Part shown: piece after piece, positions 1 through 32,555 of the stretch
Layout: each line of letters opens with the position of its first letter
Numbering within the stretch: position 1 is the first letter of the stretch
IMG/VR virus record: IMGVR_UViG_3300032893_001364
Location: 1 to 32,555 of that record
Strand: one strand, 5' to 3'
Origin: a virus
Length of the DNA: 32,555 nt
Notes under the pieces: model-generated
What the model was told of the DNA's origin: nothing
What the model saw: the letters and a program-made list of their open reading frames with translations, nothing else
Database searches by the model: none
Translations under genes and position numbers: made by a program

Positions 1-1
1 A

Positions 2-1222
2 ATGACGATACTTGATCAATTACACGCAGGCAGCTTCCGAGGAAATAAATTCTATGTCACAGAGGCTTCGACCTCCGGCGGCAGAAAACAGGTAAAGCAT
101 GAGTATCCAAACTCGGATGTGCAAAACATCGAGGACTTGGGGTTCAAACCGCGCAACTTCAAACTGTCAGCTATCATTGCTGGAGATATTGCACCCGATG
201 GAAGTTCCAATTATTTAGAAAAACGTAATGCTCTACTTGCTGCATTGGAACAGCCGGGAGCAGGAACGCTTTCACATCCGTTTTTCTTTTCGTCGCTTCA
301 AGTAATTGCTCGCCCATATTCATTAAGCGAGAAAATGACAGACTTGAATGTTGGATATATTGAATTGGAGTTTGACATATCTGGAGTTCCTTCCAATCCA
401 ACGCCAGAAACGACCTCAGTTGCCCAAATAAATGCACTTGCTGGAAAGGTAATGGATAGCCTTGGCAAGAACATTGACGATGGGTGGGGTACATCGTCTG
501 GTTTCAATCTTTCTTCCGCAAAAGATCTGCTCAACGACTTCACATCTTTTACTCAGTCAACTACACGAAGCATTTACCAAGTACAGACTGAAGTGAATGG
601 ATTTAATAGCATGGTGTCAACATTTTCAAATAACATCGCAACTATTGCTTCTGATCCGTCCAAAGTTTCACAAGGCGTTATTGGAATAATTGAAACAGTT
701 GGCGGATTATATCAAACCACCGAGCAGGCAATGGGAGTACTAAAACAAGGCTTCAGTTTCAACGACAGTGTTCCGTCTATTCTTCCAACGACACCGCAAA
801 GAATCGAAAGAGCATTGAACAACAAATTGATTAAGCATTCAGTACAAGTTGGTTACCTTGCCATGGCGTATCAAGCCGCAGCACAAACTGATTATGCCAC
901 GCTAGACGATCTTGAGGCCGATCAGCAAGTGCTTGAGGCTCAGTTCCAGAAACTTGCAAACGATAGTGTTGATCCAGATACGATGGATACTTTGGCAAAT
1001 CTTCGTGCATCTGCAAATATCTATATGCAGAGCCAGCAATTAACATCGGCTGAAGTCATCAGCATCTACGCAAACGAGTGTCCAATTTCAGTGCTTGCAT
1101 ACAATTATTATGGCAAGGTGACAAACATTGAATCATTGACTTCACTTGTTGCCACGTTGAACCGTCCGATGTCTGACAATCCATCATTCGTTTCTGGAAA
1201 TATCCAGCTTGTCACCGCATGA
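2..1222 (+). CDS. Mu gpN-like DNA circulation / tail protein
   Basis: The N-terminal ~110 residues fit the DNA-circularization N-terminal family (DNA_circ_N). Visible signatures are FRGNKFYV near residue 13, HEYPNSD near residue 33 and EDLG near residue 44. In phage Mu this is gene 43 (gpN), a tail/baseplate protein made between the tape measure and the hub. The remaining ~290 residues are mostly helical-looking and not diagnostic. The ATG at base 2 gives an N-terminus that lines up with the family, so the protein is probably complete even though it touches the window edge. Its end overlaps the hub gene by 4 bases (ATGA). The family call is confident; the exact structural role rests on synteny with Mu. 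Confidence 0.85.
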   Translation: MTILDQLHAGSFRGNKFYVTEASTSGGRKQVKHEYPNSDVQNIEDLGFKPRNFKLSAIIAGDIAPDGSSNYLEKRNALLAALEQPGAGTLSHPFFFSSLQVIARPYSLSEKMTDLNVGYIELEFDISGVPSNPTPETTSVAQINALAGKVMDSLGKNIDDGWGTSSGFNLSSAKDLLNDFTSFTQSTTRSIYQVQTEVNGFNSMVSTFSNNIATIASDPSKVSQGVIGIIETVGGLYQTTEQAMGVLKQGFSFNDSVPSILPTTPQRIERALNNKLIKHSVQVGYLAMAYQAAAQTDYATLDDLEADQQVLEAQFQKLANDSVDPDTMDTLANLRASANIYMQSQQLTSAEVISIYANECPISVLAYNYYGKVTNIESLTSLVATLNRPMSDNPSFVSGNIQLVTA

Positions 1223-2349
1223 TAGCCCTCGAAGTAGGTGGTGTACCGTTCACTAACTTTCTATCCATGACCATTAAAAAGTCCATGGAGGACTTGAGCG
1301 GAACATTCAATTTCAGAGCGTCGAACGCAGACAAAACGACCTTTCCAATAAAGGCCGGTGACGCAGTAAAAATAACCTACTACAACTCGAAAAATAAACC
1401 ATTTGTTCTAATCACTGGCTTCGTCGATATGATTACACCGTCAGTAGATCCAAACTCACATGACGTTTACATACAGGGCAGGGATGTTACTTGTGACATC
1501 GTTGATTCAACGCTTGGGGAAGGATCTGTTATATTTAATAACGAAGCCACACTGACACAAATAATTCAAACTGCTCTTGCTTCAATAGGGAGCAGCATAA
1601 AAATTATTAACCAAGCAGGCACGATAACCAATCCAAGCAGCATTGAGCGGCCACAAGGTCAGGCAGGGCAGGGCGTGTTCGATTTTATTGAAAAGCAGGC
1701 AAGGCTTCGCGCCGTTCTTCTTACCACCGATGGACTTGGAAATTTGATTATCACCAGAACAGGAACAGACGACTCAAAGTTCACTATTTTGAATCAGTAC
1801 AACAATTCAAAAAATAACGTCCTGTACAGTTCGGCAACTTATGATCTTTCAAAAAGGTTCAACAAATATATTTGTGTGTCGCAAAAAAACTTGGTTGCCA
1901 TGAATGATAGTGAGGAGGATAGCGGTCAGGAGGATGATGCAGCCGCAAACGAGATTGCGATTGATAATGGTATTGCATACGACAAAGACATTCGAGCAGG
2001 CAGAACATTAACCTTGGTAGTCGAAAATGCGTCCAGTAGTGATCAGCTCACGCAAAGAGCAAAATGGGAAGCTAGCGTAAGGAAAGCCAGAAGCCTAACC
2101 TATACCGCATCTGTGTACGGAATGGAGAACCCAGAAACGAATAACGTGTTCGTATTTAATCAACTGGTGAATGTAATTGACGACAATGAAGGACTATCAG
2201 TACAAATGCTTATAAAATCGCTTGTGTTCACAGTTGAGGTTGATGGTGGTACGACGACCCAATTTGAGTGTGTTGACAGAAACGCTTACTCACTTGATCT
2301 GAACGAGCCAATTTTTTACAACATACAAGACCCATACGAGGCGCTATGA
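1219..2349 (+). CDS. Mu gp44 (gpP)-like baseplate hub protein
   Basis: 376 residues beginning MIALEVGGVPFTNF, followed by beta-rich sequence with the pattern of the contractile-tail hub family (Mu gp44/gpP, P2 gpD, T4 gp27). This protein forms the trimeric hub on which the cell-puncturing spike sits. Supporting evidence is the length close to Mu gp44 and the position directly between the DNA circulation gene and the spike gene. A short acidic stretch around residues 232-245 (DSEEDSGQEDD) is a probable surface loop. It overlaps both neighbours by 4 bases, so translation is likely coupled. No missing or broken part was seen. Confidence 0.85.
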   Translation: MIALEVGGVPFTNFLSMTIKKSMEDLSGTFNFRASNADKTTFPIKAGDAVKITYYNSKNKPFVLITGFVDMITPSVDPNSHDVYIQGRDVTCDIVDSTLGEGSVIFNNEATLTQIIQTALASIGSSIKIINQAGTITNPSSIERPQGQAGQGVFDFIEKQARLRAVLLTTDGLGNLIITRTGTDDSKFTILNQYNNSKNNVLYSSATYDLSKRFNKYICVSQKNLVAMNDSEEDSGQEDDAAANEIAIDNGIAYDKDIRAGRTLTLVVENASSSDQLTQRAKWEASVRKARSLTYTASVYGMENPETNNVFVFNQLVNVIDDNEGLSVQMLIKSLVFTVEVDGGTTTQFECVDRNAYSLDLNEPIFYNIQDPYEAL

Positions 2350-2891
2350 AATCATTGATACGCGGACTTATAAAACTTTGCGTTCCGAAGAAAAACTCAT
2401 CGGATACCGACAACTTTCCTACCTGCCAGATAATGACCCTTGGAGCTGCCAGCGACGCTATTGTTCTGCAACCGTATGGGTTGACCTCCCGCCCTCCAGA
2501 AGCCGGTTGCCTCGGCCTCGTATTTAACATTCAAGGCCAACAACAGAACAAGATTTTCATTCCTTTTGCCCCTCGACTGCGAAAGAAAGGGTTGAAGGCA
2601 GGTGAAGTAGTTTTTGAAAACATGCTGGCACATAGCTTTTTCAAACTGAATGCGGCTGGAGGGCTGGAAATAAACATCCCGGGGGATATTTCTGAAACCT
2701 TCAAAAACATCACAATCAAGGGTCTGAATGCTACGACTACTTTGAATGCGTTGAATCTGAATGTCACTACAGTAAACCTTGTCGGAAACCTCAACATTAC
2801 TGGTACACTTATGGTTAATGGCAAGAATATTGGAGTCCATCAACACGGAGGGGTTGCTACTGGAACCCATAACACGGGTAATAACCTATGA
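2346..2891 (+). CDS. Mu gp45-like baseplate spike protein
   Basis: 181 residues. The central part reads like an OB-fold (CLGLVFNIQGQQQNKIFIPFAP). The C-terminal third has alternating hydrophobic/polar strands (TTTLNALNLNVTTVNLVGNL) typical of a trimeric beta-helix. The very end carries H165-Q-H167 and H175, matching the apical HxH metal-binding tip described for Mu gp45 and P2 gpV, where the histidines of three chains hold an iron ion. It would act as the membrane-piercing tip of the contractile tail. It overlaps the hub gene upstream and the gp46-like gene downstream by 4 bases each. Confidence 0.88.
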   Translation: MKSLIRGLIKLCVPKKNSSDTDNFPTCQIMTLGAASDAIVLQPYGLTSRPPEAGCLGLVFNIQGQQQNKIFIPFAPRLRKKGLKAGEVVFENMLAHSFFKLNAAGGLEINIPGDISETFKNITIKGLNATTTLNALNLNVTTVNLVGNLNITGTLMVNGKNIGVHQHGGVATGTHNTGNNL

Positions 2892-3331
2892 AGTACCAAG
2901 ATGTTGCGTTTAACTACAATGCTGGCTACTGGGACTTATCACTCGGTACTGACGGAGATTTTTCAAAGGTTGACTCATTCGATACAGCCATACTTTTGTC
3001 TGCCATCGGGAGTAATAGAAGGGCTTCCGCAGACGAAGTTTCATTGCCTCAAAATCGACAAGGATGGATTGGCGATGCAAATAATGCCGTGGAATACGGT
3101 TCAAAACTTTGGATTTTGTTTCAGGCAAGACTAACTCTTAAAACCTTGAACCAAGCCAGAACCTATCTGGAGCAAGCGATGCAATGGTTTTTGGACTACA
3201 ATTACGCCGATGAAGTGGTGATTAATATGACTCGTACAAGTACAGCAGCAATTGCCGATATAACGCTCAAAGTCTCTCAGGATTTAGTGGCGCATAAAGA
3301 ATTAGTATTGTGGGAGAACACAGGTGCTTAA
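2888..3331 (+). CDS. Mu gp46-like baseplate protein (gp25/gpW family)
   Basis: 147 residues starting MKYQDVAFNYNAGYWDLSLGTDGDF. The motif ILLSAIGSNRRASADEVSLPQNRQGWIGD is typical of the phage GP46 family, a short wedge protein related to T4 gp25, which nucleates the tail sheath. Family members are about 140-150 residues, so it appears complete. It lies between the spike and baseplate J genes as in Mu, overlapping them by 4 and 8 bases. The family assignment is firm; the sheath-initiator role comes from homologues. Confidence 0.85.
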   Translation: MKYQDVAFNYNAGYWDLSLGTDGDFSKVDSFDTAILLSAIGSNRRASADEVSLPQNRQGWIGDANNAVEYGSKLWILFQARLTLKTLNQARTYLEQAMQWFLDYNYADEVVINMTRTSTAAIADITLKVSQDLVAHKELVLWENTGA

Positions 3332-4628
3332 CATACCAACGAACCCAAAATCACTGGAAGATCGAAGTAAAACTGACCTTGTTGCAGAGCTTCCTTCAAC
3401 GGCAAATCCGTTTCTTCAGGAATCATGGATGGCAGCACAGGCAATTGCCAATGCTCGCCGCGTGTATGAGTTCTATCAACAATTGACCATCCTCGAACAA
3501 GAAGCAATCCCCATCACCGCACAGGAAAAGGTTCAGCAATGGGCATCGTATTGGGGTCTGACCTTAAATCCGGCAACCCAGTCTGCTGGTAATGTTATTG
3601 CAACCGGAACAGCAGGAACGCTGATTGACACCACGGCGCAACTTCAGGCGTCGAATGGAATTCAGTATGGGATTACAGCGGCGGCAACTATTTCAAATCA
3701 ATCTGCCGGTATTTCATCACTGACTCATGTTGGTCTGGTAGCAACCGCCGTATTGACTTCGAACATAAGCATGTATACCGGAATGACGATGACCATTTCA
3801 GGGGCGGTTCAGTCTTCATACAATGGCGATTTTACGATCACCGTTTTAAGTAATAACTCCTTCACCTATACAATGGCATCGAATCCCGGAGCGAACGCTA
3901 CCGGAACCCTTTTGGCAGCATTTACAACTGCCGTATTGCAGGTGCAATCAATTCAGTTCGAGGGTGATGCTGGTGCTGGTGAAGTGAATCAGGATGCAAA
4001 TGCTAAACTAACCATCGTTTCTCCGATCGTAGGGGTCAACAACAACTTCTACGTAGATCAGGGTGGACTTGGCGGCGGCGTGATTCAGGAAACGATTTCA
4101 CAACTAAAAACAAGGCTTATTAACAGGGTTCAGAATCCGGTTGCCATGTTCAATGATGCCGCGATCCGCGCCAATATCATTGACAATATACCCGGAGTTA
4201 CGGGAGTATTTATTCAGGACGCTACCCCCGCTGCCGGTCAGGTGACTATCTATTTTGTGCGTGCCAATGATGCAAGCCCGATCCCATCCGGTGCAGACGT
4301 AACAGCCGTTTATAATCAAACGCTGAAAATTAAACCGGCAAATACACTGAGCAGTGATGTAATAGTTTCTGCTCCGACTCCAGTTGCCACTACTTTTAAC
4401 TTCACGGCAATGACCCCGAACGACGCAGGAACACAGGCAGCGGTAACGGCTGCTTTGGATGCTTTGTTTCGTGATGAGGGCGCTGTAGGATCGCCAATGA
4501 CCAAGGTTCAGTACAACGCAGCGATAGCCAATGCAGGCGTTACCGCTTTCACCCTGTCGTCACCAACTGGCGATATTGGTGGCGGCGCAAGTCAGTATCC
4601 AACTCTATCGGGCGTTAATTATCCATGA
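3324..4628 (+). CDS. Baseplate J-like protein (Mu gp47)
   Basis: 434 residues, starting at a GTG with GGGAG seven bases upstream and overlapping the gp46-like gene. The flanking parts match baseplate J/Mu gp47 (T4 gp6-type wedge protein): an N-terminal helical segment, then VNNNFYVDQGGLGGGVIQETISQLKTRLINR in the middle, and a C-terminal alpha/beta domain. Residues ~124-196 look like an inserted small beta domain (THVGLVATAVLTSN to YTMASNPGANATG), a type also seen as decoration in phage tail proteins. The protein builds the baseplate wedge around the hub. It ends in an ATGA overlap with the next gene. Confidence 0.85.
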   Translation: MLNIPTNPKSLEDRSKTDLVAELPSTANPFLQESWMAAQAIANARRVYEFYQQLTILEQEAIPITAQEKVQQWASYWGLTLNPATQSAGNVIATGTAGTLIDTTAQLQASNGIQYGITAAATISNQSAGISSLTHVGLVATAVLTSNISMYTGMTMTISGAVQSSYNGDFTITVLSNNSFTYTMASNPGANATGTLLAAFTTAVLQVQSIQFEGDAGAGEVNQDANAKLTIVSPIVGVNNNFYVDQGGLGGGVIQETISQLKTRLINRVQNPVAMFNDAAIRANIIDNIPGVTGVFIQDATPAAGQVTIYFVRANDASPIPSGADVTAVYNQTLKIKPANTLSSDVIVSAPTPVATTFNFTAMTPNDAGTQAAVTAALDALFRDEGAVGSPMTKVQYNAAIANAGVTAFTLSSPTGDIGGGASQYPTLSGVNYP

Positions 4629-5293
4629 TGTTTAAGCAGCACAGCATCGAAGAACATGCCTCGGCAATAGCGGCATACTTGCCGAATGGCAGGCTATTCG
4701 AAGCAAAAAACATTGATGGATCACTTTATCGGATGTTCCTGAAAGGGCTAGCACATACGAATCAGGATGTGGAATCAATGCTCATGCTTTTTGAGCAAGA
4801 AATTGATATTTCGCAAACAACGCTTTTTATAACTGAGTGGGAGAAAACTGTAGGGATACCGGACTCCTGTTTCGATACGAATGTTTCGCTGGAAACTCGC
4901 AGGAAGCAGGTTATCCTGAAACTGGCCTCACTCGGCGTACAGACATCGGACGATTTTATAAACCTTGCAGCCATATACGGGGTAACGATCACCATTACCT
5001 CTGGGATCGTGTACGATTCCTTCCCCATGACGTTTCCAATCATTTTTTTCAATAATGCCAAGGAAGCTCGCTTCACGATGGTAGTCACTTACTATATTGA
5101 AGCCCAGTACCGTTTCCCGTACACTTTCCCTATTGTTTTTGGGAATCAATCAATACCAATTTTGGAGTGTCTTTTCAGGAAATTAGCTCCGGCCAACGTC
5201 GATGTTTACTTCCTGCAGTCAGACCAAAAACCAAGTCCACCGAACACTGGTGGCTTTAGTTTCGGTTTCAATGAAGGGTTCCAAATTTATTAG
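4625..5293 (+). CDS. Mu gp48-like tail protein (DUF2313/YmfQ)
   Basis: 222 residues beginning MMFKQHSIEEHASAIAAYLPNGRLFEAK, with TEWEKTVGIPDSCFDTN and RRKQVILKLASLGVQTSDDFINLAAIYG. These match the YmfQ/DUF2313 family, represented by Mu gp48 and functionally equivalent to P2 gpI. Such proteins link the baseplate wedge to the tail fibres. The C-terminus has aromatic and glycine-rich sequence (GGFSFGFNEGFQIY), a likely fibre-docking tail. Two in-frame ATGs are adjacent (4625 and 4628); the first overlaps the previous stop. The tail fibre gene follows after 11 bases. Confidence 0.82.
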   Translation: MMFKQHSIEEHASAIAAYLPNGRLFEAKNIDGSLYRMFLKGLAHTNQDVESMLMLFEQEIDISQTTLFITEWEKTVGIPDSCFDTNVSLETRRKQVILKLASLGVQTSDDFINLAAIYGVTITITSGIVYDSFPMTFPIIFFNNAKEARFTMVVTYYIEAQYRFPYTFPIVFGNQSIPILECLFRKLAPANVDVYFLQSDQKPSPPNTGGFSFGFNEGFQIY

Positions 5294-5304
5294 AGGACTA
5301 TGAA

Positions 5305-6558
5305 ATGCAATCGTTAACAGGCAAAGCTACAGGCGACACCTTAACCGCAACCGAGTGGAATCAACTCCCGCAGGAGGTTCAGAATGTCATCACGGCATTA
5401 GGCCAAAGCCTATCAAACGGCGATCTAAACCAATTAGGAAAAGCGATTGCTGGTTACGCCGCATCTTCTGAGTTTTTCACTGATTCTGGTACAGCCAATG
5501 CTATTAACTTGGTACCGGGAGGAAGCCTACAAGCGCCTACCAGTTTCCAGAATGGTATGCGCGTTCGCCTTCGTAAAGGCATCACCAATACTTCAAACGT
5601 CACTCTGGTTGTTGGCTCGCTTGCATCCAAAAAAGTTCTTGACCAGACAGGATCAGCACTTGCCTCTGGTGATTTAACAGCCGGACTACCTTACGAGTTC
5701 TGGTATGACATTACTGCAGACTCAGCAGCAGGCGCATGGATTTACAAAAAGCCTTCCTCGCTTACCAACAGTCTGCCACGCAATTATATTGATGGGCTGA
5801 TACTTTCAAACAACGCAACGACGCCAGCAACCTGTCTGGATATTGCAGCTGGTACTTGCAAAGATTCAGCGAATACAACCGACTTCACGCTCGCTTCGGC
5901 AATGAGCAAACAGATTACTGCTACATGGACGCAAGGCGGCACTCCCGGGACACCAGTAGGCGGATTCCCCTCTGGATTAACCTCGGGCGCACCTGTAAAT
6001 AACACTTGGTACATGGTATTCGCAATTTGGAAGCCGAGTGGCCAAGTGGACTTCGGGTTTGACATTTCATCCAATGCCGCACAACTTATGGCTTCCGCAA
6101 GCGGATCTGGCTATACCAAATACCGTCAGATAGGATGGATTCGATACGGAGTTGGGACAATCCTGAAGTTTTTCCAAAATGGAAACAATTTTGAGTATGA
6201 CGTTCCAATTCAAGATATTTTTGGACTAAATACGGCCAACACTGACATAAAAACAGTCACAGCCCCTCCTAATACAAAAGTTGACTTTGCTGTTTTTGTG
6301 GCGAACTCTGACGCAAGCTCAAGTAACACTGTGTACATGAAATTAAGGCAAACACAGGAAACATCAGCCATTGCGGGCTCGGCGGGTTTTGATATGCAGG
6401 CAGTGAGATCAGCAGGCGCATGGACTTCCCCTTGCTCCGGGAAGGTTTCGCAATACGTTGACAGTTCGAGTCAGTTGAAACTTTCTGTTTCAGACACTGC
6501 CAGAACATTCGTTACATTATCAGCTTGCGGCTGGACTGATTACCGAGGTCAGCAGTAA
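5305..6558 (+). CDS. Tail fibre / receptor-binding protein
   Basis: 417 residues, last gene of the tail operon, preceded by GAGGA about ten bases upstream. The N-terminal ~60 residues (TGDTLTATEWNQLPQEVQNVITALGQ) resemble the attachment segment of many phage fibres. The rest is rich in Ser, Thr, Gly, Asn and Ala with repeated short beta patterns, as expected of a trimeric fibre. No chaperone gene or invertible segment is seen after it. Position after the gp48-like gene equals that of the Mu S fibre. Sequence of the C-terminal receptor-binding part is not recognised, so the host receptor cannot be inferred. Confidence 0.7.
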   Translation: MQSLTGKATGDTLTATEWNQLPQEVQNVITALGQSLSNGDLNQLGKAIAGYAASSEFFTDSGTANAINLVPGGSLQAPTSFQNGMRVRLRKGITNTSNVTLVVGSLASKKVLDQTGSALASGDLTAGLPYEFWYDITADSAAGAWIYKKPSSLTNSLPRNYIDGLILSNNATTPATCLDIAAGTCKDSANTTDFTLASAMSKQITATWTQGGTPGTPVGGFPSGLTSGAPVNNTWYMVFAIWKPSGQVDFGFDISSNAAQLMASASGSGYTKYRQIGWIRYGVGTILKFFQNGNNFEYDVPIQDIFGLNTANTDIKTVTAPPNTKVDFAVFVANSDASSSNTVYMKLRQTQETSAIAGSAGFDMQAVRSAGAWTSPCSGKVSQYVDSSSQLKLSVSDTARTFVTLSACGWTDYRGQQ

Positions 6559-6573
6559 TAAGTAATGCTTCCG

Positions 6574-6622
6574 CTCCCTGCAACAGCCAGTATCGTGGCT
6601 CCCTACGCTACTGGCTAGGGAG
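6574..6622. terminator. Hairpin between convergent genes, candidate bidirectional terminator
   Basis: AGCCAGTA at 6585-6592 pairs with TACTGGCT at 6609-6616, and CTCCCT at 6574-6579 pairs with AGGGAG at 6617-6622, leaving a five-base bulge on the left arm. The hairpin covers the gap between the tail fibre stop and the RuvC-like stop and reaches a few codons into the latter. It has no strong T-run on either side, so intrinsic termination is plausible but not certain. Confidence 0.5.
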
Positions 6623-7111
6623 TGGAGGCATCACTAAAACACTTGCCTTTGGATCGTACAAGGCAATTAAAATAGCGTCACAGCGGCCATCCTTCAGCCC
6701 TCCCATTCGGCCACGGATATTTGCCTCCGGGTAGATGGTGTCCACAACATCTGCAGAATGTATACCTTCCTTCGTTTTTCCAACTACGCCAAACTGCTTT
6801 TGCCACTTTTTGGGCTGGACTACTTCGTAAGGTATTTCCAGAACCTCCAGAACCGAGAAAACAGCTTGGTATGACATCCCGAAGGAAAACATGGATGAAA
6901 CCCCTTGCCCGGGCATGGCGCTTGCTCGCTCGACGTTTACGCGCTCAGGCCTGTGGCGCAGTAACGCGTCTGCCAGCGCCTTTGAGTCAACCATATTGCC
7001 TTTGTCCCACTGGGTGGGCTTTTTCGGCATGTCTATCACTTCGAGTAGGGTGAAGTCGTTAAAAAAAGCGATGCCGCCGCTCAAACCAACATCTATGCCT
7101 GCGTAAATCAT
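6608..7111 (-). CDS. RuvC-like Holliday junction resolvase
   Basis: 167 residues with an RNase H-like RuvC fold. The first acidic residue is D7 in GIDVGLSGG, the second is E61 in RVNVERA, and a C-terminal pair D141/D145 lies in LKDGRCDAILIALYD. This is the catalytic acid set of RuvC-type endonucleases, which cut four-way DNA junctions. In a phage it would resolve recombination or replication intermediates before packaging. It is the last gene of a three-gene leftward operon, 24 bases after DUF1367. GGAAC lies upstream of the ATG. It could be annotated crossover junction endodeoxyribonuclease; the exact substrate is inferred. Confidence 0.85.
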   Translation of the reverse strand: MIYAGIDVGLSGGIAFFNDFTLLEVIDMPKKPTQWDKGNMVDSKALADALLRHRPERVNVERASAMPGQGVSSMFSFGMSYQAVFSVLEVLEIPYEVVQPKKWQKQFGVVGKTKEGIHSADVVDTIYPEANIRGRMGGLKDGRCDAILIALYDPKASVLVMPPLPSQ

Positions 7112-7135
7112 AATTGTTCCATGTGAAACATTAGT

Positions 7136-7618
7136 TTAGGAAAAGGACAGCAATTCATCTATGACCTGGTCTAGGTCGTCTTTTGTGTAATTGGTACAAA
7201 CCATTGCCAGAATGGCGTCAAGTGAGCGGTTGTAGATACCCTCGAAAACGGTGTCGTCTTCGAGCTTGCTGAAGGATATTGATTTTGCACGAGGCGTGTA
7301 CTCGTTCCATTTTATGCTATAGACCATTTCGCACCATCCAGCCGCTATTAGAATGTCCTCTCTGAATTTATCCTCGTCCTTTTTTGGCGCTCCAAACTGG
7401 GCAAACCGGGTGTCTTTTGGATCGTATGGGGCTGGCTCCCAATGGCTGAACCCTACCTCCATCAGGGCAAAAAACTTGCGGAGAAACTTCAAATTGCGGG
7501 GTATGGTGGCATTGATCTGGTAGACCACGCCAAGGCGCAGCTTGTCGAAGTTTTGTTTGTCTATGGCAGAAGCCGGTATCAATGTGCCGGCGGATGTGGC
7601 TACAGCGCAGAATTTCAT
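7136..7618 (-). CDS. DUF1367 family phage protein
   Basis: 160 residues. The N-terminal pattern (GTLIPASAIDKQNFDKLRLG, then PRNLKFLRKFFALMEVGFSHW) is the hallmark of DUF1367, a family found in nin-like regions of lambdoid and related phages, often next to RusA/RuvC resolvases. Its biochemical function is unknown to me. Here too it neighbours a resolvase. GGAG sits about eight bases before the ATG. The gene lies between the helix-turn-helix gene (25 bases away) and the RuvC-like gene (24 bases away) on the same strand, so all three are probably one transcript. Confidence 0.8.
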   Translation of the reverse strand: MKFCAVATSAGTLIPASAIDKQNFDKLRLGVVYQINATIPRNLKFLRKFFALMEVGFSHWEPAPYDPKDTRFAQFGAPKKDEDKFREDILIAAGWCEMVYSIKWNEYTPRAKSISFSKLEDDTVFEGIYNRSLDAILAMVCTNYTKDDLDQVIDELLSFS

Positions 7619-7643
7619 AGTTGCAACTCCGTTTGGGGGTTGG

Positions 7644-7865
7644 TTAAAGGATTTTGTTCACCGTGGTTTTCTCGACCAGCAGGGTCGTTTTTTTGGCTCG
7701 CTCGTCGATAATGACGTGGCATTGCTCCTGCTCATACCGGTAGATGGTCGCCACGCCGAGTCCAAAGAAGTCAGCAGCCCACTGACGCGCCTTAGTGCCT
7801 TTTAAGCCATTTATAGCCTGTATTCTCGACATAAAGCCTGAAAACGGTATCAAATTCTTTTTCAT
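7644..7865 (-). CDS. Small helix-turn-helix regulator candidate
   Basis: 73 residues from the ATG at 7865. The segment KARQWAADFFGLGVATIYRYEQEQ (about residues 25-48) has the spacing of a helix-turn-helix, with Gly at the turn and a Tyr/Arg-rich recognition helix. The reading frame can be extended to a TTG at 7895, but that codon lies inside the probable -10 box of its own promoter, so the ATG is preferred. GGCAG lies just upstream. It heads the leftward operon and faces the early genes across a control region, the usual place of a Cro/repressor-type gene. It is the best candidate to bind the TATCAAWWTTGATA palindromes, one of which overlaps its own promoter. DNA binding is inferred. Confidence 0.6.
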   Translation of the reverse strand: MKKNLIPFSGFMSRIQAINGLKGTKARQWAADFFGLGVATIYRYEQEQCHVIIDERAKKTTLLVEKTTVNKIL

Positions 7866-7894
7866 ATCTACTGCCAGTCGGTTAATTTCATGCA

Positions 7895-7923
7895 ATTATA
7901 AATAGTATTTATCAAAAATGATA
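7895..7923 (-). promoter_or_regulatory. Leftward promoter with operator TATCAAAAATGATA
   Basis: A -10 box TATAAT reads leftward at 7900-7895. The 14-bp near-palindrome TATCAAAAATGATA occupies 7910-7923, over the spacer and -35 region, and no strong -35 hexamer is seen. Transcription would start near 7888 and give a leader of about 22 bases before the ATG at 7865. The operator implies repression or activation by the same factor that controls the other copies. Confidence 0.6.
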
Positions 7924-7950
7924 TACAAATATCGACCCAAAATAGGGCGC

Positions 7951-7991
7951 TGCCTATGCACCATATAGGCAAACACCCCTCGGATTTCCGA
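7951..7991. promoter_or_regulatory. Two further small palindromes in the divergent control region
   Basis: TGCCTAT (7951-7957) and ATAGGCA (7965-7971) form a 7-bp inverted repeat with a 7-base spacer. TCGGATTTCCGA (7980-7991) is a 5-bp inverted repeat with a 2-base centre. Both lie between the two divergent promoters in otherwise non-coding DNA (7866-8105). They could be sites for a second regulator; no protein can be assigned. Confidence 0.35.
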
Positions 7992-8023
7992 TACCAAAAA
8001 AACAAAGAACTAATAAAAACTGG

Positions 8024-8053
8024 TTGTCAACTGTATCAAAATTGATATATCAT
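8024..8053 (+). promoter_or_regulatory. Rightward early promoter with operator TATCAAAATTGATA
   Basis: TTGTCA (8024-8029) and TATCAT (8048-8053) are separated by 18 bases. The spacer is filled by the 14-bp palindrome TATCAAAATTGATA at 8034-8047. Transcription would start near 8060, downstream of the ATG at 8055, which supports the later ATG at 8106 for the first gene. Confidence 0.65.
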
Positions 8054-8105
8054 TATGTTGTGGTTGAGGCAATTACGCCCAACCAGCAACCTAGAGGAAC
8101 TACAC

Positions 8106-8381
8106 ATGAAAGTCATTGGATTCAGCTCAAAATGCTCAAAAAGCTACGAATCAGTCGAAGCAGCAGAAAAAGCCATTGCTTCACACATCGTAAAAATCAG
8201 AACTGGTTTAACCCAGCAATCTGCTTACTACAAAGAATTTTCTGACACCATCCGAGTGATGATCGTGCCTGCTAACGATGATAGCAGCCGCTTCATACCA
8301 GTTGCCTGCCTGACCCGCGAGCAATTTGGTTTGGCATCACCATTCTTTGTTAACTACAAATTCCCGGTACTCGGCCTATAA
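8106..8381 (+). CDS. 91-aa early protein of unknown function
   Basis: Starts MKVIGFSSKCSKSYESVEAAEKAI and ends at 8381; AGAGGA lies about eight bases upstream of this ATG. An in-frame ATG at 8055 would precede the predicted transcription start, so it is not used here. I do not recognise a family. The protein is compact, with a helix-like segment at residues ~18-40 and strands after it, and has no membrane segment or signal peptide. As the first gene behind the early promoter it is a candidate host-takeover protein (inference). Its 3' end is followed at once by a GC-rich hairpin and a hammerhead ribozyme, so its transcript may be cut free from the downstream message. Confidence 0.7.
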   Translation: MKVIGFSSKCSKSYESVEAAEKAIASHIVKIRTGLTQQSAYYKEFSDTIRVMIVPANDDSSRFIPVACLTREQFGLASPFFVNYKFPVLGL

Positions 8382-8387
8382 ACGACC

Positions 8388-8453
8388 CGCCCCGAAAGGG
8401 GCGCTGTCGGGCGGTGTGTACTGCTCCTGATGAGTCCTAAAGGACGAAACAGC
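8388..8453 (+). ncRNA. Type III hammerhead ribozyme with upstream GNRA hairpin
   Basis: The conserved core CTGATGA (8427-8433) and GAAA (8446-8449) flank stem II GTCC/GGAC (8434-8437, 8442-8445; loop TAAA). Stem I runs from 8409-8415 to 8420-8426 (7 bp including two G-U pairs; loop GTGT 8416-8419). Stem III is GCTG 8403-8406 with CAGC 8450-8453 and is open-ended, hence type III. The cleavage triplet is GTC at 8406-8408, so the cut falls between 8408 and 8409. The canonical positions (G10.1-C11.1, C15.2-G16.2, A15.1-U16.1, C17) are all satisfied. The element is preceded by hairpin CGCCCC-GAAA-GGGGCG (8388-8403), which could cap the 3' end of the upstream mRNA. Activity is inferred from structure. 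Confidence 0.85.
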
Positions 8454-8478
8454 AACTTTTAATTAAATAGGTGATTTT

Positions 8479-9522
8479 ATGAAACAAGGCAAAACTTTAA
8501 GTCAACTGGCAGCAGAGCTGGAGCGTCAGCAAAATAGCAAGCGCGACCTCGTTGCAGATACTCGGAAGTTAACCATGCTTTCAACTGAGAATTCGTTCCA
8601 AGTTGAAATCAATGGTGCAAAAGAAGTGTTTCCAATTACTGATATTGCAGGCAAGCAATTGGCCGACCACGCCGGTATCCCGCAAAAGTATTATGACCGC
8701 ATGCCGCAGGATTTACGTGCTACCAATGTCAACCACTGGTTACAAGCCGAACCTGCCAAGCGCATGGTGCGTACTTTAGATGGTAAGGCCAGAGCATTCC
8801 TTTCTGATCGTTATCGTATGCTGGACAATTTTGACCTTGCAGAAGCAGTTCTGCCGGTGCTTCTAGGAGTTCCGCAAGCAAAGATCGTTTCATGTGAATT
8901 GACTGACCGCCGCATGTATATCAAGGCATTGTTTCCAAAGATTGAAGGCGAGTTGAAAGTTGGTGATCTGGTTCAATCTGGCGTGGTAATCAGCAACAGT
9001 GAAGTCGGTCAAGGTAGTTTGCGAGTTGAGCCTTTGGTTTTCCGACTGGTTTGCAGTAACGGAATGATCAGCAATATGTCAAAACGTGCTTACCATCTTG
9101 GCAAGGCTTTAGGCTTAGAAGATAATGCGCGGGAAATTTACCGCAATGAAACAATCACTGCTGACAATAAAGCATTCTGGATGAAAATTCAGGATACAGT
9201 TCGTGCTTCGGTTGACCAGAATTCATTCAATACTATCGTGAAAGAAATGCAACGCACGATGGGTATGGAAATGGAAGCCGATCCAGTGACAGTGATTGAG
9301 CGAGTACAAAAGCGTTTCATGTTCAGTGATGCTGAAACAGGTTTGGTAACTCGCCACCTGCTTGGTGAAAGTGATTTTACAGCATTCGGATTATTGAATG
9401 CGGTAACTCGCACTTCGCAGGACTTGAGTGATTACGACCGCGCTACTGACTTCGAGCGTTTTGGTGGTCAAATCCTTGAGCTTGACAAGGGTGAGTGGCA
9501 CCAACTGGCTAAAGCTGCGTAA
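8479..9522 (+). CDS. DUF932 phage protein
   Basis: 347 residues matching the DUF932 / phage-plasmid-like family: an N-terminal strand-rich part (FPITDIAGKQLADHAGIPQKYYDRM), then VRTLDGKARAFLSDRYRMLDNFDLAEAVLPVL, then VISNSEVGQGSLRVEPLVFRLVCSNGM. These are common early genes on phages and plasmids; molecular function is not established to my knowledge. AGGTG is eight bases before the ATG. The gene starts 26 bases after the hammerhead ribozyme, so after self-cleavage its mRNA would begin with a 5'-hydroxyl G at 8409 and stem I, giving a 70-base leader. A strong terminator follows 9 bases after its stop. Confidence 0.85.
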   Translation: MKQGKTLSQLAAELERQQNSKRDLVADTRKLTMLSTENSFQVEINGAKEVFPITDIAGKQLADHAGIPQKYYDRMPQDLRATNVNHWLQAEPAKRMVRTLDGKARAFLSDRYRMLDNFDLAEAVLPVLLGVPQAKIVSCELTDRRMYIKALFPKIEGELKVGDLVQSGVVISNSEVGQGSLRVEPLVFRLVCSNGMISNMSKRAYHLGKALGLEDNAREIYRNETITADNKAFWMKIQDTVRASVDQNSFNTIVKEMQRTMGMEMEADPVTVIERVQKRFMFSDAETGLVTRHLLGESDFTAFGLLNAVTRTSQDLSDYDRATDFERFGGQILELDKGEWHQLAKAA

Positions 9523-9531
9523 TACTTTAAT

Positions 9532-9561
9532 GAGGCTCTGGAGTTCAGAGCCTCTTTTTTT
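9532..9561 (+). terminator. Rho-independent terminator after DUF932 gene
   Basis: A perfect 9-bp stem GAGGCTCTG (9532-9540) / CAGAGCCTC (9546-9554) with loop GAGTT is followed by seven T (9555-9561). The next gene starts only 11 bases later, leaving no room for a promoter between them. Confidence 0.9.
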
Positions 9562-9571
9562 CGAGGTAAAA

Positions 9572-10090
9572 ATGTCAACTAATTACAAAGAATTAACCGA
9601 GCTTGTTTCTCTTTTGAAATATAAAAATAGAACTGGTTTGCTTTATTGGTCAAAAAATTTTGATAGAAAAAATAGAGTTGGTCAAAAAGCAGGATGTTTA
9701 ACAAATCGAGGTTACATGCAATTAAGATTCAAAGGGAAAGTATACTTTGCCCATAGAGTTATATTTTTTATGCACCATGGATTTTTACCAGAACAAATAG
9801 ATCATAAAGATGGAATTAAATCAAACAACAAAATAAAAAACTTGCGTGGTGCGAATCATTCTCAAAACCAACAAAACTCTAAAAAAAGAACAAACAACTC
9901 TTCTGGTTACAAAGGAATAACATGGAGAAAAGCAAGTAAAAAGTGGGTTGTTAGAATAGTTGTTGACAGAAAATCCCATCATGTGGGGCTTTATGAAAAT
10001 ATTGAATTGGCAGTTAAAGCTTGCAATATAGCAAGAAAAAAACTACATAAAGAATTCTTTAATTCAGGAGGAAAGCGTAATGTCATTTAG
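9572..10090 (+). CDS. HNH homing endonuclease with C-terminal AP2 domain
   Basis: 172 residues from the ATG at 9572, with GAGG six bases upstream. The HNH core is visible: FAHRVIFFMHHG around residue 60, then QIDHKDGIKSNNKIKNLR and ANHSQNQQN. The C-terminal half is an AP2-type DNA-binding domain (SSGYKGITWRKASKKWVVRI, then LYENIELAVKACNIARKKLH). Such free-standing enzymes cut a target site and spread by gene conversion. The gene is clearly richer in A and T than its neighbours. It sits directly behind the DUF932 terminator, and its last codons overlap the next gene by 11 bases, all signs of an inserted mobile gene. Confidence 0.88.
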   Translation: MSTNYKELTELVSLLKYKNRTGLLYWSKNFDRKNRVGQKAGCLTNRGYMQLRFKGKVYFAHRVIFFMHHGFLPEQIDHKDGIKSNNKIKNLRGANHSQNQQNSKKRTNNSSGYKGITWRKASKKWVVRIVVDRKSHHVGLYENIELAVKACNIARKKLHKEFFNSGGKRNVI

Positions 10091-10277
10091 TAGTTATAAA
10101 AAAGCTCAGGAAACACAAGAGCTGCAACGCAAGGCGAAGGTTGTTCTAAAGTGTAAAGAACTTTTGGACGCTCGCGCCACACAACTGATTACAACAATTT
10201 CAAAACGAATTGGCATGTCGCCTCAGTTTGTTGAACACAAAATTGATTTAATAGCCCGTGGAATGAGGGATTACTAA
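10080..10277 (+). CDS. 65-aa hypothetical protein
   Basis: A small, basic, helical protein (QRKAKVVLKCKELLDARATQLITTISKRIGMSPQFVEHKIDLIARGM). Residues ~43-60 (ISKRIGMSPQFVEHKID) could form a helix-turn-helix, but no family is recognised. It has its own strong GGAGG nine bases before the ATG, located inside the end of the HNH gene. Its stop overlaps the next start as TAATG. Probably a real early gene displaced from its original upstream context by the HNH insertion. Confidence 0.55.
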   Translation: MSFSSYKKAQETQELQRKAKVVLKCKELLDARATQLITTISKRIGMSPQFVEHKIDLIARGMRDY

Positions 10278-10627
10278 TGGGTGAAATAGCAGATTCAATG
10301 ATTGAAGGCGAGCTGTGCCAATTCTATGGGGAGTATCTTGGCGAGGCTTGTGGATACCCGCGATCATGCGGCGCATGCGGTGGCGATAAGCAACCAAAAG
10401 GAAACGACTTCAAGTTCCGCAGAACCGATGAGTTCAAACTGGCTCTTGAAAAGTCTGGTATTAATTATCGGGATGCCGGTAACCACACTTTATTAATTCG
10501 CCAGTATAATGTTTCAGTTGATGTCTATTGTTCTACCCATAAGTGGAAAGACAATAAGGACAACAATAAAATTCATCATGGCGATGAAAAGAAATTTATG
10601 AAGTGGATTGCAGCGAGGATTCAATAG
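10277..10627 (+). CDS. 116-aa hypothetical protein with Cys cluster
   Basis: The N-terminal half contains LGEACGYPRSCGACGGDKQPKG (residues ~20-41), with three cysteines close together that could form half of a small zinc site; a fourth (YCSTHKW, residue ~84) is followed by His. The rest is alpha/beta with charged surface. No known family is recognised. It overlaps the previous stop (TAATG) and the following GTG start (TAGTG), so it is part of a coupled block of small early genes. Confidence 0.6.
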   Translation: MGEIADSMIEGELCQFYGEYLGEACGYPRSCGACGGDKQPKGNDFKFRRTDEFKLALEKSGINYRDAGNHTLLIRQYNVSVDVYCSTHKWKDNKDNNKIHHGDEKKFMKWIAARIQ

Positions 10628-10827
10628 TGTTTACAGTTGTTCAGACTCGCAGAAAGAATTCAGACAGAGAAAAATATATTCCGAGGAATGTACTTCCTTT
10701 GTATGGCATCCTACTCAATATGCCTGACGGCACCACTCCATTAATTGCCAATAGACTTTGTCATAGCGATATTGAAAGGAAAAAACAATTTCTTAAACAA
10801 GTAGCATTTACGAGGTATCAGTTGTGA
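10627..10827 (+). CDS. 66-aa hypothetical protein
   Basis: Begins at the GTG overlapping the previous stop (TAGTG), with GAGG eight bases upstream; an alternative GTG lies at 10603. The sequence (FTVVQTRRKNSDREKYIPRN, then GTTPLIANRLCHSDIERKKQ) is basic and has no recognised domain. Support comes from tight coupling on both sides and consistent coding context. It ends in a GTGA overlap with the next gene. Confidence 0.5.
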   Translation: MFTVVQTRRKNSDREKYIPRNVLPLYGILLNMPDGTTPLIANRLCHSDIERKKQFLKQVAFTRYQL

Positions 10828-11051
10828 ATCAAGTAGTAGAAAAGAAACAGATAGTACAATTTCCAGATGTAGTTTTTGAAGCACCAAAGTTTCAGGTCAG
10901 TGCTTTTGGTCTGGCGCATCGAGTGATTAAAGTAATGCGCGAGGCAGGCATTAAAGAAAACTTTATTGAGCAGTACAAGGAAAATGTCAAAGGATTGAAT
11001 GTCGAGGATACGATGATTGTAACAATGTATACGGTGACGGTGGTTGAATGA
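10824..11051 (+). CDS. 75-aa hypothetical protein
   Basis: GTG start overlapping the previous TGA. The sequence has a strand-rich start (KKQIVQFPDVVFEAPKFQV), a helix (AHRVIKVMREAGIKENFIEQYKENV) and a final strand. No family is recognised. Located immediately before the methyltransferase gene, which it overlaps by 4 bases (ATGA), suggesting coupled expression. Confidence 0.5.
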   Translation: MNQVVEKKQIVQFPDVVFEAPKFQVSAFGLAHRVIKVMREAGIKENFIEQYKENVKGLNVEDTMIVTMYTVTVVE

Positions 11052-12661
11052 ACAACCAGCTATCATTAATAAACAGCCAGCAGTTAATAATACCTCAGGA
11101 TGGGGATACCGATTTTTTTGATCAATTTATTACATCTACTGATGATGATTGGTTGCAGGAAATGTTAATTGAATATAGTGATATTAAAAAAAATATAGTT
11201 TCTATATTTGAAATTTCACAGCAAGGATGTTTTGGAGCTATGCACTATTTTTTGAATTCAAAAGCTATGGGAGACTGGCAAGGTAAAGTAGTTGCGTCGA
11301 GTATTTTTAATCTAGAGTCTGCTATAGCTTGTTTGAATTCTGAGTTTTGGAAACGTGCGTTTGATAAAACAGACATCTATTCACACTTACCTCAAAAGCG
11401 CCGCGACGAATGGAATGATATGTTCAGAGATAATAAAACAATAGAATTTTCTGAAGAGTCAGTCAGGAGCACAATAAGTCATCATTTACACAGCAGAACA
11501 AAATACTTAGCAGAAAGAGTAGATGGAATTTTTCAAAACCTTTCTAGGTCGCATGTTACAAATCAACCTGAAGGATTTAGTAAGCGATTCATAATGGAAT
11601 ACATGTATACGATGGGTGATAGTCCTGACTCCCGTCGATCAGGTTTTATAAGTGATTTGCGCGGAGTTGTATCAATGCTTACTGGTAGAGAAATAAAAGG
11701 CCATATTGATAGTTATGGACTTTTAAGAAAACTTTACCAAAATCATGGAGAGTATTTTGATATTGATGGCGGAGCTTTTAGAATGAAAGCCTACTTAAAA
11801 GGCACTCTGCATATTGAAATCCATCCAGATATTGCATGGAAATTAAATCAGTTGTTGGCAATTCTTTACCCTGTTGCAATTCCATCATCTCTTAGACGAA
11901 AACCAACAAAAAAACCAAAAGAATTTAATTTGAGGAATGATTTATTATCCATCGATGCTCTTCATATTATTACAGGTTCGCATGTTAGAGAAAATGGCAG
12001 AGCAATAGATATAAGAAGCTATGGCCATGAAAAATCTGTACAGAAAGAAGTTGAGTCTGTCATGTTATCTATCGGTGGTGTGCCGCATAAAAAAGCAAAA
12101 GATTCTCTGCATGATTTTGTTTTTGATTACGATATACGAGAAGTAATTGATCAGATAATATTATGTGGGTACATACCGGATTATCAGTCATACCAGTATT
12201 ATCCAACAATACCAGCAGTTGCAAAGGCAGCAATTAGTATGGCCGACATTGATGATACGCATCAGTGTTTAGAACCTAGTGCTGGAACAGGAGGTATTTC
12301 AGATTTTCTACCAATCGATAGAACTATCTGTGTTGAAATATCAAATATTCATTGCGCTATTCTTAAATCAAAAGGATTTATGACTATACAAAAAGACTTT
12401 CTTATATGGTCGTTTGAGGAATCAAAACGATTTGACCGAATAGTAATGAATCCGCCATTTTCAAAGGGAAGAGCAGAACTTCACGTTAAAGCTGCCGCTA
12501 ATATGCTTACCCATGACGGCGTACTCGTAGCTATACTTCCATCAACTTTTATTTACAAAAATATCATTGATGGCTTTACTCATTCGTATAGCAAAATTTT
12601 TGAGAATTGTTTTAATAATACTGGCGCCAGAGTTGTTATTTTGAGAGCTACTAAAATATAG
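11048..12661 (+). CDS. DUF4942 N6-adenine DNA methyltransferase
   Basis: 537 residues. The N-terminal ~300 residues fit the DUF4942 domain found before phage methyltransferases. The C-terminal ~150 residues form the SAM-dependent domain, with motif I LEPSAGTGG near residue 408 and motif IV MNPPF near residue 468. NPPF and the order motif I then IV point to an N6-adenine methyltransferase. No partner restriction enzyme is adjacent, so it is likely an orphan modifying phage DNA against host nucleases or regulating expression. The gene is AT-richer than the neighbouring recombination genes, hinting at separate acquisition. Target sequence unknown. Confidence 0.82.
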   Translation: MNNQLSLINSQQLIIPQDGDTDFFDQFITSTDDDWLQEMLIEYSDIKKNIVSIFEISQQGCFGAMHYFLNSKAMGDWQGKVVASSIFNLESAIACLNSEFWKRAFDKTDIYSHLPQKRRDEWNDMFRDNKTIEFSEESVRSTISHHLHSRTKYLAERVDGIFQNLSRSHVTNQPEGFSKRFIMEYMYTMGDSPDSRRSGFISDLRGVVSMLTGREIKGHIDSYGLLRKLYQNHGEYFDIDGGAFRMKAYLKGTLHIEIHPDIAWKLNQLLAILYPVAIPSSLRRKPTKKPKEFNLRNDLLSIDALHIITGSHVRENGRAIDIRSYGHEKSVQKEVESVMLSIGGVPHKKAKDSLHDFVFDYDIREVIDQIILCGYIPDYQSYQYYPTIPAVAKAAISMADIDDTHQCLEPSAGTGGISDFLPIDRTICVEISNIHCAILKSKGFMTIQKDFLIWSFEESKRFDRIVMNPPFSKGRAELHVKAAANMLTHDGVLVAILPSTFIYKNIIDGFTHSYSKIFENCFNNTGARVVILRATKI

Positions 12662-12668
12662 AATTTTG

Positions 12669-12688
12669 AATCAATTTTGATATATAAT
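12669..12688 (+). promoter_or_regulatory. recT operon promoter with operator AATCAATTTTGATA
   Basis: The operator copy at 12669-12682 is followed directly by a perfect -10 box TATAAT (12683-12688). The -35 is weak (TAGAAT at 12659-12664). The stretch 12670-12688 is identical to that in front of the 21005 gene. Transcription would start near 12695, before the recT ATG at 12719. Confidence 0.65.
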
Positions 12689-12718
12689 GCCAAACCACTA
12701 TCTAAGAGGAAAGAAGCC

Positions 12719-13684
12719 ATGAATACAGCAGCACAAACCGATGTAAAAGAAGAAGTTAAAACCATTGATCCATTCTATGAAGATGGCAAGGCACGCCGAG
12801 TCGTAGCTATTCAAAAAGCCAAGGACAAGTTCGTAGACATCAACCATCACATAAAGCTGCTTGACTGGGCGACTGAAGAAAGTTTTGCCATACAACTGAT
12901 TAACAATAACGATTTTATTCGCAATACAGCAGAGAAAAATCCGCAGAGTTTGTATCGAGCAATGACCAATGTTGCAGCGGTTGGCTTAACATTAAATCCT
13001 GCGCTTGGCTATGCCTACTTGGTGCCTCGCGATGGAAAAATTTGTCTGGATATTTCGTACAAAGGTCTTTGTAAGATTGCAACCGATAGTGGCGCTGTGC
13101 GATTTGTACAGGCTAGACTTGTTATGGATTACGAGACATTCAAATTAAATAAAATCAATGAACTGCCAACCCATGAATCAACTCGTGAAAATTCTTTTAT
13201 AGGAGAAAAAGGGAAAGTTGTTGGCGTTTATTGTGTTGCAAAAACTTCAGATAATGATTTTTTAACTGAGCCGATGAGCGCAGATGAGTGTAATGAAATT
13301 ATGAATCGCTCTGCTGCTGTTAAATCTGGCAAACACAATCCTTGGCTTACTGACTGGAATGAAATGGCCAAGAAAACAGTAGTAAAACGTGCTTCAAAAA
13401 TGTGGCCAAAATCAGAACGTACCGAGCGATTGGATAATGCCATCAACATATTGAATGAGCATGAGGGTATTGATTTTGAACGGGAGCACACCCCTAAAGA
13501 ACCAGTCGTTGTAATTACCGAAGAGCAGGAAGTAAATTTGATTGCCGCGCTGGAAGATAAAGGCGTCAAACTTGAAAAGGTTCTGAAGTATTACAAGATT
13601 AACAAACTCAGTGATCTGCCACAGGACAAGCTGGATGATTGCTTCAAACTGATTGAAAATACAAAACCAGCCGAGAAAAAGTAA
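12719..13684 (+). CDS. recT: RecT-family single-strand annealing protein
   Basis: 321 residues from the ATG at 12719, with AAGAGGAAAGAA just upstream; the upstream TTG at 12677 lies in the operator and is not used. The RecT core is clear: NPQSLYRAMTNVAAVGLTLNP, YAYLVPRDGKICLDISYKGL, and a late NPWLTDWNEMAKKTVVKRASKMWP. RecT proteins coat single-stranded DNA and anneal complementary strands, working with a 5'-3' exonuclease. The next gene, overlapping by one base, is that exonuclease. Normal RecT domain is ~220-270 residues; the extra C-terminus is a charged tail. Confidence 0.93.
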   Translation: MNTAAQTDVKEEVKTIDPFYEDGKARRVVAIQKAKDKFVDINHHIKLLDWATEESFAIQLINNNDFIRNTAEKNPQSLYRAMTNVAAVGLTLNPALGYAYLVPRDGKICLDISYKGLCKIATDSGAVRFVQARLVMDYETFKLNKINELPTHESTRENSFIGEKGKVVGVYCVAKTSDNDFLTEPMSADECNEIMNRSAAVKSGKHNPWLTDWNEMAKKTVVKRASKMWPKSERTERLDNAINILNEHEGIDFEREHTPKEPVVVITEEQEVNLIAALEDKGVKLEKVLKYYKINKLSDLPQDKLDDCFKLIENTKPAEKK

Positions 13685-14307
13685 TGGAATTTCCTTTGAT
13701 GGAACAACGATCCCCTGAGTGGTATGCGCTTCACTCGGAGTACATCACTTCTTCTAATTTCGATACTATAGTAAACGGTACCGAAAAAGGCTGGATGTCC
13801 CTGATTAAAAACCTGAACAATCCGCGTGAATTTTACTCAAAGCATACCGAATGGGGAAAGCAGTACGAGGACGAGGCATTGTCATTATTTGAAATGCTCA
13901 CTGGCATTGATACTTACAAAATTGGTTTTGCTACTCACGATGACCATAAGTTTGTTGGATGCTCACCAGATTTTCTGGTTAACCCAGACATCGGTGGTGA
14001 GATAAAATGCCCAAGCAATTCGGCAAATCATTACATGGTGATGATGTCAAGGAAAGTTCCAAGGCAGTATGTGGCGCAGGTTCAAGGCGGCATGTGGTGT
14101 ACTGGCAGGAAGCAATGGTGGTTTCTCAGTTACGATCCAAGACAAAGGCCAGAACATCGGCTTGTATGGTTTTTGGTTGATCGTGATGATGCCTACATTG
14201 CAAAACTTGAACGCAGAGTGCTCGGCTTTTTGCGAGTATGGAAAGGTGGTGAGCCGACATCAAACTATTTCGGTGGTATTGGTAGCAGCTTGCCACAATT
14301 ATTTTAA
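13684..14307 (+). CDS. YqaJ / lambda-Exo-like recombination exonuclease
   Basis: 207 residues of the YqaJ viral recombinase family, PD-(D/E)xK fold. Visible landmarks are QRSPEWYALHSEYITSSNF (8-26), WGKQYEDEAL (57-66) and the catalytic set D96, E106, K108 (SPDF then GGEIKCP), spaced as in lambda Exo (D119, E129, K131). QVQGGMWCTGRKQWWFLSYDP follows. It would chew 5' ends to expose 3' single strands for RecT. Its start overlaps the recT stop (TAATG), so the two are made together. Confidence 0.92.
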   Translation: MEFPLMEQRSPEWYALHSEYITSSNFDTIVNGTEKGWMSLIKNLNNPREFYSKHTEWGKQYEDEALSLFEMLTGIDTYKIGFATHDDHKFVGCSPDFLVNPDIGGEIKCPSNSANHYMVMMSRKVPRQYVAQVQGGMWCTGRKQWWFLSYDPRQRPEHRLVWFLVDRDDAYIAKLERRVLGFLRVWKGGEPTSNYFGGIGSSLPQLF

Positions 14308-14326
14308 CCAAGAGGAAAGAAACATT

Positions 14327-14998
14327 ATGAATACAGCATTAAAGTTACAATCTGACGAGGAACAAAAACTCGTTTCACATGCCAATGAATTAATTTCAAT
14401 GGCAGACCGTTGTGTAATTTTTACTGATCAGGACAATGAAAAGGCATCGGACTTGGTGAAGTTTATCAAGACGGCCTTCAAAAAGTCTGAAGATGATCGT
14501 AAGTCGATTACAGATCCGTTGAATGCGGTTATCAAAAACATCAACGCTCGATACAAGCAATTTACTGATCCATTGGCAAATGCTGAAACAAAGGTAAAAA
14601 CCTTAATGTTGGCATATTCTCAGGAAAAGCGCCGTAAACAGGCCGAGGAAGAGCGTATTGCCCGTGAACAGGAACAGGCGCGATTGCTTGCCCTTGCTGA
14701 AGCTGAAGAGGCAAAAGGCGATGTACTCGCGGCTGAAACCGCTATTGAGCAGGCCGTTGAAGTTGAGCAGGCTCCAACGCAAGTTCAGACACCGGCGACA
14801 GTGCGGGGAGACTTTGGCTCAACCAGTTCAGTGAAGAAAACTTGGACTTTTGAAGTGACTGACATCAAAGCACTGGCGAATGCCAATCCGGCACTTGTGA
14901 TTGAAAACTCAGTGGCAATACGCGAGCAGATCAGACAAGGTGTTCGTGAAATTCCCGGAGTGAAGATTTACGAAAAGGAAAGTATCGCAGTACGATGA
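14327..14998 (+). CDS. Coiled-coil protein of recombination operon
   Basis: 223 residues from the ATG at 14327, which has AAGAGGAAAGAA upstream; the frame extends further back but without a good start. The N-terminal part is helical (DLVKFIKTAFKKSEDDRKSITDPLNAVIKNI). Residues ~100-140 form a coiled coil rich in Glu, Arg and Ala (EEERIAREQEQARLLALAEA). The C-terminal domain (KKTWTFEVTDIKALANANP to GVREIPGVKIYEKESIAVR) is shared by a widespread phage family found next to RecT or Exo genes. Function is not established; an accessory role in recombination is inferred from position. Confidence 0.7.
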   Translation: MNTALKLQSDEEQKLVSHANELISMADRCVIFTDQDNEKASDLVKFIKTAFKKSEDDRKSITDPLNAVIKNINARYKQFTDPLANAETKVKTLMLAYSQEKRRKQAEEERIAREQEQARLLALAEAEEAKGDVLAAETAIEQAVEVEQAPTQVQTPATVRGDFGSTSSVKKTWTFEVTDIKALANANPALVIENSVAIREQIRQGVREIPGVKIYEKESIAVR

Positions 14999-15315
14999 GT
15001 GGATTGAAAGGCAGAGCGCCAACAGCCGACGAAAAGCGGTGGATGAATAAAGTTGCCACCTATGGTTGTTGGTGCTGCCGGTCAATGGGGATTATGAACA
15101 CGTATATTTTGATTCATCACGTAGAGGGCCGGACTAAACCGGGAGCGCACTTTCTCACTATCCCACTATGTGATCGTCACCACGACTATTGCTCTGCAGA
15201 TGGGCTTCATGCAAATATTGGAGCATGGAGGAGAAAATGGGGTCGTGAAAGGGATGTGGTCAAACAGTTGTTCGATTATTTCAACGAGCCGTATCCGAGG
15301 GTGTTAATTCCATGA
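14995..15315 (+). CDS. Ref-like RecA-dependent HNH nuclease
   Basis: 106 residues with the arrangement of P1 Ref and related phage proteins: YGCWCCRSMG (Cys pair), LIHHVEGRTKPGAHFLTIPLCDRHHDYC (His/Cys metal cluster), HANIGAWRRKWGRE. Ref is a metal-dependent nuclease that cuts DNA displaced by RecA. In this position it would complement RecT and the exonuclease. Length fits the short phage versions without the long N-terminal extension of P1 Ref. It overlaps both neighbours by 4 bases. Confidence 0.8.
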   Translation: MSGLKGRAPTADEKRWMNKVATYGCWCCRSMGIMNTYILIHHVEGRTKPGAHFLTIPLCDRHHDYCSADGLHANIGAWRRKWGRERDVVKQLFDYFNEPYPRVLIP

Positions 15316-15638
15316 ATTTAATCAAGTACAAGAAAATGGAAAAAGAGTTGAAACGACTTCAGCAGGAGAACCAATTCATTCGTGACAATTATTGCTCGAA
15401 GAATGAAATTGTGCGTATTTATGCAATTTTCCGTACCGCAATCACTGAGGCATTAGGCGAAGCTGAAATGCAAAAGGTGCTTGAAACAATCAAAAATTTT
15501 CCTTACGAGTATTGCCTTGAACAATATCCGAAAGAAACTGGCGTATTATCTTCACGCCTTAACATTAACAAACCAACAGGAGTAATCCATGAGCAAGACA
15601 TCGCAAAGGCGGTTAGGCAAGTTACAGAAAAAGGGTAG
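15312..15638 (+). CDS. 108-aa hypothetical protein
   Basis: The N-terminus is a short coiled coil (KYKKMEKELKRLQQENQFIRDN), followed by a helical segment (NEIVRIYAIFRTAITEALGEAEMQKVLETI). No known family. It starts in an ATGA overlap with the Ref-like gene and its last 50 bases overlap the next gene in another frame. The gene is plausible because of the coupling, though function is unknown. Confidence 0.55.
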   Translation: MNLIKYKKMEKELKRLQQENQFIRDNYCSKNEIVRIYAIFRTAITEALGEAEMQKVLETIKNFPYEYCLEQYPKETGVLSSRLNINKPTGVIHEQDIAKAVRQVTEKG

Positions 15639-15927
15639 AGGCAGAAATCCGACGGGCTACAAATCACAATTAAAAAAGACAGTTGCCACGCTTTCACAGC
15701 GCAATGGCGAGTTGCTTAATGAGCGAAAGGGGTTGAGTTCACCAGAGGAAGTACTCAAAATGATGACACTTGTCATGCAGGCTATTGAAGATGTGTTTGG
15801 AGAGAATTCCAGCACAAAAGTAGTTGAACGCATGAATGAGCTGGCGCAGAAACATAACGCTTTACAAGAAAAAGCGACAGGTGTTTTGGTTGATGCTGAG
15901 TTTGTAGAATCTGACGCAAAAGGTTAA
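15589..15927 (+). CDS. 112-aa basic hypothetical protein
   Basis: CAGGAG lies ten bases upstream of the ATG. The first 35 residues are very basic (SQRRLGKLQKKGRGRNPTGYKSQLKK), suggesting nucleic-acid binding. The middle shows amphipathic helices (EEVLKMMTLVMQAIEDVFG). No family is recognised. The 50-base overlap with the previous gene is long for this phage, so one of the two could have a different start. Confidence 0.5.
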   Translation: MSKTSQRRLGKLQKKGRGRNPTGYKSQLKKTVATLSQRNGELLNERKGLSSPEEVLKMMTLVMQAIEDVFGENSSTKVVERMNELAQKHNALQEKATGVLVDAEFVESDAKG

Positions 15928-15964
15928 GAGCAGTTTTTTTAAGACATAAGAGCAGGGGGTAAAC

Positions 15965-16717
15965 ATGAAGTGGTTCCGACATGACGCTACGGCGTTAAAT
16001 GATGCAAAGATATGTGCAATGGTCGATGAATTTGGACTTGAGTCGTATGGCCTTTATTTTGCGATTGTAGAGATAATTGCCAGCGAGATAGAGTTAGATC
16101 ACCTTACATTTGAACTTGAGCATACCGAGAAGTCCTTAGCTCGTAAACTCAATATAACGCCAGAGCGTTTAACTATTTTGCTTGAATACATGGTAAAAGT
16201 TGGCCTTTTTGGTAGATCAGAAAACGGTAAAATCAACTGTTTTCGACTAGCACAAAGGCTTGATAATACGACAACTCAGAACCCAGAATTTAAGAAATTA
16301 ATTAGTAACTTATCGAATTCAAAAAGTAACTTAAATTCTGAAAACAGAAACTTAAATTTACTTTTTACAGATAAGATTAGATCAAATAAGATTAGAGATA
16401 AAGATATAAGTGACCAGCCTGAAGGCAAATCACCTTGTCCGGTTCAGGAAATAGTTAAACTTTATCATTCACTTTGTCCTGCCTTGCCACAAGTTAGGAT
16501 TTTGAGTGAGAATAGGAAAAGGAAATTACAAGCGCGATGGAAGTCTGATACTAAACACCAGACAATGAAATTTTGGGAGAATTACTTCAAGTATGTTTCT
16601 GAGTCAAAATTCCTAACCGGCTCAAATGAGCGTAACTGGACTGCTGACTTTGAATGGCTAGTTCACGAACCAAATTTTATTAAAGTAATTGAGGGTAAGT
16701 ATCATGGACAGAGGTAA
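15965..16717 (+). CDS. DUF4373-type replication initiator-like protein
   Basis: 250 residues. The N-terminal ~95 residues (MKWFRHDATALNDAKICAMV, then LESYGLYFAIVEII) fit the DUF4373 (Lin1244/Lin1753-like) winged-helix domain, common in phage replication proteins placed before DnaB or DnaC. Residues ~112-150 form a low-complexity linker rich in Asn, Ser and Lys, encoded by AT-rich repeats that may be the origin. The C-terminal part (WENYFKYVSESKFLTGSNERNWTADFEWL) resembles the DnaT/DnaD-type helicase-loading tail. AGGGGG precedes the ATG. It overlaps the helicase gene by 14 bases. Likely binds the origin and recruits DnaB (inference). Confidence 0.7.
   Translation: MKWFRHDATALNDAKICAMVDEFGLESYGLYFAIVEIIASEIELDHLTFELEHTEKSLARKLNITPERLTILLEYMVKVGLFGRSENGKINCFRLAQRLDNTTTQNPEFKKLISNLSNSKSNLNSENRNLNLLFTDKIRSNKIRDKDISDQPEGKSPCPVQEIVKLYHSLCPALPQVRILSENRKRKLQARWKSDTKHQTMKFWENYFKYVSESKFLTGSNERNWTADFEWLVHEPNFIKVIEGKYHGQR
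16306..16396 (+). repeat. AT-rich iterons inside initiator gene, candidate replication origin
   Basis: Three consecutive 21-base units start TAACTTATCG (16306), TAACTTAAAT (16327) and AAACTTAAAT (16348), sharing WAACTTAWM. They are followed by two copies of ATAAGATTAGA at 16371-16381 and 16386-16396. The stretch encodes the low-complexity linker of the initiator-like protein. In lambda the origin lies in the same way inside gene O, with iterons next to an AT-rich melting region. Origin function here is inferred. Confidence 0.5.
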
Positions 16718-18125
16718 TCATTTTGCAGACCATATTCAAACGCTAAAACAACCGCCGTATTCCTTGGAGGCCGAACAAGCAGTAATTGGGGGAATAATTT
16801 TAGCCAACCATTTTATTTACGATGTCGTAGAGATTTTGCAATACGATGATTTTTACATGCCTATCCATAAGGAAATTTTTAAGGCAATTTGTTGGTTGAG
16901 CGATCAAGGAAAACCAGTTGATATAATTACGACCTCTGAATACTTAGAAAAAAATCCTTCTGGAATGGTTGACAGAAATGCACTTGGATACTTGGCAGAG
17001 ATAGCAAGAAATACGCCTTCTGTTTCGAACATAAAGTCCTATGCAAAAATTGTTGCCAACCGCGCAGTTGATCGGCGGATAATCACAGCGGCACAATCTG
17101 TAGCTAATGCAGGTTTCAGCAGAGAGTTAGAAACAGAAGAAAAAATTGAAATGGCAGAAATAGCGCTTGGATCACTTCGACCGGAACAAAGAATAGGAGT
17201 TGAAGAACTAAACGCAGTAATTAAAAGAACTCTGAATAACATTGACCTGCACTCAAACGATAGTGAGGTTGAGGGAATAATTTACACAGGCTTGACTGAT
17301 CTAGATCAGCGGTTTAATGGTTGGAGGCCGAGTAATTTAATAATTATTGCGGCTCGTCCTTCGATGGGAAAAACGGTATTGGCATTGAATATCGCTGCTT
17401 ACAACGCTATACAAAAAGACATTCCGGTGCTTTTCTTTTCGCTTGAAATGCCGAGCGAGGAGTTAATGGAAAGGATGTTATCAAACTACGGGGACATCCT
17501 TCTCGAAAGAATCAGGAATCCGAAACAGTTTGCTGCTCAGGATTGGGAGGCACTTTCAAAAGGAGTTTCTAAAATAAGAGACAAGGAGCTTTACATTGAT
17601 AGTACTCCGGCATTATCAATTTCTGAACTACGAGCAAGATCACGCAGAATTAAACGAGAGCATCCGAACCTTGGTTTAATCGTTGTTGACTACCTACAGT
17701 TGATGCGCGGCGAAGGTGACAACCGAGAACAGGAAATCGCATCCATTTCAAGGGGTCTAAAATCCTTAGCAAAAGAGTTAAAACTTCCAGTGGTGGCACT
17801 CTCACAGTTAAACCGTGGACTGGAGTCACGCCCTGATAAGCGACCGATAATGAGCGACTTGCGTGAGTCCGGGGCGATTGAACAGGATGCAGACATCATC
17901 ACCTTTCTGTATCGAGATGAAGTTTACAACGAGTTCTCACCAGAGAAAGGAGTGGCGCATGCCATTACAAGAAAGTTCCGCAACGGCAAAACAGGAACAG
18001 ATTATCTGACAGAAGAATTTATCTGTAGCAGATTTTTGAATTTAGCAGTCAAACCAGAAAAGTTTAGTGACTATGGAGGCAAGAAATTTTCAGGCGTAAA
18101 AGGAATGCACAACTATGACGATTAA
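16704..18125 (+). CDS. dnaB: Replicative DNA helicase DnaB
   Basis: 473 residues from the ATG at 16704, with GAGGG eight bases upstream; the in-frame TTG at 16689 is less likely. The N-terminal DnaB domain is PPYSLEAEQAVIGGIILAN. The RecA-like domain has Walker A ARPSMGKT near residue 220 and Walker B LIVVDYLQLM near residue 328, then SQLNRGLESRPDKRPIMSDLRESGAIEQDAD and FLYRDEVYN. Length equals bacterial DnaB. It would unwind the phage fork as a hexamer, loaded by the DUF4373 protein encoded just upstream. No primase is seen in the window, so host DnaG probably supplies primers. Confidence 0.95.
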   Translation: MDRGNHFADHIQTLKQPPYSLEAEQAVIGGIILANHFIYDVVEILQYDDFYMPIHKEIFKAICWLSDQGKPVDIITTSEYLEKNPSGMVDRNALGYLAEIARNTPSVSNIKSYAKIVANRAVDRRIITAAQSVANAGFSRELETEEKIEMAEIALGSLRPEQRIGVEELNAVIKRTLNNIDLHSNDSEVEGIIYTGLTDLDQRFNGWRPSNLIIIAARPSMGKTVLALNIAAYNAIQKDIPVLFFSLEMPSEELMERMLSNYGDILLERIRNPKQFAAQDWEALSKGVSKIRDKELYIDSTPALSISELRARSRRIKREHPNLGLIVVDYLQLMRGEGDNREQEIASISRGLKSLAKELKLPVVALSQLNRGLESRPDKRPIMSDLRESGAIEQDADIITFLYRDEVYNEFSPEKGVAHAITRKFRNGKTGTDYLTEEFICSRFLNLAVKPEKFSDYGGKKFSGVKGMHNYDD

Positions 18126-18297
18126 ATCAGACATTAAAGTTGCGAAATGCAAAGCATGTAAGGTAGGAACACCGAAGGCGGTAGCAGGTGAAAATCGCGG
18201 TACGGTAAAACTACGATGTAATCATTGTGGTGTACAGAGTAGTGACCACCATACAGTTGGAGAAGCTGTAAAAAATTGGGAAAAAATGAATTCTTGA
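18115..18297 (+). CDS. Lar-like zinc-ribbon protein
   Basis: 60 residues with two CxxC pairs (CKAC at 12-15 and CNHC at 35-38) and a C-terminal GEAVKNWEKMNS. This layout, a zinc ribbon followed by A-x-x-x-W, is that of the Lar restriction-alleviation family. Lar of the Rac prophage lowers type I restriction. Whether this one does is not known; many phage relatives are only similar in shape. It overlaps the dnaB end by 11 bases. Confidence 0.55.
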   Translation: MTIKSDIKVAKCKACKVGTPKAVAGENRGTVKLRCNHCGVQSSDHHTVGEAVKNWEKMNS

Positions 18298-18298
18298 G

Positions 18299-18327
18299 TT
18301 GTAATGGTATATCAAATTTGATATTGT
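18299..18327 (+). promoter_or_regulatory. Promoter with perfect palindromic operator TATCAAATTTGATA
   Basis: TTGTAA (18299-18304) and TATTGT (18322-18327) are separated by 17 bases. The perfect 14-bp palindrome TATCAAATTTGATA at 18310-18323 fills the spacer and touches the -10. It lies in the 45-base gap after the Lar-like gene and would drive the genes from 18343 onward. Confidence 0.65.
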
Positions 18328-18342
18328 ATTGGAGGATTAGTT

Positions 18343-18603
18343 ATGAACGATGAAAGCATGATGTTGTCAAGGATCGTAAAAATTATGAAGTCAGGTAGAG
18401 AGTTCCGCTCCTATGAACTTTGTAGAATTTACAAATCCAAACACAAAAAACTTCTTTCAGAATCCACGATGACAGCAAAGTTGCGACAGTTGCGCTGGCA
18501 TCCAAAGTTCAAGTTGCAAGTGAAGTCAAGACCGCCGAGCAATCCAAAAGTTAACGGAGCTTGGTTTTATTCAATCCCAAAAGAGGTAAAGCACCATGGC
18601 TAA
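18343..18603 (+). CDS. 86-aa basic hypothetical protein
   Basis: Strong GGAGG nine bases before the ATG. Residues 7-60 (LSRIVKIMKSGREFRSYELCRIYKSK, then LSESTMTAKLRQLRWHPKFKLQ) have the look of a winged-helix DNA-binding domain: helix, helix, recognition helix, then a basic wing. No named family is recognised. It is the first gene behind an operator-controlled promoter and overlaps the next gene by 8 bases. Could be a regulator or a DNA-associated accessory protein. Confidence 0.6.
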   Translation: MNDESMMLSRIVKIMKSGREFRSYELCRIYKSKHKKLLSESTMTAKLRQLRWHPKFKLQVKSRPPSNPKVNGAWFYSIPKEVKHHG

Positions 18604-19081
18604 GAAACAAGAGGTAGTAAGCTCAAAAGAAGTAATGGACTCGGTAATAGATGCCGATAAGTTTGTAGGACATCTGGTAACATTTTTAGTCGCTAAGGTT
18701 CGAGAAATGAACCGCCCGTGGCAACAACTCAGCGAGAAAGAGCAGGAGCGTTTTATTGATACTTCAACACAAGAAATTATGGTTGAAGTTGAGAAATGCA
18801 AAACCGCTTTGGCTGGTGGAATTCGTCAAACTCTCGTACAAGCAAGCGTAGAGGCAGTAAATACCAAAAAAGGCTACATTGCTATTTCACTCAAGGCTTC
18901 CGATGAGGCCGATGGTCGCCACGAATTAGCCGACCACACCGGCAAAAATGTTTTAATCGTTATTGATAACCTTTCACAGTTCGTTACTTCGGAAGGGAGA
19001 CCAAAACCTGACGCAGACCAAAAATCTTTGCCGATTGAAGCAGACCAAGGCGCTGCATTACGCAACGAAGGTAACGACTAA
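18596..19081 (+). CDS. 161-aa hypothetical phage protein
   Basis: GAGG lies nine bases upstream of the ATG. The N-terminal half is helical and acidic (KEVMDSVIDADKFVGHLVTFLVAKVREM), the middle reads QQLSEKEQERFIDTSTQEIMVEVEKC, and a strand segment follows (KKGYIAISLKASDEADGRHELADHTGKNVLIVI). The last ~30 residues are charged and probably disordered. The pattern resembles a common but uncharacterised phage protein encoded beside SSB or recombination genes; no function can be given. A terminator follows 13 bases after the stop. Confidence 0.6.
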   Translation: MAKKQEVVSSKEVMDSVIDADKFVGHLVTFLVAKVREMNRPWQQLSEKEQERFIDTSTQEIMVEVEKCKTALAGGIRQTLVQASVEAVNTKKGYIAISLKASDEADGRHELADHTGKNVLIVIDNLSQFVTSEGRPKPDADQKSLPIEADQGAALRNEGND

Positions 19082-19094
19082 CCAAACCCCCTTA

Positions 19095-19129
19095 GGAGCG
19101 GTTCGTAGTTGGAGCCGCTTCCTTTTTTT
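19095..19129 (+). terminator. Rho-independent terminator before ssb
   Basis: GGAGCGG (19095-19101) pairs with CCGCTTCC (19115-19122) with one bulged base, followed by seven T (19123-19129). The ssb ATG is only 16 bases downstream. Confidence 0.75.
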
Positions 19130-19145
19130 CATGTTGGAGTAATTT

Positions 19146-19553
19146 ATGGCACGCGGAGTAAATAAAGTAATCCTTATTGGTACGGTTGCGAAAGACCCAG
19201 AGGTTCGTCACATACCGCCAAACGACGATCCGGTTTGCAATGTATCCCTTGCGACAAACAAGGAATGGAAGGACAAACAAACTGGCAATATCGAAAAAAG
19301 ATCTGAGTGGCATAAAGTAGCTTTTTTCAAGCAACAGGCCGACTTTATTGGCCGGTACGCTCAGAAAGGTTCTGTTCTTTTCGTCGAAGGTGAATTGCAA
19401 ACACGCAAAGTCACCAAGGATGGCAAAAATGAGTACAAACTTGAAATCCGAGTTAATGAAGTACAAATTCTTTCTGGCGGTAAAACCAGTCAAATTAACT
19501 CAACCAATGGCAACACAAACGGCAACAGCGATCCAGACTGGGAGCATAGCTAA
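19146..19553 (+). CDS. ssb: Single-stranded DNA-binding protein
   Basis: 135 residues with a full OB-fold: ARGVNKVILIGTVAKDPEVR, then SEWHKVAFFKQQADFIGRYAQKGSVLFVEGELQTRK and NEYKLEIRVNEVQILSGG. It protects single-stranded DNA at phage forks and during RecT annealing. The disordered tail is short and ends DPDWEHS instead of the usual acidic tip ending in IPF, so contacts with host SSB-interacting proteins may be altered. GGAG is upstream of the ATG. It overlaps the next gene by one base (TAATG). Confidence 0.93.
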   Translation: MARGVNKVILIGTVAKDPEVRHIPPNDDPVCNVSLATNKEWKDKQTGNIEKRSEWHKVAFFKQQADFIGRYAQKGSVLFVEGELQTRKVTKDGKNEYKLEIRVNEVQILSGGKTSQINSTNGNTNGNSDPDWEHS

Positions 19554-19783
19554 TGGCATTTGTTTACCATGACCGAGTTCCCGGAGGCAGAATTCTTTTG
19601 TACATAAAGGGTATCAAGGAGCCGGTGCTGATAACAGTGCTTGGCGAAAGCCCAGACAGACCGGGACAAACAAGGCTTGCGTTTGATAATGTTGGTGGAA
19701 ACGCCGGAGTTATCGTTAAGCGCGAGGAAGATGTAAAAAAAACCACAGGAGAGTATTATGTTAATTTTGACAAGGCGCGGTGA
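19553..19783 (+). CDS. Divergent CsrA-like small beta protein
   Basis: 76 residues. GGRILLYIKGIKEPVLITVLGE followed after a short insertion by QTRLAFDNVGGNAGVIVKREED parallels the CsrA strand pattern (GE-x-I-x-I, V-x-V-L-G, V-x-I-G-x-x-A-P, V-x-V-x-R-E-E). The N-terminal LTRR motif of true CsrA is missing (here FVYHDRVPG), and Ala-Pro is replaced by Asp-Asn. The gene sits directly before a typical csrA and overlaps it by 26 bases. It may be a diverged copy that binds RNA differently or pairs with the true CsrA (inference). An unrelated small beta protein is the alternative. Confidence 0.5.
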   Translation: MAFVYHDRVPGGRILLYIKGIKEPVLITVLGESPDRPGQTRLAFDNVGGNAGVIVKREEDVKKTTGEYYVNFDKAR

Positions 19784-19970
19784 TCGTGGGGAATCGTTAA
19801 TGATTTACAAAGACGGCGTCCCAATGGCTGAAGTATTAATTCTTTCAATGGACAGAAATCAGGTTAAAATTGGAATACAAGCACCTAAAAATGTCGATAT
19901 AGTGCGTAATGAGTTGGTGCCAATAGATAAGCTCGCCGCAGATAGAAACAAGCTCACAATTTCAAGATAG
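19758..19970 (+). CDS. csrA: CsrA / RsmA family RNA-binding regulator
   Basis: 70 residues beginning MLILTRRGDRGESLMI, with VLILSMDRNQVKIGIQAPKNVDIVRNEL. This covers all CsrA landmarks: LTRR at the start (residues 4-7, RNA contact), the GE loop, the IGIxAP strand and the C-terminal Arg-x-Glu (IVRNE) that also contacts RNA. CsrA dimers bind GGA motifs in mRNA leaders and block or stabilise translation. A phage copy could redirect host metabolism or time phage mRNAs. AGGAGA is six bases before the ATG, inside the end of the divergent CsrA-like gene, so the two are co-translated. It has a slightly longer loop after the LTRR motif than Escherichia coli CsrA. Confidence 0.9.
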   Translation: MLILTRRGDRGESLMIYKDGVPMAEVLILSMDRNQVKIGIQAPKNVDIVRNELVPIDKLAADRNKLTISR

Positions 19971-19992
19971 GCGTTTGATTCCCTGCTATATT

Positions 19993-20020
19993 TTGTTTAC
20001 AATCACCTTGGTTTTATAAC
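19993..20020 (+). promoter_or_regulatory. Weak candidate promoter before lysis-type genes
   Basis: TTGTTT (19993-19998) and TATAAC (20015-20020) with a 16-base spacer lie in the 60-base gap after csrA. No operator copy overlaps it, unlike the other promoters in the window. A separate, late-type control would fit the membrane genes that follow, but the match is modest. Confidence 0.35.
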
Positions 20021-20030
20021 TTTCAATAAA

Positions 20031-20360
20031 GTGATGATTGGAGAGGATATGGCGGGGCTTGACGAAATTTCCACTGAAATTGGAATGCTCAAGGCATCGG
20101 TGTCATCTATCCAAAGAAATCAGGACGAAGCGCATCGCATAATGTTTGATAAGTTGGATGCGATCACCAAAACAGTAACCATCGGCAGCGTTCAGATACC
20201 AGAAATGGCAAGAAAGATTGAAGTCCACGATCAGAAGGTTGCGGAATTAGAAAAAGAAAAACATGAAAGAAAAGGAGCAATCTGGGGTGTAGGCCTTGTT
20301 GCAAGTGCGATAGGAAGCGCAGCAGGAATAGCGGCGGAATTCTTAGGGAAACACCAATGA
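20031..20360 (+). CDS. Coiled-coil membrane protein, holin-associated
   Basis: About 103-109 residues depending on start: GTG 20031, ATG 20034 or ATG 20049; GGAGAGG lies very close before the last. The N-terminal part is a helical coiled coil (STEIGMLKASVSSIQRNQDEAHRIMFDKL, later AELEKEKHERK). It ends in one hydrophobic segment (GAIWGVGLVASAIGSAAGIAAEFLG), a single C-terminal transmembrane helix. This resembles XhlA-type phage proteins encoded before holins. It overlaps the holin gene by 4 bases. A role in membrane lysis is inferred from position and topology. Confidence 0.6.
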   Translation: MMIGEDMAGLDEISTEIGMLKASVSSIQRNQDEAHRIMFDKLDAITKTVTIGSVQIPEMARKIEVHDQKVAELEKEKHERKGAIWGVGLVASAIGSAAGIAAEFLGKHQ

Positions 20361-20911
20361 AACTCAAATCCGTACTTGAAGTATTAGCAACCGTAGCTGG
20401 AACGATAAACCCCGCAGTAGCCGCTGCAATCGAAGCCGTAAACAATTTTCTGCCTCCAGATAAAAAACTCCCGATAGAGGCCACTGGAGCAGACGTTTCA
20501 ACGGTTATTAAAGCCCTTCCGTCAGATATGCAAACACACCTGCTTGAAACAGAACTTGAGCTTGAAGTGGCAGACTCAAATAACTGGACAGCCGTAGAGA
20601 AATCACTTGCCGATGCCGATTCCAAAGGAGCTTCGGAACGACCAAAAATTGCCAGAATGATGGCTTGGTGCGTTGTTGCTCAGGTAGCCTGTGTGATCCT
20701 TGCAGCGATAGCGGCTACCTTTGGGTTCAATCAAGGCATGCTTGAATTAAAAACGGCATGGCCTTTGATTCTGGTGGCAATGGGTACCCCGATCATCTTA
20801 TTACAGGCTTATTTTGGCCTCAGAACGAGCGAAAAGAATAGCAGGTATGCTGCAGCAACCGGCCAGCCGCTACCGCCTCAAAAGGGACTTATAGGCTCTA
20901 TTTTTAAGTAG
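20357..20911 (+). CDS. Three-TM holin-like protein
   Basis: 184 residues. The N-terminal segment LKSVLEVLATVAGTINPAVAAAIEAVNNFL is hydrophobic. A soluble part with acidic helices follows, then two strong membrane helices (MAWCVVAQVACVILAAIAATFG and WPLILVAMGTPIILLQAYFGL) before a polar tail. The order fits the three-TM holin family named after gene transfer agents (GTA_holin_3TM), whose members release particles by permeabilising the inner membrane. It is coupled to the coiled-coil membrane protein gene. No endolysin or spanin gene is visible nearby, so the cell-wall enzyme must be elsewhere. Confidence 0.65.
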   Translation: MKLKSVLEVLATVAGTINPAVAAAIEAVNNFLPPDKKLPIEATGADVSTVIKALPSDMQTHLLETELELEVADSNNWTAVEKSLADADSKGASERPKIARMMAWCVVAQVACVILAAIAATFGFNQGMLELKTAWPLILVAMGTPIILLQAYFGLRTSEKNSRYAAATGQPLPPQKGLIGSIFK

Positions 20912-20935
20912 CAATTGGTATAATCTCTTAAAATA

Positions 20936-20954
20936 ACCAAAATAATGGTTTTTT
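20936..20954 (+). terminator. Short A/T-rich terminator after holin gene
   Basis: AACCA (20936-20940) pairs with TGGTT (20946-20950) with loop AATAA, followed by a run of T (20949-20954). The stem is short, so efficiency is uncertain. It ends directly at the next operator-promoter. Confidence 0.5.
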
Positions 20955-20977
20955 ATGTATCAATTTTGATATATAAT
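20949..20977 (+). promoter_or_regulatory. Promoter with operator TATCAATTTTGATA
   Basis: The operator copy at 20958-20971 is followed directly by a perfect -10 TATAAT (20972-20977). The -35 position, 17 bases upstream, is only a T-run (20949-20954). The core is identical to that before recT. It would drive the small gene at 21005 and those after it. Confidence 0.65.
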
Positions 20978-21004
20978 TGATCCAATATTTAAGAGAAAAG
21001 AGCA

Positions 21005-21139
21005 ATGCCAAACCACAGGCACAGACCCGCAAATCTTTCGCTGAAAGGATTGCAAACCCTATCCAAACTCAAAATGTTTCTGCATGAACCCTGCCAGAAG
21101 GGTGAGCGCCTTACTAAAAAATCAAGGAAGCCAGCATGA
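21005..21139 (+). CDS. 44-aa basic small protein
   Basis: Start ATG at 21005, preceded by AAGAGAAAAGAG in Shine-Dalgarno position. The product is MPNHRHRPANLSLKGLQTLS and then about 24 more residues rich in Lys and Arg (LTKKSRKPA at the end). Its TGA overlaps the ATG of the next gene (ATGA), the coupling style used throughout this phage. No family is recognised. It lies just behind an operator-controlled promoter. Evidence for translation is the ribosome site and coupling only. Confidence 0.5.
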   Translation: MPNHRHRPANLSLKGLQTLSKLKMFLHEPCQKGERLTKKSRKPA

Positions 21140-21732
21140 CAGTTGAAGCATATCCACTCCAATGGCCTGAAGGGTGGCCGCGCACTGAGGCATGGAGAAG
21201 AGAAAAAAACTCACAGTTCAAAGTTACGGTTGGCAAAGCCATTGAAGAACTCTATTCGGAGCTGGAAAGACTCGGCGCAAAAAATGTGGTGATGTCATCT
21301 AATTTGAGTTTGACTCAAGCAATGCGGCCATACGCAAAGCAGGAAAAAATTAACGACCCCGGGATTGCTGTTTATTTCACATTGAAAGGAAAACAACTCG
21401 TAATGGCGCGCGATCTTTATCAGGACTGGCGTGACAATATTAGATCACTTGGACTCGCTGTAGATGCCTTTCGATCATTACATAGGCATGGTGGCGCTCA
21501 CATGATGGAAAGAGCATTTACTGGATTCACAGCCATTGAGCACTCTCCATCTACAAAGCGACCATGGCGCGAAGTTCTGAACTGTGCAAATGATGAAAGA
21601 AATTTGAATGCAGTAAAAGAAAACTATCGGCGTGCTGCTTCAAAACATCATGAAGATAAACCCGGTGGATCAAAAGAAAAAATGATTGAAATTAATCTTG
21701 CGTGGGAAGAAGCGCAGCGTGAATTGGGTTGA
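21136..21732 (+). CDS. J-domain protein with HED instead of HPD
   Basis: 198 residues. The C-terminal ~65 residues form a DnaJ-type J domain: WREVLNCANDERNLNAVKEN, then YRRAASKHHEDKPGGSKEKM and IEINLAWEEAQRELG. The loop that stimulates DnaK is normally His-Pro-Asp; here it reads His-Glu-Asp. The N-terminal ~130 residues (YPLQWPEGWPRTEAWRREKN) belong to a phage and prophage family often annotated as DnaJ-like. The altered loop argues against normal DnaK activation; it may bind DnaK without activating it, or serve another purpose. Coupled to the 44-aa gene. Confidence 0.75.
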   Translation: MTVEAYPLQWPEGWPRTEAWRREKNSQFKVTVGKAIEELYSELERLGAKNVVMSSNLSLTQAMRPYAKQEKINDPGIAVYFTLKGKQLVMARDLYQDWRDNIRSLGLAVDAFRSLHRHGGAHMMERAFTGFTAIEHSPSTKRPWREVLNCANDERNLNAVKENYRRAASKHHEDKPGGSKEKMIEINLAWEEAQRELG

Positions 21733-21955
21733 TAATCCTCAGCCAAACGGAAACGGTTTGTTGAGTGAATGTGGAAACTATGCGATCAGGCAATGCAAGT
21801 ACGAAAATGGTCAGCCAACCGAATACTATTGTTATTACAAACCAAAGAAACATGAAATGAAATTTATGCGAATACCAGATGGAGTCAGAATGACGCTTTC
21901 AGAAGCAAAAGAAAATTGTGAAGCATTCAAGCGAGGTGAGCATGTCCTCGTTTAA
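21719..21955 (+). CDS. 78-aa hypothetical protein
   Basis: A GTG at 21719 with GGAAGAAG seven bases upstream is the likely start; a TTG at 21686 is the alternative. The sequence (GLLSECGNYAIRQCKYENGQ, then EYYCYYKPKKHEMKFMRIPDGVRMTLSEAKENCEAFKRGEHV) looks like a small beta domain followed by a helix. No named family. It overlaps the J-domain gene by 14 bases and the ASCH-like gene by 14 bases. Confidence 0.5.
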   Translation: MNWVDNPQPNGNGLLSECGNYAIRQCKYENGQPTEYYCYYKPKKHEMKFMRIPDGVRMTLSEAKENCEAFKRGEHVLV

Positions 21956-22550
21956 GGAAAGACCAATACTTTTTTCAGCGCCTATGGTCAGGGCGATTCT
22001 GGAAGGCCGCAAGACTATGACGCGCAGGGTTATTCCTGAAGCGCTGATCGACAAATACTATGATTATGACGACTGGTGTAACTCAGTTATGCCAAGTGAC
22101 GTTTCATGCACCAGAGAGTATGAAAAACAATTTTTTGGTAATCGCTGCAAATACGGCAAAGCAGGCGACAGGCTGTGGGTGCGCGAGACTTGGGCGCGTT
22201 ACAACATCGAAGCACACCGCCACGACATTGCATACAAGGCAACAGTTCCAAGCGACTGGCCGAAAGAAGGCAGGTGGCGTCCATCAATCCACATGCCTCG
22301 ATGGGCTTCGCGCATTAACCTTGAAATCACTGGCGTGCGGGTTGAGCGGTTGAATGACATATCACCATTCGACTGCCATCAGGAAGGCGCAGCATCAGGA
22401 GAAGTTAGGTGGAATGGTAATACGCCTGTTCCAGTAGGCAGTGGAGTAAAAGATAATTTCAGAAACCTCTGGGAATCAATCAACGGCGAAGGTTCATGGC
22501 AGGCCAATCCATTTGTATGGGTAATCGAGTTCAAGAGGATCGAAAAATGA
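21942..22550 (+). CDS. ASCH-domain-like phage protein
   Basis: 202 residues from the ATG at 21942. The start ERPILFSAPMVRAILEGRKTMTRR is the signature of a common phage family related to ASCH/PUA-like domains. It is followed by GDRLWVRETWARYN and late WVIEFKRIEK, completing the beta barrel. ASCH proteins are thought to bind RNA or modified nucleosides; some are nucleases or amidohydrolases. In a phage that makes 7-deazaguanine DNA a modified-base reader is conceivable, but that is speculation. GAGG precedes the start. It ends in an ATGA overlap. Confidence 0.7.
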   Translation: MSSFKERPILFSAPMVRAILEGRKTMTRRVIPEALIDKYYDYDDWCNSVMPSDVSCTREYEKQFFGNRCKYGKAGDRLWVRETWARYNIEAHRHDIAYKATVPSDWPKEGRWRPSIHMPRWASRINLEITGVRVERLNDISPFDCHQEGAASGEVRWNGNTPVPVGSGVKDNFRNLWESINGEGSWQANPFVWVIEFKRIEK

Positions 22551-22750
22551 TTCCTTGTGCAGAAACTATGCAGCGTGAGGCATTAGTACAGTTGTTTGGC
22601 GGACATAGATTCCTTGACTATTTCCAAGCACAAGGACAGATCACGAGAATCTACAGAAACCATAATGGCGGGGTGTGCGTTGACTATTTTCCTGTACTAC
22701 CGGCTAGGATTAAAACTCTGAGAATAGTCGGAAGGCTGGATTTATCATGA
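22547..22750 (+). CDS. 67-aa hypothetical protein
   Basis: The ATG at 22547 overlaps the previous TGA and has AAGAGGA eight bases upstream. The sequence (MQREALVQLFGGHRFLDYFQ, then ITRIYRNHNGGVCVDYFPVLP) suggests a helix followed by a beta hairpin. No known family. It overlaps the next gene by 4 bases. Confidence 0.5.
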   Translation: MIPCAETMQREALVQLFGGHRFLDYFQAQGQITRIYRNHNGGVCVDYFPVLPARIKTLRIVGRLDLS

Positions 22751-22977
22751 AACTCTACTTCCAGAAAAAATCTAGGGTAGGCAACCATAGAGAAATTCAT
22801 TTTTTCAATACCAAAACTTTTGTCCATATTTATAAAATTATCATTGAAACAGAAACCCACAAAACAGAGTTGATTGAGAAAGACGACCTCGAAAATTCAC
22901 AGGAAGTTTTTCACAACTATCTGGAGTTAATTAACAGCGATCCACAATGGACGCGAATGTTACAAATTATTAACTAA
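22747..22977 (+). CDS. 76-aa hypothetical protein
   Basis: Starts in an ATGA overlap. A strand-rich N-terminus (KLYFQKKSRVGNHREIHFFN) is followed by alternating strands and a helix (SQEVFHNYLELINSDPQWTRM). No family is recognised. The coding context and coupling support it as real. Confidence 0.5.
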   Translation: MKLYFQKKSRVGNHREIHFFNTKTFVHIYKIIIETETHKTELIEKDDLENSQEVFHNYLELINSDPQWTRMLQIIN

Positions 22978-22993
22978 CGGAGGAGCATCCAAA

Positions 22994-23194
22994 ATGAACC
23001 AAGCCAAACTCTCTGAAACAAAAATAGACCGTCCAAAGTCAACCACTCAAACCGGCAAGGTTTGGGACATCTGTGACAGGATGGCCGAATCAACGAAAAA
23101 TGATATTCTGGCTGCTTGCGTAGCAGACGGTATAAATGTTGGCACTGCGCGTGTACAGTATGGTCGATGGCTCAAAGCGCATGGACAAAAATAA
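22994..23194 (+). CDS. 66-aa hypothetical protein
   Basis: GGAGG lies nine bases before the ATG. The C-terminal 45 residues (TGKVWDICDRMAESTKNDIL, then GINVGTARVQYGRWLKAHG) have the shape of a small helical DNA-binding domain, seen in other phage proteins with the closing pattern A-x-x-Q-Y-x-x-W. A helix-turn-helix at ~38-58 is possible. It is the last gene before the DNA-modification operon and its promoter. Confidence 0.55.
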   Translation: MNQAKLSETKIDRPKSTTQTGKVWDICDRMAESTKNDILAACVADGINVGTARVQYGRWLKAHGQK

Positions 23195-23199
23195 CTTTC

Positions 23200-23244
23200 A
23201 ATCACTATTGATATAAGTTGCCGGACTCTGTATCATTTTTGAAA
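23200..23244 (+). promoter_or_regulatory. Promoter of the DNA-modification operon with two degenerate operators
   Basis: TTGATA (23208-23213) and TATCAT (23231-23236) are separated by exactly 17 bases, a good sigma-70 pair. The -35 is the right half of operator-like AATCACTATTGATA (23200-23213) and the -10 is the left part of TATCATTTTTGAAA (23231-23244). Transcription would start near 23243, some 22 bases before the GTG at 23265. Confidence 0.65.
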
Positions 23245-23264
23245 AATCATTGAAGGTATAACCG

Positions 23265-23879
23265 GTGAAGTACTTATTTGAAGTGCCTATACCGGAGGAG
23301 TTGCGTCAAGCTGGCGCAACCTCCCTCTGGATAGCAGAAGCAACATTGGCGGATGTCAAGCCAGACCCACAAAATCCTCGTATACACACAGATTCTCATG
23401 TAGGCGATATTGAACGCAGTATTGATTCAAACGGCTTCCTTGATCTGATAACAATCACTGATGAAGGCAAAATACTTGAAGGCCATGGACGCCGGAAGGT
23501 TCTCGAAAAGAAAGGGGTCAACAAGTTCCCGGTCATGGTGGTAAAAGGACTGCCAGCAACAAACCAGATCATTTACAACATCGCGCACAATAAACTCACC
23601 AACAATGCCGGATGGATGAACGATGGCCTTGCCAACATCTTTTCTGGGTTGAAGATGCACGGAATCGATTTGACACTTTCTGGTTTCTCGGTAGATGAAA
23701 TAACTTCGTTGACTGCAGGATGGGATAGTGACATTGAAAAGATCATCAAACTGGAAGCAACCAGCTCGACAGAACGCGCAGTGATAACCATCAAATGCGC
23801 CCAGAATGACAAGGACGCTGTGGTAGCACTTATCAAAAAAGCAATTGAGGATCTTAAACTGGATGCAACCATTAGTTAA
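23265..23879 (+). CDS. ParB/sulfiredoxin-like nuclease-domain protein (possible DpdB analogue)
   Basis: 204 residues from a GTG with GAAGG eight bases upstream. Residues ~28-110 form a ParB N-terminal-like domain: DVKPDPQNPRIHTDSHVGDI, then ERSIDSNGFLDLITITDEGK and ILEGHGRRKVLEKKGVNKFPV. The remaining part is helical and unassigned. It is the first gene of the 7-deazaguanine operon and overlaps dpdA by 17 bases. Bacterial Dpd clusters need DpdB, a ParB/Srx-type protein, together with DpdA for base exchange, so this could be the phage counterpart; that is inference. It might instead be a general ParB-like nuclease. Confidence 0.7.
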   Translation: MKYLFEVPIPEELRQAGATSLWIAEATLADVKPDPQNPRIHTDSHVGDIERSIDSNGFLDLITITDEGKILEGHGRRKVLEKKGVNKFPVMVVKGLPATNQIIYNIAHNKLTNNAGWMNDGLANIFSGLKMHGIDLTLSGFSVDEITSLTAGWDSDIEKIIKLEATSSTERAVITIKCAQNDKDAVVALIKKAIEDLKLDATIS

Positions 23880-24744
23880 CATCCTGATTGCTTATCCGTA
23901 TTTCAGCGATAAGGTAAAAACAATCCTTGAAAAAGCGACTGGAAAATATCACTTGATAGTTGACTCCGGCGCATTTTCTGCGTGGAATTCTGGCAAGGAA
24001 ATTAAACTTGATGAGTATTGCAAGTTTCTGGATACTCTGCCAAAGACAATGAGTTACAAGGCAGTACAGCTTGATGTTATTGGCGATGGCGAAAAGTCAT
24101 ATACTAACTTAATGAAGATGCGCGAGGATGGTTACGATCCAATACCTGTATTTACGCGCGGCGAATCATTGGAACGACTCGATGAACTATACTCATTAAC
24201 TGACTATGTAATGCTCGGTGGTGTGGCAAAAGGTGGAACAAATAAAAACTATGTTAAATGGTTTTTAGAAAACAATAAAAATCGCAAAGCGCATTTACTC
24301 GGTTTCACCCGCATTCCTTTTATCCTGAAGTATAAACCATATAGCGTTGACTCCTCTTCATGGGCTTCTGCAGTTCGTTATGGCAGCATGTCAGTGTATG
24401 TTGGCTCAGGAAAAATGAAGAGGTACAAAAAGCAGGATTTTATAGAACATCCATCACAGGAGCGATTACAAACACTTTATTCAATGGGGTTTACGTTTGA
24501 TGAAGTGGCGCGACTTCGAACGAAGGAAGCATGGATAAACAGAGCTTCATATTCAAAAAATACTGTGAGCGCATTCTCTCAATTCGTAACTCTTGTGGCG
24601 TGCGTTATGCAGGCAATATGGGTTGAAAGGACATGCGGCACTAAAATTTACTTCGCCGTGTCTGATCACAATCAGGCTGAAGGTTTAATTGAAGCGCATG
24701 ACTTTGTTTTAAGTAATATTTACCAGCAGAGGATTTTCTCATGA
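23863..24744 (+). CDS. dpdA: DpdA-type DNA 7-deazaguanine transglycosylase
   Basis: 293 residues from the ATG at 23863; a TTG at 23845 is possible. It is a TGT-like TIM-barrel protein of the short phage type: LIVDSGAFSAWNSGKEI with the early Asp, AVQLDVIGDGEKSYTNLMKM with the second Asp, then YDPIPVFTRGESLERLDEL and YVMLGGVAKGG. DpdA replaces guanine in DNA with a 7-deazaguanine base made by FolE-QueD-QueE-QueC, all of which follow here. Metal-binding cysteines of tRNA-TGT are not seen, as in other phage DpdA. The product, probably dPreQ0 because QueC has no fused amidotransferase, is inferred. Confidence 0.85.
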   Translation: MQPLVNILIAYPYFSDKVKTILEKATGKYHLIVDSGAFSAWNSGKEIKLDEYCKFLDTLPKTMSYKAVQLDVIGDGEKSYTNLMKMREDGYDPIPVFTRGESLERLDELYSLTDYVMLGGVAKGGTNKNYVKWFLENNKNRKAHLLGFTRIPFILKYKPYSVDSSSWASAVRYGSMSVYVGSGKMKRYKKQDFIEHPSQERLQTLYSMGFTFDEVARLRTKEAWINRASYSKNTVSAFSQFVTLVACVMQAIWVERTCGTKIYFAVSDHNQAEGLIEAHDFVLSNIYQQRIFS

Positions 24745-25409
24745 AAGCAACCATGATCATTAGCGGTGGCATGGATTCAGCAACCCTTGCTTATTTTCTC
24801 AAAGCAAAAGGTTATGATTTAACAATGCTGAGTTTTAATTATGGACAACGCCATAGCCGAGAGCTGGAGTGTGCAAAAATCATTGCTGCTAATTTAGGAG
24901 CTGAACACACAATAATTGATCTGCAAGGTATCCAGCATCTGATCAAAGGCTCAAGTCTTACTGACGAAACTGTAGAAACCCCGCATGGACACTACGCTGC
25001 TGATAATATGAAATTAACCGTAGTTCCAAATCGCAATGCCATCATGCTTTCGATTGCTTGGGGAGTTGCTTGTGTTAATGAGTCAGAGGTTCTTGCTTTC
25101 GGAGCACATGCAGGCGACCATTTTATTTACCCAGACTGTCGACCAGAATTCGTTGCAGCTATGAATAACGCAATGCGAAATGGAACAGAAGGATTCAGAA
25201 AAGAAAATTTAGTTCTAATTGCCCCATTCATTGATAAAACAAAAACACAAATTGCTGAAATTGGTGGCGATCTAGGCGTTCCATACAAAGATACTTACAC
25301 CTGCTATGAGGGAAAAGAAAAACATTGTGGCAAGTGTGGTGCCTGTCAGGAGCGCAAAGAAGCATTCCGCGATTCTGGCGTTTTAGACCCAACGGAGTAC
25401 GAAGCATGA
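24741..25409 (+). CDS. queC: QueC, 7-cyano-7-deazaguanine (preQ0) synthase
   Basis: 222 residues, full length. The PP-loop SGGMDS is at residues 8-13, then MLSFNYGQRHSRELECAK, VVPNRNAIMLSIAWG and FGAHAGDHFIYPDCRPEF. The C-terminal zinc site has four Cys (TCYEGKEKHCGKCGACQERK, about residues 188-202). It turns 7-carboxy-7-deazaguanine into preQ0 with ATP and ammonia. It is not fused to a glutamine amidotransferase, unlike the version in phages that make archaeosine DNA. AGAGGA lies before the ATG, which overlaps the dpdA stop. Confidence 0.93.
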   Translation: MKATMIISGGMDSATLAYFLKAKGYDLTMLSFNYGQRHSRELECAKIIAANLGAEHTIIDLQGIQHLIKGSSLTDETVETPHGHYAADNMKLTVVPNRNAIMLSIAWGVACVNESEVLAFGAHAGDHFIYPDCRPEFVAAMNNAMRNGTEGFRKENLVLIAPFIDKTKTQIAEIGGDLGVPYKDTYTCYEGKEKHCGKCGACQERKEAFRDSGVLDPTEYEA

Positions 25410-26083
25410 ACCAATTACGCGATATTGAAAAAGTCCTTGAAGAAGTTAGAAAGGCAGGAATCCCATTCAAAGCAAATGACACGCTCGGCGGCCATATAGA
25501 TCCGCGATCATTGCCAGAAATACAAAAAAATGTCGAATATGCTGCAGAGCTTCTTTTGAAAGCATTGGTCATTGACACAGAAAATGATCACAACACAAAA
25601 GAAACTGCAAAGCGCGTAGCAAAAATGTACATCCATGAGGTTTTCAAAGGCCGCTATCACCCGCGCCCATCGATCACTGATTTCCCGAATGTGAAAAAAT
25701 TGGATGAACTTTACACCGTTGGTCCAATTACCATTCGCTCTGCCTGTTCGCATCATCTTGTCCCGATTATCGGAAAAGCATGGATTGGTGTGATACCTTC
25801 CGATAAAGTAATTGGGCTTTCAAAATTCCATCGCCTTACTGATTGGGTTATGTCTCGCCCTCATATTCAGGAGGAAGCGGCAGTAATGCTTGCTGATGAA
25901 ATTGAAACAGCGATTAAACCAAAAGGTCTGGCGATCGTAATCCGAGCAGAGCACATGTGCATGAGTTGGCGCGGAGTGAAAGACGAGTCAACTATGAGTA
26001 ACTGCGTTCTGCGCGGGTTATTTTCTGCCAACCCAAGTTTGAAAGCAGAGTTCTACCAAACAATCAGAGGTCAAGGTTTTTAA
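25406..26083 (+). CDS. folE: FolE, GTP cyclohydrolase I
   Basis: 225 residues from the ATG at 25406 (ATGA overlap with queC). Landmarks are TKETAKRVAKMYIHEVFKGR, the zinc and catalytic motif RSACSHHLVPIIGKAWIGVIPSDKVIGLSKFHRL, and the second cysteine region AEHMCMSWRGVKDESTM. It opens GTP to dihydroneopterin triphosphate, the first step to 7-deazaguanine. The N-terminus is slightly longer than the minimal enzyme. Position between queC and groES in one coupled block supports a phage DNA-modification role rather than folate supply. Confidence 0.93.
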   Translation: MNQLRDIEKVLEEVRKAGIPFKANDTLGGHIDPRSLPEIQKNVEYAAELLLKALVIDTENDHNTKETAKRVAKMYIHEVFKGRYHPRPSITDFPNVKKLDELYTVGPITIRSACSHHLVPIIGKAWIGVIPSDKVIGLSKFHRLTDWVMSRPHIQEEAAVMLADEIETAIKPKGLAIVIRAEHMCMSWRGVKDESTMSNCVLRGLFSANPSLKAEFYQTIRGQGF

Positions 26084-26095
26084 CAGGAGACTACT

Positions 26096-26392
26096 ATGAA
26101 ATTGATTCCACTTTATTACATGTGCGTTATTAAGAAAGATACCGAACTCAAAACCAGTGAAGGAGGTATTATTCTCACCGGAGGCGCACAAAACAAAGAC
26201 ACGAACAAAGGAACTGTCATGGAGGTTGGCGAAGGCAGATTGCTTCCAGACGGTACTCTGCGGAAACTTCCAGTTAAACCGGGAGATCGCGTAATGTTCA
26301 CTCGCTACGCTGAAAGCCACAAAGTTTTAGTCGATGGCGATACATTAATTTTGTGTGCTGATAACGACATACTCTGCAAAATTGAAGAGTGA
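26096..26392 (+). CDS. groES: GroES-like co-chaperonin
   Basis: 98 residues, the length of bacterial GroES. IPLYYMCVIKK opens the beta barrel. The mobile loop that contacts GroEL is ELKTSEGGIILTGGAQNKDT, with IILT equal to the canonical IVLT. KPGDRVMFTRY and a final strand follow. It would cap host GroEL, modifying its substrate range for phage proteins, as known for T4 gp31. AGGAG precedes the ATG. Its place within the 7-deazaguanine operon is unusual. Confidence 0.9.
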   Translation: MKLIPLYYMCVIKKDTELKTSEGGIILTGGAQNKDTNKGTVMEVGEGRLLPDGTLRKLPVKPGDRVMFTRYAESHKVLVDGDTLILCADNDILCKIEE

Positions 26393-26595
26393 TACCGGAT
26401 ACACTAAAAGTAAGGTTTCATAGGATTCGGATAACAGAGCAAATGTTTACCGGATCAGAGCTGCAGTATTGTGAAAAATGTGACTGGGACGCGGAATCAA
26501 CAACTGCTCCGAATTGGAAACATTGTCCAGAATGCGGAACCGTTACAAGTAGAGTAAAATTGACGAAAGAAGTGCTTAACTTAATGACTTGGTAG
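26389..26595 (+). CDS. 68-aa zinc-ribbon protein
   Basis: GTG start overlapping the groES stop (GTGA). Two CxxC pairs (YCEKC at residues ~27-31 and HCPECG at ~46-51), 16 residues apart between them, make a zinc ribbon, followed by a helix (LTKEVLNLMTW). No family name is assigned. It could be a small nucleic-acid or protein adaptor. Coupled within the modification operon. Confidence 0.55.
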   Translation: MIPDTLKVRFHRIRITEQMFTGSELQYCEKCDWDAESTTAPNWKHCPECGTVTSRVKLTKEVLNLMTW

Positions 26596-26600
26596 CTTAA

Positions 26601-27050
26601 ATGTACGTTTCTACTAAAACATACGGTCACGATCGGGGATACTCGATAGCATATCGCCAATGGAGAGCAGACAGCCATTGCCGCTTGATTCATGGATATG
26701 CGCTTGCATTTTACATTGAGTTCGCCAGTGAAACAGTTGATGTAAGAAACTGGGTCGTTGATTTCGGATCACTAAAATCATTCAAAGGATTTTTGGATGA
26801 TCACTTTGACCATACCCTGCTCGTCGCTGAAGATGACCCAGACATAGAAGCGTTCAAGGACTTGCATCGTAAAAAACTATGCAGGCTCGTGGTGGTTGAG
26901 CGAACTGGATGCGAAGGTATAGCAAAATTCCTTTACGATTACATTAACGAGTGCTGGTTGCCAGACAATGGTTACTCGAACGTCCATTGCAGAAAAGTTC
27001 AGGTGTCTGAAACTCCAGCAAACTCGGCATGGTACGAAGGCCGCAAATGA
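26601..27050 (+). CDS. queD: QueD-like 6-carboxytetrahydropterin synthase
   Basis: 149 residues of the PTPS/QueD fold. The active-site cysteine lies in DSHCRLIHGYALAF, then WVVDFGSLKSFKGFL, the catalytic DH in HFDHTLL, TGCEGIAKFLYDYI and the closing VSETPANSAWYEG with the Glu. Two zinc-ligand positions differ from Escherichia coli QueD: AAH becomes IAY and HGH becomes HGY. I believe similar SHCR..HGYAL signatures occur in other phage and bacterial relatives, so this may be a subfamily trait. It would convert dihydroneopterin triphosphate to carboxytetrahydropterin between FolE and QueE. Confidence 0.8.
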   Translation: MYVSTKTYGHDRGYSIAYRQWRADSHCRLIHGYALAFYIEFASETVDVRNWVVDFGSLKSFKGFLDDHFDHTLLVAEDDPDIEAFKDLHRKKLCRLVVVERTGCEGIAKFLYDYINECWLPDNGYSNVHCRKVQVSETPANSAWYEGRK

Positions 27051-27451
27051 ACTGCCAAAAATTAACATGGCACCAATTTGACATCGCGGTTGATCGTCTT
27101 GCCGAGCTTCTGAACCCAGTCAAAGGAAAGAAACTGATATACGGCCAGCCGCGTGGCGGAATGTGTCTTGCAGTAGCATTAAGCCACAGGCTCCAAATTC
27201 CTCTCACAGCGGTAGCCAGAGGGCATGACAATCTGATATGGGTAGACGACATAATTGATACAGGCGACACGCATACGAAGGCCAGAAGCACCATGCCTCT
27301 CAATACGATATTTGCTGCTTGGATGGGCAGGCATCATAACCACGGCTGCTATGTGGCAGAAATTTTAACAACTGACGACTGGCTCGTATTCCCTTGGGAA
27401 GATCCAGAAGCCGCTGAAATGGAGTACGAGAACTATGTTAATCGCCGTTAA
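27047..27451 (+). CDS. Phosphoribosyltransferase-fold protein
   Basis: 134 residues from the ATG at 27047 (ATGA overlap). The PRPP-binding motif is LIWVDDIIDTGDTHTKA (residues ~64-80), with the Asp pair and TGDT loop. The flavin-free type I fold also shows KKLIYGQPRGGMCLAVALSHRL. Substrate cannot be read from sequence; a purine or 7-deazapurine salvage step is possible given the operon. The 3' end overlaps queE by 17 bases. Length is short but complete for this fold. Confidence 0.75.
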   Translation: MNCQKLTWHQFDIAVDRLAELLNPVKGKKLIYGQPRGGMCLAVALSHRLQIPLTAVARGHDNLIWVDDIIDTGDTHTKARSTMPLNTIFAAWMGRHHNHGCYVAEILTTDDWLVFPWEDPEAAEMEYENYVNRR

Positions 27452-29108
27452 TGAAATGTTTTACACGATCCAAGGTGAGGCCACCCATACGGGTAAACCT
27501 TCCGTATTCATCCGATTACAGGGCTGTAAAGTCGGATGCCCGTGGTGCTTTGCTGATGGTACAAAAGTCCTAATGGCAGATTTTACTCAAAAGGCAATTG
27601 AAGATGTTAAAGTTGGTGAGCAAGTTCTTTCATATAATTCTAAAAAAAGAGAATATATAGTTAGTAATGTTGTCGATGTTACATCCCATGAGGAAAATAC
27701 ATTAGAGTTAGTAACACGATCAGGAAAAAAAGTTGTATGCACCGACGAGCATATTTTCCATACAAATAAACGCAAAAGCCGTGTTTCTGTAAGAAAAAAA
27801 CCTGCAAAAGAAATGGCTGGCATGGCAGCGGTAACAACTCCAACCTATGACATATCTTCTCCACATATATCCGAAGGCTTTATGCGCGGATATTTGATGG
27901 GCGCTATGGCAGGGGACGGTTCGACGTCTATGTACAATGGCTGTCTGAAATTTCATTGGCAGGTATGTGATATTGAGTTTGCTGAAAGAATTTCAGATTT
28001 TGTAAATTATTTTGGTAGAGATACATATGTCAGAGAAGCTAAAAGAAAAACGGTCACTGGAAAAACAGTATACCGAGTTGATCTGATAGCAAGAGACTTA
28101 AATTGGATACTTAATTATCCAGACACGCTTGAGGAAACGAGGGGATATATATCTGGATTTTTTGATGCTGAAGGAACGGTTGGAAGTGGATTGAGTTTTT
28201 CACAAAAGGATGAAAAAACTATTTCCAGAGTAAAAACTATGCTTGATGCTCATGGTTTTTGTTCAGTTCTTAAGGATTACTCAGCGAAGCATGATATTTA
28301 CAATCTTTTCCTAAAAGGTGGGAAACCTGAGATAAGTAGATTTTTTGATTATTTCGACACAGCTATTACAAGAAAATCTAAAAAAATCAGGCAGCGTATT
28401 AAACATACTCTCAACAGCGATATAGTGGAATCAGTACAAAGAATTGGAATTAAAAAAGTGTTCAATTTAATGACCACGAAAGGAAATTTCTTTGCAAATC
28501 AAATGCTTGTTGATCAATGCGACACCAAGAACACATGGGGTTTGGAAACCGGTTATGAACTTCCACCTGCTGAATTAATTGCCAAGACTTCAGACCAGCC
28601 CTCCTTCGCATGGTTCCACGTAGAACAATTGGTCAAGGAAGTAGAAAAAATGGGACACGAAAATTGCCATGTAGTGATCACTGGTGGCGAGCCACTGGAG
28701 CAGGAAATCGAAGAATTGGTGACCCAATTGATTAGCGCCAGACATACCGTACAAATCGAAACATCTGGAACCGTCAGAATCCCAACGTGGACAGTTTCTA
28801 ACAAGCCAATGCCATGGGTGACGCTTTCGCCAAAAATTGGCATGCCGGGAGGAAAGGAGGTTAATCCAGTGGACTTGCTTCTGGTAGATGAAATCAAGTT
28901 TCCAGTAGGCAAAGCGGCTGACATTGAAATCCTGAAAACCTTCATTGGTTACAAAAGCAAGGACGAACCGGGAGCGCAACCAAAGGGCGGTATCTGGCTG
29001 CAACCATTGAGTCAGAACCCAAAATCAACACAAGTTTGCGTGAATGCTTGTAAGGAATACGGCTGGCGTTTATCGCTACAGACTCATAAGTACGCCGGAC
29101 TACGATGA
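27435..29108 (+). CDS. queE: QueE (7-carboxy-7-deazaguanine synthase) interrupted by an intein
   Basis: 557 residues as translated. The QueE N-part (NEMFYTIQGEATHTGKPSVF, then LQGCKVGCPW) and C-part (CDTKNTWGLETGYEL, VVITGGEPLEQ, TVQIETSGT, VDEIKFPVG) flank a 324-residue intein (residues 38-361). Splicing would give 233 residues and rebuild GCKVGCPWCDT, the radical-SAM 4Fe-4S motif, as in Escherichia coli QueE (223 aa). The enzyme contracts carboxytetrahydropterin to CDG. The third cluster Cys (362) is also the +1 nucleophile of splicing. It starts at an ATG overlapping the phosphoribosyltransferase gene. It cannot be active unspliced (inference). Confidence 0.92.
   Translation: MLIAVNEMFYTIQGEATHTGKPSVFIRLQGCKVGCPWCFADGTKVLMADFTQKAIEDVKVGEQVLSYNSKKREYIVSNVVDVTSHEENTLELVTRSGKKVVCTDEHIFHTNKRKSRVSVRKKPAKEMAGMAAVTTPTYDISSPHISEGFMRGYLMGAMAGDGSTSMYNGCLKFHWQVCDIEFAERISDFVNYFGRDTYVREAKRKTVTGKTVYRVDLIARDLNWILNYPDTLEETRGYISGFFDAEGTVGSGLSFSQKDEKTISRVKTMLDAHGFCSVLKDYSAKHDIYNLFLKGGKPEISRFFDYFDTAITRKSKKIRQRIKHTLNSDIVESVQRIGIKKVFNLMTTKGNFFANQMLVDQCDTKNTWGLETGYELPPAELIAKTSDQPSFAWFHVEQLVKEVEKMGHENCHVVITGGEPLEQEIEELVTQLISARHTVQIETSGTVRIPTWTVSNKPMPWVTLSPKIGMPGGKEVNPVDLLLVDEIKFPVGKAADIEILKTFIGYKSKDEPGAQPKGGIWLQPLSQNPKSTQVCVNACKEYGWRLSLQTHKYAGLR
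27546..28517 (+). mobile_element. LAGLIDADG homing-endonuclease intein in QueE
   Basis: 324 codons. Block A starts CFADGTKVLM (Cys1). Block B is VVCTDEHIF with TxxH at intein residues 66-69. Two LAGLIDADG motifs are LMGAMAGDG (117-125) and ISGFFDAEG (202-210), with acidic D124 and E209, typical of the DOD endonuclease. The end is KKVFNLMTTKGNFFANQMLV then Asp323-Gln324 before Cys+1. The usual His-Asn is replaced by Asp-Gln, a rare C-terminal variant. Base composition is more AT-rich than the flanking queE, in line with a mobile insertion. Boundaries are set by comparison with the uninterrupted QueE motif. Confidence 0.92.
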
Positions 29109-29338
29109 AAAATTATGTGCGCTCAAATGAGGAGTCAAAACAGGAAACAGACCCTTTTGAGATCGTAGCCAAGCGAGCTGAGGCATGTGGATTACCCGTA
29201 TTAGCGTCAGACATTCGATGGCTTGCTTTCCATGGTCGTCTGAAGAAGTCGATTTCACCGAAACCGTTAGCAACTAACCATATCAAAATTGATTTACTTC
29301 CTGATGCGATTCCCAATACAATTACTCAACCCAAATAG
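29105..29338 (+). CDS. 77-aa hypothetical protein
   Basis: Starts in an ATGA overlap with queE. The sequence (DPFEIVAKRAEACGLPVLASDIRWLAFHGR) suggests two helices with a positively charged tail. No family is recognised. It carries within its 3' part a near-perfect copy of the operator palindrome. It ends 5 bases before the earliest terminase small-subunit start. Confidence 0.5.
   Translation: MKNYVRSNEESKQETDPFEIVAKRAEACGLPVLASDIRWLAFHGRLKKSISPKPLATNHIKIDLLPDAIPNTITQPK
29281..29294 (+). promoter_or_regulatory. Operator-like site TATCAAAATTGATT before terminase genes
   Basis: It matches the operator consensus at 13 of 14 positions (last base T rather than A) and lies inside the 77-aa gene, 50 bases before the terminase genes. 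No convincing -10 box follows it. It may be a regulatory site for the late operon or a chance match. Confidence 0.35.
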
Positions 29339-29343
29339 CATAA

Positions 29344-29790
29344 GTGAGTATGCGTATGTCAAACAACGACAATGATTCAGCCCCCCATTACTTCCCATTG
29401 GTTACTGTTGATCACTATGACCGTGAAACGGGAGAAACCTCAACAGATACAATAAGAAACAAAACAGGCCGTAAGCCTATCAAGATCACTGAAGAGATAT
29501 GTAACAAGGCCAAGATGCTCGCAACCCAAGGTAATACCGACCAAGACATCGCGTACTGCCTCGGGATGGGTAAAACAACCTTCTACGAAAAGAAAGCGGA
29601 GTTTCCGGCTTTTAGAGAGGCCATGGAGGTCGGCAGAGCACTTGGAATCGCACAATTAAAGAACAAAGTCCACCAATTAGCCACTAACGGTAACTTTCAA
29701 GCACTCAAGTTCCAGCTCGGAGCCATGGAGAGAAAACAGAAGGATGGGACTATTCAGATTATCGTGGATGAAGTTGATGCCCAGATGTAG
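29344..29790 (+). CDS. terS: Terminase small subunit
   Basis: Up to 148 residues; possible starts are GTG 29344, ATG 29350 and ATG 29356. The helix-turn-helix core is ITEEICNKAKMLATQGNTDQDIAYCLGMGKTTFYEKK, followed by a helical oligomerisation part (FREAMEVGRALGIAQLKNKV) and a short tail for contacting the large subunit. This is the layout of DNA-recognising small terminases (phBC6A51-like type). It would bind the packaging site and regulate TerL. The large subunit gene follows 13 bases later. Confidence 0.82.
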   Translation: MSMRMSNNDNDSAPHYFPLVTVDHYDRETGETSTDTIRNKTGRKPIKITEEICNKAKMLATQGNTDQDIAYCLGMGKTTFYEKKAEFPAFREAMEVGRALGIAQLKNKVHQLATNGNFQALKFQLGAMERKQKDGTIQIIVDEVDAQM

Positions 29791-29803
29791 GGGCGATAGT
29801 TGA

Positions 29804-31057
29804 GTGTCATTCCAAAAGACGGTACGACAAAAAGAAGCGGCAAGGCTTTTAATAACTAAGCTCCATACCATGCTGTATGGCGGCAGCAGGTCGGGCAAAA
29901 CATTTATCCTCGTATACGCCGTAATCGTGCGAGCGTTGAAGTGTAAAAGCAGACACTTAATCGTTCGTTTTCGATACAACCATGCCAAGCGTTCTATCTG
30001 GTTTGACACATTTCCAAAGGTGATGAAAACCTGCTTTCCCAATGTTCCATATGAAATGAATTCATCCTACGGCTACGTAGAGTTCCGTAATGGCTCCCAG
30101 ATATGGGTAGGGGGAATTGATGATAAGGAGCGAACCGAGCAGATACTTGGTAATGAGTACTCAACGATCTACGCTAACGAGTGTTCACAAATCAGTTACG
30201 AAGCCATCGTTGTATTGATGACCCGATTGGCTGAAGCATCCGGTCTTACTCCTCGGTTCTTCTACGACTGTAACCCACCATCCAAAAAGCATTGGACTTA
30301 CCTTTTGTTCATGCAAGGCATTGATCCGGTAGAGCGGGGTAAAATTAGGAATGTGGACGACTATGGCCACATGCTTATGAATCCTCAAGACAACGTCCAG
30401 AACATTGCCGAAGGATACATTGAGCGAATCCTTATGAATCTGCCGGAAAGGATGAAAGCCCGATTCCTGAAAGGCTTGTTTCTGAGTGATGTTGAAGGCG
30501 CTTTGTGGACTATGGAAATGATTGACCGCGCCAGAGGTCGGCAGCATGGCGAGTTGGTAGAGATATGCGTAGGCGTAGACCCGATAGTTTCCGATGACAA
30601 AGATTCTGACCTTTGCGGTATCATCGTTGCAGGCCGGGATGAGTTTGGTGATGGGGTGGTGATCAAGGACTACTCACGCCGAGGAAAACCAAACGAATGG
30701 GGACAAACGGTGGTTAATGCCTACCATGAGCATGATGCCAATTACGTCGTTGCAGAGGTTAACCAAGGCGGTGCCATGGTGGAAACGATTATTCACAACA
30801 TTGACCCAAAAATTAAGATTTACACGGTGCATGCCAAAAAAGGTAAGTTCGCCCGAGCAGAACCAGTTGCCCAGTTGTATGAGCAAAACAGAGTTTCACA
30901 TGAAGACGACCTGTTCGAATTAGAGACTGAGCAGATGGAGTACGTCCCCATTGATTCAAAACATAGTCCTGATAGAATGGACGCAGCAGTTTATGCCTTG
31001 ACTAAACTATTGATCAGAAGTAGTGAAGATCGTGAACCATCCATACGGGTTGCCTAA
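29804..31057 (+). CDS. terL: Terminase large subunit
   Basis: 417 residues from a GTG. The ATPase has Walker A YGGSRSGKT (residues 25-33) and Walker B IYANECS (about 122-128), with the coupling motif FFYDCNPPSKKHW. The nuclease domain shows acidic residues VGVDP (~257), VVAEVNQGG (~320) and DRMDAAVYAL near the end. It cuts concatemeric DNA and pumps it into the prohead. Length and motif order are those of the standard large terminase. It overlaps the portal start by one base (TAATG). Confidence 0.93.
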   Translation: MSFQKTVRQKEAARLLITKLHTMLYGGSRSGKTFILVYAVIVRALKCKSRHLIVRFRYNHAKRSIWFDTFPKVMKTCFPNVPYEMNSSYGYVEFRNGSQIWVGGIDDKERTEQILGNEYSTIYANECSQISYEAIVVLMTRLAEASGLTPRFFYDCNPPSKKHWTYLLFMQGIDPVERGKIRNVDDYGHMLMNPQDNVQNIAEGYIERILMNLPERMKARFLKGLFLSDVEGALWTMEMIDRARGRQHGELVEICVGVDPIVSDDKDSDLCGIIVAGRDEFGDGVVIKDYSRRGKPNEWGQTVVNAYHEHDANYVVAEVNQGGAMVETIIHNIDPKIKIYTVHAKKGKFARAEPVAQLYEQNRVSHEDDLFELETEQMEYVPIDSKHSPDRMDAAVYALTKLLIRSSEDREPSIRVA

Positions 31058-32532
31058 TGGGATACAAAGAAGTACTGAAAGGTTTGAACCCGCTGAATAG
31101 CTACCAAAAAATAAAGGTAGCGAATAGCGACGAACAGAAATCAATAAATCCAGTTTTATTCGACCCTGCCTTTTCATTTGCTGATTACCTTGGCGGAATG
31201 GGATACGGCGACCTACTGGCTGCAGAATCTATACGGCTTTACAAAAAATGTACGCCGCTCTTTAATTCGATCAACATGCGTGGTGAGGCGTTCAGCTCAA
31301 TACCGCTACGGGTCTATGACAAAAAGAATAAAAAATTCATTGATAACCATCCAATTCTTGAATTGCTCGATAAGCCAAACGCTATGCAATCTGGAATGTC
31401 ATTCAGAAAGTGGTTTGCCATGTTTTATGACATCTGCGGTGAATCATTCGTCATAGCTACAGGAAGCAAAGGCAGTGAACCATTAGAATTGCTTTTGGCA
31501 TCCCCGGTGAACATTACGACTCGCCCTTCGACAGAATGGAATACCATGGGGTTTGCAGGCTCCTATTTTCTTTCAACCGTCAACGGAACGATGAACTATG
31601 CCCTTGAGGAGCGACCTGAAGGGTTTAGATACTGGAACGCCGCAGAGAATCAGGAAATATGGCATGCAAAGGAATTTAACCCCTCACAGAGTGCAAACAA
31701 CCTTCGCGGCCTTTCGAAGTGTTCACCATTATGGTTGCAGATTCAGCAGTTTATTGAGTCGGATCAGAATAACTACTCAATCCTGAAACGAGGCGGCAGA
31801 CCTTCACTTGCTTGGATATGGGATCACAACGAGCCAATGAGTGATAACCAATACCAACGATGGAAGGAGCAAGTCAAGGCGTATGAGGGCGCGGTCAATG
31901 CCGGTCGGCAGGTTATTCTTGACAAAATGAAATTGGAAAACATCGGCATGAATAACAAAGACATGGAATTCTCAGTAAACCGCAAAACCGTAAGGAGTGA
32001 TATTTTCTCAACCTATGCCATCCCATTGCCGCTGGTATCCTCTGAACAGATGACCATGGACAACTTAAAAACTTCCATGCTCTTGTTTTATGATCTGTCT
32101 GTGCTACCGTTTGCCGATGATTTATTGGACGAGCTGACTAGATTCCTGATGCCCCGTTACAAGGGTTCAGAGAACATGAAACTCGCCTATAACACAAATG
32201 ACATTGCCCCGCTCCGCGCTCGCGCTATCGAGCAGGCTGGAAATTTAGGAAAACTGTATGTTCTTGAGGATAATGAAATCCGTACTGCGGTGGGATACGA
32301 GGAAATCACTGGCGGCGACCAAGTCTTTAAGCCGAGTAACATGGCACCTTATGAAGCAGACCTTTCGGCTGGTCTTGACGACAGTAATAATCCTGATGTT
32401 CCTCTGGAGCAGAATACACCTCGAAAGCGATACACCGAAGAACTCCGACGAGTGAAATCAGTAGCAAACGGCAAGCGCATTTTCAGTGACGAAGCTATCG
32501 AGCAGATGGCCGACGACATGGGACTTAAATGA
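31057..32532 (+). CDS. Portal protein (HK97-type)
   Basis: 491 residues matching the HK97-like portal family: YKKCTPLFNSINMRGEAFSSIPLRVYD, IWHAKEFNPSQSANNLRGLS and LLDELTRFLMPRYKG. It would form the dodecameric ring through which DNA enters, held to TerL during packaging. The C-terminal tail (VPLEQNTPRKRYTEELRRVK) is charged and probably flexible. It directly follows terL and overlaps the next gene by 4 bases, the usual packaging-head order. Confidence 0.9.
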   Translation: MGYKEVLKGLNPLNSYQKIKVANSDEQKSINPVLFDPAFSFADYLGGMGYGDLLAAESIRLYKKCTPLFNSINMRGEAFSSIPLRVYDKKNKKFIDNHPILELLDKPNAMQSGMSFRKWFAMFYDICGESFVIATGSKGSEPLELLLASPVNITTRPSTEWNTMGFAGSYFLSTVNGTMNYALEERPEGFRYWNAAENQEIWHAKEFNPSQSANNLRGLSKCSPLWLQIQQFIESDQNNYSILKRGGRPSLAWIWDHNEPMSDNQYQRWKEQVKAYEGAVNAGRQVILDKMKLENIGMNNKDMEFSVNRKTVRSDIFSTYAIPLPLVSSEQMTMDNLKTSMLLFYDLSVLPFADDLLDELTRFLMPRYKGSENMKLAYNTNDIAPLRARAIEQAGNLGKLYVLEDNEIRTAVGYEEITGGDQVFKPSNMAPYEADLSAGLDDSNNPDVPLEQNTPRKRYTEELRRVKSVANGKRIFSDEAIEQMADDMGLK

Positions 32533-32555
32533 TCAAGCCACCGGCCAATTTCACC
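32529..32555 (+). CDS. Start of the next head gene (partial)
   Basis: ATG at 32529 overlaps the portal stop (ATGA) and opens MIKPPANFT before the window ends. Only nine codons are visible, so the product cannot be named. By position a head maturation protease or minor head protein is expected. Confidence 0.45.

Follow-up and report, generated by a model that had tools for sequence, protein, structure and literature searches.

The locus lies in a 32,555-base fragment of an uncultivated phage (an IMG/VR record), hereafter the window, which carries Mu-like baseplate genes, a terminase and a replication/recombination block; INPHARED holds no near-identical phage DNA. A gap of 97 nt (8382-8478) separates two genes on the + strand. 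The upstream gene (8106-8381), which has no family match, encodes 91 aa from an ATG behind AGAGGAA; a longer reading frame (8055-8381) matches no PHROG and no Pfam family, and the start is most likely ATG 8106 rather than ATG 8055. The downstream gene (8479-9522, + strand) encodes a DUF932 protein of 347 aa (phrog_1362, PF06067), with a ribosome-binding site AGGTGA, read from the sequence, at 8469-8474 (+). Upstream of the first gene is a promoter-like site, TTGTCA-18-TATCAT (8024-8053, +), a consensus match only (10 of 12 positions) of a kind found four times against 2.9 expected in shuffles, and 10 nt past the DUF932 stop codon is a strong intrinsic terminator with a 10-bp stem and T7 (9532-9554, +). 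The unit probably reads promoter, small gene, hairpin, hammerhead, DUF932 gene, terminator. Given the promoter-like site and the terminator, the cut would split a two-gene unit and, short of antitermination of RNA polymerase, not a long operon. The preliminary description had spoken of an early phage operon; the label 'early', drawn from gene content only, fits the early-type replication and recombination genes downstream (HNH endonuclease, DNA methyltransferase, RecT, exonuclease, O-like initiator and DnaB), but the transcription unit looks short. Elsewhere in the window (27435-29108), a 557-aa ORF has Hint, intein splicing and LAGLIDADG domains and also matches radical SAM: an intein inside a radical SAM gene.

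Within the gap, positions 8403-8453 (+) form a complete type III hammerhead ribozyme, recognized by motif and by Rfam match. Stem III pairs GCUGU (8403-8407) with ACAGC (8449-8453); stem I (8409-8426) has seven pairs, GGGCGGU (8409-8415) with ACUGCUC (8420-8426), around a GUGU loop, the most frequent loop I of the hammerhead set; and stem II (8434-8445) has four, GUCC (8434-8437) with GGAC (8442-8445), around UAAA. The catalytic core consists of CUGAUGA (8427-8433) and GAA (8446-8448). Every position of the type III core (C3 U4 G5 A6 N7 G8 A9, G12 A13 A14, A15.1-U16.1 and H17) is in place, at 8407-8408, 8427-8433 and 8446-8449, and three helices of 5, 7 and 4 bp surround the core with stem III open-ended, the arrangement that defines type III. 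By established hammerhead numbering C17 of the GUC triplet is C8408, so the cut is predicted 3′ of it (8408/8409), 70 nt upstream of the DUF932 ATG at 8479.

When the whole window was searched with all Rfam families, RF00008 gave 39.7 bits (E 2.1e-5), the sole match at E ≤ 1; the score lies below the 48.5-bit gathering score, a curation cut-off and no property of the ribozyme. A phage type III model built from 37 phage hammerheads, with the window copy and its nearest relative left out, scored the window at 69.5 bits (E 1.2e-21) and that relative at 70.5 bits. A descriptor search returned no match in 3.26 Mb of dinucleotide-shuffled window and one in reversed control loci. Across 39 phage type III copies, 99.7% of cells in the alignment are paired and 12 of 15 pairs have changed on both sides; the covariation score of these 39 sequences is 0.660, as against 0.186 when shuffled and at most 0.114 in slid alignments. 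The nearest relative of the DUF932 gene (L002, 64% identity) carries a hammerhead at the same site, 19 nt upstream of its DUF932 ORF, and its stem I (UGUUGAU/AUCAACA) differs from that of the window by four double compensatory changes; its loop is likewise GUGU, and its H17 is U. The preliminary description had placed a complete type III hammerhead in the 97-base gap, cutting after base 8408 and 70 bases before the DUF932 start, and these statements hold, the cut as a predicted position. It had also proposed a covariance-model search, which fell short of the Rfam cut-off but was significant by E value and with the held-out phage model, and a comparison with relatives for compensatory changes, which bore the helices out.

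The segment comprising hairpin and ribozyme (8386-8455) has exactly the proposed structure as its minimum free energy (MFE) fold (-29.6 kcal/mol, z -3.1). In a longer fragment (8380-8460) an alternative is slightly preferred (-31.8 versus -29.6 kcal/mol), with CGAC (8383-8386) paired to GUCG (8406-8409) across the cleavage site. Stem III is absent from the MFE fold in 95 of 123 type III copies, so the preference at least partly reflects missing tertiary energy. Conservation of the loops (GUGU; NAAA) over varied stems is consistent, at the level of sequence, with a contact between loops I and II. A ribozyme under riboswitch-like or protein control, switched by the CGAC/GUCG pairing or by translation of the upstream gene, could exploit such a competing fold, which occurs in the window and, by MFE, in L002. 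We hold this to be very improbable, as the loss of stem III is generic, the loops measure 4 nt and there is no conserved aptamer-like insert. The alternative fold was likewise rejected as a conserved switch, most type III copies losing stem III in the same calculation.

Immediately upstream, and adjoining stem III, lies a 6-bp hairpin with a GNRA loop, CGCCCC-GAAA-GGGGCG (8388-8403, +), which we propose to cap the upstream mRNA at its 3′ end; G8403 may pair within it or, instead, within stem III. As an intrinsic terminator of the + strand the hairpin was ruled out, having no T-run, and only the - strand scored, weakly. It has a positional counterpart in the majority of type III copies and in L002, whose own abutting hairpin is GGCGC..GCGCC, and a second hammerhead in the L002 contig is likewise preceded by a hairpin. 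The gene upstream of the ribozyme is unrelated between the window and L002; since it is not conserved, a role at the 3′ end would not be bound to one gene.

We searched IMG/VR with a pattern in which only CUGAUGAGUCC, NAAA and GGACGAAACAG were fixed, leaving stem I and the 5′ strand of stem III free. The matches listed, a sample from 27 contigs, each fold as type III with a stem I of about 7 bp. Type III copies sit between co-directional genes, mostly 20-40 nt past a stop codon and 10-40 nt before a start, with gene borders in the surveys called mechanically. Nearly all type III copies of this first set have an upstream hairpin whose sequence varies and whose end always adjoins stem III. Many contigs bear several ribozymes in series, for example three each in L102 and L118; among other ribozymes, L303 has at least eight type II hammerhead pattern matches between successive genes, and L380 has five twister pattern matches.

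Hammerhead types differ in what cleavage leaves behind. In types I and II the ribozyme stems stay on the upstream product, whereas in type III only five unpaired nucleotides of stem III do. A hairpin ending 0-4 nt upstream was present in 34 of 48 type III copies, as against 10 of 136 of type I and 15 of 184 of type II (non-redundant IMG/VR; pattern scans favour certain stem II sequences, so these counts are samples among the matches listed). Fisher tests, which assume independence after thinning at 75% identity, gave p 3e-17 for type III against type I and p 4e-18 against type II. The median distance from stop codon to ribozyme was 33 nt in type III, -0.5 nt in type I and 2 nt in type II, and no hammerhead type showed clear enrichment of hairpins on the 3′ side. 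The result was replicated in GTDB genomes, with a hairpin at 46 of 65 type III copies versus 6% in shuffles. About 30% of type III copies fail the strict hairpin criterion, most of which keep a hairpin with a mismatch, a larger loop or an offset; an independent type III copy in L410, a contig chosen for its twister, also has the hairpin. In some compact genomes, L506 and L540 among them, the capping hairpin overlaps the gene end, likely with the stop codon in its loop.

The same division runs through the twisters. The P1 hairpin of type P5 closes immediately upstream of the bond that is cut, which is not so in type P1; an abutting hairpin accompanies 10 of 17 P1 but 1 of 36 P5 twisters (p 9e-6), and the median gaps from the stop codon are 27 nt and 1 nt, respectively. 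In HDV-like ribozymes the cut falls at the ribozyme's own 5′ end, and the sole genuine case (n=1), in L358, is preceded by the hairpin GCCCCUUCGGGGGC one nucleotide before the cut. Two pattern scans for further HDV-like cases gave little besides chance matches within coding DNA; the genuine ones, in L008/L009, are the same element as in L358. Searches of 50 ribozyme-bearing phage records for pistol, hatchet and HDV ribozymes gave no match, nor did the positive controls. The hairpin appears to be confined to ribozymes whose cut, without it, would give the upstream mRNA a single-stranded 3′ end.

The hammerhead might cut and the hairpin do no more than help it fold, stacking on the short open stem III or shielding it from upstream sequence, without any part in 3′ stability; stem III is merely 4-5 bp, and in most copies the hairpin is 0-2 nt away, near enough to stack. 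We regard this as unlikely. Short open stems without the hairpin are likewise found in P5 twisters and in hammerheads of types I and II, the spacing ranges from 0 to at least 3 nt, which is loose for coaxial stacking, and the HDV-like ribozyme (n=1) has a hairpin without a comparable open 5′ stem. That the added hairpin tracks the position of the cut and not the class of ribozyme favours a role at the 3′ end over a folding aid.

Because a type III hammerhead cuts near its own 5′ end, it would remain with the downstream RNA, and the upstream RNA would have a bare, single-stranded 3′ end. RNA ends composed of a hairpin, a short tail and a cyclic phosphate resist poly(A) polymerase and 3′ exonucleases, and a 5′-hydroxyl end resists RNase E. 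From the motif, its covariation, its position and the distribution of hairpins across ribozyme types, we infer cleavage in the cell, the chemistry of both ends, their stabilization and a benefit. We propose, with a probability of about 0.7, a two-part RNA-processing unit that gives the upstream mRNA a hairpin-capped 3′ end and the DUF932 mRNA a 5′-hydroxyl. The 6-bp GNRA hairpin would be fused to the type III hammerhead between the stop codon and the next ribosome-binding site, and the hammerhead would cut the two-gene transcript after C8408. The hairpin at 8388-8403 would supply the structure otherwise missing from the upstream 3′ end, which would then consist of the hairpin, a 5-nt tail (or GAC/GUC paired back) and a 2′,3′-cyclic phosphate, a poor substrate for poly(A) polymerase and one with too little overhang for 3′ exonucleases to take hold of. 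The DUF932 mRNA would start with a 5′-hydroxyl and stem I and should resist RNase E entry. One promoter would thereby give two mRNAs that decay separately.

Around DUF932 the ribozymes vary. A type III hammerhead upstream of the gene was found in the window and in L002 and in none of the other relatives examined. The type I hammerheads of L003 (2276-2330 and 4077-4132) sit some 0.7 kb before DUF932 and directly behind it; L013 has P5 twisters on both sides (2877-2929 and 4060-4117), L005 a P5 twister after the gene, and L008/L009 a type II hammerhead and the HDV-like ribozyme farther upstream. Different ribozyme classes thus occupy the borders of the same gene in relatives. More distant DUF932 relatives mostly lack ribozymes, and DUF932 as a general ribozyme neighbour was rejected: in a scan of further relatives at the gathering score only L013 has adjoining ribozymes, and L089 has one 1.6 kb downstream. 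The relative L090 has a group I intron (6448-6789) about 2.4 kb past its DUF932 gene.

Some of these arrangements could speak for a main role at the 5′ end of the DUF932 mRNA, where cleavage would remove the leader and leave a uniform 5′-hydroxyl hairpin start, as in RiboJ, the upstream hairpin being secondary: L002 has kept its hammerhead before DUF932 despite a different upstream gene, and L013 has a P5 twister before the gene as well as after it. Yet the ribozymes sit close to the stop codon and not to the start, several follow DUF932 or many unrelated genes, and the downstream 5′ end is structured in type III and not in type I, which together make a primary 5′-end function improbable. RiboJ is an engineered insulator derived from sTRSV, in which a hammerhead and a hairpin separate RNA parts; its hairpin follows the hammerhead and serves the ribosome-binding site, whereas that of the window precedes it and would end the other mRNA.

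Whether the preferred reading, hairpin-capped 3′ ends, extends to phage self-cleaving ribozymes at large seems to us an even bet. They would then be formers of mRNA 3′ ends, with a hairpin always ending the upstream mRNA as a terminator substitute despite read-through by RNA polymerase; the ribozyme's own stems would serve in type I and II hammerheads and P5 twisters, and an added hairpin in type III, P1 and HDV-like ribozymes, a corollary to which we give the same even odds. The role of the thousands of phage hammerheads and twisters has been open since 2011, and a hairpin that depends on the cut would offer a simple, testable answer, namely protected 3′ ends for single-gene mRNAs. Such a role would explain why different ribozyme classes occur at the same kind of position, here round the same DUF932 gene, and it predicts effects on half-life measurable with ordinary reporter constructs.

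Perreault et al. (2011, PMC3088659) suggested that hammerheads between co-directional phage genes divide long transcripts into mRNAs the size of a gene. The same study reported cleavage of prophage hammerhead arrays in vitro and in vivo. It also described, in haloviruses HF1/HF2, a hammerhead lying 13 nt ahead of an early helicase gene, where a transcript end had been mapped no more than 3 nt from the point of cleavage (PMC3088659). The use of a hammerhead as a phage mRNA processing site, which the preliminary description had presented as new, thus goes back to an earlier proposal; its other suggestion, a GNRA-capped hairpin at the end of the upstream product, agrees with the GAAA hairpin at 8388-8403, which is real by sequence. 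Placement between co-directional genes is common to those arrays and the window, but the text of PMC3088659 does not relate a hairpin to where the ribozyme cuts and mentions neither terminators, stop codons and exonucleases nor an upstream hairpin. Splitting transcripts by hammerhead had already been proposed, and the hairpin at 8388-8403 looks to be the new part; no description of it was found in the open-licence literature searched, and one in a subscription journal is possible. With the type III hammerheads of the satellite RNAs sTRSV and sLTSV (RF00008) the window copy shares the core, three stems, open stem III and GUC triplet. Unlike them it lies in an intergenic gap of a DNA phage rather than in a rolling-circle RNA, and has a 4-bp stem II, 4-nt loops, an abutting hairpin and a score below the Rfam gathering threshold. 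Phage P1 and P5 twisters share the intergenic placement, and P1 also the abutting upstream hairpin, but differ in catalytic fold.

A hammerhead identical over 49 nt to that of the window lies in L102 (6088-6136, - strand), otherwise a different phage, with a different upstream hairpin, different neighbours and a chaperonin gene nearby. It looks as though the ribozyme travels as a small module. Such identity might also be expected of a non-functional relic or a passing mobile module; this we consider a very long shot at the present locus, where the core is intact, the stems covary and a hairpin persists although its sequence turns over.

Among the GTDB copies, 36 of 65 type III hammerheads (L504-L553) have GTTCTTT or GATCTTT within 22 nt on the 3′ side (0.4 expected by shuffling), a motif that we take to be similar to the boxA of rRNA antitermination and that may link these ribozymes to antiterminated transcription. 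The contigs concerned are mostly Patescibacteria MAGs; the motif accompanies 0 of 58 IMG/VR type III hammerheads and is absent from the window. Some MAG contigs, from Patescibacteria and others (L516, L522, L528, L544 and L504), carry genes for GyrB, LigA, a helicase, an ABC substrate-binding protein or tRNA nucleotidyltransferase, and since these are housekeeping-type genes, the hammerheads on them may be chromosomal rather than phage-borne.
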